The notes below the pieces were generated by a model. That model did no database searches and was not told the DNA's origin. It saw only the letters and a list, made by a program, of their open reading frames with translations. This document shows positions 1-64,000 of a stretch of 64,000 nt of DNA, one piece after another. Position 1 is the stretch's first letter. Each line of letters starts with the position of its first letter. Location of the stretch: contig NZ_FOMJ01000003.1 of the NCBI RefSeq assembly GCF_900112605.1, forward strand, positions 62,001-126,000. Reading direction: 5' to 3'. The stretch comes from Thiohalospira halophila DSM 15071 (GTDB lineage Bacteria > Pseudomonadota > Gammaproteobacteria > Thiohalospirales > Thiohalospiraceae). The translations under genes and the position numbers were made by a program.

Positions 1-512
1 AGGTCCTGGCCACCCTCCAGCGTCACCCGCGACCAGGAGAGCAGGGGCAGGAAGAAGTTCATCAGGGTCACGTCGGTCCCCGGGAAGGGGAAGATCATGA
101 AGTAGGCGGCGATGCCGACGATGGCGAGCACCACCAGCGACTTGAGGTTGCCGCCCCCCAGACGCACCAGGTTCTTGTTGGTGCAGCCGGAGGCCAGACT
201 CATGCCGACGCCGAACATGGCGCCGCCGATGATGTTCTCCAGCCAGATGAAGTTGGCGCCGCGGTAGGCGGGGAAGGTGGAATCGAGATCCACCAGGCCG
301 GTCCCCTCGATGACCAGGGCACCCACCAGGGCGACGGCGATGGCGAACATCCAGGACCGGAAACGGCCGGTGTCACCCATGTTCACCCAGTCGGAGACGG
401 CACCCATGGTGCAGAAGTTGGTCTTGTTGGCGACGGCACCCAGGACCAGGGCGGCGACGAAGGACGTCCCCACCAGGTACCACAGGGCCGTGGTATACGA
501 CTCGAAAAGCAT
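1..512 (-). CDS. YeeE/YedE family sulfur-compound transporter, 3' end cut by the window
   Basis: Inner-membrane protein of the YeeE/YedE (DUF395, TsuA-type) family, whose characterised members take up thiosulfate or related sulfur compounds. About 170 N-terminal residues are visible; the C-terminus lies beyond base 1. It begins MLFESYTTALWYLVG, and hydrophobic helices alternate with two family signatures, TNFCTMGAVSD and GCTNKNLVRLGGGN, whose cysteines are the likely substrate-contacting residues. The ATG at 512 is preceded by a GAGGAT ribosome-binding site. A good promoter at 620-648 leaves a leader of about 100 nt. A second YeeE/YedE half may follow outside the window, since these proteins often come as pairs. 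Family assignment is secure; the exact substrate is not. Confidence 0.88.
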   Translation of the reverse strand, partial: MLFESYTTALWYLVGTSFVAALVLGAVANKTNFCTMGAVSDWVNMGDTGRFRSWMFAIAVALVGALVIEGTGLVDLDSTFPAYRGANFIWLENIIGGAMFGVGMSLASGCTNKNLVRLGGGNLKSLVVLAIVGIAAYFMIFPFPGTDVTLMNFFLPLLSWSRVTLEGGQD

Positions 513-619
513 GTCGGGATCCTCGCTCTGGCTCCTCGTGAACGGCAGACGACGGTGGAGGGGGCTCTTTATCAGAATCTTGTAATACGAATCATTCCGC
601 CCCACCGAAACGCCCGGTT

Positions 620-648
620 ACTATAAACCACGCGTTACGGTCTGTCAT
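620..648 (-). promoter_or_regulatory. sigma-70 promoter of the YeeE/YedE gene
   Basis: On the minus strand, -35 ATGACA (648-643) and -10 TATAGT (625-620) are separated by 17 bp; each differs from consensus at one base. The start would be near 613, giving a leader of about 100 nt before the ATG at 512. The leader includes an AT-rich patch (about 570-598) that could hold a regulator site, but I see no clean palindrome there. Confidence 0.6.
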
Positions 649-676
649 GGCGGGGGATGCCGGGTCGGGGCGCCGG

Positions 677-1369
677 TCAGTCCTGGTAGGGAGTGGGGTC
701 GGGCACGCCGGCCTCGGCGAAGCCCGCCGCCCGCAGGCGGCAGGAGTCGCAGACGCCGCAGGCGCGGCCCGCCTCGTCGGGGTTGTAGCAGGAGGTGGTG
801 AGGGCGTAGTCGACGCCCCGGTCGTGGCCAGCGGCGATGATCTGCGCCTTGCTCATGTCCATCAACGGCGCGCGAATGCGTAGATAGCCCTCCCCTTCCA
901 CCGTCGCTCGCAGGGCGCGGTTGGCCATCTGCTCGAAGGCGGCGATGTACTCCGGGCGGCAGTCGGGGTAGCCGGAGTAGTCCACGGCGTTGGCGCCGAT
1001 GAAGATGTCCCACGCCCCCAGGACCTCGGCCCAGCCCAGGGCCATGGAGAGGAAGATGGTGTTGCGCGCCGGGACGTAGGTCACCGGGATCCCGGCGCCG
1101 GTCTCGGAGGGGATCTCGATGGCGCGGTCGGTGAGGGCCGAGCCGCCGATGGCGCCCAGATCGAGGTTCATGACCCGGTGTTCCGCCGCCCGGAGTTGCT
1201 CGGCCACGGCGGCGGAGGCGGCCAGCTCGCCGCGATGGCGCTGGCCGTAGTCGAAGGCCAGGGTATGGCAGTCGAAGCCCTCGGCCCGGGCCATGGCCAG
1301 GGTGGTGGCCGAATCCAGCCCGCCGGAGAGGAGGACCACGGCCCGCTGATCGGTTCCGCTCTGACTCAT
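677..1369 (-). CDS. queC: 7-cyano-7-deazaguanine synthase QueC
   Basis: Converts 7-carboxy-7-deazaguanine to preQ0 with ATP and ammonia in queuosine biosynthesis. The protein has 230 residues, usual for QueC. The PP-loop ATP motif SGGLDS is at residues 15-20, and the C-terminal zinc-binding cysteines are at about 194, 204, 207 and 210 (C-x9-C-x2-C-x2-C). The ATG at 1369 overlaps the queE stop by 4 bp (ATGA), which fixes the start; a longer in-frame opening exists but would run through queE. It is the last gene of the tol-pal-que run. Tgt and QueA, which use the downstream product, are encoded at 46.9-49.0 kb. Confidence 0.96.
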
Positions 1370-2028
1370 CGGCCCGCCTCGTCGCCCCAGAGGAGCTTGT
1401 GCAGCTGGACCTGGAAGCGGACCGGCAGGGCGTCGGTGACGATCCAGTCGGCCAGCTCCTGGGCCGCCAGCCCCTCGTGGACCGGGGAGAAGAGGACCTC
1501 GCAGCGCCGGTCCAGGCCGTGCTCGGCGACCACGTCCCGCGCCCACTCGTAGTCGGCGCGGTCGGCGAGGACGAACTTCACCTGGTCGGCGGGGCGCAGG
1601 TCCTCGAGGTTGGCCCAGCGATTCTGGTGCGCCTCGCCGGAACCCGGCGCCTTGAGGTCGATGACCCGCTCCACCCGGGGGTCGACCCCGGTGATGTCCA
1701 GGGCGCCGCTGGTCTCCAGGGAGACCCGGTGGCCGGCATCACAGAGCTCGCCGAGCAGCTCGAGGCAGCCGCGCTGGGCCAGGGGCTCGCCGCCGCTCAC
1801 GGTCACGTGCTCGACCCCGTGGCCGGCCACCTCCGCCAGGATCGCCTCCCGGGTCCACGCCTCGCCGCCGGTGAAGGCATAGGTGGTGTCGCACCAGCCG
1901 CAGCGCAGGGGGCATCCGGTGAGCCGCACGAACACCGTCGGCCAGCCCACCTGGCGCGCCTCACCCTGGAGGGAGCGGAAGATCTCGGTAATCCGGAGGG
2001 TCTCCATCCGGTCCGCCACTTCGCTCAC
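1366..2028 (-). CDS. queE: 7-carboxy-7-deazaguanine synthase QueE (radical SAM)
   Basis: Radical-SAM enzyme that rearranges 6-carboxytetrahydropterin to 7-carboxy-7-deazaguanine, the step before QueC. It has 220 residues. The [4Fe-4S]/SAM motif is CPLRCGWC with cysteines 39, 43 and 46 (C-x3-C-x2-C), followed by a TVSGGEPL glycine-rich SAM-contact segment. It overlaps cpoB upstream and queC downstream by 4 bp each (ATGA junctions), so the three are very likely translationally coupled. Placement directly after the Tol-Pal genes is common in gammaproteobacteria and implies no functional link to Tol. Confidence 0.96.
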
Positions 2029-2834
2029 TCGGCCGCATCTCCCCCGGAGCCGTCCGAGCCGGAATCGCCCTCACCGGACGACTCCTCGGCGGCGGCCTCT
2101 TCCTCGGCGCGCCGGATGGCCTGGAGCCGCTTCTGGGCCTGCTCCGCCTCGGTGGAGTCGGGGAACTCCGCCACGACCTCCTCCAGCGCCTTGCGGGCCG
2201 CCTCGGTATCCCCCGTCTCTTCCAGGCTGTAGCCGATCTTCAGCCGCGCCTCGGCCTTCCGGGAGCTCTCCGGGTGGCTTTCCAGGAGGTCGCGATAGGC
2301 CTCCACCGCCCCCTCGAAACGGCGCTGGGCGTAGAGCGCCTCGGCCACCCAGTAGCGGGCGGTGTGGGCGTACCGGCTCTCCGGATACTTCTCCAGGAAG
2401 TCGCGGAAGGCGCTCACCGCCTCCTCGTAGCGGAGTTCGCGCAGCAGGCCGAAGGCATTGCGGTAGGCCTCGTTCTCGCCCTCCGCCTGCGGCGGGGCCA
2501 GGTCACTGACGGCCTCGCCCCCCGGCGCCGGGCCGCTTCGCTCCACCGCCAGCAGTCGGCGGTCGAGGTCGTCGTAGAGGTCGCGGATCCGCTGGCGCTG
2601 CTGCTCGATGGTATGGCCCTGCTCCTGGACCCGGCCGCGCAGCTCCTGGACCTCCCGCTGGAGGCTGGTCATGCGCTCGCGCATCTCGCGCAGCGCCCGG
2701 CTGCCCACGATCCGCTCCAGACGCTCCACACGACTGTCGAGCGCCGGCTTGGAACCACCGGCGGGCTCTTCCTGCCCCATGGCCGGCGTCGCCGCCAGCG
2801 CGCCGACCAGCACCAGATAACCCGTTCTTTTCAT
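2025..2834 (-). CDS. cpoB: Cell division coordinator CpoB (YbgF)
   Basis: Periplasmic TPR protein that links Tol-Pal-driven outer-membrane constriction with septal peptidoglycan synthesis. The 269 residues comprise a signal peptide (about 1-20, MKRTGYLVLVGALAATPAMG), a charged coiled-coil trimerisation region (about 28-100), an acidic linker and C-terminal tetratricopeptide repeats (about 135-250). The ATG at 2834 is chosen because it starts the signal peptide and overlaps the pal stop by 4 bp; an upstream in-frame ATG at 2882 would put 16 non-signal residues in front. The C-terminal tail is very rich in Glu, Ser and Gly. Confidence 0.94.
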   Translation of the reverse strand: MKRTGYLVLVGALAATPAMGQEEPAGGSKPALDSRVERLERIVGSRALREMRERMTSLQREVQELRGRVQEQGHTIEQQRQRIRDLYDDLDRRLLAVERSGPAPGGEAVSDLAPPQAEGENEAYRNAFGLLRELRYEEAVSAFRDFLEKYPESRYAHTARYWVAEALYAQRRFEGAVEAYRDLLESHPESSRKAEARLKIGYSLEETGDTEAARKALEEVVAEFPDSTEAEQAQKRLQAIRRAEEEAAAEESSGEGDSGSDGSGGDAAE

Positions 2835-3424
2835 CGATCCACTCCGGAATACAGGATCTCCACGCGGCGGTTCTGCTGCCACGCCTGTTCGTCGCTGCCG
2901 TGGGCCGCGGGGCGCTCTTCACCGAAGCTCACCACCTCGATGCGATCGGCCGGCGCCCCTTCCAGCTCCAGGAAGTCGCGCACGGACTCGGCCCGGCGAC
3001 GGCCCAGGCCGAGATTGTACTCCCGGCTGCCCCGGGCGTCGGTATGGCCCTCGAGGATGATATCCGCCTCCTCGTGCTCGGCCATGAAGGCGGCGTGGGC
3101 GGCCAGGACCTCCTCGAACTCGGCCTGGATGGAATCGCTGTCGAACTCGAAGTAGATGGTCCGCTTGTGGAGCAGGCTGTCCTCCTCCTCCAGCGCCTCC
3201 TCGTACTCCTGGCCGGCGAAGCCGAAGCGCTGGGCCGCCGCCGAGGCCGCGACGCCCTCCTCGGTGGTGCCCTCGGCCTCCTCGCCCTCCCGGGCGGTCT
3301 CCTCGCGCTGTTCGCCATCGGCCCAGCGCCCGTCACCCTCCCCCTCGCCATCGGGGGTGGAGGCACAGCCCGCCGCCAGCAGGGCGGCGAGGAGGGTCAG
3401 GGACAGTTTCTGTTGGATCTTCAT
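2831..3424 (-). CDS. pal: Peptidoglycan-associated lipoprotein Pal
   Basis: Outer-membrane lipoprotein that binds peptidoglycan and TolB. In its 197 residues, a lipoprotein signal ends in the lipobox LAAGC with the acylated Cys at 20. A highly acidic, low-complexity linker spans about 25-80, longer than in E. coli Pal (173 aa in total). An OmpA-type domain follows (about 90-195), carrying the peptidoglycan-contact segment GHTDARGSREYN. It lies 16 bp after tolB and overlaps cpoB by 4 bp. The long acidic linker fits a halophilic periplasm, which is inference. Confidence 0.96.
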   Translation of the reverse strand: MKIQQKLSLTLLAALLAAGCASTPDGEGEGDGRWADGEQREETAREGEEAEGTTEEGVAASAAAQRFGFAGQEYEEALEEEDSLLHKRTIYFEFDSDSIQAEFEEVLAAHAAFMAEHEEADIILEGHTDARGSREYNLGLGRRRAESVRDFLELEGAPADRIEVVSFGEERPAAHGSDEQAWQQNRRVEILYSGVDR

Positions 3425-3440
3425 GAGACGTTCTCCGTGT

Positions 3441-4766
3441 TCAGTTGCTCGTCAGGGCATCAAAGGGGGACCAGGCCGGCTCGCGGACGTTGCCGATATC
3501 CATCCCCAGCCGCTGCCGGGCGCGGCCGTCGCTGGAGACCGACTCCAGGACGCCTCGACCCGCCCGCTCGGCGGCATAGAGGATCATGTCGCCGTTGGGG
3601 GCGAAGCTGGGAGATTCCCCCATGGTGGTCTCGGCGACCACTTCCAGCCCCCCGCGTTCGCGATCCAGGACGGCGATACGGAAGCCATTATTATTGCGGT
3701 GCACCAGGGCCACGTGGCGCCCGTCCGGGGCGACGTCGGCGCTGGCGTTGTAGTTGCCCTCGAAGGTGATGCGCTCCGGGTTCGAGACCGGCCGGGCGCG
3801 GTCGTCCAGCTCCACCTCGTAGAGCTGGGGCGAGCCGGCGCGATCGGAGGTGAAGATGAGGCCCTCACCGCTGGGAAGCCAGGCCGGCTCGGTGTCGATG
3901 GCCCAGTGGCGGGTGACGCGCACCGGGTCGCCCCCGCGCTCCAGGTCGGTGATGTAGATATCGGTATTATCGCCGTCCTGGCGGGTCCAGGCCAGGTATC
4001 GCCCGTCCGGGGAGAAGGCCGGGGCGCTGCGCGACTCCGAGGCCGGGCCGATGCGTTCCCGGCTGCCGCTGGTCACCGTCTGGACCCAGAGACCCGGCCG
4101 ACCACCCTCGAAGGAGACGTAGGCGACCCGGCGGCCATCCGGCGACCAGGCCGGCGACATCAGCGGCTGGCCGGAATCGAGGATGATCTGTTCGTTGCGG
4201 CCGTCGGCATCCGCCACCGCCAGGATGTAGCGCGGCTCGTCCCCTGTCTCCCGCTCGGTGCGGACGTAGGCCATGCTGGTGCTGAAGGCGCCACGCCGGT
4301 CCAGAACCGCCTCGTAGACCCGGTCCGCCAGGCGATGCCCCAGGCGGCGCAGGCCGCTCTGGGGGGCCTGGAAGCGGTAGCCGAAGACCTGCTCCTCGCG
4401 GTAGGGGTCCATGAGCTGGGTCCGGATGACGAGGCCGTCGGCGCCCCGGTCCACCTGCCCGACGAGGACGTGATCCTGGCCGGCCTGCCGCCACTGGTCC
4501 ATGTCCATCTCGCCGCCCCGCTCGGGCCGCGCCGGGAGCTCCTCCCGGGCCATGGGCGAGAAGCGGCCGCTACGGGCGAGATCCGTGGCGACCACCTGGG
4601 CGATATCGGTGTTGGGCCGCACATCGTCCGGGTGGCCGAAGGAGACGACGGCGACGGGCCGCGCCCCGGAGACCCCCTCGGTGATCTCGATGGTGAGCAC
4701 GGCTCCGGCCGCCGCCGGCCACAGGGCCAGGGCGAGGAGCAGGGCGGAGAAGTGGCGCATGGTCAT
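3441..4766 (-). CDS. tolB: Tol-Pal system translocation protein TolB
   Basis: Periplasmic beta-propeller protein that shuttles between Pal and TolA. The 441 residues carry a signal peptide (about 1-22), an N-terminal alpha/beta domain and a WD40-like propeller with repeated blade motifs such as SPAWSPDGRRVAYVSFE and PAFSPDGRYLAWT. The annotated ATG at 4766 shares its A with the tolA stop (TAATG); an alternative ATG two codons in would also give a complete signal peptide. The length matches the family. Confidence 0.96.
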   Translation of the reverse strand: MTMRHFSALLLALALWPAAAGAVLTIEITEGVSGARPVAVVSFGHPDDVRPNTDIAQVVATDLARSGRFSPMAREELPARPERGGEMDMDQWRQAGQDHVLVGQVDRGADGLVIRTQLMDPYREEQVFGYRFQAPQSGLRRLGHRLADRVYEAVLDRRGAFSTSMAYVRTERETGDEPRYILAVADADGRNEQIILDSGQPLMSPAWSPDGRRVAYVSFEGGRPGLWVQTVTSGSRERIGPASESRSAPAFSPDGRYLAWTRQDGDNTDIYITDLERGGDPVRVTRHWAIDTEPAWLPSGEGLIFTSDRAGSPQLYEVELDDRARPVSNPERITFEGNYNASADVAPDGRHVALVHRNNNGFRIAVLDRERGGLEVVAETTMGESPSFAPNGDMILYAAERAGRGVLESVSSDGRARQRLGMDIGNVREPAWSPFDALTSN

Positions 4767-5767
4767 TACATGTCCCTCGGTGAGAACTTCATGTTGAATT
4801 CGCGAAAGCTGCTCTCGAACAGTCGATCGTCATCCGGCACCGGCAGCGGCGAGGCGCGCAGCACCGCCCGCTCCAGGGAGCTGTCGAAACTGGGGTTGCC
4901 GGAGGACTCCAGCACCCGGACCGAGAGAACCCGCCCCTCGCGGTTCAGGCGGACCCGGGCTACCGCCGAGAGGCGACCGGCCCCCTCCGGGGGGCGCCAG
5001 CTGCGCGTCACCTTCGCCTCGATACGGGCGATCAGGCGGTTTCGCTCCCGCTCCATCCGGGCCTGGCGCTGTTGCTCCAGGCGGCGCTGTTCGGCCTCCA
5101 GCTCGGCCTGACGCCGTTCCTCCTCGGCCTGCCGCCGGGCCTCTTCGGCCTTGCGGCGCTCCTCTTCCTCGGCCTTGCGCTCCTGCTCGGCCCGGCGCTC
5201 CGCCTCCCGGCGGGCCTCCTCCTCGGCCTGGCGTTCCCGTTCGGCCTGGCGTTCGGCCTTCCGGCGCGCCTCTTCCTCGGCCTTGCGCTGCTGCTCGGCC
5301 TGGCGCTCGGCCTCGCGTCTGGCCTCTTCCTCGGCCTCCCGGCGGGCCTGCTCCTCGGCCCGGCGTCGCGCCTCTTCTTCCGCCTTCCGCTGGGCCTCGC
5401 GTTCCGCCTCCCGGCGGGCGGCCTCCTCGGCCTTGCGACGCGCCTCCTCTTCCGCGCGGCGCTGCTCCTCGGCCTTGCGCTGCTCTTCGGCGCGACGGCG
5501 GGCCTCGGCTTCGGCCTTCTCCCGGGCCCGCCGTTCGGCCTCCCGGCGTTCTGCCTCTCGACGCTCGGCCTCCCGTTGCGCCTGCTCCTGCCGGCGCCGC
5601 TCGGCCACCGGGTCCTGCTCCAGCGCCCGGGCCTGGATGACCTCTCTTCCGCTCTCCTCGACCTCCGGCTCCGGCCACGGGAGCTCGGTGAGCAGGAGGG
5701 CGAGCACCCCCAGGTGCAGCCCCAGGGAGACGAGAAAGGGCCAGCGCCCCCGGTTATTCCCGCTCAT
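4766..5767 (-). CDS. tolA: Tol-Pal system protein TolA
   Basis: Inner-membrane protein that transmits energy from TolQR across the periplasm to TolB and Pal. Its 333 residues hold a short cytoplasmic start, one membrane helix (about 9-27), a very long Ala/Glu/Arg/Lys helical domain (about 45-235) built from repeated AEEEARR-like units, and a C-terminal TonB-like domain (about 240-333) containing SVRVLESSGNPSFDSS. The helical repeat makes the DNA at about 5085-5600 internally repetitive. It overlaps tolR by 14 bp and tolB by 1 bp. Confidence 0.95.
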   Translation of the reverse strand: MSGNNRGRWPFLVSLGLHLGVLALLLTELPWPEPEVEESGREVIQARALEQDPVAERRRQEQAQREAERREAERREAERRAREKAEAEARRRAEEQRKAEEQRRAEEEARRKAEEAARREAEREAQRKAEEEARRRAEEQARREAEEEARREAERQAEQQRKAEEEARRKAERQAERERQAEEEARREAERRAEQERKAEEEERRKAEEARRQAEEERRQAELEAEQRRLEQQRQARMERERNRLIARIEAKVTRSWRPPEGAGRLSAVARVRLNREGRVLSVRVLESSGNPSFDSSLERAVLRASPLPVPDDDRLFESSFREFNMKFSPRDM

Positions 5768-6188
5768 CGCCGCCGGGCTCCCGGGTCACCAGCCCCACGG
5801 AATCGGCACCGGCCTCCTGGAGCAGCGTCATGGCGCGGACCACGGCGCCGTACTCGGTGGCCCGATCGCCGCGCACCATCACGGCACTCTGCGGCGTCTC
5901 CTCGAGCCGGGCGACGGCTCGCTGTACCAGCTCGTCCTCTTCCAGCGGGGCGCCCTCGGCGCCGTCCTCGTCCAGGTAGAGCCGGCCCTGGCTGTCCACG
6001 GTCACCACCAGCGGCCGGGCATCGGAGTCCTCGATGGGCTCGGCCGTCTGTTGCGGCAGCTCCACCTGAACCCCCTGATTGAGCATGGGTGCGGTGATCA
6101 TGAAGATGATCAGCAGCACCAGCATCACGTCGATGTAGGGGACGACGTTGATCTCGGCGATGGGGCGGCGCTTGCTCCGGCGAGCCAT
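5754..6188 (-). CDS. tolR: Tol-Pal system protein TolR (ExbD family)
   Basis: Part of the TolQ-TolR proton-driven motor of the inner membrane. The 144-residue protein has a basic cytoplasmic N-terminus, one membrane helix (about 19-38) with the proton-channel aspartate D20 in PYIDVMLVLL, and a periplasmic ExbD/TolR domain. It starts 4 bp after tolQ and overlaps tolA by 14 bp, so expression is probably coupled. Confidence 0.96.
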   Translation of the reverse strand: MARRSKRRPIAEINVVPYIDVMLVLLIIFMITAPMLNQGVQVELPQQTAEPIEDSDARPLVVTVDSQGRLYLDEDGAEGAPLEEDELVQRAVARLEETPQSAVMVRGDRATEYGAVVRAMTLLQEAGADSVGLVTREPGGDERE

Positions 6189-6192
6189 GGGT

Positions 6193-6846
6193 TCAGCGAC
6201 CCGCGTGGCGCAGCAGCAGGGTCCCGAACTCCTCGATGAAGTTGTCGTAGCGCTCGGCGAGGCGCTCGGCCTGCTGCGAGAACCGATTGTAGGCGATCAC
6301 CGCCGGAATGGCGGCGAACAGGCCCATGGCGGTGGCGAACAACGCCTCGGCGATACCCGGCGCCACCCGCGCCAGGGTCGCCTGCTGGACATCGCCCAGG
6401 GCCGTGAAGCTGTTCATGATCCCCCAGACGGTGCCGAAGAGGCCGACATAGGGGCTCACCGAGCCGATGGTGGCCAGCCAGCCCAGGCGGTGCTCCAGGC
6501 CGTCCACCTCACGATTGAGGACCACCCGCATGGCGCGCTGGACGGTGTCCAGCACCGGCGCGCCGCGGGGCAGGCGGCTGAATTCGTTGTAGCCCGCCTC
6601 GAAGATGGCGGCCTGGCCCCGGCTCTCGCCGTCGCGCACCTCGCGATGGATCTCGGCCAGCTCCCGGCCGGACCAGAAGCGCCCCTCGAAGGCCTCCGCC
6701 TCGGCGCGCACCCGGCGGAAGAGCTGCCAGTGCTGGAGGATGAGCATCCACGAGGCCACCGAGGCCGAGAGCAGGATGAGCATCACCAGCTGGACGAGGA
6801 GGCTGGCCTCACCGACGAGGTGGGCCAGGGAGAGTTCGCCGTTCAT
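6193..6846 (-). CDS. tolQ: Tol-Pal system protein TolQ (MotA/TolQ/ExbB family)
   Basis: Proton-channel subunit of the Tol motor. The 217 residues contain three membrane helices (about 15-37, 125-150 and 160-185) around the large cytoplasmic loop typical of the family; the MotA/TolQ/ExbB core includes SVSPYVGLFGTVWGIM. The ATG at 6846 overlaps the ybgC stop by 4 bp. Confidence 0.96.
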   Translation of the reverse strand: MNGELSLAHLVGEASLLVQLVMLILLSASVASWMLILQHWQLFRRVRAEAEAFEGRFWSGRELAEIHREVRDGESRGQAAIFEAGYNEFSRLPRGAPVLDTVQRAMRVVLNREVDGLEHRLGWLATIGSVSPYVGLFGTVWGIMNSFTALGDVQQATLARVAPGIAEALFATAMGLFAAIPAVIAYNRFSQQAERLAERYDNFIEEFGTLLLRHAGR

Positions 6847-7271
6847 GTCGCCTCCGCCGCGTTCCGGATCACCTCGGGTATGGCACAGGGACGGAACCGC
6901 TCGCCGTCGATGCAGGCCACGCGCACACGCCCCCGGCAGAGGACCTCTCCCGCTGCCGAGCGGATCTCCTGCAGGAAGTCGATACGTGCGCGGGCCAGGT
7001 TGTCGATGGTCGCGGTCACCGTCAGTTCGTCGTCAAAGCGGGCCGGCTTCAGGAAGTCCAGCTCCATGGAGCGCACGGCGAAGAGAACCCCGACCTCCGC
7101 GGCCAGCTCCCGCTGGCCGAAACCCAGCGAGCGCAGCCACTCGGTCCGGGCGCGCTCCATGAAGGCGAGGTAATTGGCGTGATAGACCACGCCGCCGGCG
7201 TCGGTGTCCTCGTAGTAGACCCGCACCGGCCAAGAAAATTCCGTCAAGTCCGCTCTCCACAATACAGGCAT
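6843..7271 (-). CDS. ybgC: Tol-Pal associated acyl-CoA thioesterase YbgC
   Basis: Hotdog-fold thioesterase encoded first in the tol-pal operon. The catalytic segment YYEDTDAGGVVYHANY carries the family Asp. As annotated it has 142 residues from the ATG at 7271. A TTG at 7247 (LTEFSWPVRV...) looks like the better start: it has a GGAG Shine-Dalgarno six bases upstream, aligns with the short N-terminus of E. coli YbgC, and leaves about 20 nt of leader from the candidate promoter at 7275-7303, whereas the ATG has no ribosome-binding site. The function is certain; the start is not. Confidence 0.93.
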   Translation of the reverse strand: MPVLWRADLTEFSWPVRVYYEDTDAGGVVYHANYLAFMERARTEWLRSLGFGQRELAAEVGVLFAVRSMELDFLKPARFDDELTVTATIDNLARARIDFLQEIRSAAGEVLCRGRVRVACIDGERFRPCAIPEVIRNAAEAT

Positions 7272-7274
7272 CGC

Positions 7275-7303
7275 ACTCTAGGCAAGCGGCTGCCGGCACG
7301 CAA
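7275..7303 (-). promoter_or_regulatory. candidate promoter of the ybgC-tol-pal operon
   Basis: Minus-strand -35 TTGCGT (7303-7298) and -10 TAGAGT (7280-7275) with a 17-bp spacer. Transcription would start near 7268. The site lies just past the terminator at 7344-7372, so the tol operon needs a promoter here. The match to consensus is moderate. Confidence 0.4.
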
Positions 7304-7343
7304 GCCGCCGCGGATCCCGCCGCGCCGGCTGAAATTCACGGGC

Positions 7344-7372
7344 AAAAAAAGAGCGGCCGGCGAACCGGCCGC
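7344..7372 (-). terminator. Rho-independent terminator of the predicted small RNA and the glr operon
   Basis: On the minus strand an 8-bp perfect stem (GCGGCCGG/CCGGCCGC) with a UUCG tetraloop is followed by UCU and a run of seven U. This is one of the strongest intrinsic terminators in the window. It lies about 290 bp after the glrR stop codon. Confidence 0.92.
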
Positions 7373-7461
7373 CAATCACCGGAGGGCGTCACCGCATCCC
7401 CATCGTCACGGCGGATACGGCTGCCCACGCTTGGCTCCCGTCGACCCGTCCCCGGGTCGCG
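7344..7461 (-). ncRNA. predicted sigma-54-dependent small RNA, GlmY-like in control and architecture
   Basis: A sigma-54 promoter at 7472-7487 predicts a start near 7461, and an intrinsic terminator ends transcription at about 7344, giving a ~118-nt RNA with no plausible reading frame. Three stem-loops can be drawn. SL1 (7443-7458) is GACCCG/CGGGUC with loop GGGA. SL2 (7384-7426) pairs GGGC with GCCC, then after an asymmetric AG/UGAC internal loop pairs CCGUAUCC with GGAUGCGG. SL3 is the terminator. Two GlrR-type boxes and an IHF-like site lie upstream, and glrR itself is the preceding gene. Enterobacterial GlmY is likewise a sigma-54/GlrR/IHF-controlled RNA. I see no primary-sequence proof of homology to GlmY, so function in GlmS control is inference. 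Confidence 0.7.
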
Positions 7462-7471
7462 CCACTGTGGT

Positions 7472-7487
7472 TGCAGCTCCCGTGCCA
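7472..7487 (-). promoter_or_regulatory. sigma-54 (RpoN) promoter
   Basis: The minus-strand sequence TGGCACGGGAGCTGCA matches the -24/-12 consensus TGGCACG-N4-TTGCA at all but one position. The GG and GC dinucleotides have the required spacing (G of -24 at 7485, C of -12 at 7473). The predicted start is near 7461. Confidence 0.8.
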
Positions 7488-7504
7488 ACTTTCGGGAAAC
7501 CGCC

Positions 7505-7517
7505 GATCAGGGAGTTA
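7505..7517 (+). promoter_or_regulatory. candidate IHF site between the GlrR boxes and the sigma-54 promoter
   Basis: GATCAGGGAGTTA fits the IHF core WATCAA-N4-TTR with two mismatches. It is centred about 50 bp upstream of the predicted start, where a DNA bend would bring upstream-bound GlrR to the sigma-54 holoenzyme. Confidence 0.45.
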
Positions 7518-7549
7518 CGCGGCACTCCAGCCCTCTTCCCGGATACCGC

Positions 7550-7567
7550 TGTCGCACCGCGACGACA
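7550..7567. promoter_or_regulatory. GlrR-type activator box (perfect TGTC-N10-GACA)
   Basis: The plus strand reads TGTC, ten bases, GACA, the exact recognition pattern reported for enterobacterial GlrR. It is centred about 97 bp upstream of the predicted RNA start, a usual distance for a sigma-54 activator. glrR ends 93 bp away. Confidence 0.7.
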
Positions 7568-7615
7568 GGCAACGGCATCCGGGTCGCCATCGCACCGCGT
7601 GCCGCGCCTGTCCGG

Positions 7616-7633
7616 CGTCGCTCCGCGGCGACA
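7616..7633. promoter_or_regulatory. second GlrR-type box (one mismatch)
   Basis: The plus strand reads CGTC-N10-GACA, one base from the TGTC-N10-GACA pattern. It is centred 66 bp (about six helical turns) upstream of the perfect box, so both could be bound on the same face of the DNA. Confidence 0.5.
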
Positions 7634-7659
7634 GCCCCCTCCGGGAGGGCGACACCCGC

Positions 7660-9021
7660 CTATTCCTGAAACCGGGCCGGGTCGAGGCCGTGGCGACTGA
7701 GCAGCCGGTAGAATTCGGTCCGGTTGCGCCCGGCCAGCTCCGCGGCGCGGCGCACCTGGCCGGCGGTGATGGTCAGCAGGCGCTCCAGGTAGTCCCGCTC
7801 GAAGGCGCGGCGCGCCTCCGCCAGCGTCGGCATGGGGGCGGCCGCGCTGTCCAGCGCCTCGCGCACCAGGGAATCGGGCACCAGCGGTGTGGTCGCCAGG
7901 GCCACCACCTGCTCCACTACGTTGTAGAGCTGGCGGACATTCCCCGGCCAGGGCGCCTCGCTCAGGGTCGCCAGGGCCTCGGGGGCGAAGCCGGTGAGTT
8001 CGCGGCCGTAGCGCGCCGCCAGCTCCTCCAGGAAGGTCTCCGCCAGCAGCGGGATGTCCTCCCGCCGCTCCGACAGGGGCGGCAGGGTCAGGGAGACGAC
8101 GTTGAGCCGGTAGAAGAGGTCCTCGCGGAAGTCCCCGGCGCCCACGGCCGCCTCCAGGTCGCGGTGGGTCGCGGCGATGATGCGCACGTCCACCGGGATG
8201 TCCTGGGTCCCGCCCACGGGCCGCACCCGCCGCTCCTGGAGAACCCGCAGGAGCTTGACCTGCAGCCCCGGCGGCATGTCGCCCACCTCGTCCAGGAAGA
8301 GCGTGCCGCCGTCGGCCTCCCGGAACAGGCCGGTATGGTCGCGCTCGGCCCCGGTGAAGGCGCCCTTGCGGTGGCCGAAGAGCTCCGACTCCAGCAGCCC
8401 CTCGGGCATCGCCGCCGTGTTCACGGCCACAAAGGGCCCCTGCGACCGCGGGCTGGCATCGTGGATGGCGCGCGCCAGCAGCTCCTTGCCGGTGCCGCTG
8501 GCGCCGCGGATGAAGACCCCCGCCTCGGTGGCTGCCACCTGGCCGGCACGATCCAGGACGGCCTGCATGGCGGGGCTGCGCGTCCGGATCCGGGAACACC
8601 ACTCCGCCGCCTCCGGTCGGCGCTCGCCGCCGAGGCTCAGGGCACGCTGGATCTCGGTCAGCAGTTCGTCGGCGTCGAAGGGTTTGCCCAGGAAGCCGAA
8701 GACCCCCTCCCGGGTGGCCTCCACCGCCTCGGGGATGGAGCCGTGGGCGGTGAGGATGAGCACCGGCAGGCCGGGGTGGCGCTCCCGCAGGAGGCGGAAG
8801 AGCGCCATGCCGTCCATGCCCTCCATGCGCAGGTCGGTAATCACCAACTCCGGCCGTGCCTCGGCCATGGCCTCCAGGGCGCCCTCACCGCTGGTGGCGG
8901 TGGCCACCTCGTAGCCGTTGGCCTCCAGGCGCAGGGTGAGCAGGCGGAGCAGACTGGTGTCATCGTCCACCAGCAGCAGGCGCGGGGCGGCCACCTCGGC
9001 GGTCGCGGGGCTACTGCTCAT
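7660..9021 (-). CDS. glrR: Sigma-54-dependent response regulator GlrR (QseF)
   Basis: NtrC-type activator of 453 residues. It has a receiver domain (about 14-125, phospho-acceptor D63 in LVITDLRM), an AAA+ domain (about 145-375) with Walker A GASGTGKE and the sigma-54-contact loop GAFTGA at 220-225, and a C-terminal Fis-type HTH (about 410-453, QVRRAAELAGRNRTEFYRLL). The ATG at 9021 overlaps the lipoprotein gene by 11 bp; an in-frame ATG at 9126 would add 35 non-homologous residues. The gene order kinase-lipoprotein-regulator is that of glrK-yfhG-glrR. Its likely target promoter follows immediately at 7472-7487. glnB, the usual downstream neighbour in enterobacteria, is absent. Confidence 0.93.
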   Translation of the reverse strand: MSSSPATAEVAAPRLLLVDDDTSLLRLLTLRLEANGYEVATATSGEGALEAMAEARPELVITDLRMEGMDGMALFRLLRERHPGLPVLILTAHGSIPEAVEATREGVFGFLGKPFDADELLTEIQRALSLGGERRPEAAEWCSRIRTRSPAMQAVLDRAGQVAATEAGVFIRGASGTGKELLARAIHDASPRSQGPFVAVNTAAMPEGLLESELFGHRKGAFTGAERDHTGLFREADGGTLFLDEVGDMPPGLQVKLLRVLQERRVRPVGGTQDIPVDVRIIAATHRDLEAAVGAGDFREDLFYRLNVVSLTLPPLSERREDIPLLAETFLEELAARYGRELTGFAPEALATLSEAPWPGNVRQLYNVVEQVVALATTPLVPDSLVREALDSAAAPMPTLAEARRAFERDYLERLLTITAGQVRRAAELAGRNRTEFYRLLSRHGLDPARFQE

Positions 9022-9496
9022 CCCCGCGCCCCCGGTCCATGAGACGCCGTTCCAGCTCCTTGAGCGCCTCCAGGTCCTTCTGGCTGGCGGCCAGCTCCCC
9101 CTCCAGCATGCGGATCTCGGCGGCATCCCGGCTGGCGCGGCGCAGCTGGGTGTCGATCACGGCCACGAGGTCCCCCGCATCCGCCGGTGGCGCGGCCCGG
9201 CAGGGCTCGAAATCGCTCACCACCGTGGCCGGCTCGGGGGGCTCCACCGCCGGGTGGGTCCGCAGCATGGCCTGGTGGAGGCGGTCGCGATCGCAGGCCC
9301 CCTCCGCCGGCTCCAGCCGACGCAGGCGCTCCTCGGCCAGGCCGGGGGAGAGCGCCAGGAGGTCACGATAATCGGTCAGCAGTGCCGACTGCTCCAGGCC
9401 GGCCCCCGCGCCCCGGGGCAGGCCGGCGCAGCCCGCCAGCAGCAGGGCGGCCAGCGACAGGGCGACAGACAGGTGGTTCACGATGGTTCGGGACAT
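9011..9496 (-). CDS. Outer-membrane lipoprotein, QseG/YfhG position
   Basis: Small lipoprotein (161 aa) between the kinase and regulator genes, overlapping both (19 bp with glrK, 11 bp with glrR). A lipoprotein signal ends in LLLAGC with Cys23. The remainder has an Asp/Glu/Arg-rich helical part and a C-terminal coiled coil (about 125-160). In enterobacteria the gene in this position, qseG/yfhG, encodes an outer-membrane lipoprotein that controls activity of the GlrK/QseE sensor. Sequence similarity is not obvious by eye, so the QseG assignment rests on position and type of protein. Confidence 0.75.
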   Translation of the reverse strand: MSRTIVNHLSVALSLAALLLAGCAGLPRGAGAGLEQSALLTDYRDLLALSPGLAEERLRRLEPAEGACDRDRLHQAMLRTHPAVEPPEPATVVSDFEPCRAAPPADAGDLVAVIDTQLRRASRDAAEIRMLEGELAASQKDLEALKELERRLMDRGRGDEQ

Positions 9497-10884
9497 GGCG
9501 GCAGGCCCTCCGGCTTGCGTGGCAGAGTCAGGCGGAAGTGGCTTCCCCGCTCCCTTCCCGGGACCAGCTCCAGCTCCCCGCCCAGGGAACGGGCCGACTC
9601 GCGGGCGATGGCCAGCCCCAGGCCGGATCCCCCCTGGGGCGGCGGGGTATCCCCGCGGAAGAAGGCGTCGAAGATACGCTCCCCCTCCGCCGGCGGAACG
9701 CCGGGCCCGGTATCCATCACCTCCAGCACGGCCGTATCGGCTCCGCGCCGGAGGGTGACCCGGACCTCGCCGCCCCGGGGCGTGAATTTCAGGGCATTGG
9801 AGAGGAGGTTGTCCACTATAGTCCGCAGGGTGCCGGCCTCCCCGGCCACCCGGGCCGGGGTCAGATCGGTGGTCAGCTCGATCTCCCGGGCCCGGCGCAC
9901 CGGCTCGCTGGCGGCGATGACCTCGGCGACCACGCTCTCCAGCCCCGTCTCCGCCGTCGGTGGCGGCTCCTCGTCATCCCGGAGCCGATTGAAGCGTAGC
10001 AGATTCTCGATGAGGTCCTGGAGGCGCTCGGCATTGTCGCGGATGATGCCGGCGATCTCCGCCTGTTCCCGGGTCATGGCGCCGGCGGTTCCGTCGTGGA
10101 GCAGCCCCGCCCCCTCCCGGATCCCGGCCAGGGGGGTCTTGAGTTCGTGGGAGACGTGGCGGAGGAAGCGCGCCTTCTGGGCATCCGCCGCCGCCAGGCG
10201 GTGACGCAGCCACTCCAGCCGCTCGCCCAGCTCCTCCAGGTCCGCCGGACCGTGGATGGTCACCGCCTCCGGGTGCCCCTCCCCCAGCTGACGGATGGCA
10301 CGATCCAGCTGGGAGATGGGCCGGTTCACCCGGTGGACCAGCAGCACCGCCACCAGCAGGGTCAGGGCGAGGACCGCCACCACGGCGATGAGGGCCACCT
10401 CGCGGCTGGAGCGGGCCTCCGCCTGCAGGGCCGCCGCCCGGTCGTCGATGCGTTCGCGCTCCTCCCGGCCGGCCGCCTGCACCGACTGCCGCAGCGCCTG
10501 GAAGTCGGAGGCCACCGCCGCCGGCCGGGGCCTCCCCTCGCTCAGCCGCTGGTGGAGCTCCGCCTCCCGGGCGCGCAGTTCGTCACCCTTCAGGCCGGTG
10601 GCCGCCTCCCGGAAGTCGGCCCGCGCCTCGTCGTAGGCGGCGAGCAGTTCCGGATCCTCGAGGATGGCGTACTGCCGCGCCAGCCGCTCCAGGCGGTTCA
10701 CGGCGGCGGTGAGCTCCCCGCCACGGTGGGTGGTCTCCACCGCCTCGGCCACCACCGTCCGGCTGGCGTCGGCGAAGTGGTCCACGCGGTCGGTGACCCA
10801 GGCCAGGGCCCCGGCCAGCGGCAGCACCACCAGGGCGAGGCCGTAGAGCATCAGGCGGAGGGTGGAGCGGGGTCGGCCTGCCAT
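9478..10884 (-). CDS. glrK: Sensor histidine kinase GlrK (QseE)
   Basis: Membrane sensor kinase of 468 residues: helix TM1 (about 12-30), a periplasmic helical domain (about 31-160), TM2 (about 162-184), HAMP (about 185-238), DHp with phospho-acceptor H246 in FLRHVSHELKTP, and a catalytic ATPase domain with N box NLLSNALKF, DTGPGV and GLGLAI. It phosphorylates GlrR. It starts 22 bp after ruvB with no visible promoter between, so it may be read from the ruv transcript. In enterobacteria the system responds to envelope state. Confidence 0.92.
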   Translation of the reverse strand: MAGRPRSTLRLMLYGLALVVLPLAGALAWVTDRVDHFADASRTVVAEAVETTHRGGELTAAVNRLERLARQYAILEDPELLAAYDEARADFREAATGLKGDELRAREAELHQRLSEGRPRPAAVASDFQALRQSVQAAGREERERIDDRAAALQAEARSSREVALIAVVAVLALTLLVAVLLVHRVNRPISQLDRAIRQLGEGHPEAVTIHGPADLEELGERLEWLRHRLAAADAQKARFLRHVSHELKTPLAGIREGAGLLHDGTAGAMTREQAEIAGIIRDNAERLQDLIENLLRFNRLRDDEEPPPTAETGLESVVAEVIAASEPVRRAREIELTTDLTPARVAGEAGTLRTIVDNLLSNALKFTPRGGEVRVTLRRGADTAVLEVMDTGPGVPPAEGERIFDAFFRGDTPPPQGGSGLGLAIARESARSLGGELELVPGRERGSHFRLTLPRKPEGLPPCPEPS

Positions 10885-10906
10885 GGCGTCCGTCTCCGTC
10901 GAGGTG

Positions 10907-11935
10907 TCAGCCGCCGCCGGGGACGGGATCCCCGGCCGGGGCAGCGTAGCCGAAGTGGCCCCAGGCGCGGCGCGTGGCCACCCGGCCTCGGGGGGTGCGC
11001 TGCATGAAGCCCTGCTGGATGAGGTAGGGCTCCACCACGTCCTCCAGGGTGTCGCGCTCCTCGCCCACGGCGGCGGCCAGGCTCTCGATCCCGGTGGGGC
11101 CGCCGTCGAAGCGCTCGATGAGGGCGGAGAGGAGCTTGCGGTCCATGACGTCGAAGCCCTCGCCGTCCACGTCCAGCAGGTCCAGGGCGCGACCGGCGAC
11201 CTCGGCCGTGATCACGCCGTCGGCGCGGACCTGGGCGTAGTCGCGCACCCGGCGCAGCAGGCGATTGGCGATGCGCGGCGTCCCCCGGGAGCGGCGGGCG
11301 ATCTCGGTGGCGCCCTCGACCACCGTGGCCACATCGAGGATCCCGGCGGCGCGCTGGACGATGGCGGTGAGATCCTCCACCCCGTAGAACTCCAGCCGCT
11401 GGACGATGCCGAAGCGGTCCCGCAGCGGCGAGGTGAGCAGGCCGGCGCGGGTGGTTGCCCCCACCAGGGTGAAGGGCGGCAGGTCGAGCTTGATGGAGCG
11501 CGCTGCCGGCCCCTCGCCGATCATGATGTCGATCTGGTAGTCCTCCATGGCGGGATAGAGGACCTCCTCCACCACCGAGGAGAGCCGATGGATCTCGTCG
11601 ATGAAGAGGACGTCGCCGGATTCGAGATTGGTGAGCAGTGCGGCCAGGTCGCCGGGCTTGTCCAGCACCGGGCCGGAGGTCTGGCGCAGGTTCACCCCCA
11701 TCTCGTGGGCGATGATGTGGGCCAGGGTGGTCTTGCCCAGCCCCGGCGGGCCGAAGAGCAGGGTATGGTCCAGCGGCTCGCCGCGACCGCGGGCGGCAGG
11801 GATGAAGATCCCCATCTGGTCGCGGACCGCCGGCTGGCCGGTGTAGTCGGCCAGGGTGTCGGGACGGATGGCGCGCTCCGCCGCCTCCTCGTCGGGAGTG
11901 GCGGCGCCGCTGATGAGACGGTCGGACTCGATCAC
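10907..11935 (-). CDS. ruvB: Holliday junction branch migration ATPase RuvB
   Basis: AAA+ motor that drives branch migration with RuvA. It has 342 residues, the family length. Walker A is [13 protein letters not shown], Walker B is [11 protein letters not shown], and the C-terminal winged helix ends with [16 protein letters not shown]. It begins 4 bp after ruvA and stands last in ruvCAB. Confidence 0.97.
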
Positions 11936-11939
11936 GGCG

Positions 11940-12563
11940 CTATCCCTTCAGGGCGCCCTTGAGGGCGGCACGGATGAGGGTCTCGCTGGGGCTCTCGCCA
12001 TCGTCCACGGCGGTCACCAGCCGGCTCGCCTCCGGCGGCTTGTAGCCCAGCGTGATGAGGGCGCTCACCGCCTCGCCGTGGGCATCGTTCCCGGCGGCGG
12101 CCGACTGCGTCTCGGCGGCGGCTCCGGCCATCTCCGCCGGCAGCTCGGTGGCGCCGGCCTCGGTCTCCAGGCGGTCGCGCAGCTCGATGAGCAGCCGCTC
12201 GGCGGTCTTGCGGCCGATCCCGGGCAACCGTGTCAGGGCGGCGGTGTCCTGCTCGCGGACGCAGCGGGCGAACTCCTCCAGGCTCATGCCGGAGAGGATG
12301 GCCAGGGCGAGCTTGGCGCCGACGCCATTGACCTTCAGCAGCGCACGGAAGAGCTGGCGCTCCCCCTCCCGGGCGAAGCCGTAGAGCAGGTGGGCGTCGT
12401 CGCGGACCTGGAGGTGGGTGTGCAGAACCACGGCCCCACCCTCTTCCGGCAGGTCGTAGATGGTACTCATGGGCGCCTCGACCTCGTAGCCCACCCCGCC
12501 CACGTCCACCAGCAGCCAGGGCGGCTGCTTGCGCAGGAGGGTCCCGGCCAGGCGCCCGATCAT
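11940..12563 (-). CDS. ruvA: Holliday junction branch migration protein RuvA
   Basis: Tetrameric junction-binding partner of RuvB (207 aa). It has an N-terminal OB fold ([10 protein letters not shown]...), central helix-hairpin-helix motifs ([19 protein letters not shown]) and a C-terminal domain III that contacts RuvB, joined by an Ala/Glu-rich flexible linker. The ATG at 12563 overlaps the ruvC stop by 4 bp. Confidence 0.97.
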
Positions 12564-13066
12564 CGGTTCGCCTCCGCCGCCGCGCGCAGCCGATCCCGGG
12601 TGGGGCCGCTGCGGGCGTGGCAGAGCGCCGCCGCCAGGGCATCGGCGGCATCCTCGGCGGGGGCGCGGGAGAGGCCGAGCAGGGCCCGGACCATGTGCTG
12701 GATCTGGCCCTTCTCCGCCTGGCCGCGACCGACCACTGCCTGCTTGATGGCCGTGGGTGCGTACTCGCTCACCGGCAGCCCCGCCGCTGCCGCGGCGCAG
12801 AGCGCGGCGCCCCGGGCCTGGCCGAGCTTCAGTGCGGAGCCGGCATTGTTGCGCATGAAGACGCCCTCCACGGCGACCACCTCGGGCTGGTGGGTGGCGA
12901 TGATCTCGGTAATGCCCTCGTGGATCCCGAGCAGGCGGCCCGGCAGGTCCCCCTCGCCCACCCGGATGACGCCGCTGTCCACGTAGACCCCCTCGAAGCC
13001 CTGGAGGTCGATGACGCCGTAGCCGGTACGGCGCGAGCCGGGGTCGATGCCGAGGATGCGGGTCAT
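12560..13066 (-). CDS. ruvC: Crossover junction endodeoxyribonuclease RuvC
   Basis: Holliday junction resolvase of 168 residues. The RNase H-like fold carries acidic catalytic residues: Asp7 in [15 protein letters not shown], Glu in VVAVEGVFM, and the C-terminal pair in [14 protein letters not shown]. It lies 37 bp after yebC, the common yebC-ruvC-ruvA-ruvB order. Confidence 0.97.
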
Positions 13067-13103
13067 CGCGGGTCCATGGCGGGCAGTGTCCTCGCGGTCG
13101 GGT

Positions 13104-13853
13104 TCAGGAAGAGGCCTGCGCCAGGGCTTCGTCGTCGAAGTCGGCGTTGGTGTAGACGTTCTGGACGTCGTCCAGGTCCTCCAGGGCGTCCACCAGCTTC
13201 AGCGCCTTCTCCGCCTCCTCGCCGGCCAGGGCCACGGTGGTGGCCGGCCGCTGGGTGACCTCGGCGTGCTCCGGCTCCAGCCCTTGCTCGGTCATGGTAT
13301 CGCGGACCGCGTAGAAGTCCTCCGGGGTGGTCAGGACCTCCTTGGAGCCGTCGTCATTGGTGATCACGTCCTCGGCGCCGGCCTCCAGGGCCGCCTCCAT
13401 GAGGGCATCCTCGTCGGCATCGGGGCCGTAGGTGAGCACCCCGTGCTGGCTAAAGAGGTACTCCACGGAGCCGTCGGTACCGAGGTTGCCGCCGTGCTTG
13501 TTGAAGGCGTGGCGGACCTCCGCGACGGTCCGGTTGCGGTTGTCGGTGAGGCAATCGGCCATGACGGCCACGCCGCCGGGGGCGTAGCCCTCGTACCGCA
13601 TGGTCTCATACTCGACGCCCTCCTCATCGCCCACGCCGCGCTTGATGGCGCGTTCGACGGTGTCCTTGGGCATGTTGTTGGAGAGCGCCTTGTCCACCGC
13701 CGCCCGCAGCCGCGGGTTGTCCTGGGTCTCACCGCCACCCAGTCGGGCGGCCACGGTGATCTCGCGGATGAGCTTGGTGAAGATCTTGCCCCGCTTGGCG
13801 TCCTGGGCCGCCTTGCGGTGCTTGATGTTCGCCCACTTGCTGTGTCCTGCCAT
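13104..13853 (-). CDS. yebC: YebC/PmpR family protein (TACO1-like)
   Basis: Highly conserved protein of 249 residues starting [14 protein letters not shown]. Family members have been described as transcription regulators (PmpR) and as factors relieving ribosome stalling; which applies here is unknown. All three domains appear present, including the conserved [14 protein letters not shown] segment. The ATG at 13853 is the conserved family start; an in-frame ATG at 13889 adds 12 atypical residues. Confidence 0.95.
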
Positions 13854-13927
13854 GGTCGGTCTTCGCCGTCTCGGAATGGATGGGACCATTCTACAAAGAA
13901 GGCGGGGGCGAGGGCCATTTCTCGATG

Positions 13928-14629
13928 CTAACCGTATCGCGCCACCACCACGGCGACGTTGTCCGGCCCGCCGGCGGCGTTGGCGGCCGCCACCAGGGCG
14001 CGGGCCGCGGCGGGCGGGTCGGGATAGCGGGCCAGGATATCGGCGATGGCCGCCTCTTCCAGGGCACCGTGGAGGCCGTCGGTAGCCAGCAGCAGGGTGT
14101 CGCCGGGCTCCAGCGGCGCCCGGCCGGCATCGGGGGCAGCGCCGGGGGCCCCCAGGGCGCGGGTTAGCTGGTGGCGCAGGGGGGAGAGCCGCGCGGCCGC
14201 CGGCTCCAGCCGACCCGCGTCGATGGCCTCCGCGGCGGCATTGTGGTCGCGGGTCAGGGCGCGGAGTTCGCCCTCCCGGAAGAGATAGAGGCGGGAATCC
14301 CCGACATGGGCGTAGCTCACCGCCCCCGCCTCCACCCGGACGGCCACCAGGGTGGTGGCCATGCCGAGATGGGCGGGGTTGCGCCGCCCTTCGGCCAGGA
14401 CCGCGTCGTTGGCCTCCTCCGCCGCCTCCGCCGGGAAGCGGCCCGAACGCAACGCCCCCATGGCGGCCACCGCGGCGGTGGCGGAGGCGACCTCCCCGGC
14501 CGGCCCGCCGCCCACGCCGTCGGCGACCACCGCGCTGCCGCCGTCGGCGTCCCAGTCCAGGGCATCCTGGTTCACCGAACGGACGCGGCCGATGTCCATC
14601 TCGCCGGCGATGAGGAGTTGGTCAGACAT
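13928..14629 (-). CDS. PP2C-type serine/threonine protein phosphatase
   Basis: Stp/PrpC-type PP2C phosphatase of 233 residues, a metal-dependent enzyme that removes phosphate from Ser/Thr. All metal-ligand motifs are visible: VNQDALDWD near the N-terminus, [23 protein letters not shown], and [13 protein letters not shown] at the C-terminus. No membrane segment or signal. No Hanks-type kinase lies nearby, so its partner and substrates must be elsewhere. It follows the hydrolase gene by 45 bp on the same strand. Confidence 0.92.
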
Positions 14630-14674
14630 GTCCCGGGGATAGCAGGCCGCCCCGCCCGGGGCAAGCCGAGGAGC

Positions 14675-15310
14675 TCAGGCGGGCTGCTCGCCGAAGGCGC
14701 CGGTGGCCAGGAAGGTGGCGGTGAGACGGGCGGCTTCCCGGTGGAACAACAGCCCCATGTGCGATGCGGTAACGGTGGCGTGGGGCACACCGGGCAGGCG
14801 GGTCTCGGCCACGGCGACGGTCCCGTCATGGGGCCGCTCCAGCGAACCGAAAAACTGCCCGACCCCGTGGGGGCGGGTGCCGGCAATGGTCCCCAGCTCC
14901 CGGTCGCCCGTCCACGGCGGGAGGTCGCCGTCCAGGCCGTCTTCCCAGGCCCGGCCCAGGAGCCAGCGGGTGGTCCGGCGGCCGGCCAGGGCGCAAGCGA
15001 CGCTGCTGCCCCGGTGGGGCGTCCCCAGTGTGACCACGCGCCCGGGGCGATCGATCCCGCGGTCGATCCCCCGATTCAGGGCATGGCGGATGACCAGCCC
15101 GCCCAGGCTGTGGCCCACCAGGTGGACCTCGCCTGCAGGGAGCCTGGTTACGAAACCAGCCAGCTCGGCCCCGTGCGCAGAGGCCGGCGCCCGGGTCGTG
15201 GGGTAGCGGAAGATCTCGGGGTGGTAGCCGGCCCGGCGCAGGCGCCGGGCCAGGAGCGCCATGTCCCGGCCCGGCATCCAGAGGCCGTGGACCAGGACCA
15301 CGGTGGCCAT
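14675..15310 (-). CDS. Alpha/beta-hydrolase, lipase-like
   Basis: Hydrolase of 211 residues. The oxyanion-hole motif VVLVHGLW is at the N-terminus, the nucleophile elbow is GHSLGG, TPHRGS follows it, and a late His in TASHMGLLFHRE is the likely catalytic base. This pattern resembles PGAP1-like lipases and palmitoyl-hydrolase relatives. There is no signal peptide, so it is probably cytoplasmic. The start lies one base from the aspS stop, so it is probably translated from the aspS message. The substrate cannot be told. Confidence 0.82.
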   Translation of the reverse strand: MATVVLVHGLWMPGRDMALLARRLRRAGYHPEIFRYPTTRAPASAHGAELAGFVTRLPAGEVHLVGHSLGGLVIRHALNRGIDRGIDRPGRVVTLGTPHRGSSVACALAGRRTTRWLLGRAWEDGLDGDLPPWTGDRELGTIAGTRPHGVGQFFGSLERPHDGTVAVAETRLPGVPHATVTASHMGLLFHREAARLTATFLATGAFGEQPA

Positions 15311-15311
15311 G

Positions 15312-17108
15312 TCAGCCCTCGCTGCTGCCCCCCGACGGCCGGCGCAGCCGGATCCCCAGCTCGCGGAGCTGGGCCTCGCCCACCTCGGAGGGGGCCCGGG
15401 TGAGGGGGCAGTTGGCGCTCTGGGTCTTGGGGAAGGCCATGACCTCGCGGATGGAGTGGGCGCCGGCCATGAGCATCACCAGCCGGTCCAGGCCGAAGGC
15501 GATACCGCCGTGGGGCGGTGCACCGTAGCGCAGGGCGTCCAGCAGGAAGCCGAACTTGTCCTCGGCCTCCTCGGCGCCGATCCCCAGGGCCTCCAGGACG
15601 CGGCGCTGGGTGGGCTCGTGGTGGATACGCAGGGAGCCGCCGCCCACTTCGGTGCCGTTGAGCACCAGGTCGTAGGCGCGGGAGAGGCACTCGCCGGGGG
15701 CGCTCTCCAGCCGCTCCACGTCCTCGTCCCGGGGGGCGGTGAAGGGGTGGTGGAGGGCGTACCAGCGGTTGTCCTCGTCGTTCCACTCGAACATGGGGAA
15801 GTCCACCACCCACAGCGGCCGCCAGCCCTCCTCGACCCGATCCAGGTCGTGGCCCAGGCGCACGCGCAGGGCGCCCAGGGCCTCGTTGACCACGTGGTGC
15901 TTGTCGGCGCCGAAGAAGACCAGGTCCCCGGCCTCGGCGGCCGTGCGCTGGAGGATGCCGTCCACTGCCGCGTCGCTGAGGAACTTGAGGATGGGCGACT
16001 GCAGCCCCTCGCGGCCGGCGGCCGGGTCGTTCACCTTGATATAGGCCAGCCCCCGGGCGCCGTAGATGCCGACGAAGTCGGTGTAGTCGTCGATGGCCTT
16101 GCGGGTGAGGCTGCCGCCGCCGGGCACGCGCAGGGCGGCGACGCGACCGTGGGGATCCGTGGCCGGGCCGGAGAAGACCTTGAAGTCGGCATCGGCCACC
16201 AGGTCGGCGACGTCCACCAGCTCCAGGTCGATGCGCAGGTCCGGCCGGTCCGAGCCGTAGCGGCGCACGGCCTCGGCGTAGGTCATGCGCGGGAAGGGCT
16301 CGGGCAGCGCCGTCTCCAGCACCTCGCCGAAGAGCCGCCGCACCATCCCCTCCATGAGGTCCATGATGGTGTCCTCGTCGACGAAGGAGGCCTCGATGTC
16401 CAGCTGGGTGAACTCCGGCTGGCGGTCGGCGCGCAGGTCCTCGTCACGGAAGCAGCGGGTGATCTGGTAGTAGCGGTCCATGCCGGCGACCATGAGCAGC
16501 TGCTTGAAGAGCTGCGGCGACTGCGGCAGGGCGAAGAACTGGTTGCGGTGGGTGCGGCTGGGCACCAGGTAGTCCCGCGCCCCCTCGGGGGTGGCCCGGG
16601 TGAGCATGGGGGTCTCCACGTCCAGGAAGCCGTGGTCGTCCAGGTAGTCGCGCAGCACCCGGGTGATCCGGGAGCGCAGCTTCATGCGCTCGGCCATGCC
16701 GCGCCGGCGCAGGTCGACGTAGCGGTGGCGCAGGCGCAGCTCCTCGCCCACCTCGTCGTCCTCCACGTCGAGCATGAAGGGAGGTGTCTCGGCGCGGTTG
16801 AGGATGGTCATGGACTCACCCACGACCTCCACCTCGCCGGTGGGAAGGTCGGGATTCTCGGTACCCTCGGGGCGGCGGCGGACCCGACCGCTCACCTCGA
16901 TGACGTACTCGCTGCGCAGCCCCTCGACGTCGGCGAAGACGGCCGGGGTCTCGTCGGGGTCGAAGACCACCTGCACGAAGCCCTCCCGATCCCGCAGGTC
17001 GACGAAGATGATCCCGCCGTGGTCCCGGCGGCGGTGGACCCAGCCGTAGAGCTGGACCGTGGAATCGATGTCGCTGGCACGGACCTCGCCGCAGTAGTGG
17101 CTACGCAT
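15312..17108 (-). CDS. aspS: Aspartyl-tRNA synthetase
   Basis: Class II aminoacyl-tRNA synthetase of 598 residues, the size of bacterial AspRS with the GAD insertion. An N-terminal OB anticodon-binding domain ([23 protein letters not shown]) is followed by catalytic motifs 2 (TQLDIEASF region) and 3 ([13 protein letters not shown]). Whether it is strictly specific for tRNA-Asp or also charges tRNA-Asn cannot be decided here. It is divergent from the diguanylate cyclase gene. Confidence 0.97.
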
Positions 17109-17262
17109 GTTCTGTCCCGGGCTTGCTTGGTCGTTGACGGATCGGTCACGGGGGCCGATGGAAAGCCGGCCATGTTACGGTTGGCGGGGGTCGCAAGCAA
17201 CTCGGATCCGAACCGACGGGCCTCGCGCCGGCCGATACTCCCCTCTCGATGCCAGAGCCCCC

Positions 17263-17298
17263 GATACCAACCTCGATACCGGCCTCGGTACCGGGATG
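17263..17298. repeat. three imperfect 12-bp tandem repeats upstream of the cyclase gene
   Basis: GATACCAACCTC, GATACCGGCCTC and GGTACCGGGATG follow one another without gaps. They lie in the aspS/cyclase divergent region and could be an operator or, if translation starts upstream, a short coding repeat. Confidence 0.5.
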
Positions 17299-17340
17299 GT
17301 AGAATGGCGGCAGACACTGGACGGGATTCCACAGGCCGCC

Positions 17341-19071
17341 ATGGACAACCTGCCCGACAATCTGGCCGTCTCTGCCCTGGATCAGCTCGCCGACGGCGTC
17401 GTCATCGCCGAGGCCGACAACCCACCCGGGATCCTCTACGCCAACCGCGCCTGGGAGGCGATGACCGGCTTCACCCTCGAAGCGGTCCGCGGCCGAACCC
17501 CCTGCCCCCTGGATCCGGACAACGCCCATGCCGGACCGGAGCGCCTGCGCCGGGAGCTGGCGGCAGGCGGTACGGGTCGCGCCGAGTTCACCGACCGGCG
17601 CCAGGACGGTTCCCCCCTGCGGGTGGCCTGCTCGGCCTCGCCCATCCGCGATGCCAGCGGGGCCGTTACCCACTACATCCTCGTCTACCGCGATCTCGCC
17701 GAAGAGGCCGAGGCCAGCACCCGGATCCGCCAGCTGGAGGCGCTGGTCCGCATCCAGGCGGAGCTGGCCGCCGGCGACCACGACCTGGAGCGACTGCGCC
17801 AACGGGTGGTGGAGATCGCCCTGGAGCTCACCGGGGCCGAGGGGGCGGCCATGGAAGAGGTGCGTGAAGACGCGCTGGTCTATCGCGCCGTGGCCGGCAT
17901 CGCGACCGATCAGGCGGGCCTGGAGGTACCCATCCAGGGCTCGCTCACCGGCCTGGCCTACTCCAGCGAGGAGAGCCTGCTGGTAGAGGACACCGCCACC
18001 GACCACCGCCTCTCCTCCGAGCTGCGGGAACTGGTCCAGAAGGTAGGCTTCCGCTCCGGGATCCTCGTCCCCCTCACCTACGAGGGCCGACCGTGGGGCG
18101 TCCTCAAGGTCTACGCCCGCCAGCCGGGCCACTTCGGAAAGGCCGAGTGCCGCCTGCTGGAGCTGGCCTCCGGCGCCCTGGCCGCCAGCCTGCACCGGGT
18201 CCAGGACCACGCCGAGGAGCGCGACAGGCGCGGGCTGCTCCTGGACGCCGTCCCCGCCCTCATTGCCTACATCGATGCCGACCAGCGCTACCGCGAGGTC
18301 AACGCCGCCTACCGCGAGCGCTTCGGCGTGGAGGGCGATGAACTGCGCGGCCGCTCCGTACTGGAGTTCGTGGGCCAGGAGGCCTACGACCGCGTCCGCC
18401 CCTACCTGGAGGCGGCCCTGGCCGGGGAGCGGGTGAGCTACGAGGACGACATCCCCCTGCCGGACGGGACTACCCGGACGCTCCACGGCGACTACCTGCC
18501 CCACCGCGACGCCCGCGGCCGGGTCCGCGGCCTCTATGCCATTGTCCGCGATATCACCGACCACCGGGATGCCAAGATCGACTACCTCACCGGCCTGCTC
18601 AATCGCCGGGAGTTCGAGGCGCAGGGCGGGCGGCTGCTCTCCGTGGCCCAGCGCTACCAGCACGACCTGGTGCTGGTCATGGGCGATATCGACCACTTCA
18701 AGGCGGTCAACGACGACCTGGGCCACCTGGTGGGGGACACGGTGCTCCAGGGGGTGGCCAATACCCTGCGCGCGGACCTCCGGGCGGCGGATCTGGCGGG
18801 GCGCTGGGGCGGGGAGGAGTTCGTCCTGGTCCTGCCGGAGACCTCTGCCGAGGAGGCCTTCAAGCTGGTCGAGCGACTGCGCGGGACCATCGGGGCCCAG
18901 GAGTTCGTTCCGGGGCGGCCCATCACCATGAGCTTCGGCCTAGCCGCCGCCGGGCCGGGAGACTCCCTGCACTCCCTCCAGGCGCGGGCGGACGAGGCCC
19001 TCTACCGCGCCAAGCATGGCGGCCGCAACCGGGTGGAGGGGGATGGCGCCGACCTCGAGGAACTGGACTGA
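17341..19071 (+). CDS. PAS-GAF-PAS-GGDEF diguanylate cyclase
   Basis: Predicted soluble c-di-GMP synthase of 576 residues: PAS (about 10-115), GAF (about 150-285), a second PAS (about 300-420) and GGDEF (about 425-565). The active-site signature is GGEEF at 490-494, and the inhibitory I-site RAAD is at 481-484, five residues upstream, so product feedback is expected. No membrane segment. The ATG at 17341 starts the homologous part but has only a weak AGG upstream; an ATG at 17296 would add 15 residues. Three imperfect 12-bp repeats lie just upstream (17263-17298). Confidence 0.9.
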   Translation: MDNLPDNLAVSALDQLADGVVIAEADNPPGILYANRAWEAMTGFTLEAVRGRTPCPLDPDNAHAGPERLRRELAAGGTGRAEFTDRRQDGSPLRVACSASPIRDASGAVTHYILVYRDLAEEAEASTRIRQLEALVRIQAELAAGDHDLERLRQRVVEIALELTGAEGAAMEEVREDALVYRAVAGIATDQAGLEVPIQGSLTGLAYSSEESLLVEDTATDHRLSSELRELVQKVGFRSGILVPLTYEGRPWGVLKVYARQPGHFGKAECRLLELASGALAASLHRVQDHAEERDRRGLLLDAVPALIAYIDADQRYREVNAAYRERFGVEGDELRGRSVLEFVGQEAYDRVRPYLEAALAGERVSYEDDIPLPDGTTRTLHGDYLPHRDARGRVRGLYAIVRDITDHRDAKIDYLTGLLNRREFEAQGGRLLSVAQRYQHDLVLVMGDIDHFKAVNDDLGHLVGDTVLQGVANTLRADLRAADLAGRWGGEEFVLVLPETSAEEAFKLVERLRGTIGAQEFVPGRPITMSFGLAAAGPGDSLHSLQARADEALYRAKHGGRNRVEGDGADLEELD

Positions 19072-19109
19072 GCCGGGGCACCGGGCCTGAGCCCGACCCC
19101 CGGCCCAGA

Positions 19110-19131
19110 CCCGTTCAAGGCCCGTTCAAGG
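19110..19131. repeat. 11-bp tandem duplication after the cyclase gene
   Basis: CCCGTTCAAGG occurs twice in direct succession, followed by a partial third copy (CCCGAAGG). It lies in the 70-bp gap between the convergent cyclase and mocA genes. No function is apparent. Confidence 0.6.
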
Positions 19132-19141
19132 CCCGAAGGAT

Positions 19142-19735
19142 TCAGCCCGTCGTTGCCCCCTCCCCGTCCTCGGGTCGATCGAGATCCCGATGGATCCCCG
19201 GGTCCTCCACCGGTATTGCCACCAGCCGTTCCCGGTGCGCTGCGACCACCGGCCGGGCCCCGATATCGCCATCGAGCCCCCGGAGTGCCGGCCCCAGTTC
19301 GGCGGCAAAGCCCACGGGATGGCCCCCCCGACCGGCGTGGAAGGGCGCTGCCAGCGGCGCCCCGTCGCGCAGTGCTCCGGCCACTGCGGCCACGGTGGCC
19401 GGGGCGATCCAGGGCATGTCCGCCAGCGCGACGACCCAGCCCGTTGCCCCCTCCGCGGCGGCAACCCCGGCGGCCAGGCTCGCCCCCATGCCGCGCTCGG
19501 CCGTCGGCGCGGTCACTACCTCCAGCCCCGCTGCCGCCAGCCGCTCGGCCAGTTGACCCGGTTCGACCTCCCCCCGGCCCGGCCGGACCACCGCCACTGC
19601 CCGGTCCACACCGCCCAGCAGGGAGGTGGCCGCGGCCGCGGCCACTGGCGTCCCATCGGCCAGGGGATGCAGGAGCTTGGAGCGCGGGCCGAAGCGCGTC
19701 CCCGCCCCGGCCGCCAGCAGGACCCCGGTGATCAC
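19142..19735 (-). CDS. mocA: Molybdenum cofactor cytidylyltransferase-like protein MocA
   Basis: MobA/MocA-type nucleotidyltransferase of 197 residues with the nucleotide-binding start LLAAGAGTRFGPRSKLL and the metal-binding ADMPW segment. MocA makes the molybdopterin cytosine dinucleotide cofactor used by molybdenum hydroxylases. It overlaps xdhC by 4 bp and is adjacent to the hydroxylase it would serve, which favours MocA over MobA (the guanine form used by other enzymes). Confidence 0.85.
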   Translation of the reverse strand: MITGVLLAAGAGTRFGPRSKLLHPLADGTPVAAAAATSLLGGVDRAVAVVRPGRGEVEPGQLAERLAAAGLEVVTAPTAERGMGASLAAGVAAAEGATGWVVALADMPWIAPATVAAVAGALRDGAPLAAPFHAGRGGHPVGFAAELGPALRGLDGDIGARPVVAAHRERLVAIPVEDPGIHRDLDRPEDGEGATTG

Positions 19736-20697
19736 GCCGAATCCACCGCACCACGCCGCTCGGCGGTCATCTCCGCCAGGATGGCCACGGCGATCTCCGC
19801 CGGGGTACGGCTGCCGATGGCCAGCCCCACGGGGCCCCGCAGCCGCGCTACCGCCGCGGCCGAGAGGCCCAGCTCACGCAGCCGCTCCCGGCGCTGGTCA
19901 TTGGTCCGCTTCGAGCCCAGCGCGCCCACATAGCCCGCCGGGCTGACCAGCGCCGCCTCCAGGGCGAGATCGTCCAGGCGGGGATCGTGGGTGGTGGTGA
20001 CCACCGCATCCCGGGGCGTGGGGGCGAGACCGTCCACCGAGTCGTCCGGCATGGCGGGGGTGAGTTCCACCCCCGACTCGTCGAAGGCGGCCCGGAACTC
20101 CTCCCGCGGCTCGCAGACGATGACGTGGTAGTCCAGTCGCCGGGCCATGGCGGCCAGGTGGCTGCCCAGCTCCCCTGCGCCGACGACCAGCAGCCGCCAG
20201 GCGGGGCCGAAGCGCTTGTCCACCGCCCCGCCCTCCCGGAGGAGATCCGGGCCACCGTGATCCGTCTCCACGGCGACCGTGCCGGTGGCACACACCACCC
20301 GGCGACGCACGGCCTCGCTGCGCTCCAGGGCAGCCGCCACCTCCCCGAGACCGCGATCCGCCCCGGGTTCCAGCCCCTCGGCCAGCAGCTCCAGGGTACC
20401 GCCGCAGGGGAGCCCGGCCCGCCGGGCCTCGTCACCACTCCAGGTGAGGGTGGCCGGCGGCTGCCCCGGCGCCGGGAGGTGTTCGGCGATGGCCGACTCG
20501 ACGCAGCCGCCGGAGACGGAACCCACCACGGCCCCGTCATCCCGCCGGGCCATCAGGGCGCCCGGAGGGCGGGGCGAGGAGCCCCAGGTCCGGACCACGG
20601 TGACCAGATGCACGGCATGACCGTCGGCCAGCCACTGCCGCGCCGCGGCGACCACAGCGGCGTCACCGCCCCGGGCGTACCCCGAACGGGCGTCCAC
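19732..20697 (-). CDS. xdhC: XdhC/CoxF family molybdenum hydroxylase maturation factor
   Basis: XdhC family protein of 321 residues that binds the molybdenum cofactor and helps its sulfuration and insertion into xanthine dehydrogenase-type enzymes. The N-terminal XdhC/CoxI domain contains VGSVSGGCVESAI, and the C-terminal Rossmann-like part has LLVVGAGELGSHLAAMA. It begins 3 bp after the large-subunit gene and overlaps mocA by 4 bp, so the four-gene cassette is one operon. Confidence 0.9.
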   Translation of the reverse strand: MDARSGYARGGDAAVVAAARQWLADGHAVHLVTVVRTWGSSPRPPGALMARRDDGAVVGSVSGGCVESAIAEHLPAPGQPPATLTWSGDEARRAGLPCGGTLELLAEGLEPGADRGLGEVAAALERSEAVRRRVVCATGTVAVETDHGGPDLLREGGAVDKRFGPAWRLLVVGAGELGSHLAAMARRLDYHVIVCEPREEFRAAFDESGVELTPAMPDDSVDGLAPTPRDAVVTTTHDPRLDDLALEAALVSPAGYVGALGSKRTNDQRRERLRELGLSAAAVARLRGPVGLAIGSRTPAEIAVAILAEMTAERRGAVDSA

Positions 20698-20700
20698 GGC

Positions 20701-22884
20701 CTAGGCGGGCTGGTAGCCGGCCCGGGTAAGCGGCAGCCGGCGCACCGGCTCCCCGGTGATGGCGCGGATGGCGTTGACCATGGCCGGGGCGATGGGCGGC
20801 GTACCGGGCTCGCCGACGCCGCCGGGCTCCTGGTCGCTGTCGACGATGTGGGTATGGACCTCGGGCATCTGATCGATACGCAGGATCCGATAGTCATCGA
20901 AGTTGCCCTGCTCCACCTGCCCACGGTCCACGGTGACGGCCTCGTGCAGGGCGGCGGAGAGGCCGTAGGCGACGCCGCTCTCCATCTGCTCGGCAATGAT
21001 CTCAGGGTTTACCGCCGGGCCACAGTCGATGGCGACATGGACACGGTGGACGCGGACCTCGTTGTTATCGCTCACGGAGACCTCGGCCACCTCGGCGCAG
21101 TAGCTGCCGAAGGCGTGGACCACGGCGATGCCGCGGGCCCGCCCCTCGGGCAATGGCTCGCCCCAGCCGGCCTCGCGGGCGGCGCGCTCCAGCACCCGGC
21201 GGTTGCGATCCCCCTCGGGTAGCAGCCGCCGACGCAGCTCGAAGGGGTCTTCCCCGGCGGCCGCCGCGACCTCGTCGAAGAAGGCCTCGCGGATGTAGTC
21301 GTTCTGGGAGTGGCCCACGGAGCGCCACCACCACAACGGCACCGGGGTGTCGGTGCGGACGTAGTCCACGTGGATACTGGCCAGGCCGTAGGGGACCTCC
21401 TTGGCCGTCTCCACGGAGGTTCGATCCATGGGTTCCTCCGGCCCGATCATGCCGATATTCCCCATGATGGAGGGACCGACGATGCGGTGCCGCCAGCCGC
21501 TGACCTGGCCATCCTCATCGATGGCGGCGGCCAGCCGGTTGTAGGTGGCCGGGCGGTAGTGGTCGTGGCGGGTCGTCTCCTCCCGGGTCCACATGACCTT
21601 CACCGGGGCGCCGGCGGCCTTCGCGCAGGCCACGGCATCGGCGACGAAGTCGGTGTGGGAGCGCCGGCCGAAGCCGCCGCCCAGGAAGGTGGTATGGACC
21701 CGTACCTGCTCCTTGGGCAGGCCGCTGATCTTCGCCGCGACCTCCTGGGTCGCCGTCTGGTTCTGGGTGGGCGCCCAGACCTCGCAGACGCCGTCAGCGA
21801 TTCGGGCGGTGCAGTTCATGGGCTCCATGCAGCCATGGGCCAGGAAGGGGACCTCGTACTCCGCCTCCACGGTGCGTGCCGCGCCGGACAGAGCCGATTC
21901 CACATCCCCCTCGCTGCGGGCCGTGGCCGCCTCGCCACTGTCGGCGGCCTCGCGGAAGCGGCGCTCGATGGCGATGGAGGTCAGATCCGCGTTCTCGCCG
22001 TAGTCCCACTCCACCGACAGCGCCTCGCGACCCTTGCTGGCCGGCCAGAAGCCGTCGGCAATGACCGCTACACCGGCGTCGATCTCCACCACCTGTCGCA
22101 CGCCGGGGACCTGGCGCGCCTGCTCGGCGTCGAAGGAGCGGACCCGGCCGCCGATGACCGGGCAACGGACCACCTGGGCGGTGAGCAGACCGTCGAGCTG
22201 GACGTCCATGCCGTAGCGGGCGGAGCCGTCCACCTTGGCCGGGGCGTCCAGGCGATCCCGCGGGGTGCCGATGAGGCGGTAGTCCTTGGGGTCCTTGAGG
22301 AAGACCGTCTCCGGCACCTCGCGCTCGGCGGCGGCCGCGGCCAGCTCGCCGTAGGTGGCAGAACGGCCGCTGGCCGGGTGGCGAACGACCTGCCCCGAGG
22401 CCTCGCAGGCCTGGAATTCGACGCCCCAGCGCTGGGCGGCAGCGGCCACCAGCATCTCCCGGGCGGCGGCGCCGGCCTCGCGCAGGGGCCGCCAGGCATT
22501 GCGGATGGCGGTGGAGCCGCCGGTGGTCTGGCTCCCCAGGAGGCTGTTGGTATAGGCCTCGTCGGCGGGGGCGAATTCGGTGGCGATGCGATCCCAGTCG
22601 GCCTCCAGCTCCTCGGCGATGAGCATGGGCAGGGCCGTCATCACCCCCTGGCCCATCTCCGAGCGGTCCACCAGCACCGTCACCTGGTCGTCGGCGGTGA
22701 TCCGGATCCAGGCGTTGGGGGCGAAGTCGGCGCCCTCGGTGGCCCCCTCCTCGGCACGGGCCATGCGCCCGCCCACCGGGAGGTTCAGCCCCAGCAGGAG
22801 GCCGCCGCCGGCGACGGCGCCGGCCTTGAGGAAGTTGCGCCGGCTGACGCGGAAACGATGTTCGGATTCGGTGCCCTGACTCAT
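20701..22884 (-). CDS. Molybdopterin-binding large subunit of an IorB/aldehyde-oxidase-like hydroxylase
   Basis: Catalytic subunit (727 aa) of a xanthine-oxidase-family enzyme of the isoquinoline 1-oxidoreductase beta type. It begins with a twin-arginine signal ([15 protein letters not shown]), so the folded complex is predicted to be exported to the periplasm. Cofactor-binding segments include [14 protein letters not shown], and the likely catalytic glutamate is in [18 protein letters not shown]. The ATG at 22884 shares its A with the small-subunit stop codon; the longer in-frame opening to 23397 is antisense noise. The substrate (an aldehyde or N-heterocycle) cannot be told. Confidence 0.92.
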
Positions 22885-23357
22885 CAGCCCTGCTCCTTCA
22901 TGTCCTGCGCCGCGCGATGGACCGCGCGCCGGATGCGCTGGTAGGTCCCGCAGCGGCAGAGGTTGCTGGCCAGGGCCGCGTCGATGTCGGCATCCGTGGG
23001 CTCGGGGTTGCGGGCCAGCAGGTCGGCGGCGCTCATAAGCTGGCCGGACTGGCAGAAGCCGCACTGGGGCACGTTCTCGGCGATCCAGGCCGCCTGCAGG
23101 GGGTGCAGCTCCTCGCCGTTGGCGAGCCCCTCCACGGTATCCACGCGCCGGCCGTCGGCCTGGGTCGCGGTGGTGGTGCAGGCGCGTACCGGCTGGCCGT
23201 CCAAGTGGACGGTGCAGGCGCCGCACTGGGCGATGCCGCAGCCGTACTTGGTCCCGGTAAGGCCGAAGTCGTCGCGCAACAGCCACAGCAGGGGGGTATC
23301 CGAGGCGACGTCCGCCTCGCGTGTCTCGCCATTCACGGTAACGGAAACCGCTGTCAT
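22884..23357 (-). CDS. [2Fe-2S] small subunit of the molybdenum hydroxylase (IorA-like)
   Basis: Electron-transfer subunit of 157 residues with a plant-type [2Fe-2S] cluster ([16 protein letters not shown] plus a later Cys) and a C-terminal helical [2Fe-2S] domain (CGFCQSGQ ... NLCRCGTY). The ATG at 23357, with a CGGGAG ribosome-binding site, starts the conserved ferredoxin fold; an in-frame ATG at 23459 adds 34 unlike residues. It has no signal of its own and probably travels with the Tat-exported large subunit. No FAD subunit or cytochrome gene is nearby, so the electron acceptor is open. Confidence 0.94.
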
Positions 23358-23512
23358 GTCTGCCACTCCCGGAGATGCCTTGGATCTTCCCCAGCATGGT
23401 TCAGTCGGGAACCCTGGACAACCATCGGCAGTGCCACATGGGTGGGTCGCATGCGTCACCGCGCCGGCTGTGGTTAAATTCCGGGCATTCCACCCAAGCG
23501 ACGGAGGCCGCC

Positions 23513-23893
23513 ATGGAGAAGCGCAAGATCGTCATCATGCTCCTGAACACGGAGCCGGACCGGCCCTGGACCCTGGGCGCCCCCTTCTTCCAGGCCATCG
23601 TGGCGACGACCCTGGACCTGGAGGTGGAGATGTACTTCGCCTCCCGCAACGTGGCGCTGTTCAAGCCCGGCGTCGCCGAGGAGCTCTTCCCCGGCGAGGA
23701 CAACCAGAAGTCGGTCTACTCCTTCATGCAGGATGCCCACGAGGCCGGGGTGAAGTTCTACGCCTGCGGCGGTGCCATGGACGAGAACGACCTCACCGTG
23801 GACAACGCCATCCCGGAGCTGGACGGGGCCGCCGGTGGCGCGGCCTTCCTCGGCGAGGTCATCGAGGACGACGTCGCCACCCTGACCTACTGA
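23513..23893 (+). CDS. DsrE/DsrF-family protein
   Basis: Small DsrE-like protein of 126 residues. Family members relay persulfide sulfur through a conserved Cys or act as peroxiredoxin-like proteins. Here a single Cys in [13 protein letters not shown] is the candidate. The ATG at 23513 has a CGGAGG ribosome-binding site. It is divergent from the molybdenum hydroxylase and 30 bp upstream of the AMP phosphorylase gene on the same strand, so it may be the first gene of that operon. Precise function unknown. Confidence 0.8.
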
Positions 23894-23923
23894 CCCTGCC
23901 GGGTCCCCCAACGGGAGCCAGTC

Positions 23924-25480
23924 GTGAACCAGAGCAGCAACGGCACGGTGGAGGACACCCTGAACACTCGCCGGGTGGCCATCGACACCTACCGCGAGAA
24001 TGTCGCCTACCTCCACCGCGACTGCGCCATCTACCGCGCCGAGGGTTTCCAGGCGCTGAACAAGGTGGCCATCACCAACAATGGCCAGACCATCTACGCC
24101 GTCCTGAACGTCGTCGACGACCCCAACCTAGTGGGGGCCGACGAGGTAGGGCTCTCCGAGCAGGCCTTCACCCAGCTGGAGCTGGACGAGGGGGCGACGG
24201 TGAGGGTGGCCCAGGCAGAGCCGCCCCGCTCCATGGAGGCCATTCGCCGCAAGATCGCCGGGGATCGCCTGGAGGTCGAGGACTTTCGAGGAATCATCGA
24301 CGACATCACCGCCAGCCGCTACTCCAAGATGGAGATCGCCGCCTTCCTGGTGGCCTCCGGCCCCGGCGGCCTGGACCGGGAGGAGATCCTCCACCTCACC
24401 CGCGCCATGACCGACTCCGGCAGCCGGCTGGACTGGCACGAGCCGGTGGTGGTGGACAAGCACTGCATCGGCGGCATCCCGGGCAACCGCACCACCATGG
24501 TGGTGGTCCCCATCGTCGCCGCCCACGGCATGCTCATGCCCAAGACCTCCAGCCGCGCCATCACCTCACCGGCCGGCACCGCCGACACCATGGAGGTCCT
24601 CTCCGAAGTGGAGCTATCCCCGGACGCCATGCACCGCGTGGTGCGGCGCGAGCGCGCCTGCCTGGCCTGGGGCGGCACCGCCCGGCTGGCGCCGGCGGAC
24701 GACATCCTCATCTCGGTGGAGCGCCCCCTGGGCATCGACTCCATGGGCCAGATGATCGCCTCCATCCTCTCCAAGAAACTCGCCGCCGGCTCCACCCACC
24801 TGGTGCTGGACATCCCGGTGGGGCCCACCGCCAAGGTCCGCCACATGCGCGAGGCCATGCGCCTGCGCAAGCTCTTCGAGTACGTGGGTGACCGGGTGGG
24901 CATCCACCTGGAGGTGATCATCACCGACGGTGCCGAGCCGGTGGGCCGCGGCATCGGCCCGGTGCTGGAGGCGCGGGACGTCATGCAGGTCCTGGAGAAC
25001 GATCCGGACGCGCCCCACGACCTGCTGCAGAAGTCCCTGCGCCTGGCCGGCCGGATCATCGAGTTCGACCCCGACGTGCGCGGCGGCCAGGGCTACGCCA
25101 TCGCCCGGGACATCCTGGAGTCCGGCCGGGCGCTGTCCAAGATGCAGGCCATCATCGCCGGCCAGGGGGCCCAGGAGCTGGAGACGACCCCGGGGCAGCT
25201 CACCGAAGAGATCGTCGCCGACTGCGACGGTACCGTGGTCGCCATCGACAACAAGCGCCTGGCCCACGCCGCGCGGCTGGCCGGCGCCCCCATGGACAAG
25301 GGGGCCGGCGTCGACCTGCTGGCCAAGATCGGGGATACCGTGCGCGCCGGCGATCCCCTCTACCGGATCCACGCCGAATTCCGGGCCGACTTCCACTTCG
25401 CGGTGGCCTACTGCCGGGAAGACAGCGGCTACACCATCGGCGAGCCCGACCAGATCAGCCGCCTCCACATGGAGCTGTAA
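23924..25480 (+). CDS. AMP phosphorylase (archaeal DeoA-like family)
   Basis: Nucleotide phosphorylase of 518 residues, close in length to archaeal AMP phosphorylases (about 500) and longer than bacterial thymidine phosphorylase (about 440). Characterised relatives turn AMP and phosphate into adenine and ribose 1,5-bisphosphate. An N-terminal extension (about 1-85) precedes the transferase domain; the phosphate-binding segment [10 protein letters not shown] is at 179-188, followed by [20 protein letters not shown]. The start is GTG with GGGAG upstream. The stop overlaps the PRPP-synthetase-like gene by one base. Thymidine phosphorylase activity is the main alternative. Confidence 0.85.
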
Positions 25481-26352
25481 TGCACCTGGTGACCTTCCCC
25501 GACTACCTCGCCGCCGGCGAGGCGCTGGCGACCGAGCTGGGGCTGCCGGCCTCGGCGGTGGAGCTCCACCGCTTCCCCGACGGCGAGAGCCGGCTGCGGC
25601 TGCCGCCGCCGAGTCCCGAGCCCCTGCTCTTCTGCCGCAGCCTGGACCGGCCCAACGACAAGCTCATCGAGCTGCTTCTGGCCGCACGGACCGCGCGCGA
25701 GGCCGGGGCCGGGCCGCTGACCCTGGTAGCCCCCTACCTCTGCTACATGCGCCAGGATGCCGCCTTCCATCCCGGGGAATCGGTGAGCCAGCGCATCATC
25801 GGGGAATTCCTGGCCGACCTCTTCGACACGGTGATCACCGTGGATCCCCACCTCCACCGGGTGCGCGACCTGGCCGAGGCGGTGCCCGCCCACCGCGCGG
25901 TGGCGGTGAGCGCCGCCGACCCCCTGCGCGCCCACATTGGCCACCAGTGGCCCGGCGCCGTGGTGGTGGGCCCGGATGCCGAATCGGAGCAGTGGGTGCG
26001 GAAGGTGGCCGAACCGGCGGGGCTGGACTGGGCCGTCGGCGCCAAGGAGCGGCGCGGCGACCGCGACGTCACCATCACCCTGCCCCCGGCGGAGCTGGAG
26101 GGTCGCGACGTGGTCCTGCTGGACGACGTCGCCAGCTCCGGGCTCACCCTGGCCCGGGCCGCGGAGGCCGCCTTCGCCGCCGGCGCCGCCCGGGTGGACG
26201 CGGTGGTCACCCACGCCCTCTTCGCCGAGGGGGCGGAAGAGGCCATCGCCGCCGCCGGCGTGGGCACCGTCCACTCCACCGACTCCATCGCCCACCCCAC
26301 CAACGCCGTGCCCCTTGCGCCGCTGCTGGCGACGGCCGTTCGCGGCGACTGA
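25480..26352 (+). CDS. Ribose-phosphate pyrophosphokinase-like protein
   Basis: PRPP synthetase homologue of 290 residues, somewhat shorter than the bacterial housekeeping enzyme (about 315). Recognisable motifs are RFPDGES, VAPYLCYMRQDAAFHPGE, TVDPHLHRV and the PRPP-binding loop VVLLDDVASSGLT, which resembles archaeal-type enzymes more than the usual bacterial DDIxxTGGT. It is translationally coupled (TAATG) to the AMP phosphorylase gene, which argues that it works on ribose phosphates from nucleotide breakdown rather than being the sole PRPP source. It converges on fic with a 4-bp gap. Confidence 0.85.
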   Translation: MHLVTFPDYLAAGEALATELGLPASAVELHRFPDGESRLRLPPPSPEPLLFCRSLDRPNDKLIELLLAARTAREAGAGPLTLVAPYLCYMRQDAAFHPGESVSQRIIGEFLADLFDTVITVDPHLHRVRDLAEAVPAHRAVAVSAADPLRAHIGHQWPGAVVVGPDAESEQWVRKVAEPAGLDWAVGAKERRGDRDVTITLPPAELEGRDVVLLDDVASSGLTLARAAEAAFAAGAARVDAVVTHALFAEGAEEAIAAAGVGTVHSTDSIAHPTNAVPLAPLLATAVRGD

Positions 26353-26356
26353 ATCC

Positions 26357-27529
26357 TCAGGAAGGCAGGAACAGCCGGGGGAAATAGGCCTCCGCCGCCG
26401 ACGTGGGGAATCCCATACGTACCGGCCCCTTCGGGGAGTCGCTCTCCAGCAGCCCCTCCCCGAGCAGCTCCCTGACCAGGTCCCGCGCCGTGCGCTCACC
26501 GAGGCTGGTGACTCGGGCGGCCTCGCCCCGGGGAATCTCGCCTCGCAGGGCGGCCTCTCTCAGCAGGTAAAAGGCCTCGGGACGGAGATCCGGGCTGGAT
26601 TCCACGAACCGCCGGATACGCTCGGTCAGGGTCTCCAGTTCGAGGATCTCCCCCATGAAGCGTACCTGGTCGAGAGCGGTCTCGTTCATGAACTCGCAGA
26701 ACTCCAGCAACCCGCGCTCCGTCAGGTGGCCGCGGCCGTCGAGCATATCGTGCTTCCGGGCATCCGCCGCGGACAGGAGCTTGCGATAGCGAGTGCTCCC
26801 TCGTGCCAGACCGCGAGCCATGGACCAGAGCCCCTCTCCCAGCAGCTCCAGCCGGTGCAGATGCGCCTGAAGGAGGATACGGGCGACCCGGCCGTTGCCA
26901 TCCAGGAAGGGGTGAATCCAGAGCAGCCGATGGTGGGCGGCAAAGGCCGCGGCCAGATTCTCGGGATGGTGCAGCCGCGTGATGTCATAGCCCTTCCCGA
27001 ATGCCTCCAGGAGAGTGGGGAGTTCCCCGGCGTCCGGTGGGACATGGCGCCCTATGCTGACGCCGCGGGGGCGGAGCTGACCGGGCAGGACGGGATGTCG
27101 TTCGCCGGAGTCACCCTCGACGTAACGCAGCTCTTCCGGAAGCCGGCTGTAGAAACGTTCATGGATCCAGCACAGAAAATCCGCCGAGGCGGGATTCAAC
27201 GATCGATCCCGGTCCATCTCGGCCCGGACTTCCTCTTCCGTTTCCACATGGGCCACCGCCTCGAGCTGGAGATCGCGCTCAGCGGGATCGGCGGAGTACT
27301 CGTCCCGGAGGGCCTGCTCGATCTCCCGGGGATTGGTCCGGTGCCCCTCGATGAGGTTGGAGTAGTAGCTGTTCATCAGACCCAGCAACGCCGCGATGCC
27401 CTGCCGGGTTTTCGGATGGAGAGTTCCCTGGAGCCGTGAGGCCTCGCGCACGAGCGTATCCGCTCCTTCGCGGAAGGAGGCCGAGGGTGCCGGATAGAGC
27501 GGCTGCAGCGAGAAATTCAGGACACTCAT
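26357..27529 (-). CDS. Fic family protein (predicted protein AMPylase)
   Basis: Fic/DOC protein of 390 residues. The active-site motif HPFLDGNGR is at 206-214 with all key residues. The inhibitory helix motif (S/T)xxxE(G/N) is present as SNLIEG at 57-62, so this is a class II, self-inhibited enzyme. A C-terminal winged-helix-like region (about 325-375) could bind DNA. There is no antitoxin gene next to it. The start at 27529 directly abuts a 20-bp inverted repeat, with no clear ribosome-binding site. It is an accessory-type gene amid housekeeping ones. Confidence 0.9.
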   Translation of the reverse strand: MSVLNFSLQPLYPAPSASFREGADTLVREASRLQGTLHPKTRQGIAALLGLMNSYYSNLIEGHRTNPREIEQALRDEYSADPAERDLQLEAVAHVETEEEVRAEMDRDRSLNPASADFLCWIHERFYSRLPEELRYVEGDSGERHPVLPGQLRPRGVSIGRHVPPDAGELPTLLEAFGKGYDITRLHHPENLAAAFAAHHRLLWIHPFLDGNGRVARILLQAHLHRLELLGEGLWSMARGLARGSTRYRKLLSAADARKHDMLDGRGHLTERGLLEFCEFMNETALDQVRFMGEILELETLTERIRRFVESSPDLRPEAFYLLREAALRGEIPRGEAARVTSLGERTARDLVRELLGEGLLESDSPKGPVRMGFPTSAAEAYFPRLFLPS

Positions 27530-27557
27530 TGCCGATCATAGTATCGGCATTAATGCC
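27530..27557. promoter_or_regulatory. palindromic candidate operator at the fic start
   Basis: TGCCGAT, a 6-bp spacer and ATCGGCA (27530-27549) form a perfect 7-bp-arm inverted repeat ending at the fic start codon. It overlaps a second perfect palindrome, GGCATTAATGCC (27546-27557). Two direct TTGCCGAT copies lie further upstream at 27597-27604 and 27609-27616. Confidence 0.5.
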
Positions 27558-27677
27558 CTGATGAACAGGCCCCTAGGGAAAACAAAAGACCGATTATTGC
27601 CGATCCTGTTGCCGATTTCCTGGCCCGACAGGAACCGACCGTGGCCGGGAATTGCGCCCGGCCGGGGCCACCGGAAG

Positions 27678-29075
27678 CTAGCCGTAGCGCTTGCGGCCGC
27701 GGCGGCGGGCGCGGCGGCGCTGGTCTTCCTGGCTCTTGGTCAGGGGGTTCTTCTTGCCGGCGTAGGGGTTGTCGCCGGTGCGCAGCTCCAGGCGCAGGGG
27801 CGTGCCCTCCAGCTTGAAGTGCTTGCGGAAGGTGTTGATGAGGTAGCGCCGGTAGGCCTCCGGCGCTTTGGAGGCCTGGTTGCCGTGGACCACGATACTC
27901 GGCGGATGGGTCCCCGCCTGGTGGGCATAGCGCAGCTTGATCCGGCGACCGCGCACCATGGGCGGCTGGTGGGCCGCCACGGCATCCTCCAGCAGGCGAT
28001 TGAGGTCGCTGGTGGGCAGGTCGCGGCCGGCACTGGTCCAGGCGCGGCGGGCATCGTCCAGGAGCTTGCCCACCCCGGTCCCGTGGAGGGCGGAGACGAA
28101 CCGGCGGCGAGCGAAGTCGACGAAGGGCAAGCGCCGGTCGATATCCCGCCGGACCTTCTCCTTCTGCTCCGGCGGCAGGTGGTCCCACTTGTTGATGGCC
28201 AGCACCAGGGCGCGGCCGGCGTCGATGACGTGGCCGATGAGGTGGGCATCCTGGTCGGTGATCCCCTCCCGGGCGTCCATGACCAGGATGACCACGCCGG
28301 CGGCATCCACCGCCTGCAGGGTCTTCACGATGGAGAACTTCTCCACCGTCTCGTGGACCTTGGAGCGGCGGCGAACGCCGGCGGTATCGATGAGGGTCCA
28401 GCGCTCACCGTCCCGCTCGAAGGGGACGCGCACGGCATCCCGGGTGGTCCCGGCGCCGTCGTGGACCAGCACCCGCTCCTCGCCCAGCAGGCGATTGACC
28501 AGGGTGGACTTGCCGACGTTGGGGCGGCCCACCACGGCGACGGGGATCCCGGCGTCGGGCGCCTCCCCGGGCTCTTCTTCCCCCTCGGGTTCAGGCGGTA
28601 GGGCCGCCTCCACGGCGGAGACGACGCCCTGGCCGTGGGCGGCGGAGATGACCCGGGGTTCGCCCAGGCCGAGGGCGTAGAATTCCGCCGCCGTGGCCTC
28701 CCGGGGAAGCCCCTCGCCCTTGTTCACCACCAGGGTGACCGGGACGCCGCGCTCGCGCAGTCCGGTGGCCACGGCCTGGTCACCGGCGGAGAGGCCGTCG
28801 CGGCCATCCACCAGGAAGATCACACCATCGGCCTCGTCCACGGCCTGCCAGGCCTGGTCCTCCATGCCGGCCTCGACGTCGTCGCTGGCCGCGCCCAGAC
28901 CGCCCGTATCGATGAGCACGAGGTCGCGATCCCCCACGCGCGCCTCGCCGTACTGGCGATCGCGGGTGAGACCGGGGAAGTCGGCCACCAGGGCATCCCG
29001 ACTGCGGGTCAGGCGATTGAAGAGGGTGGACTTGCCCACGTTGGGGCGGCCCACCAGGGCAAGGATCGGTTTCAT
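27678..29075 (-). CDS. der: Ribosome biogenesis GTPase Der (EngA)
   Basis: Double-domain GTPase needed for 50S subunit assembly; 465 residues. Two G domains each carry [10 protein letters not shown], the first at the N-terminus and the second near residue 180, followed by a C-terminal KH-like domain and a basic tail rich in Arg and Lys. An acidic linker of about 15 residues ([11 protein letters not shown]) separates the G domains. It is the last gene of the ndk-to-der run. Confidence 0.97.
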
Positions 29076-29116
29076 GGGGGTATTCTAACAGGAAGGGCCG
29101 ACCACCGGCCCGTACC

Positions 29117-30307
29117 CTAGTCCCCCGAGGGCGTGAGGGTCAGCCGCTGCAGGCGGCCGGCGCGGTCGAGGATGTAGACCGCTTCGTCGACCACCACCGG
29201 GGCAGCGAGGACGCTGCGCACCGGCTTGCGGCTCAGGCCATCCGGCTCGTCGGGGGCCGGCGGCTCGGCGTGGAGATCGTGGCGCCCCACCAGGTGGCCC
29301 TCCTGGCGGTTCAGGATGTGGAGGAAGCCCTCGTAATCGGCCACCAGCAGCCAGTCTCCCTTCACCGCCGGCGCGGAGAGGCTGCGGTAGGCGAGGTCAT
29401 CCCGGCGCCAGAGGGTTTCCCCGCCCCGGGCGTCCAGGGCCCAGAGGCGATCCTCGGAGTCGACCACGTAGACGGTCCCGCCGGCCACGGCCACCCCGGC
29501 ATGGCCGGGGATCTCCCGGCTCCAGCGGGTATCCCCGGTATCCAGGTCCACGGCGATGGTCCGCCCCTGGTAGGCGGCGGCATAGACGGTGCCGTTCGCC
29601 ACCACCGGCGGGGCATCCACGTCCACCATGCGCTCGAGTTCGGACCGGCCGCTGGGGGTGGCCACGGCGGCCTCCCACTCCACGGCCCCGCTGCGACCGT
29701 CGATGGCGGCGATGCGCCCGCTGCCGAAGCCGTCCACGAAGTAGCCGTCGGCGATCCGGGGGGCGCTGGTGCCGCGCAGGGTCAGGGAGGGGACGGTACG
29801 GTCGTAGACCCACCGCTGGTTGCCGTCATCGGCATTGAGGCCGAAGAGCTTGCCGTCGCTGCTGTGGACGGCGATCACCGACTCGGTGACCGCGGGGGCG
29901 GAGAGCACGGCGGCGGAGACCTGGCCGCGCCAGAGACGCTCACCGGTCTCTGCATCCAGGGCCCGGACCTCGCCATCCCCGGTAGCCACCACGACGCGGC
30001 CATTGCCGTAGCCGGTACCTCCGGTCAAGCGGGCGTCCAGGTCGCGCTCCCAGCGGGTAAGGCCGGAGTCCGCCTCCACCGCCCGGACCACGCCGTCCCG
30101 GGAGGTGGCGAAAATGGCCCCATCTCCCACGGCGGGGGCCAGGCGAAGGTGATCGCCCTCGGTCCCCCGACCGATCCGGGTCTTCCACTGGGTCTCGGTG
30201 GTAATCCGGTCCTTGTAGTCGGGCAACGGCGAGGGGGGATTCACCGGAGTGCTCCCGCAGGCCGCGAGCAGCAGACTGCCGGCGGCCACCAGAGCGGTTC
30301 GGATCAT
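29117..30307 (-). CDS. bamB: Outer membrane protein assembly factor BamB
   Basis: Lipoprotein of the BAM complex, an eight-bladed propeller scaffold for BamA; 396 residues. The signal ends in LLLAAC with Cys17. Repeated PQQ-like blade motifs are evident (AVEADSGLTRWERDL, ALDAETGERLWRGQV, ALDARGGETLWRRD). The start overlaps the yfgM stop by 4 bp. Confidence 0.95.
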   Translation of the reverse strand: MIRTALVAAGSLLLAACGSTPVNPPSPLPDYKDRITTETQWKTRIGRGTEGDHLRLAPAVGDGAIFATSRDGVVRAVEADSGLTRWERDLDARLTGGTGYGNGRVVVATGDGEVRALDAETGERLWRGQVSAAVLSAPAVTESVIAVHSSDGKLFGLNADDGNQRWVYDRTVPSLTLRGTSAPRIADGYFVDGFGSGRIAAIDGRSGAVEWEAAVATPSGRSELERMVDVDAPPVVANGTVYAAAYQGRTIAVDLDTGDTRWSREIPGHAGVAVAGGTVYVVDSEDRLWALDARGGETLWRRDDLAYRSLSAPAVKGDWLLVADYEGFLHILNRQEGHLVGRHDLHAEPPAPDEPDGLSRKPVRSVLAAPVVVDEAVYILDRAGRLQRLTLTPSGD

Positions 30308-30951
30308 GATTCCTCCGCGGCAAGGCGGCTGGTGAGGTCGTCGATCTTCATGTCCAGCAGGCGGCTCTGGCCAGTCCGCGCCTGGCGGGCCGACCGGTAG
30401 GCCGCCAGGGCCGCCTCCAGCTCGCCATTGGCGGACCGGGCCTCGCCCTCGATGGCCCGGGCCGTGCCGGCGTAGGCGGGATGGGCCTCGGCGACGCCGG
30501 CGGCCAGCTCCGCTGCCTCACCGGCCTTCTCCAGCTCCAGCAGCAGCCGCGCCCGGCGCAGCTCCGCCGCCGGCCGCACGGCCACCGGCTCGGCACGCTC
30601 GCCGGCCCATTCCGCGAGGCCGGCGGCCCGCTCGTAGTCACCCTGGTCGGCCGCCATGCGGGCCCGGTAGAGGGCCGCCAGGGAGGCGTACGGCGTCCCG
30701 GCGAACTCCTCCATCAGCCGCTGGCCCAGCTCATCGGCGGCCTCCGTGGATCCACTGCCGTGCTGGAGCTGGAGGCGGCTGTAGAGGGCCGCCGCTGCCT
30801 CGGCCTGGCTGGCCTGATGGTCGAACCAGAGCCGCGTCCCGACAATGGTCAGGACGACGAGGACGACTCCGACGATAATGAGTCGGCCCCAGCGCTGCCA
30901 CCACTGCTGGAGCGCCTCTGCTCGTTCCTCGTCCGTTGCACCATTTTCCAT
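30304..30951 (-). CDS. yfgM: YfgM family ancillary SecYEG translocon subunit
   Basis: Inner-membrane TPR protein (215 aa) that in E. coli associates with the SecYEG-PpiD translocon. It has a cytoplasmic N-terminus, one membrane helix (about 23-42, RLIIVGVVLVVLTIVGTRLW) and a periplasmic helical repeat domain. Position between hisS and bamB is the conserved one. Confidence 0.92.
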   Translation of the reverse strand: MENGATDEERAEALQQWWQRWGRLIIVGVVLVVLTIVGTRLWFDHQASQAEAAAALYSRLQLQHGSGSTEAADELGQRLMEEFAGTPYASLAALYRARMAADQGDYERAAGLAEWAGERAEPVAVRPAAELRRARLLLELEKAGEAAELAAGVAEAHPAYAGTARAIEGEARSANGELEAALAAYRSARQARTGQSRLLDMKIDDLTSRLAAEES

Positions 30952-30990
30952 GCTGTCCTCCTCTTGCGCACACGCGCGCGGCGCGCCGCC

Positions 30991-32287
<1,297 letters not shown>

Positions 32288-32295
<8 letters not shown>

Positions 32296-33009
32296 TGTTG
32301 CGTTCCTCCAGGTCGCGGCGATAGGCGCGGGCACCGGCGGGGTTGCCCAGGGCGCGCTCGATCCGCGCCCCCAGTTCCAGGGCCGCCATAGCAGGCTCAT
32401 CCACGGCGTCGATATAGCGCTCCAGGAAACCCCGAGCGGAGAGGTACGCCTCTCGCTGGTACTGGATCCCGGCCAGCTCTCGCAGGAATCGGCGCGGTGC
32501 CCCGTCGACGGCGAGGGCACGGCGGTAGTACGCCGCCGCCTCCTCCAGGCGCTGGGCCTCCTTCAGGCACTCCCCGGCATTGCCCAGGGCGTGGGCGCGG
32601 CGCTCGTAGACCGGATCGGCAGCCGCGGTCTCGAAGGCCGCCACCGCGCCGTCCACCTCGCCCTGCTCGCACCGGAAGACGCCGACGTTGTTGTTCAGGG
32701 CCGGCGCCTCGGGGGTCGCCTCCAGGGCCGCCGCATAGTGCTCCCTGGCCCGCTCCGGCTCCTCCAGCCGGCGATAGAGCTCGGCCAGGTAGTGGTGGGC
32801 GTCCGCATGCTCGGGGGCGAACTTCAGGGCGCGCTGGAGCTTGGTCCGGGCGCGCTGGTAATCCCCCTGCTCCAGGTAGGCCAGCCCCAGGCGGGCATTG
32901 GCATCGGCCGCCTCGGCATCTTCCCGGGCCGAGCCGGAGGGCGCCGAGGCGCAGCCGGCCAGGAGCGCAGCCAGCAGTATCACGGCGCTCAGGGCACGCA
33001 GCTTTCGCC

Positions 33010-33013
<4 letters not shown>
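32288..33013 (-). CDS. pilW: Type IV pilus biogenesis lipoprotein PilW/PilF
   Basis: TPR lipoprotein (241 aa) that helps the secretin PilQ reach and multimerise in the outer membrane. The signal ends in LLAGC with Cys21, followed by about six tetratricopeptide repeats (for example [20 protein letters not shown]). It overlaps rlmN by 4 bp and hisS by 8 bp. No other pilus genes are in the window; this stand-alone position next to rlmN is normal. Confidence 0.92.
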
Positions 33014-34119
<1,106 letters not shown>

Positions 34120-34144
34120 GGCGGCGGGCTCTCCGGCGGCGCTA

Positions 34145-34573
<429 letters not shown>

Positions 34574-34621
34574 GCTGACTCCCTGAAAATGGACGCTGGA
34601 TCACGGATTGGAAAGCCAGCG

Positions 34622-34651
34622 ATTATACGCGGCCGGCAGGGAGGCTGCCAA
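34622..34651 (-). promoter_or_regulatory. sigma-70 promoter of the ndk operon
   Basis: Minus-strand -35 TTGGCA (34651-34646, one mismatch) and a perfect -10 TATAAT (34627-34622), 18 bp apart. The predicted start is near 34615, about 42 nt before the ndk ATG. It probably drives the whole ndk-to-der run. Confidence 0.7.
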
Positions 34652-34665
34652 CGTGGGGCGGCGGC

Positions 34666-34863
34666 TCAGTCCTCGCGCTCGTCCAGCCACATCATCTGGA
34701 TGGCCTCGAGGACCTTCTCGTTGGACCCCTCGGGGTCGTCATCGAACTCCTCGAGTTCGGTGACCCAGCGGTGGAGGTCGGTGAAACGCACCCACTGCGG
34801 GTCCACGTCGGGGTGGGCCTCGTCCAGGGCGATGGCGATGTCTCGGCTGTCGGTCCACTTCAT
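34666..34863 (-). CDS. iscX: Fe-S cluster assembly protein IscX
   Basis: Small acidic protein (65 aa) that binds IscS and modulates Fe-S assembly. The family start [22 protein letters not shown] and the acidic helix ending in DERED are typical. It is last in the isc operon, separated from fdx by 200 bp occupied by a large inverted-repeat element, so its expression may differ from that of the upstream genes. Confidence 0.95.
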
Positions 34864-34904
34864 GGCACAAGCTCCGTCGGATGGGTCGCGGTGGCCTTTT
34901 TGGG

Positions 34905-35018
34905 GCGCGGGGGGCGGGGCAGCGGGGCATCAGGGACGCCGTACATACGTCCGTGTAGGCTCCACGACGGCATCCCTGCCGTCGAGGCCCTGATGCCCCC
35001 CTGCCCCACCCCCCGCGC
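34905..35018. repeat. large inverted-repeat element between fdx and iscX
   Basis: Two 31-bp arms (34905-34935 and 34988-35018) are inverted copies with two mismatches. They enclose about 52 bp containing an inner hairpin, GACGGCA/TGCCGTC (34966-34983). It resembles palindromic intergenic repeats scattered in gammaproteobacterial genomes. It encodes no protein and would fold into a very stable hairpin in RNA. Confidence 0.8.
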
Positions 35019-35030
35019 GGAACTCATTCC

Positions 35031-35050
35031 GCCCCCGGCGAACCGGGGGC
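35031..35050. terminator. GC-rich hairpin after fdx, no U tract
   Basis: GCCCCCGG-CGAA-CCGGGGGC is a perfect 8-bp stem 14 bp downstream of the fdx stop. It lacks a run of U on either strand, so it is more likely an mRNA-stabilising or attenuating hairpin than a full terminator. Confidence 0.4.
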
Positions 35051-35063
35051 CTGGCTCAGGGAT

Positions 35064-35402
35064 TCAGTGCCCCTCGGAGACCATGTTGATGGTGTACTTG
35101 GGGATCTCCACCACCAGGTCCTCTTCGGCCACCAGGGCCTGACAGGACAGTCGGGACTCCGGCTCCAGGCCCCACGCCTTGTCCAGCATGTCCTCCTCGT
35201 CCTCGGTGGGCTCGCCGAGGGAGTCGTAGCCCTCGCGCACGACGACGTGGCAGGTGGTGCAGGCGCAGGACTTCTCGCAGGCGTGCTCGATCTCGATGCC
35301 GTGGGCCAGGGCGGCATCGCAGATGCTCGTCCCGGCCTCGGCCTCGATGGCCTCGCCCTCGGGGCAGATCTCCTCGTGGGGGAGAAAGATGATCTGGGGC
35401 AT
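35064..35402 (-). CDS. fdx: ISC system [2Fe-2S] ferredoxin
   Basis: Adrenodoxin-type ferredoxin (112 aa) that supplies electrons for Fe-S assembly on IscU. Cluster cysteines are in HACEKSCACTTCHVV and in the later LSCQ segment. It begins 21 bp after hscA. Confidence 0.96.
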   Translation of the reverse strand: MPQIIFLPHEEICPEGEAIEAEAGTSICDAALAHGIEIEHACEKSCACTTCHVVVREGYDSLGEPTEDEEDMLDKAWGLEPESRLSCQALVAEEDLVVEIPKYTINMVSEGH

Positions 35403-35423
35403 GATTTCGCTCTCCGTGGGCGG

Positions 35424-37307
<1,884 letters not shown>

Positions 37308-37340
37308 GGGGTATTCCGTGTCGCTTGGGGGCGTATCGCT

Positions 37341-37889
37341 TCAGGAGGCCTCGGTGAGGTCCTCGTCCACCGCATCGGCCTCGGCGGCGAGCTTCTGGAG
37401 GAACTGGAGCTTGCGCACGCCTTCGCGCGCCCGCTCCAGGGCCTCCTGGGAGCCGTCGGCGAAGTCGGCGGCCAGCGCCTCCCGTTGTTCCCGGGCGGCA
37501 CCGTCGACGGTCCGGCGCAGGTCCTCCAGCGCGGCAAAGGGGTCGTCAGCCTGGCGTACCGCGGCGAGCTGCTCCCGCAGCTCCATCTGCTGCATGAGGA
37601 AGGACGGATCCATGGTGGTATCCGTCTCGTCGTTCATGGGCAAGCCGCGCCGCTCCAGGAGATGGCGGGCCCGGGCCACCGGGTCCTTGAGCACCCGGTA
37701 GCCCTCGTTGATGTTGGCCGCCTCCTGGACCGCTATGCGCCGCTGGCGGTCATCGCCGCCGGCGTGGCGGTCGGGATGGGCCTCGCGCTGGAGTTCGCGG
37801 TAGCGCTCGGCCAGGGCCTCGGTATCCACCTCGAAGGACTCCGGGAGGCCGAACAGGCCGAAATAGTCCGGGCCGGAGGCCTCAGACAT
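37341..37889 (-). CDS. hscB: Co-chaperone HscB (J-domain protein)
   Basis: J-domain protein (182 aa) that delivers IscU to HscA. It has an N-terminal J domain ([14 protein letters not shown]...) with the HPD motif in [11 protein letters not shown], and a C-terminal helical IscU-binding domain. It overlaps iscA by 8 bp. Confidence 0.96.
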
Positions 37890-38205
37890 TGAAGCTCTCG
37901 CCGCAGCCGCACTCGTCGCTGACGTTGGGGTTGTTGAACATGAACCCCTCGTTGAGACCCTCGCGGCCGTAGTCGAGCTCGGTGCCGTCCAGGTAGACCA
38001 GGCTCTTGGGGTCGATGACCACCTTGACGCCGTGGTTCTCGAAGACCTGGTCCTCGGGCTCGATCTCGTCGGCGAACTCCAGCACGTAGGCCATGCCGGA
38101 GCAGCCGGAGGTACGAACCCCTACCCGGAGGCCCTCGCCCTGCCCGCGGTTCTCGAGATAGCGCCGCACGTGGTCGGCGGCCGCCTCGGTCATGGAGATC
38201 GCCAT
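37882..38205 (-). CDS. iscA: A-type Fe-S carrier IscA
   Basis: Fe-S carrier of 107 residues with the three conserved cysteines C35, C99 and C101 (SGCSGM and ECGCGESF), the same positions as in E. coli. The ATG at 38205 has GAGGGGG five bases upstream; a GTG two codons earlier (38211) is a weaker alternative. It starts 10 bp after iscU. Confidence 0.96.
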
Positions 38206-38215
38206 GCTCACCCCC

Positions 38216-38626
38216 TCAGGCCTGGCCAGTGGCGGCTTCGGTGCTGCCCTGCTGGTGGGACTCGTAGTCCTGGATGGCGGACTTGATGGCGTCCTCCGCC
38301 AGCACCGAGCAGTGGATCTTCACCGGCGGCAGCGCCAGCTCCTCGGCGATGTCCGTGTTCCGGATCTGCTGGGCCTCCTCCAGCGTCTTGCCCTTCACCC
38401 ACTCGGTGAGCAGGCTGCTGGAGGCGATGGCCGAACCGCAGCCGTAGGTCTTGAACTTGGCATCCTCGATGACGCCCTCGTCGTTGACCTTGATCTGCAG
38501 CCGCATCACGTCCCCGCAAGCGGGGGCGCCGACCATGCCGGTGCCCACCGACTCGTCGCCCTTCTCGAAGGCGCCGACGTTGCGCGGATGCTCGTAGTGG
38601 TCGATGACCTTGTCGCTGTAAGCCAT
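38216..38626 (-). CDS. iscU: Fe-S cluster scaffold IscU
   Basis: Scaffold on which IscS builds clusters; 136 residues. Ligands C37, C63, H105 and C106 and the assisting D39 are all present ([23 protein letters not shown]). The LPPVK motif recognised by HscA is intact (99-103). The tail after 128 is Gln/Ala/Thr-rich and slightly longer than usual. Confidence 0.97.
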
Positions 38627-38647
38627 GTCCGTTACCTCGCTGAAAGC

Positions 38648-39865
38648 TTAATGGGCCGCCCATTCCACGGAGTCGAGATCGATCCCCTCCTTGTACATCT
38701 CCCAGAGGGGGGAGAGCTCACGCAGCTTGTCCAGGTTCTTGTGGATGACGTCCACTGCGTAGTCGATCTCCTCCTCGGTGGTGAAACGGCCCAGGGAGAA
38801 GCGGATGGAGCTGTGTGCCAGCTCGTCGTTGCGGCCCAGGGCGCGCAGGACGTAGGAGGGCTCCAGGCTCGCCGAGGTGCAGGCGGAGCCGGAGGAGACC
38901 GCCAGCCCCTTGAGCGCCATCATCAGGGACTCGCCCTCGACGAAGTTGAAGCTCAGATTCAGGTTGTGCGGCACCCGGCGCTCCAGGTCGCCGTTGACGT
39001 AGATCTCCTCGATGTCGGAGAGGCCGTCGAGCATGCGGTCGCGCAGCATGCGCACCCGCTCGCTCTCGGCGGCCATTTCCTCCTTCGCCAGGCGGAACGC
39101 CTCGCCCATGCCGACGATCTGGTGGGTCGGCAGGGTACCGGAGCGCATGCCGCGCTCGTGCCCGCCACCGTGCATCTGCGCCTCGATGCGCACCCGCGGC
39201 TTGCGCCGGACGTAGAGGGCGCCCATGCCCTTGGGGCCGTAGGCCTTGTGGGCCGAGAGCGCCAGCAGGTCGGCCTTCATGGCGTCGACATCAATCGGCA
39301 CCTTGCCGGCGCTCTGGGCGGCGTCCACGTGGAAGACCACCTTGTTCTCCCGGCAGATCTCGCCGATGGCGGCGATGTCCTGGATGACGCCGATCTCGTT
39401 GTTCACGTGCATCACCGAGGCGAGGATGGTGTCCTCACGCAGGGCGTCGCGGAACTTGTTCAGGTCCAGAAGCCCGTCGGACTCGGGGTGGAGATAGGTG
39501 ACCTCGTAGCCCTCGCGCTCCAGCTCCCGGCAGGTGTCCAGCACCGCCTTGTGCTCGGTGCTCATGGTGACGATGTGCTTGCCCTTCTTCTGATAGAAGT
39601 GGGCCGCCCCCTTGAGCGCCAGGTTGTCGGATTCCGTCGCCCCGGAGGTCCAGACGATCTCCTTGGGCGAGGCGTTGATGAGGTCAGCCACGTGGCCGCG
39701 TGCGGCCTCCACCGCCTCCTCGGTCTCCCAGCCGAAGGCGTGGGAGCGGGAGGCGGGGTTGCCGTAGAGGCCCTCCGCCGGCGTGAGGTAGCGACACATC
39801 TGCTCCGCCACGCGCGGGTCCACCGGCGTGGTCGCCGAATAGTCCATGTAGATGGGTTTGGTCAT
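38648..39865 (-). CDS. iscS: Cysteine desulfurase IscS
   Basis: PLP enzyme that provides persulfide sulfur to IscU and to tRNA thiolation; 405 residues. The PLP lysine is K207 in [10 protein letters not shown], and the catalytic Cys is on the loop [13 protein letters not shown] near residue 329. The start [16 protein letters not shown] (ATG 39865) is the conserved one; an in-frame ATG at 39931 adds 22 residues and would overlap iscR. Confidence 0.97.
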
Positions 39866-39927
39866 GGCCCTCTCCTGACTCCTGGAACCGCTGTCGGTCC
39901 GCGTTGTTTCCCCGTCGCCGCCGATCT

Positions 39928-40410
39928 TCAACCGGCGGTGGGCTTGTCCTCGGCTACCAGGGGCGTGCCCCCGAGCTCGCGATCCTGTCGTTCGGCCACC
40001 TCCCGGACTCCGCGCCGTTCCACCAGCTGGCCCAGGGAGATGCTGCCCAGGAACTGGTAGATCTGATCGCTGAGATCGGACCAGAGGTCGTGGGTAAGGC
40101 AGCGTTCATTGCCCTGGCAGTTGGCCTCACCAGCGCAGCGGGTGGCATCCACCTTCTCGTCCACCGCCGTGATGACGTCCACCACCGGGATCTCCTCTCC
40201 CGGCCGGCTCAGGCGATAGCCGCCGCCGGGGCCCCGGGCGCTGTCCACCAGGCCGCGCTTGCGCAGCTTGGCGAAGAGCTGCTCCAGGTAGGAGAGCGAG
40301 ATCCCCTGGCGCCGGGAGATGTCCGCCAGCGTGATCGGGCCTTGGTCGTAGTGCAGTGCCAGATCGAGCATGGCGGTCACTGCGTATCGCCCTTTGGTGG
40401 TAAGCCTCAT
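39928..40410 (-). CDS. iscR: Fe-S cluster-responsive regulator IscR
   Basis: Rrf2-family repressor of the isc operon; 160 residues. The winged helix is at about 1-70, and the [2Fe-2S] ligands C92, C98, C104 and H107 sit in [16 protein letters not shown], matching E. coli numbering exactly. The ATG at 40410 gives the family start [11 protein letters not shown]; the upstream in-frame ATG at 40476 lies inside the promoter. A type-1 IscR box overlaps its own promoter, so negative autoregulation is expected. Confidence 0.97.
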
Positions 40411-40447
40411 GGCGAAATCCTTCCGTCTCTTGCGCGCTTGTGGGGGG

Positions 40448-40476
40448 TATTGTGCATGTCCCAGTAAAAAAGTCAA
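40448..40476 (-). promoter_or_regulatory. isc operon promoter
   Basis: Minus-strand -35 TTGACT (40476-40471, one mismatch) and -10 ACAATA (40453-40448) with a 17-bp spacer. The predicted start is near 40441, about 30 nt before the iscR ATG. Confidence 0.75.
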
Positions 40477-40480
40477 CTAT
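40456..40480 (-). promoter_or_regulatory. type-1 IscR binding site
   Basis: The minus-strand left half ATAGTTGACT matches the type-1 consensus ATASYYGACT completely. The right half is degenerate (about half its positions agree). The box covers the -35 element and also contains the cysE stop codon (40477-40479). Confidence 0.6.
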
Positions 40481-41325
40481 TCCCGGGGGGCGCCACCCTC
40501 GCTGTCAGGTCCGCCCTGGCGCGCCTCGGCGCCCTCGCCTTCCTGCTGCTCGGTGAAGACGCTGCCGGCGTTGATCTCGCAGTCGGGGAGCTGCGGCATA
40601 CCGTTCTCGTCGATCTCTCCGCCCAGCCGCTTGATGGCGCTGCACATCTCCTCCAGCCGATTGTCGGTGGCGTGGAGGTGGTCGAGCATGCAGTTGATGG
40701 CACTGGCCACCGGGTCCGGCATGTCCCGAGTGGTGCCGTAGGCGTCGAAGCCCATCTTGCGCGCCATGGCATCCCGGCGTTGCTGGTGCTCGTCCGCCGG
40801 CGGCTCGCGATTGACCACCCGGCCGGGGATACCCACCACCGTGGATCCCTCGGGGATATCCTTGACCACCACGGCGTTGGAGCCGACCCGGGAGCCGGCC
40901 CCGACATTGATGGGCCCCAGGACCTTGGCCCCCGCTCCCACGACGACATCGTTGCCCAGCGTGGGGTGGCGCTTGCCGCGGTCCCAGCTCGTCCCGCCCA
41001 GGGTCACGCCGTGGTAGAGGGTGACGTCATCGCCGATCTCGGCAGTCTCGCCGATGACCACCCCCATGCCGTGGTCGATGAAGAAGCGCCGACCGACCCG
41101 GGCGGCCGGATGGATCTCGATGCCGGTGAGCAGGCGGCTGATGGCCGCCAGCAGGCGCCCGAGCCAGCGCAGTCGATGGTTCCAGAGCCAGTGGGCGGCC
41201 CGGTGGTGGACCACGGCGTGGAAGCCGGGATAGGAGAGGACGATCTCCCAGGCGGAGCTGGCCGCCGGGTCGCGCTCGAAGATGCAGCGAATATCCTCGC
41301 GCAGGCGCTGGAACATGGTCCTCAT
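40477..41325 (-). CDS. cysE: Serine O-acetyltransferase CysE
   Basis: Makes O-acetylserine, the precursor of cysteine; 282 residues. It has an N-terminal helical SATase domain and a left-handed beta-helix of hexapeptide repeats ([30 protein letters not shown]). The tail after about 245 is longer and more acidic than in E. coli CysE (273 aa). It lies directly upstream of the isc operon and overlaps trmJ by 4 bp, linking cysteine supply with cysteine desulfuration. Confidence 0.95.
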
Positions 41326-42092
41326 TCCCTATCGTTCGACTCGGTGATTATAACGCCATCCTCGCCGCGACGCGCCCGTTTCTGGCCCGCCCGGAGGATG
41401 CCACGCAGCAGATTGATCTCCTCCGCCGTGGGCCGGCTCCGCGCCAGCATCCGGCGCAACCGGCGATCCACGGCGGTGCGCCGCTCGGGGTCCAGGTACC
41501 CCCACTCGACGGCAGCGGTCTCCAGGTGCTCCCGCAGGCCCTCCACCGCCGCCGCGGTAGCCGGGCCCTCCGCCGCCTCCCCGGCGGGGATGTCCGCCTC
41601 CAGGACCGCCGAGCGCAGTTCCCAGGCGACGATCTGGACGGCCTGGGCCAGATTCAGCACCGAGTATTCCGGGTTCGCCGGGATGTGGACCACGGCGTGG
41701 GCCCGTTCCACCTCGGCGTTGGTGAGCCCGGAACTCTCGCGGCCGAAGAGCCACGCCACCCGGCCACCGGCCGCCAGCTCCGCCGCCGCCCGACCCGCAG
41801 CCGTGCGGACATCCAGCGCGGGCCAGCCGTTGTCGCGCCCGCGCGCGGTGGTCGCCAGCACCAGCGTCGCCGGGGCGATGGCCTCGTCCAGGCCCTCGTG
41901 GACCGACGCCGCCGCCAGGCAGTCCCGACCGCCGGCGGCCCGGGCCACCGCCTCCTCGTCATCGGGGCCGCGCAGGGGCGACACCAGCGCCAGGTCGGAG
42001 AGACCCATGGCCCACATGGCCCGCGCCGCCGCCCCGACATTGCCGGGGTGCGTGGGCTCCACCAGGACCGTGCGCACACCTTCCAGGGACAT
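41322..42092 (-). CDS. trmJ: tRNA (cytidine/uridine-32-2'-O)-methyltransferase TrmJ
   Basis: SPOUT-class methyltransferase of position 32 of tRNAs; 256 residues. The N-terminal SpoU fold starts [21 protein letters not shown], with the knot region [18 protein letters not shown] and LNLAQAVQI, then a C-terminal extension. It is divergent from suhB, a common arrangement next to the isc operon. Confidence 0.95.
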
Positions 42093-42257
42093 GGGTATTC
42101 CTCACCGGGGTTTGCGGGATTTTCCCAGATCGGCACCATCGGGGGAAACCCGGCGTTCGGGCTCCCCCGGGCACTCCTCCCGGAGCCCCTGCAGTCGGGG
42201 AATAGCTCCTGCTGCCGACTACCCGCCAATGGCGGTGAAAGGCGCCGCCGTTCGCGC

Positions 42258-42263
42258 TACAAT
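42258..42263 (+). promoter_or_regulatory. candidate -10 element of suhB
   Basis: TACAAT, one mismatch from consensus, lies 33 bp before the suhB ATG. The -35 region 17 bp upstream (GTGAAA) is weak, so confidence in the promoter as a whole is low. Confidence 0.35.
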
Positions 42264-42295
42264 GGCCGGCTTGACCCAGCCAGCCGGAGGACTCC

Positions 42296-43096
42296 ATGGA
42301 TCCGATGCTCAATATCGCCGTTCGCGCGGCGCGCCGGGCCGGCAAGACCATCACCCGGGCCATGGGGAACGTGGATCGCCTCAACATCGAGACCAAGGCG
42401 CACAACGACTTCGTCTCCGAGGTGGACTACGCCGCCGAGCAGGCCATCATCGACACCATCCGCGATGCCTATCCCTCCCACGGCTTCATCGCCGAGGAGA
42501 GCGGGCTGCACGATCAGGAGCGGGATTCGGTCTGGATCATCGACCCCCTGGACGGGACGACCAACTTCCTCCACGGCTTCCCGCAGTTCGCCGTCTCCAT
42601 CGCCCTGCGCCACAAGGGCAAGCTGACCCAGGCGGTGGTCTACGACCCGACCCGGGAGGAGATGTTCACCGCCAGCCGCGGCGGCGGTGCCCAGCTGGAT
42701 GGCCGCCGGATCCGCGTCTCCGGGCGCCGGGGTCTGGAGGGGGCCCTGCTGGGGACCGGCTTCCCCTTCAAGGAGCCGGAGCACCTGGACTCCTACCTGG
42801 CCATGTTCCGCGCCTTCCATCCCGTCGTCGCCGGGATCCGCCGGCCCGGCTCGGCCGCCCTGGACCTGGCCTGGCTGGCTGCCGGCCGCATCGATGGCTT
42901 CTGGGAGATCGGGCTCAACGCCTGGGACATCGCTGCCGGGGTCCTGCTCATCCGCGAGGCCGGCGGCCTGGTGGGCGATTTCGAGGGCGGCGAGGCCTAC
43001 ATGGAAACCGGCAACCTCGTGGCTTCCTCGCCCAAGATCTTCCCGCCCATGCTCCAGACCATCGCCCCCCACCGTAGCGAGGCGCTCACCCGCTGA
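42296..43096 (+). CDS. suhB: Inositol-1-monophosphatase SuhB
   Basis: Magnesium-dependent phosphatase fold of 266 residues; in E. coli SuhB also joins the rRNA antitermination complex. Metal-binding motifs are FIAEESG, WIIDPLDGTTNF and the C-terminal LNAWDIAAG. The ATG at 42296 has CCGGAGGA eight bases upstream. It is divergent from trmJ. Confidence 0.96.
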   Translation: MDPMLNIAVRAARRAGKTITRAMGNVDRLNIETKAHNDFVSEVDYAAEQAIIDTIRDAYPSHGFIAEESGLHDQERDSVWIIDPLDGTTNFLHGFPQFAVSIALRHKGKLTQAVVYDPTREEMFTASRGGGAQLDGRRIRVSGRRGLEGALLGTGFPFKEPEHLDSYLAMFRAFHPVVAGIRRPGSAALDLAWLAAGRIDGFWEIGLNAWDIAAGVLLIREAGGLVGDFEGGEAYMETGNLVASSPKIFPPMLQTIAPHRSEALTR

Positions 43097-43176
43097 TCCC
43101 CCGCTGACCTGGTCGTTCTGGTGAACTACTCTTCACAGAGAGGAGTTACGCACCAAGGGACAACGGGAGGAAGCCC

Positions 43177-43524
43177 ATGCGGACCAGGAATCTCGCCTAC
43201 ATCGCCCCGCCGCTGGCCGTCATGCAGGCCGGCGGCACCGGCATCCCGTGCGCGGGACCGGTGGGATTGTTCTGGCTGGGGGGAATCGGGGCCCTCGTCG
43301 CCGGCACGATAACCACGCACACCTGGCTAGTGGGGCTGGGCCTCATCCTCTGGGCGCTCGCGGCCATCTGGGCCCGGGAGACCGTTCAGGCCATCCGCGA
43401 GGACCGCTTCGACCTGCGCCGTGGCTGCCAGAGCGGGGACAGTACCCTGTGTCGGCAGGCCCCGCCCGAGGCCCACGAGGCCGATCCCCTGGAGCAGTTC
43501 CGCAACGGCCCCAGCGGCAACTAG
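43177..43524 (+). CDS. Small membrane protein of unknown function
   Basis: Unrecognised 115-residue protein with a good ribosome-binding site (GGGAGGA, six bases before the ATG). Two hydrophobic helices (about 28-46 and 48-67) are followed by a charged cytoplasmic tail with two cysteines (RRGCQSGDSTLCRQ) and an acidic end. A third Cys is in IPCAG before the first helix. It stands alone between suhB and the convergent secF. Codon use is like its neighbours, so it is probably real and native. Confidence 0.65.
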   Translation: MRTRNLAYIAPPLAVMQAGGTGIPCAGPVGLFWLGGIGALVAGTITTHTWLVGLGLILWALAAIWARETVQAIREDRFDLRRGCQSGDSTLCRQAPPEAHEADPLEQFRNGPSGN

Positions 43525-43547
43525 GGCCGATAGCGGCTCAATCCCCC

Positions 43548-43568
43548 GGCGGGTGGTTGCCACCCGCC
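43548..43568. terminator. perfect hairpin between convergent genes, no U tract
   Basis: GGCGGGTGG-TTG-CCACCCGCC forms a 9-bp stem in the 69-bp gap between the small membrane protein gene and secF. No T run follows on either strand, so termination would be weak or Rho-assisted. Confidence 0.45.
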
Positions 43569-43593
43569 TGCAGACCGTTCCGGAGCCCGGCCC

Positions 43594-44526
43594 TCAGGGC
43601 ATCTCGTCCTGGTCCGCCCCTTCCTTCTCCACCGGCTGCAGGTCGGCCTTGCTGATCCCCAGCGCCAGGGCGGTGCTGGAGGCGACGTAGATGGATGAGT
43701 AGGTCCCCACGATGACGCCGGCCAGCAGGGCGGCGGCAAAGCCGTGGATGATCTCCCCGCCCAGGAAGAAGAGGGCCAGGACCACCAGCAGGGTGGTCAC
43801 GGAGGTCATCAGGGTCCGGGAGAGCATCTGGTTCAGGGAGGCGTTGACCACCTCCTCCCGTTCACCCTTGCGCATGCGGCGGAAGTTCTCCCGGATGCGG
43901 TCGAAGACCACGATGGTGTCGTTGAGGGAGTAGCCCACCACCGCCAGCAGGGCGGCCAGGACCGTGAGGTCGAACTCGATCCCGAACAGGGCCAGCAGCC
44001 CCACCACGATGACCACGTCGTGGATCAGCGCCGCCACCGAGCCCACGGCGAAGCGGAACTCGAAGCGCAGGGCGACGTAGATGAGCACGCCGATGAGGGC
44101 GTAGAGCATGGCCAGGCCGCCGTCCTCGGTGAGCTCATCCCCCACCTGCGGTCCCACGAACTCCACCCGCCGCATCTCCACGCCGGGGGTATCCTCGCGC
44201 AGTCGCTCCAGGACCCGGTTGCTCAGCTCCGCGTCCGAGAGGGACTCCACCGGCGGGACCCGGACGAGGATCTCCCGGGCGCCGCCGAAGGTCTGCACCG
44301 TGGCGTCCAGACCGGCCCCCTCCAGGGCGCCGCGAACCTCCGCAAGCTGCGGCGCCTCGGGGTAGCCCACCTCGATGAGGGTGCCGCCGGTGAAGTCGAT
44401 CCCGAAATTGAGACCCCGCACCGCCAGGGCGCCCACAGCCAGCAGCAGGAGCGCTGCGGTGAGCCAGACCGCCTGACGACGGCGGGCCATGAAGTCGATG
44501 GCGGGGATGCGCTGGAAGAGATCCAT
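43594..44526 (-). CDS. secF: Protein translocase subunit SecF
   Basis: SecDF uses the proton gradient to pull secreted proteins out of SecYEG; 310 residues. Six membrane helices are predicted, with TM1 near 18-36 and a cluster after about 135; the RND signature GYSLNDTIVVFDRIREN is present. It starts 13 bp after secD. Confidence 0.96.
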   Translation of the reverse strand: MDLFQRIPAIDFMARRRQAVWLTAALLLLAVGALAVRGLNFGIDFTGGTLIEVGYPEAPQLAEVRGALEGAGLDATVQTFGGAREILVRVPPVESLSDAELSNRVLERLREDTPGVEMRRVEFVGPQVGDELTEDGGLAMLYALIGVLIYVALRFEFRFAVGSVAALIHDVVIVVGLLALFGIEFDLTVLAALLAVVGYSLNDTIVVFDRIRENFRRMRKGEREEVVNASLNQMLSRTLMTSVTTLLVVLALFFLGGEIIHGFAAALLAGVIVGTYSSIYVASSTALALGISKADLQPVEKEGADQDEMP

Positions 44527-44539
44527 GAATGCCTCCCGC

Positions 44540-46405
44540 TTAGCCGATGGAGACCCGGTCGAGACGCTTCTTGCGCCCCCAGGTCAGATTGACGATGGCC
44601 CGCGTGAGCATGATGGCGGTGAACATCGAGGTGACGATGCCGATGGAGAGCGTCACGGCGAAGCCCTTCACCGGACCGGTGCCGAAGCCGAAGAGCACCA
44701 GGGCGGCGATGAGGGTGGTGACGTTGGCATCGGCGATGGTCGACAGCGCCTTGTCGTAACCGGCGGCGATACTCGCCTGGGGCGTATTGCCGTTGCGGAT
44801 CTCCTCGCGGATGCGTTCGAAGATGAGCACGTTGGCGTCCACCGCCATGCCCACCGTGAGCACGATGCCGGCGATACCCGGCATGGTCAGGGTCGCCTGC
44901 ATCATGGAGAGCACCGCCACGATGACCACCAGGTTGGCGGCCAGGGCCGCATCGGCCACCAGCCCGAAGCCGCGGTACCAGAAGATCATGAAGGCCAGGA
45001 CCAGGACGAAGCCGACGATCACCGAGGCGAAGCCGCGGTCGATGTTCTCCGCCCCCAGGCTCGGGCCGACGGTGCGCTCCTCGACGATGTCCATGGGGGC
45101 GGCCAGCGCCCCGGCCCGCAGGAGCAGGGCGAGGTTGCGCGCCTCCTCGCTGGAGTCCAGGCCGGTGATCTGGAAGCGGTGGGCCAGCTCGTCCCGGATG
45201 CGGGCGACGTTGATGACCTCTTCCACCTTCTCGGTGTACTCCTCGGTCCCGCCATCCGGCGTCTCCCGGAACCGGGTCTCGTTCTCGATGAAGACCACGG
45301 CCATGAGCTCGCCGATGTTGTCCCGGGTGATCCGGCTCATCATGGCCGCCCCCTGACCGTCCAGGCTGATGTAGACGGCGGGGCTGCCGCTCTGCTGGTC
45401 CAGGCCGGAGGAGGCGTCGGTGATGGCGTCACCGGTGACGATGACCCGCCGCTCCAGGAGGATGGGCTCGCCACTGCGCTCCCTGAGGAGGCGCGCATCC
45501 GGCGGCACCCGACTGTCCTCACTCACCGAGGGGCCGTTGTCCTCGTGGACCAGCCGGAACTCCAGGGTCGCCGTGGCGCCCAGGATATCCTTGGCCCGCG
45601 CCGTGTCCTGCACGCCGGGGAGCTGGACCACCACGCGGCGGTCCCCCTGGCGCTGGATGATGGGCTCGGCCACGCCGAGCTCGTTCACCCGGCTGCGCAG
45701 GGTGGTGATGTTCTGCTGCAGGGCGAAGTCGCGGACCTCGCGGGCGCGGTCCTCGGTGAGGCGCGCCTCCAGGCCCGGCCGACCCTCGATATCGGCGGCC
45801 TCGACGTCGAGGTCGTCGAATTCGGCATCCAGGTAGTCCACCGCCTCTTCCCGCGCCCCGGCATCGGTGAAGGCGACCTGGATGGTCCCCTCCTCGCTGC
45901 GCAGCACGGTGTAGCGCAGCCGCTGCTCGCGCAGGCCGCTACGGAAATCGCTCTCGTAGCGCTCCACCGCCGCCTGCAGGGCCGCCTCCATGTCCACGTC
46001 CATGAGGAAGTGGACGCCGCCGCGCAGGTCCAGCCCCAGGAACATGGGATAGGCCCCCAGATCCCGCAGCCACTGGGGCGCGGCCGGCGCAAGGTTCAGG
46101 GCAACGGTGAAGTCCGGTCCCAGCCGGGCGCGGAGACGATCCGCCACCCGGCCCTGAACGCCGGTATCGGCCAGCCGCACCAGCAGGGCGCCGCTCTCCT
46201 GGCGCTGCACGGTGGCCTCGGTGGCGCCCTCGTCATCCAGGGTGGCCAGCACCGTCTCGCGGACGCCCTCGTCCACGTCGGCGGTATCCTCGGCGTTGAT
46301 CTGGATCGCCGGGTCCTGGCCGTAGAGGTTGGGCAGGGCGTAGAGCCCCGCCACCACCAGGATGGCGAGGATAAGCAGGTACTTCCAGAGGGGATAGCGG
46401 TTCAT
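44540..46405 (-). CDS. secD: Protein translocase subunit SecD
   Basis: Partner of SecF; 621 residues. One N-terminal membrane helix, a large periplasmic region with the P1 head domain (about 30-445), then five membrane helices containing GMAVDANVLIFERIREE. The LDLRGGVHFLMDVDM segment of the family is present. It follows yajC by 7 bp. Confidence 0.96.
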   Translation of the reverse strand: MNRYPLWKYLLILAILVVAGLYALPNLYGQDPAIQINAEDTADVDEGVRETVLATLDDEGATEATVQRQESGALLVRLADTGVQGRVADRLRARLGPDFTVALNLAPAAPQWLRDLGAYPMFLGLDLRGGVHFLMDVDMEAALQAAVERYESDFRSGLREQRLRYTVLRSEEGTIQVAFTDAGAREEAVDYLDAEFDDLDVEAADIEGRPGLEARLTEDRAREVRDFALQQNITTLRSRVNELGVAEPIIQRQGDRRVVVQLPGVQDTARAKDILGATATLEFRLVHEDNGPSVSEDSRVPPDARLLRERSGEPILLERRVIVTGDAITDASSGLDQQSGSPAVYISLDGQGAAMMSRITRDNIGELMAVVFIENETRFRETPDGGTEEYTEKVEEVINVARIRDELAHRFQITGLDSSEEARNLALLLRAGALAAPMDIVEERTVGPSLGAENIDRGFASVIVGFVLVLAFMIFWYRGFGLVADAALAANLVVIVAVLSMMQATLTMPGIAGIVLTVGMAVDANVLIFERIREEIRNGNTPQASIAAGYDKALSTIADANVTTLIAALVLFGFGTGPVKGFAVTLSIGIVTSMFTAIMLTRAIVNLTWGRKKRLDRVSIG

Positions 46406-46412
46406 GCCCGCC

Positions 46413-46742
46413 TCAGGCGTCCTTCATGGTGCCCTTGGGCAGCACCGAGGTGATGGTGTCCTTCTGGACCTTGACCTGGACGCTGTCGGCCAGCTCCACG
46501 GTGACGTAGGGGTCGTTGACCTCGACGATGCGACCGAGGATGCCGCCGCCGGTGACCACCTCGTCCCCCTTGCCCAGCTCGGAGACCATCTTGCGATGCT
46601 CCTTCGCACGCTTCATCTGCGGCCGGATGAGCAGGAAGTAGAAGAGGACGATGAGGATGAGCAGCGGCAGCAGGCTCTCCAGCAGACCGGGCTGCTGGGC
46701 GCCGCCCTGCTGGGCCATGGCGTCGGCGATGAAGAAGTCCAT
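46413..46742 (-). CDS. yajC: Preprotein translocase subunit YajC
   Basis: Small Sec accessory protein (109 aa) with one membrane helix (about 22-42, SLLPLLILIVLFYFLLIRPQ) and a cytoplasmic domain containing GDEVVTGGGILGRI. The ATG at 46742 (MDFFIADAM) is preferred with GGGGAGA upstream over an in-frame ATG at 46763. Confidence 0.95.
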   Translation of the reverse strand: MDFFIADAMAQQGGAQQPGLLESLLPLLILIVLFYFLLIRPQMKRAKEHRKMVSELGKGDEVVTGGGILGRIVEVNDPYVTVELADSVQVKVQKDTITSVLPKGTMKDA

Positions 46743-46890
46743 GTTTCTCCCCTGTTCAGTCAATCCGGATTCGGATGCGGTGGACTCGGCCCCGCGGTGC
46801 GGGAATCAAAGCGTCTATCGTGCCAGTTCCGGCGCGAGCAGGATATCCCCGCCCGCGGACCCGAATTCCCGCGCAGTATGCCATACCACC

Positions 46891-49046
<2,156 letters not shown>

Positions 49047-49071
49047 GGCGGCGCAGTCTACTACGTCCGGT

Positions 49072-49428
49072 TCATCCCAGCAGCCAGGAATCGGGGTCCG
49101 GCGGCGGCTGGCGCAGGTCCGCGGCCCGCAGGCCGCGCACGCAGCGGAAGACCAGCCAGACCGCCCAGAGCAGACCCACCAGCACGGCCAGGGGCCCGCT
49201 CAGCGCCATGAGCACCAGGAAGAGGAATCCCATGAAGAAGGTCCGGACCTGGAACCGGAAGTGCTCCGCCACCCAGTGCGGGGCCCCGCGACGGTAGAAC
49301 AGGGCCATGGCTGCCCCCACCGGGGCGGTCACCACGAAGACGAGGCCGATGAGGTAGAGGACGTAGACCACCCGGATGATGGTCTGCAGCCGCTCCTCCC
49401 CCTCGTCCTCCTCCCAGGGGGCAGCCAT
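49072..49428 (-). CDS. DUF4870-like small membrane protein
   Basis: Membrane protein of 118 residues with about three hydrophobic helices (about 18-45, 62-80 and 82-95) and the HFRFQVRTF segment typical of DUF4870/Tic20-like proteins. The ATG at 49428 shares its A with the pgi stop (TGATG), so it is translated from the pgi message. Function unknown. A much longer in-frame opening reading back through pgi is an artefact of GC content. Confidence 0.75.
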   Translation of the reverse strand: MAAPWEEDEGEERLQTIIRVVYVLYLIGLVFVVTAPVGAAMALFYRRGAPHWVAEHFRFQVRTFFMGFLFLVLMALSGPLAVLVGLLWAVWLVFRCVRGLRAADLRQPPPDPDSWLLG

Positions 49429-51089
49429 CAATCGGCCTCCTGCCAGCCCAGGGCGCGCTCCATGAGCCCCTCGGTGGAGGAATCGAAGAGTCCCGGCGCC
49501 ACACCCGCCTCCAGGTGGGGCAGGACCCGCCCGGCGGTCTGCTTGCCGAACTCCACGCCCCACTGGTCGAAGGCGTTGGTCCCCCACAGCACCGACTCCA
49601 CGTAGATCCGGTGCTCGTAGAGGGCCACCAGCGCCCCCAGGCTCCAGGGGTCGTGCCGGCGCAGGAGCAGGGTGGTACTCGGCCGGTTCCCCTCCAGCAC
49701 CTGGTGGGGCACCAGGGCCTCGACCCGCTGCTCGTCCAGCCCCTTCTCCCGCAGCTCGGCGCGCGCCTCGTCGGCCCCCTTGCCGCGCATGAGCGCCCGG
49801 GTCTGGGCGAAGAAGTGAGAGAGCAGGATGCGGTGGTGATCGGCGCGACCCGGCGGCGGCTCGGCCACGGCGATGAAATCGGCGGGCACGATGCGGGTCC
49901 CCTGGTGGAGGAGCTGGAAGAAGGCGTGCTGGCCGTTGGTCCCGGTGCCGCCCCAGACCACGGCCCCGGTGGGATAGTCCACCGGCGCCCCCTCCAGGGT
50001 GACGCGCTTGCCGTTGCTCTCCATGTCGCCCTGCTGGAGGTAGGCGGGCAGCAGGCCCAGGGCCTCGTCGTAGGGGAGGATGGCGTGGGTCTCCCGGCCC
50101 AGGACGTCGTTGTTCCAGATCCCGATGAGGCCCAGGATCACGGGCAGGTTCTCGGCCAGCTCGGCGTCGGCGAAGTGCTGGTCCATGGCGCGGGCCCCGG
50201 CCAGCAGCTCCTCGAAGGCCTCCGCCCCCAGGTAGAGGACGATGGGCAGGCCGATGGCCGACCACAGGGAGTAGCGCCCGCCCACCCAGTCGCGGAAGGC
50301 GAGGACGTTCTCGGCGTCGATGCCGAACTCCGTGGCGGCCGCGGTATTGGCACTCACCGCCACGAAGTGGCGCCGGACCACCTCCGCCGCGTCGGCCTCC
50401 GACAGCTGCTCCAGCAGCCAGCTCCGGGCCGAGCGGGCATTGGTCAGCGTCTCCTGGGTCCCGAAGGACTTGGAGGCGACGATGAACAGGGTCTCCGCCG
50501 GCTCCACCTCGGCCAGCACCGCCTCCAGGTGGCGGCCATCGATGTTGGAGAGGAAGTGGACCCGCATCCCCGGCTGCGCGCGCTCGGCCAGGGCGTGGCA
50601 GACCATGGCCGGCCCCAGGTCGGAGCCGCCGATGCCGATGTTGACCACGTGGCGGATGGGTCGCCCGGTAGCGCCCGTCCACTCGCCGCCGTGGACGGCG
50701 TTGGCCATCTCGGCCATGCGCCGCCGCGTGGCCATCACCTCGGGGACGACATCCTCGCCGTCCACCTTGATGGAAGCCCCGGGCGCGGCCCGCAGGGCGG
50801 TGTGCAGGGCCGGTCGATCCTCGGTGGCATTGACGTGCTCGCCCTCGAGGAGCCGCCGGATGGCGCCGGGGAGATCCGCCTCCCGCGCCAGGTCCAGGAG
50901 GTAACGGAGGGTGGTGTCGGTGACCGGCTGCTTGGACCAGTCCACCAGCAGGGCATCGGCGAAGGTGCGGTGGTGGCGGACGAAGCGGTCGGGGTCGGCC
51001 TCGAAGAGGTCGGCGAGCCGGACGCCCTCCCATTCGCGCCCGTGCTCCTGCAGCACCGGCCAGCCAGCCCTCTCCGTGAGTCGCGCCAT
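49428..51089 (-). CDS. pgi: Glucose-6-phosphate isomerase
   Basis: Interconverts glucose 6-phosphate and fructose 6-phosphate; 553 residues. Sugar isomerase domains contain HVVNIGIGGSDLGPAMV, VASKSFGTQETL and WGGTGTNGQHAFFQLLHQG. The ATG at 51089 has a GGAGAG ribosome-binding site; an in-frame ATG at 51185 would add 32 unlike residues. Confidence 0.97.
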   Translation of the reverse strand: MARLTERAGWPVLQEHGREWEGVRLADLFEADPDRFVRHHRTFADALLVDWSKQPVTDTTLRYLLDLAREADLPGAIRRLLEGEHVNATEDRPALHTALRAAPGASIKVDGEDVVPEVMATRRRMAEMANAVHGGEWTGATGRPIRHVVNIGIGGSDLGPAMVCHALAERAQPGMRVHFLSNIDGRHLEAVLAEVEPAETLFIVASKSFGTQETLTNARSARSWLLEQLSEADAAEVVRRHFVAVSANTAAATEFGIDAENVLAFRDWVGGRYSLWSAIGLPIVLYLGAEAFEELLAGARAMDQHFADAELAENLPVILGLIGIWNNDVLGRETHAILPYDEALGLLPAYLQQGDMESNGKRVTLEGAPVDYPTGAVVWGGTGTNGQHAFFQLLHQGTRIVPADFIAVAEPPPGRADHHRILLSHFFAQTRALMRGKGADEARAELREKGLDEQRVEALVPHQVLEGNRPSTTLLLRRHDPWSLGALVALYEHRIYVESVLWGTNAFDQWGVEFGKQTAGRVLPHLEAGVAPGLFDSSTEGLMERALGWQEAD

Positions 51090-51243
51090 GTCCTCTCTCC
51101 TTGCCGCCGGGGCCACGCCCCGCTTCCGGGGCCGTTCCAAGATAGCAGGGAGAACGCGTGGCATCCACGCCGAAAGGCCCGGCAATCAGGACCCGGCGCA
51201 CCTCCCGCGGGAAACCGCCGCGGCGGAAAAGGGGAATCGGTCA

Positions 51244-51271
51244 GTGACCCGCGCGCCGCTTTCGTTATAAT
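51244..51271 (+). promoter_or_regulatory. promoter of ppc
   Basis: -35 GTGACC (51244-51249, four of six) and a perfect -10 TATAAT (51266-51271), 16 bp apart. The predicted start is near 51278, giving a short leader of about 23 nt before the ATG at 51301. Confidence 0.6.
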
Positions 51272-51300
51272 GGCGCCCCCTTACGTCAGCCGGGGTCGGC

Positions 51301-54114
51301 ATGAGCGAACCGCACACCGACAAGCAGCTCCGCTCGCGGGTCAAACTGCTGGGCAGACTGCTCGGGAATGTCCTGCGCGATCAGGCCGGAGGCCGGGTCT
51401 ACACCGCCGTGGAAAAGCTGCGCAAGGGCTTCATCGCCCTGCGCCAGGAGGGGGACGATCCGCGCCAGCGCCAGCAGTTGATGCAGCTCATCGACTCCCT
51501 GGATGCGGATACGCTGGCCTGCGTGGTCCGCGCCTTCAACGTCTACTTCAGCCTGGTCAACGTGGCCGAGGAGGCCTTCTCCCACCACAAGCGGCGGGAG
51601 CAGCTCCACGAGGGCGGGCCGCTGTGGTTCGGCTCCTTCGACCTCACCCTGCGGGAATTCCACGAACAGGGGGTGAATGCCGACCAGCTCCAGGCCCTGC
51701 TGGGGGAGCTGGTCTACCGGCCCGTCTTCACCTCGCACCCCACGGAGTCCCGCCGGCGGACGGTGATGGAGACCCTGCGCCGGATCTTCGTCATCAGTCA
51801 GCAGCTGGACAATACGCGCCTGAACAGCGAGGAGCAGGAGGCGGTGGTCGAGTCCCTCCAGGCGCAGATCGAGGTGCTGTGGAAGACCGACGAGGTCCGG
51901 GCCCACAAGCCCCAGGTCCGCGACGAGATCAAGAACGGCCTCTACTACTTTCGCGAAAGCCTGTTTACCGCGGTCCCGCAGACCTATCGCAATATGGAGA
52001 AGGCGGTCCACCGGATCTACGGCGAGGCGCGCCGCTCCGATGGCAGCGAGATCAGCGTACCCAGCTTCCTGAGCTTCGGCTCCTGGATCGGTGGCGACCG
52101 CGACGGCAACCCCTTCGTGAAACCGGAGACCACGGCCCTGGCGGTCCGCCTGCAGCACCGGGAGACCATCCGCGAGTACCTGCGGCGGGTCACCGACCTC
52201 TCCTACCGCCTCACCCACTCCCGCTCCCTGTGCGAACCCTCCTCGGCCTTCCTGGACCAGCTCGCCGCCGATGAGCAGCGCTTCCCCACCATCTTCGCCG
52301 GGGAGCCCGAGCGCTACGATGCCGAACCCTACCGGCGCAAGCTCCACCTCATGCGCCACCGGCTTCGGGACAACCTGGCGCGGGTGGAGGCAAGGCTCCA
52401 CGACCACGAGCCGCCGAAACCGGATACCGGCTTCGTGGACGAGACCGAGTTCCTGCGCGACCTCTACCTCATCCGCGACTCCCTCATCGGCCACGATGAC
52501 GCCCGCTCGGCCGATGCCGAGCTCAAGGACCTCATCCGCCTGGCGGAGACCTTCGGCTTCTACCTCATGCGGCTGGATGTGCGCCAGGAGTCCACCCGGC
52601 ACACCGAGGCGGTGGCGGCCCTGTTCGACCAGGACACCGCCCTGCCCGACTACCGCGAGCTGGACGAGGAGCAGCGGCTGACCTGGCTCGCCGAACTCAT
52701 CGGCGACCCCGGCCAGCGCCACTTCAATACCGAACTCATGCCCGAGGGCGACCGCGAAACGGTGGAGACCCTGGAGGTGATGGCCCGGATGCGCGACGAG
52801 ATCAGCCCGCGCGCCTTCGGCAACTACGTCATCTCCATGACCCACACCGCCAGCCACGTGCTGGAGGTCATGCTCCTGGGCGCCCTGGCGGGCCTGGTGG
52901 GCCGTCGCAATGGCGGCTGGTTCTGCCACCTCAGTGCCGCCCCGTTGTTCGAGACCATCGAGGACCTGGACCACATCCGCCCGGTCATGGGCCGACTGCT
53001 GGATGTGCCGGTCTATCGCGAGCTTCTGGACGTCTCCGGCAACCTCCAGGAGGTCATGCTCGGCTACTCCGACTCCTGCAAGGACGGCGGCATCGTCTCC
53101 TCCTCCTGGAACCTCTACAACGCCCAGAAATCCGTCACCGAGCTGGCCCGCCAGCGCGGCATCGAGACCCTGCTCTTCCACGGCCGCGGCGGCACCCTGG
53201 GCCGGGGTGGCGGCCCCACCCACGAGTCCATCATCGCCCAGCCCCCGGGCACGGTGAGCGGCCGGATCAAGTTCACCGAGCAGGGCGAGGTGCTGACCTA
53301 CAAGTACTCCAACCTGGAGACGGCGGTCTACGAGCTCTCCATGGGTGTCACCGGCCTGATGAAGGCCAGTCGCAGCGTGGTCACCGACTACCACGACGAC
53401 CGCGACGACTACCTGGGTATCATGGATGATCTGGCCGCCGACGGGGAGCGCGTCTACCGCGACCTCACCGATAACACCCCGGGGATCCTCGACTACTTCT
53501 ACGAGGCGACGCCCATCAACGAGATCGGGCTGCTCAACATCGGCTCCCGGCCGTCGCACCGCAACAAGAAGGACCGTTCCAAGGCCTCGGTCCGGGCCAT
53601 CGGCTGGGTCTTCGCCTGGGCGCAGTCCCGCCACACCATCCCGGCTTGGTACGGCATCGGCACCGCCCTGGAGAACTGGCGCGGCGACGACCCCTCGCGG
53701 CTGGCCCACCTGCAGACCATGTACCGGGAGTGGCCCTACTTCCGCAGCCTGCTCTCCAACGCGCAGATGTCACTGTTCAAGGCGGAGATGAACATCGCCG
53801 CCCACTACGCCGAACTCTGCGACGACCCGGAGACGGCGAAGCGGATCTACCGGGCCATCCAGGACGAGTACCATCGCACGGTCCGCCAGGTCCTGGAGAT
53901 CAGTGGCAGCGGCCAGCTACTGGAAGAGACGCCGGGGCTCATGCTCTCCCTCACCCGGCGGAATCCCTACCTGGATCCCCTCAACCACATCCAGATCACC
54001 CTGCTCCGGCGCTATCGCGACGAGGCGCGCGAAGAGGGAGAACGGGAGCTGTGGCGCGACCCGCTACTGCGCTCCATCAACGCCATCGCCGCCGGCATGC
54101 GCAATACCGGCTGA
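51301..54114 (+). CDS. ppc: Phosphoenolpyruvate carboxylase
   Basis: Anaplerotic enzyme converting PEP and bicarbonate to oxaloacetate; 937 residues. The catalytic His is H146 in TSHPTESRRRT. Also present are RQESTRHTEAV, GYSDSCKDGG, FHGRGGTLGRGGGPTH and the C-terminal RNTG. It is expressed from its own promoter, divergent from pgi. A repeat element follows the stop by 17 bp. Confidence 0.97.
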   Translation: MSEPHTDKQLRSRVKLLGRLLGNVLRDQAGGRVYTAVEKLRKGFIALRQEGDDPRQRQQLMQLIDSLDADTLACVVRAFNVYFSLVNVAEEAFSHHKRREQLHEGGPLWFGSFDLTLREFHEQGVNADQLQALLGELVYRPVFTSHPTESRRRTVMETLRRIFVISQQLDNTRLNSEEQEAVVESLQAQIEVLWKTDEVRAHKPQVRDEIKNGLYYFRESLFTAVPQTYRNMEKAVHRIYGEARRSDGSEISVPSFLSFGSWIGGDRDGNPFVKPETTALAVRLQHRETIREYLRRVTDLSYRLTHSRSLCEPSSAFLDQLAADEQRFPTIFAGEPERYDAEPYRRKLHLMRHRLRDNLARVEARLHDHEPPKPDTGFVDETEFLRDLYLIRDSLIGHDDARSADAELKDLIRLAETFGFYLMRLDVRQESTRHTEAVAALFDQDTALPDYRELDEEQRLTWLAELIGDPGQRHFNTELMPEGDRETVETLEVMARMRDEISPRAFGNYVISMTHTASHVLEVMLLGALAGLVGRRNGGWFCHLSAAPLFETIEDLDHIRPVMGRLLDVPVYRELLDVSGNLQEVMLGYSDSCKDGGIVSSSWNLYNAQKSVTELARQRGIETLLFHGRGGTLGRGGGPTHESIIAQPPGTVSGRIKFTEQGEVLTYKYSNLETAVYELSMGVTGLMKASRSVVTDYHDDRDDYLGIMDDLAADGERVYRDLTDNTPGILDYFYEATPINEIGLLNIGSRPSHRNKKDRSKASVRAIGWVFAWAQSRHTIPAWYGIGTALENWRGDDPSRLAHLQTMYREWPYFRSLLSNAQMSLFKAEMNIAAHYAELCDDPETAKRIYRAIQDEYHRTVRQVLEISGSGQLLEETPGLMLSLTRRNPYLDPLNHIQITLLRRYRDEAREEGERELWRDPLLRSINAIAAGMRNTG

Positions 54115-54131
54115 TCGCCCCGCCCCCGGGC

Positions 54132-54250
54132 CCCCGTCGTTCCGGATGGCGCGCAGCGCCAGTCCGGAACCCCGAGAACAGCCCTCCAACGCGCATTCCG
54201 GCATCAGTGGCTACGTTCTCGATGTTCCCGCCTGCGCGGGAACGACGGGG
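54132..54250. repeat. 119-bp intergenic element with terminal inverted repeats
   Basis: CCCCGTCGTTCC at 54132-54143 is repeated inverted at 54239-54250. Inside are two perfect hairpins: TTCCGGA-TGGCGC/GCGCCA-g-TCCGGAA at the left and GTTCCCGC-CTGC-GCGGGAAC at the right, plus a second inverted pair near GGAACCCCGAGAAC and GTTCTCGATGTTCC. The right hairpin resembles dRS3-type repeats. It fills the gap between convergent ppc and panD and may also act as a bidirectional transcription stop. Confidence 0.75.
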
Positions 54251-54273
54251 TCGCGGAAGGGTGGGTGCGGCCC

Positions 54274-54663
54274 TCAGGCGGCCTGGATCGGGACGGCGTG
54301 CTTGATCTGCTGGATGCGGTTATCGCCGGTGTCGGCGTCGAAGTAGAGCAGCGTCGGCTCGTGGCGATCCGCCTCCGCCTCGGAGAGGGTGGCGTAGGCG
54401 CAGATGATCACCGGATCGCCGGGGGTGGCGCGGTGGGCGGCGGCGCCATTGACCGAGATGATCCCGCTACCGGCCTCGGCGCGGATGGCGTAGGTCACCA
54501 GCCGCTCGCCGTTGGCGACGTTGTAGAGGTGGATCTGCTCGTACTCGCGGATCCCCGCCTTCTCCAGCAGGTCGCTGTCGATGGCACAGGAGCCCTCGTA
54601 TTCCACCTCGGCGTGGGTCACGGTGGCGCGATGGAGCTTGGCCTTGAGCAGGGTCAGTTCCAT
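54274..54663 (-). CDS. panD: Aspartate 1-decarboxylase PanD
   Basis: Makes beta-alanine for pantothenate; 129 residues. The proenzyme cleaves itself between G24 and S25 (YEGSCAID), both present, to form the pyruvoyl group. It follows panC by 83 bp, a wider gap than elsewhere in the run. Confidence 0.97.
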
Positions 54664-54746
54664 GGGTTCAAGAACCTCGAAAGCAGGGACTCACAACCGA
54701 TAAAGTATGGCGGCCGGAGTGGCCGCATGCAATCCCGGGACCGCTC

Positions 54747-55595
54747 TCACCGCTCGAAGCGCACGTTATCGATGAGCCGCGCCTCCCCCAGGCGGGCGGC
54801 GGCCAGGGCGACCAGATCACGGTCCTCGGGGCCGGGCTCGTCCAGGTCCGCGGCCCGGCGAATGGTGAAGTACTCCGGCTCAAAGCCGGCCTCCTGAAGC
54901 CGGTTCCAGCCGGCGGTGTCGGCATTACCCGGCTCTTCCCCGGCGAGCACGGCGTCCCGGGCGGCCGTCAGGGCCTGGTAGAGCGCCGGCGCCGCCGCCC
55001 GCTGCTCCGGGGTGAGGTAGCCGTTGCGCGAGGAGAGCGCCAGGCCGTCGGACTCGCGCACCGTCGGCACCCCGAAGACCTCCACCGGCAGGCAGAGGTC
55101 GGCCACCAGCCGCCGGATCACCAGCAGCTGCTGGTAGTCCTTCTCCCCGAACCAGGCGGCATCCGGGGCGACGATGTTGAAGAGCTTGGTGACCACCGTG
55201 GCCACGCCGGTGAAGTGGCCGGGCCGGCCGGCGCCGCAGAGGATATCCGATAGACCGGGGACCTCCACCCGCGTGGGCGGCCGGCTCCCCCCATCGGGAT
55301 AGAGCGTGGCCACGTCGGGGGCGAAGAGCAGGTCGACACCGGCCTCCGCCAGCCGGGCGGCGTCGGCCTCGAAGCTGCGCGGATAGCGCTCGTAGTCCTC
55401 GCCGGGGGCGAACTGCAGGGGGTTCACGAAGAGGCTGACCACCACCCGGTCGGCAGTCCGGCGCGCCGCCTCCACCAGCCGTAGATGACCGTCGTGGAGG
55501 TTGCCCATGGTGGGCACCAGGCCGATGTACTCCCCTCGCCCCCGCCAGCCGGCGACGGCGGTACGAATGCCGCGAATCTCCCGATCGGTATGCAC
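54747..55595 (-). CDS. panC: Pantothenate synthetase PanC
   Basis: Joins pantoate and beta-alanine with ATP; 282 residues. The HIGH-type motif is MGNLHDGHLRLV and the second nucleotide motif is ALSSRNGYL. It starts 20 bp after panB. Confidence 0.97.
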   Translation of the reverse strand: MHTDREIRGIRTAVAGWRGRGEYIGLVPTMGNLHDGHLRLVEAARRTADRVVVSLFVNPLQFAPGEDYERYPRSFEADAARLAEAGVDLLFAPDVATLYPDGGSRPPTRVEVPGLSDILCGAGRPGHFTGVATVVTKLFNIVAPDAAWFGEKDYQQLLVIRRLVADLCLPVEVFGVPTVRESDGLALSSRNGYLTPEQRAAAPALYQALTAARDAVLAGEEPGNADTAGWNRLQEAGFEPEYFTIRRAADLDEPGPEDRDLVALAAARLGEARLIDNVRFER

Positions 55596-55615
55596 GATGC
55601 GCCTCCGTTCCGGTC

Positions 55616-56413
55616 TCAGGCCAGGGTGTGCTCCGGCCCCGGGAAGTCGCCCGCCTTTACCGCCCGCACGTACTCGGCCAGGGCGGCGGGGATGGAGCCG
55701 GTGGCCGCCAGGAAGTCCCGGCTGAAGGCCGGCCCGCCCCCCGGGGTCAGCCCCAGGGCGTCGTAGGCAACCAGCACCTGGCCATCACAGTCGGGGCCGG
55801 CCCCGATACCGATGACCGGGATGGTCAGGGCCCGGCGGACTTTCCCCGCCACCTCGGCGGGGACGGCCTCCAGGACCAGCAGGTCGGCCCCGGCCTCCTC
55901 CAGCGCCCGGGCCTCGGCCAGCAGCGCCTCCCCGGCCTCTTCGCCGCGCCCCTGGACGCGGTAGCCGCCGAGCTTGAACACGGTCTGCGGCAGCAGCCCC
56001 AGATGGGCGCAGACCGGGACCCCCTGCCGGGTGAGTTCGGCCACGATCTCCACCACGGGCCCGCCCCCCTCCAGCTTGACGCCGTGGGCGCCGCCCTCCT
56101 GCATGAGCCGGCCGGCCGCATTGAGGGCGGTAGCCGGATCGCCGAAGGTCAGGAAGGGCAGATCGGCGATGACCGGCCGCTGGCCACTGCCCCGGCGGAC
56201 GGCGGCGGTATGGTGGACCATGGCATCCAGGGTCACCGGTACCGTGGTCTCGAAGCCCTGCACCACCATCCCCAGGGAATCGCCCACCAGCAGCAGGTCC
56301 ACCCCCGCCTCGTCCATGCGGGCGGCGAAGCTGGCGTCATAGGCGGTGAGCGTGGCCACCGGCTCGCCCCGCTCCTTGAGCCGTCGCAGTTGCGCCAGGG
56401 AGGGCATGGCCAT
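55616..56413 (-). CDS. panB: 3-methyl-2-oxobutanoate hydroxymethyltransferase PanB
   Basis: First committed step of pantothenate biosynthesis; 265 residues. TLTAYDASFAARMDEAGVD and LLVGDSLGMVVQG are signature segments. The ATG at 56413 has AGGAGAG upstream. It is 54 bp after the deoxynucleoside kinase gene. Confidence 0.97.
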   Translation of the reverse strand: MAMPSLAQLRRLKERGEPVATLTAYDASFAARMDEAGVDLLLVGDSLGMVVQGFETTVPVTLDAMVHHTAAVRRGSGQRPVIADLPFLTFGDPATALNAAGRLMQEGGAHGVKLEGGGPVVEIVAELTRQGVPVCAHLGLLPQTVFKLGGYRVQGRGEEAGEALLAEARALEEAGADLLVLEAVPAEVAGKVRRALTIPVIGIGAGPDCDGQVLVAYDALGLTPGGGPAFSRDFLAATGSIPAALAEYVRAVKAGDFPGPEHTLA

Positions 56414-56467
56414 GGGCTTCTCTCCTGCTCGTCGAATCAGTTCGGAATGATACCGCTTGCGCCGCGG

Positions 56468-57133
56468 CTACAGATCCAGCGGCGCCGGGTTGAAGTAGTG
56501 GCGCCCCGCCCGGATCCGGCGGACCTCCCGCAGCAGCAGCTCGTAGTCGGCCTCGCTGTTCACGAAGTCCAGGGATTCAGCGTTGACGATGAGCAGCGGT
56601 GTCTCGTCCCAGGCGTGGAAGAAGCGGGTGTAGGCCTCCGCCAGCCGTTCCAGGTAGTCCCGGGCCATGGGCCGCTCGTAGTCGCGGCCGCGCTGTTCCA
56701 CCCGTCGTACCAGGGTCTCGGCCGGGGCCTGGAGGTAGACCACCAGGTCCGGGCGCGGCGCCTCGGCGGCCAGCCGCTCGGCCAGGCGGTCGTAGAGCTC
56801 CAGCTCGGTGGGATCCAGGGTCAGCTCGGCGAAGAGGCGATCCTTGTCCAGGAGGTAGTCGGCCACGCGCACCGGGGCGAAGAGGTCCCCCTGGGCCAGC
56901 GCCTCCATCTGCCGGACCCGCTGGAGCAGGAAGGAGAGCTGCGTGGGCAGGGCCGCGCCCCGGGGATCGGTATAGAAGCGCTGGAGGAAGGGGTTGTCCG
57001 CCGGGTCCTCCAGCAGCAGGTCACTGCCGAAGCTCGCCGCCAGGCGCCGGGCCAGGCTGGTCTTGCCCACGCCGATGGGCCCCTCCACGGCGACGAATCG
57101 CGGCGCCCCCTCGGTAGTCGCCTCCTCAGCCAT
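56468..57133 (-). CDS. Deoxynucleoside kinase family protein
   Basis: P-loop kinase of 221 residues of the dNK/dGK type. Walker A is VEGPIGVGKTSLARRLA; the base-binding region includes FLLQRVRQME, and RVADYLLDKDRLFAELTL matches the DRS-type segment. It may salvage deoxynucleosides, although the true substrate of this gammaproteobacterial group is uncertain. It overlaps folK by 8 bp and sits in the usual pcnB-folK-dNK-panB order. Confidence 0.88.
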   Translation of the reverse strand: MAEEATTEGAPRFVAVEGPIGVGKTSLARRLAASFGSDLLLEDPADNPFLQRFYTDPRGAALPTQLSFLLQRVRQMEALAQGDLFAPVRVADYLLDKDRLFAELTLDPTELELYDRLAERLAAEAPRPDLVVYLQAPAETLVRRVEQRGRDYERPMARDYLERLAEAYTRFFHAWDETPLLIVNAESLDFVNSEADYELLLREVRRIRAGRHYFNPAPLDL

Positions 57134-57629
57134 GGGCCCCCTCCTCGGTCGGTTCCAGCCCCGGCCCTGCCGGCACCCGCGCCAGCTGCTCGCGCAGCGG
57201 CCGGCCGCCGGGGAGGATCAGGTCGGGATCGATCTCGGCCAGGGGATGGAGAACGAAGTCCCGCTCCCAGACCCCGGGATGCGGCAGGCGCAGGGCCGGA
57301 TCGTCACTCTCGGTATCGCCGTGCAGGAGCAGATCGAGATCCAGCACCCGCGGCCCCCAGCGTTCGGCGCGGACCCGGCCGGCGGCATCCTCCTGTTCAT
57401 GGAGGGCGGCCAGCAGGGCTGCCGGGCCCAGCGCGGTCTCCAGCCGGGCGACGGCATTGGCGTAGTCGGGCTGGTCCGGCGGGCCCATGGGCGGGCTGCG
57501 CCAGATCCGGGAGGTCGCGGTGCAGCGGGTGGCCGGGAGGTCGTCCAGCCCGGCGAGCGCCGCGGCTACCTGCCGGAAGGGCCGGTCGAGATTGGCGCCC
57601 ACGCCGACCCAGGCGGTGACCGTGGTCAT
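57126..57629 (-). CDS. folK: 2-amino-4-hydroxy-6-hydroxymethyldihydropteridine pyrophosphokinase FolK
   Basis: Pyrophosphorylates the pterin precursor in folate biosynthesis; 167 residues. It has GVGANLDRPFRQV at the N-terminus and the metal-binding LDLDLLLHGD. The ATG at 57629 overlaps the pcnB stop by 4 bp; the in-frame opening to 57794 lies inside pcnB. Confidence 0.95.
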   Translation of the reverse strand: MTTVTAWVGVGANLDRPFRQVAAALAGLDDLPATRCTATSRIWRSPPMGPPDQPDYANAVARLETALGPAALLAALHEQEDAAGRVRAERWGPRVLDLDLLLHGDTESDDPALRLPHPGVWERDFVLHPLAEIDPDLILPGGRPLREQLARVPAGPGLEPTEEGAHG

Positions 57630-59014
57630 TCCCCGCCGTTGCCCCCGGACTGCTCGGACCCGGCATCGGACTTCGGCTTGCGGCGCCGGCCACCGCGCCG
57701 GCGCCCCTTCTTGCGATTGTTCCCGCCGCCGCCCTGCTGCTGGGCCGCCATGCGCTCGCGCTCGCCCTCGTCGGCATCCTGGAAGCGGGTCCACCAGTCC
57801 GAGACCTCCGGATCGATCTCGCCGGCCGCCGCGCGCAGGACCAGGAAGTCGTAGGCGGCGCGGAAGCGCGGATGCTCCATGAGCTTCCAGGGCCGCTTGC
57901 CGGCGCGCTGGTGGAAGCGATCCTGAAGCGACCAGATCTCCCGGGCGGCGGTGGAGAAGCGGCGCGGGATGGCCACGTGCTTCACCTGGCCGCTGACCAC
58001 CTGCTCCGCCGCCACCTGCAGGGCGCGGCCGGGGTTCTCGCCGGCCTTGCGGGCGGAGGCCACGTGCTGGCGCACCGGCTCCCAGAGCAGCGCGGCGATG
58101 AGGAAGGCCGGTGTCACCGGCCGGCCCTCGTTCACCCGCCGGTCGGTGTTCTCCAGGGCGCGGATGAGGAAGAGCAGCGGGAAGCCCTCCTCCTCGCGCT
58201 GCAGCGCCTCCTCGGTGATGGGGAAGAGGATGCGGAAGACGTCGTAGTAGCGCAGCAGCTCGTAGCTCTGGACCGCCGCCCCGCTGAGGAAGAGCTTGTT
58301 CACCTCCTCGAAGAGGCGGGCCGGGGGCACGCCGTTGAGGAGGTCGCCCAGCTCGCGCATGGGCGCCTCGGTCTCGCGCTCGATGCGGAAGCCGTGCTTG
58401 GCGGCGAAGCGCACCGCCCGCAGCACCCGGACCGGGTCCTCGCGGAAGCGCTCCGCCGGGTCGCCGATCATCCGCAGCAGGCCGGCCTGGACATCCTCCC
58501 AGCCGCCGCAGTAGTCGACGATGGAGTGATCGGCGATGTTGTAGTAGAGGGCGTTGACGCTGAAATCGCGCCGCCAGGCGTCCTCCTCCAGGGTGCCGTA
58601 GACGTTGTCCCGCAGCACCATGCCGTCCTCGCTGCGCTCCACCTCGCCATCGCCGTTCTCGGCAGCCGCCCGGAAGGTGGCTACCTCGATGATCTCGGGG
58701 CCGAAGTGGACGTGGACGATCTTGAAACGCCGCCCGATGAGGCGGCTGTTACGAAAGAGGCTGTTGACCTCGTCCGGCGTGGCGTCGGTGGCGACATCGA
58801 AGTCCTTGGGTTCGCGGCCCAGGAGCAGATCCCGCACCCCGCCCCCGACCATGTAGGCGGCGTAACCGTGATTGTGGAGCCGTGTCAGGACCTTGAGGAC
58901 GTTCGCGGACATCGCCGAGCGGGAGACGGGGTGCTCCTCGCGGGGGATGATCCGGGGACCTGGGTCGGGACGACCGACGAGTTTCTGTAATCTGCTCTTG
59001 AGCCAGCGAATCAT
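57626..59014 (-). CDS. pcnB: Poly(A) polymerase PcnB
   Basis: Class II nucleotidyltransferase of 462 residues that adds poly(A) to RNA. The active site is VGGGVRDLLLGREPKDFDVAT (GG plus DxD) in the head domain, with RRDFSVNALYY and RFREDPVRVLRAVRFAAKHGF following. The Arg/Lys-rich tail (about 430-462) is typical of PcnB rather than CCA-adding enzymes. The ATG at 59014 has no ribosome-binding site; an extended -10 element only 7 bp upstream suggests a leaderless message. Confidence 0.94.
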   Translation of the reverse strand: MIRWLKSRLQKLVGRPDPGPRIIPREEHPVSRSAMSANVLKVLTRLHNHGYAAYMVGGGVRDLLLGREPKDFDVATDATPDEVNSLFRNSRLIGRRFKIVHVHFGPEIIEVATFRAAAENGDGEVERSEDGMVLRDNVYGTLEEDAWRRDFSVNALYYNIADHSIVDYCGGWEDVQAGLLRMIGDPAERFREDPVRVLRAVRFAAKHGFRIERETEAPMRELGDLLNGVPPARLFEEVNKLFLSGAAVQSYELLRYYDVFRILFPITEEALQREEEGFPLLFLIRALENTDRRVNEGRPVTPAFLIAALLWEPVRQHVASARKAGENPGRALQVAAEQVVSGQVKHVAIPRRFSTAAREIWSLQDRFHQRAGKRPWKLMEHPRFRAAYDFLVLRAAAGEIDPEVSDWWTRFQDADEGERERMAAQQQGGGGNNRKKGRRRGGRRRKPKSDAGSEQSGGNGGE

Positions 59015-59020
59015 GGCGGT

Positions 59021-59029
59021 ATAATACCA
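59021..59029 (-). promoter_or_regulatory. extended -10 element at the pcnB start codon
   Basis: The minus strand reads TGGTATTAT, a TGn-extended -10. Initiation about 7 bp downstream would fall on the A of the pcnB ATG (59014). No convincing -35 is seen. Confidence 0.4.
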
Positions 59030-59075
59030 CACCTGTCGGCCGCGGCAGGAAGCCTGCAGCGGCCCGGAAGCAAAA

Positions 59076-59151
59076 GCTCCCATCGTCTAGTGGTCTAGGA
59101 CGCCGCCCTCTCACGGCGGAAACAGGGGTTCGAGTCCCCTTGGGAGCGCCA
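59076..59151 (+). tRNA. tRNA-Glu (anticodon CTC)
   Basis: A 76-nt cloverleaf. The acceptor GCTCCCA pairs with TGGGAGC, the anticodon stem CCGCC/GGCGG encloses loop CTCTCAC (anticodon CTC), the T arm is GGGGT-TCGAGTC-CCCTT-like, and CCA is encoded. It reads GAG codons, which are frequent in this high-GC window. A terminator follows 8 bp downstream. CTC has no G34, so it is not a Tgt target. Confidence 0.97.
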
Positions 59152-59158
59152 TCTCTCG

Positions 59159-59197
59159 ACGCCCCCGGCGACCTTCGGTCCCGGGGGCGTTCTCGTT
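59159..59197 (+). terminator. intrinsic terminator after tRNA-Glu
   Basis: A GC-rich stem (CGCCCCCGG pairing with CCGGGGGCG, interior loop around ACCTTCGGT) is followed by TTCTCGTT. The U run is interrupted, but position and stem strength favour a terminator. Confidence 0.75.
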
Positions 59198-59344
59198 CCC
59201 GGCCCCGAAAATCGAACGCCCGCATGGTGGAAACCTTTTCCCGTTCCGGCCTACTATGAGGCCAACAACAGCCCAGGGAAGGGAAACGACCATCAAGGGG
59301 CATGCGCCAGGGTCGGCGAGTCCCGTCACCAGGGGAGAATCACC

Positions 59345-60550
59345 ATGCGTATCCGCATCCTCGCCGCCGCCACCGCGGCTGCCCTCACTACCGGGGGCGC
59401 CCAGGCCGCCTCCTTCGGCATCTACGATGCCCGCTCCGTGGGCATGGGCAATATCGGCACCTCCGCCGGCAACCCCTCCAACGCCAGCTTCTATAACCCG
59501 GCGCTGCTGGGGGCTCCGAACAAGGATGCCGATTTCAATCTGGAGCTGCCCATCGTCTCCCTACGGGCTGCAGCGCAGGATGAGGATATTATCGACAACT
59601 TCTCCGACCTTGAAGATGATATCGACCGGTTTGAATCCGCAACGGAACAGCTGGATTCAAACCCGACAATCGAGAATGCTCGGGCAGTGCAGAATGCAGC
59701 AGCGGCCCTGGATAGCTCGCTGCAGAGTATCGATAACAGCCCTATCGAGGTGGAGGGTTTCGCCGGGGTCCTGGGCGCCGGCACCACCGGCGAGTGGGGG
59801 ATGTCCGTTTACGGCGGTGCGCGCGTCTTTGGTGGCGTCAAGGCGCACTACGAGGACCAGGCTAAACTGGAAGGCCTCGCCAATGCCGACCCGAACAACC
59901 CAGAGGCCATAAGCACTGACTCCGACCTCCAATCCAGTGTCACGAGTCGGGGGATGATGGTCGGCGAGTATGGGATCTCGCTCGCGAAGGAGTTCAACAT
60001 CGCCGGCCACGGGATCAGCTTCGGCCTGACCCCCAAGATCCTTCAGGTGCAGACCTTTGACTACACGACTGACCTGAACGATGACACGGACTTCAACATC
60101 GACGAGAACACCACTGAGGAGACCGACTTCAATACTGACCTTGGTGTTTCCAAGATGTGGGACAACGGTGTCCGCACTGGTCTGATGGTCAAGAACATCA
60201 TTGGCCAGACCTACACGACGGCCGAGGGCAACGACCTGGAGCTCAACCCCCAGTACCGCGCCGGGATCTCCCACCACACCGGGATCTCCACCATCGGCAT
60301 CGACCTCGACCTCACCGAGAACGATCCCGTCGCGGAGGGCTTCGACCGGCCCACCCAGTACCTGGCCATCGGCGGCGAGTTCGACGCCTGGAACTGGCTG
60401 CAGCTTCGCGCCGGCTACCGCACCGACCTCGCCGACTCCTACGAGGACACCGTCCACGCCGGTGTCGGCCTCTTCCACATCCTGGATGTGGGTGCCGCCT
60501 ACTCCGATCAGGAGGTCCAGGCCTCGGTGCGGCTGGGCGTGCGCTTCTAG
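59345..60550 (+). CDS. TraF-like outer-membrane protein
   Basis: Predicted beta-barrel of the conjugal-transfer TraF (TraF_2) family, 401 residues, despite no conjugation genes being nearby. It has a signal peptide (about 1-21, ending AQAAS), the family start SFGIYDARSVGMGN...FYNPALLG, a helical acidic insert (about 75-140), barrel strands, and a C-terminus ending in an aromatic residue (ASVRLGVRF) as expected for Bam substrates. The middle (about 59555-60200) is visibly AT-richer, with codons such as ATT, AAT and TCA that neighbours avoid. Function unknown. Confidence 0.82.
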   Translation: MRIRILAAATAAALTTGGAQAASFGIYDARSVGMGNIGTSAGNPSNASFYNPALLGAPNKDADFNLELPIVSLRAAAQDEDIIDNFSDLEDDIDRFESATEQLDSNPTIENARAVQNAAAALDSSLQSIDNSPIEVEGFAGVLGAGTTGEWGMSVYGGARVFGGVKAHYEDQAKLEGLANADPNNPEAISTDSDLQSSVTSRGMMVGEYGISLAKEFNIAGHGISFGLTPKILQVQTFDYTTDLNDDTDFNIDENTTEETDFNTDLGVSKMWDNGVRTGLMVKNIIGQTYTTAEGNDLELNPQYRAGISHHTGISTIGIDLDLTENDPVAEGFDRPTQYLAIGGEFDAWNWLQLRAGYRTDLADSYEDTVHAGVGLFHILDVGAAYSDQEVQASVRLGVRF

Positions 60551-60593
60551 GCCGCCCTGCGCACTCCCCCGCCTTCCAGCGGGGGATGCCCCG

Positions 60594-60626
60594 AACGCCC
60601 GTCGCCCTTCGGCACGGGCGTTTTCT
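60594..60626 (+). terminator. intrinsic terminator after the TraF-like gene
   Basis: AACGCCCGT and ACGGGCGTT form a 9-bp stem followed by TTTTCT. A second stable hairpin, TCCCCCGC/GCGGGGGA (60565-60586), precedes it. The stem could also serve the convergent nfi gene on the other strand. Confidence 0.8.
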
Positions 60627-60640
60627 CGTTGGGCGGGCTG

Positions 60641-61315
60641 TCAGCGCGGGAAGGCCTCCCGGATCCGCTTGCCGGAGGCGGCGGCATCGGCGCGCCGGGT
60701 GGTCTCGGGCAGGCGGTAGCGTGGCGCCAGGGCGAGGGTCCAGGCCACGGCGGTCTCCAGCCCCACGCGGTGGCCCGGGGAGACGTAGACCGGCCGTACC
60801 CCGGTGCGGGTACGGACCACCGCGCCGAGGGTCTCGTCGCCCTCCCCGAGCGGGACCCGGCCGCCCCGCTCCTCGGGCACCGGCCCGTGCTCGCCGATGA
60901 GCCGGCTCTTGGCCACGCCGATGGTGGGGAGTTCCAGCCGCAGGCCGAGGTGGGAGGCGACCCCCAGCCGCCGGGGGTGGGCGATGCCCTGCCCGTCGCA
61001 GACGACGAGGTCCGGCGGCGCGGCCAGCCGCCCCAGGGCGGCGGCGATCACCGGGACCTCACGGAAGGAGAGGAGTCCCGGGATGTAGGGCAGGCGTACC
61101 GGCTCCCGGGCGATGGCCGTCTCCAGGGTCTCCAGCCCCGGCCAGGCGAGGACCACGGCCGCGGCCCGCGCCACCCGGCCGCCCTCCTCGAAGCCGACGT
61201 CCACCCCGGCCACCCGTTCCACCGGCCCCAGCCGGTCCGCCGTCTCCACCCGCCGGGCCAGGCAGCGCTGGAGCCGGTGGGCGGCGGCAATGCGGCGGCC
61301 GGCCATCTCAGCCAT
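60641..61315 (-). CDS. nfi: Deoxyinosine 3'-endonuclease (endonuclease V)
   Basis: Cuts DNA near deoxyinosine and other deaminated bases; 224 residues. Signature segments are VAGVDVGF (catalytic Asp), PYIPGLLSFRE (wedge motif and Glu) and CDGQGIAHPRRLGVASHLG (second Asp). It overlaps the upstream unknown gene by 8 bp. Confidence 0.95.
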   Translation of the reverse strand: MAEMAGRRIAAAHRLQRCLARRVETADRLGPVERVAGVDVGFEEGGRVARAAAVVLAWPGLETLETAIAREPVRLPYIPGLLSFREVPVIAAALGRLAAPPDLVVCDGQGIAHPRRLGVASHLGLRLELPTIGVAKSRLIGEHGPVPEERGGRVPLGEGDETLGAVVRTRTGVRPVYVSPGHRVGLETAVAWTLALAPRYRLPETTRRADAAASGKRIREAFPR

Positions 61316-61787
61316 CGGCGCCCTCGTCCCTCCCCTCGCCCTCGGCGGGACCTGGAATGGCCGGCGGTGGCGTGGGCCGCCCCAGGACCCGGCCCAGGTG
61401 GTAGTGGGCCGCCTCCCGGAGCCAGGCGTGGGAGAGGCGCCGCTGGCGGAAGCAGAGCCGCTCCACCAGCGGGCCGTTGCGGTAGAGGACCTCCTCCGGC
61501 GCGGGGTCGAAGGGCCGCTCCACGCTCACCCGCAGGAGACGGCCGAGGTTGCGGCCCAGGCCGTCGTCGGTGATGAGCAAGTGGGGCATCAACCCGCGCC
61601 GGGGGTCCGGCTCCGGATACTCGACCACCGCCAGCAGCCGCACTGGCTCTCCCGGGTGGAGGACCGGCGCCTGCCAACCGTTGAAGGTGGTCTCCAGCAG
61701 CCAGACCGGCTCGCCGAGGTGGGCGCGCAATGCCTCCACGCCGTCCTGGTAGGCGGCATCGGGCCAGATCTCAGCGTCGGCGGCCAC
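61308..61787 (-). CDS. Conserved-looking protein of unknown function upstream of nfi
   Basis: Unrecognised soluble protein of 159 residues from a GTG at 61787 with GAGGG upstream; an ATG at 61859 is also in frame but would overlap the preceding gene. Features: WLLETTFNGWQAPVLHPGE near the start, MPHLLITDDGLGRN in the middle, and an Arg/His-rich segment (ERLCFRQRRLSHAWLREAAHYH). The tail is Pro/Gly/acidic. It overlaps nfi by 8 bp, suggesting coupled translation. Without a family match I assign no function. Confidence 0.6.
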   Translation of the reverse strand: MAADAEIWPDAAYQDGVEALRAHLGEPVWLLETTFNGWQAPVLHPGEPVRLLAVVEYPEPDPRRGLMPHLLITDDGLGRNLGRLLRVSVERPFDPAPEEVLYRNGPLVERLCFRQRRLSHAWLREAAHYHLGRVLGRPTPPPAIPGPAEGEGRDEGADG

Positions 61788-61803
61788 GGCTGCCGCCCTC
61801 GCG

Positions 61804-62190
61804 CTACTGCGCCGGCGGAGCGCCGGGGGCCGGCATGCGGTCCGGTCCCATGCCGCCATCGCCGCCGCCGAGGACCAGGAAGGCGAACCCGAAAACCAGG
61901 CCGACGATGGCCAGGGCGGCGAGGATCTGGAAGAAGAGCCGCAACCGCCGGTTCATCAGGGTCACCGAGGCGGGGTCATCGCTCTCGTGGGCCGACTCGG
62001 CGGCATTGGCGATGCCGAAGGCGACGATGCCCAGCCAGACCGGGACCCAGGCGAGCAGCAGGCCGATCTGGGTCATGCCCAGCAGCAGGCCGTGGAAGAT
62101 GATGGCGACGCCGGCGGCGCGCACCCAACCGCGGGCCTGGTAGAGGGGGGCCACCAGCTCGGCACTGACGACGGGGGTCTGTTCGGACAT
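61804..62190 (-). CDS. Small two- to three-helix membrane protein (DUF5362-like)
   Basis: 128-residue membrane protein with hydrophobic helices at about 26-50 (AAGVAIIFHGLLLGM... continuing into LAWVPVWLGIVAF) and 88-107 (ILAALAIVGLVFGFAFLVLG), and a Gly/Pro-rich tail. The layout resembles DUF5362 proteins. The ATG at 62190 has an AGGAG ribosome-binding site. It appears to start a short operon with the unknown gene and nfi. Confidence 0.65.
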   Translation of the reverse strand: MSEQTPVVSAELVAPLYQARGWVRAAGVAIIFHGLLLGMTQIGLLLAWVPVWLGIVAFGIANAAESAHESDDPASVTLMNRRLRLFFQILAALAIVGLVFGFAFLVLGGGDGGMGPDRMPAPGAPPAQ

Positions 62191-62256
62191 GGGAAACTCC
62201 TGCTAGGTCTGGTGCCCATTCTAGCGCCGCTTGCAGCGACGGGGACAATACGATCG

Positions 62257-62292
62257 AAAAGGCCCCCGCCTCCCGGAGGGAAGCGGGGGCCT
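62257..62292 (-). terminator. intrinsic terminator of clpB
   Basis: On the minus strand AGGCCCCCGC and GCGGGGGCC form a long GC stem around a CTCC/GGAG inner stem, followed by TTTTC. It lies 22 bp after the clpB stop. Confidence 0.85.
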
Positions 62293-62313
62293 GCCGTCAG
62301 CGGGTGGCCCGGA

Positions 62314-64000
62314 TCAGGCCACCGAGGCCTTGCGCTCCGACTTGCCGAAGGTGAACTCGCCGTTGGCATCGAGATCCACCAGGATGACGTCGCCGGCGAC
62401 GAAGTTCCCGGCCAGCAGCTCCCGGGAGAGCGGATTCTCCACCAGGTGCTGGATGGCCCGCTTCAGCGGCCGGGCACCGTAGACCGGGTCGAAGCCGGCC
62501 TCGCCCAGCTTGTCCAGAGCGGCCTCACTGACCTCGACATCCATGTGGCGGTCCTGCAGACGCTCCCGCAGGTAGTTGAACTGGATGTCGGCGATCCGGC
62601 GGATCTGCTCCTGCTCCAGCGGGTGGAAGACCACCACCTCGTCCACGCGGTTGATGAACTCCGGCCGGAAGTGGTCGCCCACGATCCCCATCACCGCCGA
62701 CTTCATGGCGTCGTAGTCCGCCTCGGAGGCCATGTTCTGGATCTCCTGGGAGCCCAGGTTGGAGGTCATGACGATGACCGTGTTGCGGAAGTCCACCGTC
62801 CGGCCGTGGCCATCGGTGAGCCGGCCGTCATCCAGCACCTGCAGCAGGATGTTGAAGACGTCGGTATGCGCCTTCTCCACCTCGTCGAGCAGGATCACCG
62901 AGTAGGGCTTGCGGCGCACCGCCTCGGTGAGATAGCCGCCCTCCTCGTAGCCGACGTAGCCCGGCGGGGCCCCGATGAGCCGGGCCACGGAGTGCTTCTC
63001 CATGAACTCCGACATATCGATACGGACCATGGCCTCCTCGGTGTCGAAGAGGAAGCCGGCCAGCGCCTTGGTGAGCTCCGTCTTGCCCACGCCGGTGGGC
63101 CCCAGGAAGAGGAAGGAGCCGTTGGGCCGGTTGGGGTCGGAGAGCCCCGCCCGGGAGCGGCGGATGGCGTCGGAGACGGCGGCCACCGCCTCCTGCTGGC
63201 CGATGACCCGCTCACCCACGGCCTCCTCCATGCGCAGGAGCTTGTCCTTCTCACCCTCGAGCATCTTGGAGACCGGGATCCCGGTCCACTTGGAGATGAC
63301 CTCGGCGATCTCCTCCTCGCCCACGGAGTTCTTGAGCAGCCGGGTCTCGGACATCTCCACCTGGGTGGCCAGGTCGAGCTGGCGCTCCAGCTCGGGGATG
63401 CGGCCGTACTGCAGCTCCGACATGCGCTGGAGGTCGCCGGCGCGGCGGGCGGTCTCCACGTCCACCCGGGCGCGATCCAGCTCCTCCTTGATGTGCTGCG
63501 CCCCCTGCAGGGCCGCCTTCTCGGAGCTCCAGATCTCCTCGAGGTCGTTGTACTGCTTCTCGAGATCGGCGATCTCCTCCTCGAGCTTCTTCAACCGCTC
63601 CCGGGAGGCCTCGTCGGACTCCTTGTTCAGCGCCTCGCGCTCGATCTTGAGCTGGATGAGGCGCCGCTCCAGGCGATCCATCTCCTCCGGCTTGGAGTCG
63701 ATCTCCATGCGCAGGCGGCTGGCCGCCTCGTCCAGCAGGTCGATAGCCTTGTCGGGGAGCATGCGCGAGGTGATGTAGCGCTGGGAGAGCTGCGCCGCGG
63801 CGACGATGGCCGGGTCGGTGATCTCCACGCCGTGGTGGACCTCGTACTTCTCCTTCAGGCCCCGCAGGATGGCGACGGTGTCCTCCACTGTGGGCTCGTT
63901 CACCACCACCTGCTGGAAGCGGCGCTCCAGGGCGGCATCCTTCTCGATGTTCTCGCGGTACTCATCCAGCGTCGTGGCGCCGATGCAGTGGAGCTCACCG
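62314..64000 (-). CDS. clpB: Disaggregating chaperone ClpB, 5' part outside the window
   Basis: Hsp100 disaggregase; the C-terminal 561 residues are visible, open at base 64000. They begin within the first AAA+ domain ([17 protein letters not shown], a sensor-1/arginine-finger region), continue through the coiled-coil middle domain typical of ClpB (absent in ClpA), and contain the second AAA+ domain with Walker [16 protein letters not shown] and Walker [12 protein letters not shown]. The reading frame is intact to the window edge. Confidence 0.97.

Follow-up and report, generated by a model that had tools for sequence, protein, structure and literature searches.

The glrR–ybgC interval of the window

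The window, i.e., the whole 64,000-nucleotide stretch of Thiohalospira halophila DNA analyzed here, carries on its minus strand an operon in which a kinase gene comes first, followed by those of a small lipoprotein and a response regulator. The interval that follows (7344–7633) is located directly upstream of ybgC-tolQRAB, a linkage absent from the preliminary description of this DNA. That description had placed two boxes, an IHF-like site, a -24/-12 promoter and a terminator in the interval, and all of them were found on the minus strand where they had been claimed. The features of the locus are as follows:

9478..10884, minus strand: glrK-like (qseE) histidine kinase gene, whose product shares 32% identity with E. 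coli GlrK (E 1e-61)
9011..9496, minus strand: gene of a small lipoprotein (lipobox LLLAGC) in the qseG position between the kinase and the regulator
7660..9018, minus strand: glrR (qseF), response regulator with receiver, AAA+ and HTH domains (Pfam and NCBIfam)
7616..7633, minus strand: GlrR-type box 1, TGTCGCCGCGGAGCGACG, one mismatch to TGTC-N10-GACA, read from the sequence
7550..7567, minus strand: GlrR-type box 2, TGTCGTCGCGGTGCGACA, perfect TGTC-N10-GACA, read from the sequence
7505..7517, minus strand: IHF-like site TAACTCCCTGATC, matching the consensus at 7 of 9 positions, at an offset shared with other cassettes
7472..7488, minus strand: sigma-54 (-24/-12) promoter TTGGCACGGGAGCTGCA, composed of TTGGCACG-GGAG-CTGCA, from sequence and scan
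7344..7461, minus strand: predicted non-coding RNA of 118 nt, no ORF, two stem-loops plus terminator (z -2.7 versus shuffles)
7381..7385, minus strand: CCUCC (within GCCCUCCGG), located about 40 nt before the 3' end, which may be an anti-Shine-Dalgarno seed
7345..7373, minus strand: intrinsic terminator GGCGGCCGG-TTCG-CCGGCCGC followed by T7, with a 9-bp stem and a UUCG loop
6843..7271, minus strand: ybgC (tol-pal thioesterase), first gene of ybgC-tolQRAB, TIGR02799 above cut-off

The best NCBIfam match of the regulator was NF011695, the GlrR model, at 600 bits, under the cut-off of 763. The protein shares 57% identity with E. coli GlrR, and the two have in common AGRNRTEFY.LLSRH in the HTH (recognition-helix region). 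Judged by these comparisons, the window regulator is a true GlrR relative. The accessible text of a survey of QseE-QseG-QseF (GlrK-QseG-GlrR) systems describes them as widespread in Gammaproteobacteria, Betaproteobacteria and Acidithiobacillia (PMC12691602), and the window operon resembles the systems described there in the order of kinase, small lipoprotein and regulator and in the HTH of GlrR. It differs in the protein at the qseG position (161 aa), which matched nothing in Pfam or NCBIfam and was not significantly similar to E. coli QseG. The rpoN gene, whose absence had been named beforehand as decisive against a sigma-54-dependent transcript, was found in the genome, clustered with ptsN and rapZ. 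As expected for a member of the GlrR regulon, TGTC-N10-GACA boxes lie 5' of a -24/-12 promoter in a genome that encodes both GlrR and RpoN.

The two boxes are 66 nt apart, the same spacing as in most GlrR cassettes from other genera. From the position of the -24/-12 promoter, the transcription start (+1) is predicted near 7461, and the distance from there to the terminator end at 7344 is exactly 118 nt, the value originally given. Within the 64 kb of the window, the full combination of elements was encountered a single time, and 40 shuffled windows contained no instance of it. Strict box pairs (GTCG-N9-GAC twice) occurred only twice in the whole 2.69-Mb genome, namely in the window cassette and at G000:C3:54534-54619. 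The IHF-like element taken alone would be weak evidence, which is strengthened by its fixed offset in other cassettes.

The second box pair of the genome belongs to a cassette outside the window (G000:C3:54534-54686; L268:2035-2187) in which the boxes are spaced by 68 nt and the -24/-12 promoter is TGGCACACCTCCTGC; it precedes a 114-aa ORF (L268:2228-2572) without a known family. As for ybgC, the ORF call is probably too long: according to an alignment of ybgC from the same family, a TTG start is likely at 7247 (minus strand), with the ribosome-binding site GGAGAGCGGA.

Distribution and outputs of the cassette

Loci with glrR were drawn from named GTDB genomes and from a sample of 370 genomes of the class, and 130 of these loci from Beta- and Gammaproteobacteria were scanned for paired boxes with a sigma-54 promoter 3' of them. 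This layout was revealed in 65 of the 130 loci, versus 0–1 per shuffled set of 130, and the same scan recovered the E. coli glmY promoter as a positive control. The boxes were situated most often about 160–180 and 92–113 nt 5' of the -24 element, and their spacing was 65–68 nt in 66 of the 74 loci of a looser scan. An IHF-like site 30–33 nt upstream of the -24 T was present in 52 of 76 aligned cassettes; the mean IHF-like score of the 76 was 7.8 of 9, versus a null value of 6.47 ± 0.08. The cassette usually lies 160–230 nt 3' of the glrR stop codon; in several genera, Colwellia and Dechloromonas among them, it is found beyond glrK on the opposite strand. As judged from the scanned loci, the place adjoining glrR is the common one for the cassette in Beta- and Gammaproteobacteria.

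Because the layout recurs among genomes, the offset of the IHF-like site is fixed and only two box pairs exist genome-wide, the predicted control of the window cassette by GlrR is well supported. The preliminary description had proposed a short non-coding transcript dependent on GlrR, IHF and sigma-54, located right after glrR in a non-enterobacterial genome, and had asked for conservation of the promoter layout in related genera. The layout is kept in dozens of genera, and the predicted transcript gains support from the identity of GlrR, the presence of rpoN and this conservation.

Outputs were assigned by similarity among 68 high-scoring cassettes. EF-hand proteins and OpgG (MdoG) accounted for 15 cassettes each, BON-domain proteins for 7 and acyltransferases of exosortase systems for 6, while 3 outputs were bactofilin-like. 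The protein families were identified on representatives, the bactofilin one by inspection only. In the window and at the loci L127, L129, L131 and L138 no ORF follows the promoter; a terminator is located 111–314 nt past the +1, and then comes ybgC, so that ORF-less terminated cassette transcripts before ybgC occur in the families of these four loci as well. L143 and L194 may be further cases without an ORF.

Several of the protein outputs deserve a separate description. In Polaromonas, Hydrogenophaga and their relatives, the start codon of opgG is at the predicted +1 or at most 1 nt from it, as if the mRNA were leaderless (the opgG-type loci are L043-L049, L055, L056, L060, L064, L081, L093 and L095). 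Genes of small secreted EF-hand proteins stand behind the GlrR cassette at L203, L204, L210-L212 and many other loci and constitute a recurrent predicted output. PEP-CTERM/exosortase-associated acyltransferase genes were found behind it at L132, L133, L094, L158 and L173, often with a long leader, which suggests a link between GlrR and exosortase systems.

In the papers found, only glmY and rpoE are named as QseF targets for E. coli (PMC6075780), and glmY is named for Proteus (PMC8745638). The E. coli rpoE promoter is similar to the window cassette as a sigma-54/QseF target tied to envelope stress, but its output is a protein gene, not an RNA (PMC6075780). The accessible text of the QseE-QseG-QseF survey deals with cluster distribution, not with GlrR targets outside enterobacteria (PMC12691602). 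Our literature search returned no GlrR targets reported outside enterobacteria, which is weak evidence, as most subscription journals lay outside its coverage, and a search for sigma-54-dependent small RNAs returned no matching report. S17 of Bordetella was considered as a counterpart and ruled out, being a sigma-A-dependent small RNA (sRNA) at a different locus.

GlrKR (QseEF) is known from far outside the enterobacteria, but the targets named in the papers found (glmY and rpoE) are enterobacterial. The present survey offers concrete candidates for GlrR targets in dozens of genera, and the predicted targets, envelope proteins and small RNAs, point to the purpose of the system. It also shows a conserved control module whose output changes, and it suggests that GlmY represents one solution among several and not the ancestral arrangement. 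In a broader scenario, to which we give an even chance, the module of two boxes, IHF site and sigma-54 promoter would be ancient and long kept beside glrR or ybgC, with an exchangeable output comprising envelope proteins and several unrelated sRNAs; the window RNA would then be one of the independently arisen GlrR-controlled envelope sRNAs, and GlmY the enterobacterial case.

Comparison with GlmY

GlmY of the Enterobacteriaceae (glmY-glrK-qseG-glrR locus) and the window RNA have in common a sigma-54 promoter, TGTC-N10-GACA boxes, an IHF site and linkage to glrKR, and the window RNA would, like GlmY, be an sRNA of 100–200 nt with an intrinsic terminator. The arrangement of the boxes is different: E. 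coli glmY has three (33 and 63 nt apart), and the window has two, 66 nt apart. These shared control elements, together with the RapZ and GlmS genes found in the genome, are in favor of an orthologue or functional equivalent of GlmY, a possibility raised in the preliminary description. Such an RNA would act as a decoy for RapZ, thereby protecting a GlmZ-like RNA and raising GlmS.

The following comparisons argue against this equivalence. When tested against shuffled sequences, the window RNA was similar neither to GlmY (p 0.995) nor to GlmZ (p 0.40) of E. coli, in contrast to the GlmY–GlmZ control (p < 0.005). In an Rfam scan of the window region with E up to 10, the top matches were below the gathering threshold and two of the three fell on the terminator; a scan of 17 related loci gave no matches. 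Among the partners to be expected, RapZ and GlmS were found, but a GlmZ-family RNA (RF00083) was detected neither in the genome nor in the family, while the E. coli control was positive. In E. coli RapZ, K281-R282-K283 are reported to be required for RNA binding (PMC5737377); the RapZ of this genome ends in VQVRHREVP, without the LEKRK tail. Since glmS starts 4 nt past the glmU stop codon, it has no leader that such an RNA could activate. Finally, the locus is downstream of glrR and before ybgC, not upstream of glrK. GlmY was therefore rejected as the identity of the window RNA by sequence, Rfam, GlmZ, RapZ tail, glmS leader and locus alike, and we regard the orthologue or equivalent as very unlikely. 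According to these comparisons, the predicted window RNA is not the same RNA as GlmY, although the control of the two is parallel.

The predicted RNA and its linkage to ybgC

The window transcript has the attributes of an sRNA: a predicted promoter of its own, an intrinsic terminator and no ORF, and its fold was better than that of 198 of 200 shuffled sequences. A 50-codon ORF does span the transcript in one frame, but it starts inside the -24 element, ahead of the +1; no other ORF of useful size is present in the transcript, and none was found in the sRNA-type relatives either. That the transcript codes for a small protein is thus extremely improbable.

The ORF-less transcripts carry a C-rich motif of the type CCUCC, CUCCC, UCUCC or ACUCC. 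In 12 of 13 sRNA-type transcripts it is situated 38–52 nt from the 3' end, a count to be read with the facts that the motif was defined after looking and that approximately 20–50% of single sequences would carry it by chance. This motif could pair with ribosome-binding sites.

For the sRNA cassette, the better-conserved linkage among the genomes compared is ybgC rather than glrR. In genus g3 of the same family, glrR is located elsewhere, and the cassette with an ORF-less transcript of 140–202 nt stands directly before ybgC in all seven genomes with ybgC; it is missing from both g2 genomes with ybgC. The earlier view of regulator and target as a self-contained unit accordingly holds in part: adjoining glrR is common for the cassette in Beta- and Gammaproteobacteria, but in this genus of the same family the sRNA cassette is at ybgC without glrR, and elsewhere the cassette drives protein genes.

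In g3, the 3' part of the RNA (approximately 65 nt) is nearly invariant and the 5' part is variable. A covariance model built from this 3' module matched the sampled g3 genomes at E 1e-26 or better, and other matches were weak and scattered (best E 2e-5), with none to the window RNA. Between the two genomes of genus g217 (family f72), identity within the RNA is 63.3% over the first 30 nt and 97.3% from +31 onward to the end, versus 94.1% for the coding sequence of glrR and 61–85% for most of the flanking non-coding DNA. Because of the 3' invariance in g3 and the identity in g217, at least two genera have ybgC-linked RNAs, predicted to be GlrR-controlled, that are conserved elements. In both, conservation of the 3' half exceeds that of its surroundings, which a genuine sRNA would be expected to show.

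The window RNA itself resembles no other sRNA compared here, either pairwise or by covariance model. When 37 relatives were searched with the DNA of the interval, the only matches were pieces of the glrR end and one of 30 bases. The 36 pairwise tests among sRNAs of several lineages revealed no homology, and the weak pairs among them (window–L127, p 0.035; L129–L127, p 0.035; L127–GlmY, p 0.005) were treated as chance.

The linkage to ybgC, which is kept in the family even where glrR is elsewhere and occurs in other families too, would also fit a leader with an attenuator, in which a regulated terminator would let the GlrR-driven sigma-54 polymerase pass into ybgC-tolQRAB, so that the cassette would control the Tol-Pal operon in cis. 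Against this stand the strength of the terminator and the lack of an evident antiterminator pairing; g3 has a conserved sigma-70-like element (TTGCCT ... TACAGT) after the terminator and no leader sequence in common with the window, and in g217 a small ORF intervenes between the RNA and ybgC. We consider such a leader improbable. The cassette may alternatively be a relic that once drove an EF-hand gene, since lost, with a functionless short transcript left over. The g217 sRNA indeed occupies the slot in which most genomes of the sister genus g74 carry an EF-hand gene between the cassette and ybgC, and G351 (L139) and G087 (L140) resemble deletion remnants with the terminator retained. Unlike in L139 and L140, however, the boxes, IHF-like site, promoter and terminator of the window are all intact, and the ORF-less RNAs of g3 and g217 are under strong sequence constraint; a relic is therefore an unlikely explanation. 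Both possibilities are rated as less likely for the window than an sRNA, which is the preferred reading.

We consider it likely that the window locus encodes a new trans-acting sRNA under GlrR control, which probably acts by base-pairing via its C-rich segment, with transcription and targets being predicted. The promoter elements, the terminator, the lack of an ORF and the conservation of the cassette are sequence-based, and to these we would add transcription, a role of phosphorylation, IHF action and target pairing as inferred steps. The GlrK-QseG-GlrR-type two-component system would phosphorylate GlrR, presumably upon envelope sensing as in E. coli. GlrR would bind the boxes at 7633-7616 and 7567-7550, IHF would bend the DNA at 7517-7505, and GlrR would then drive sigma-54 RNA polymerase at 7488-7472 to produce an RNA of approximately 118 nt that stops at the terminator ahead of ybgC. 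Acting in trans, the RNA would most likely pair via GCCCUCC with the ribosome-binding sites of envelope genes, and this may provide GlrR with a post-transcriptional arm.

The small ORF of g217 between the sRNA terminator and ybgC, seen at L023 and L301, is conserved, has a length of 55 aa and encodes an N-terminal hydrophobic segment (MRSLRSFHLLVVLALGMLILS...).
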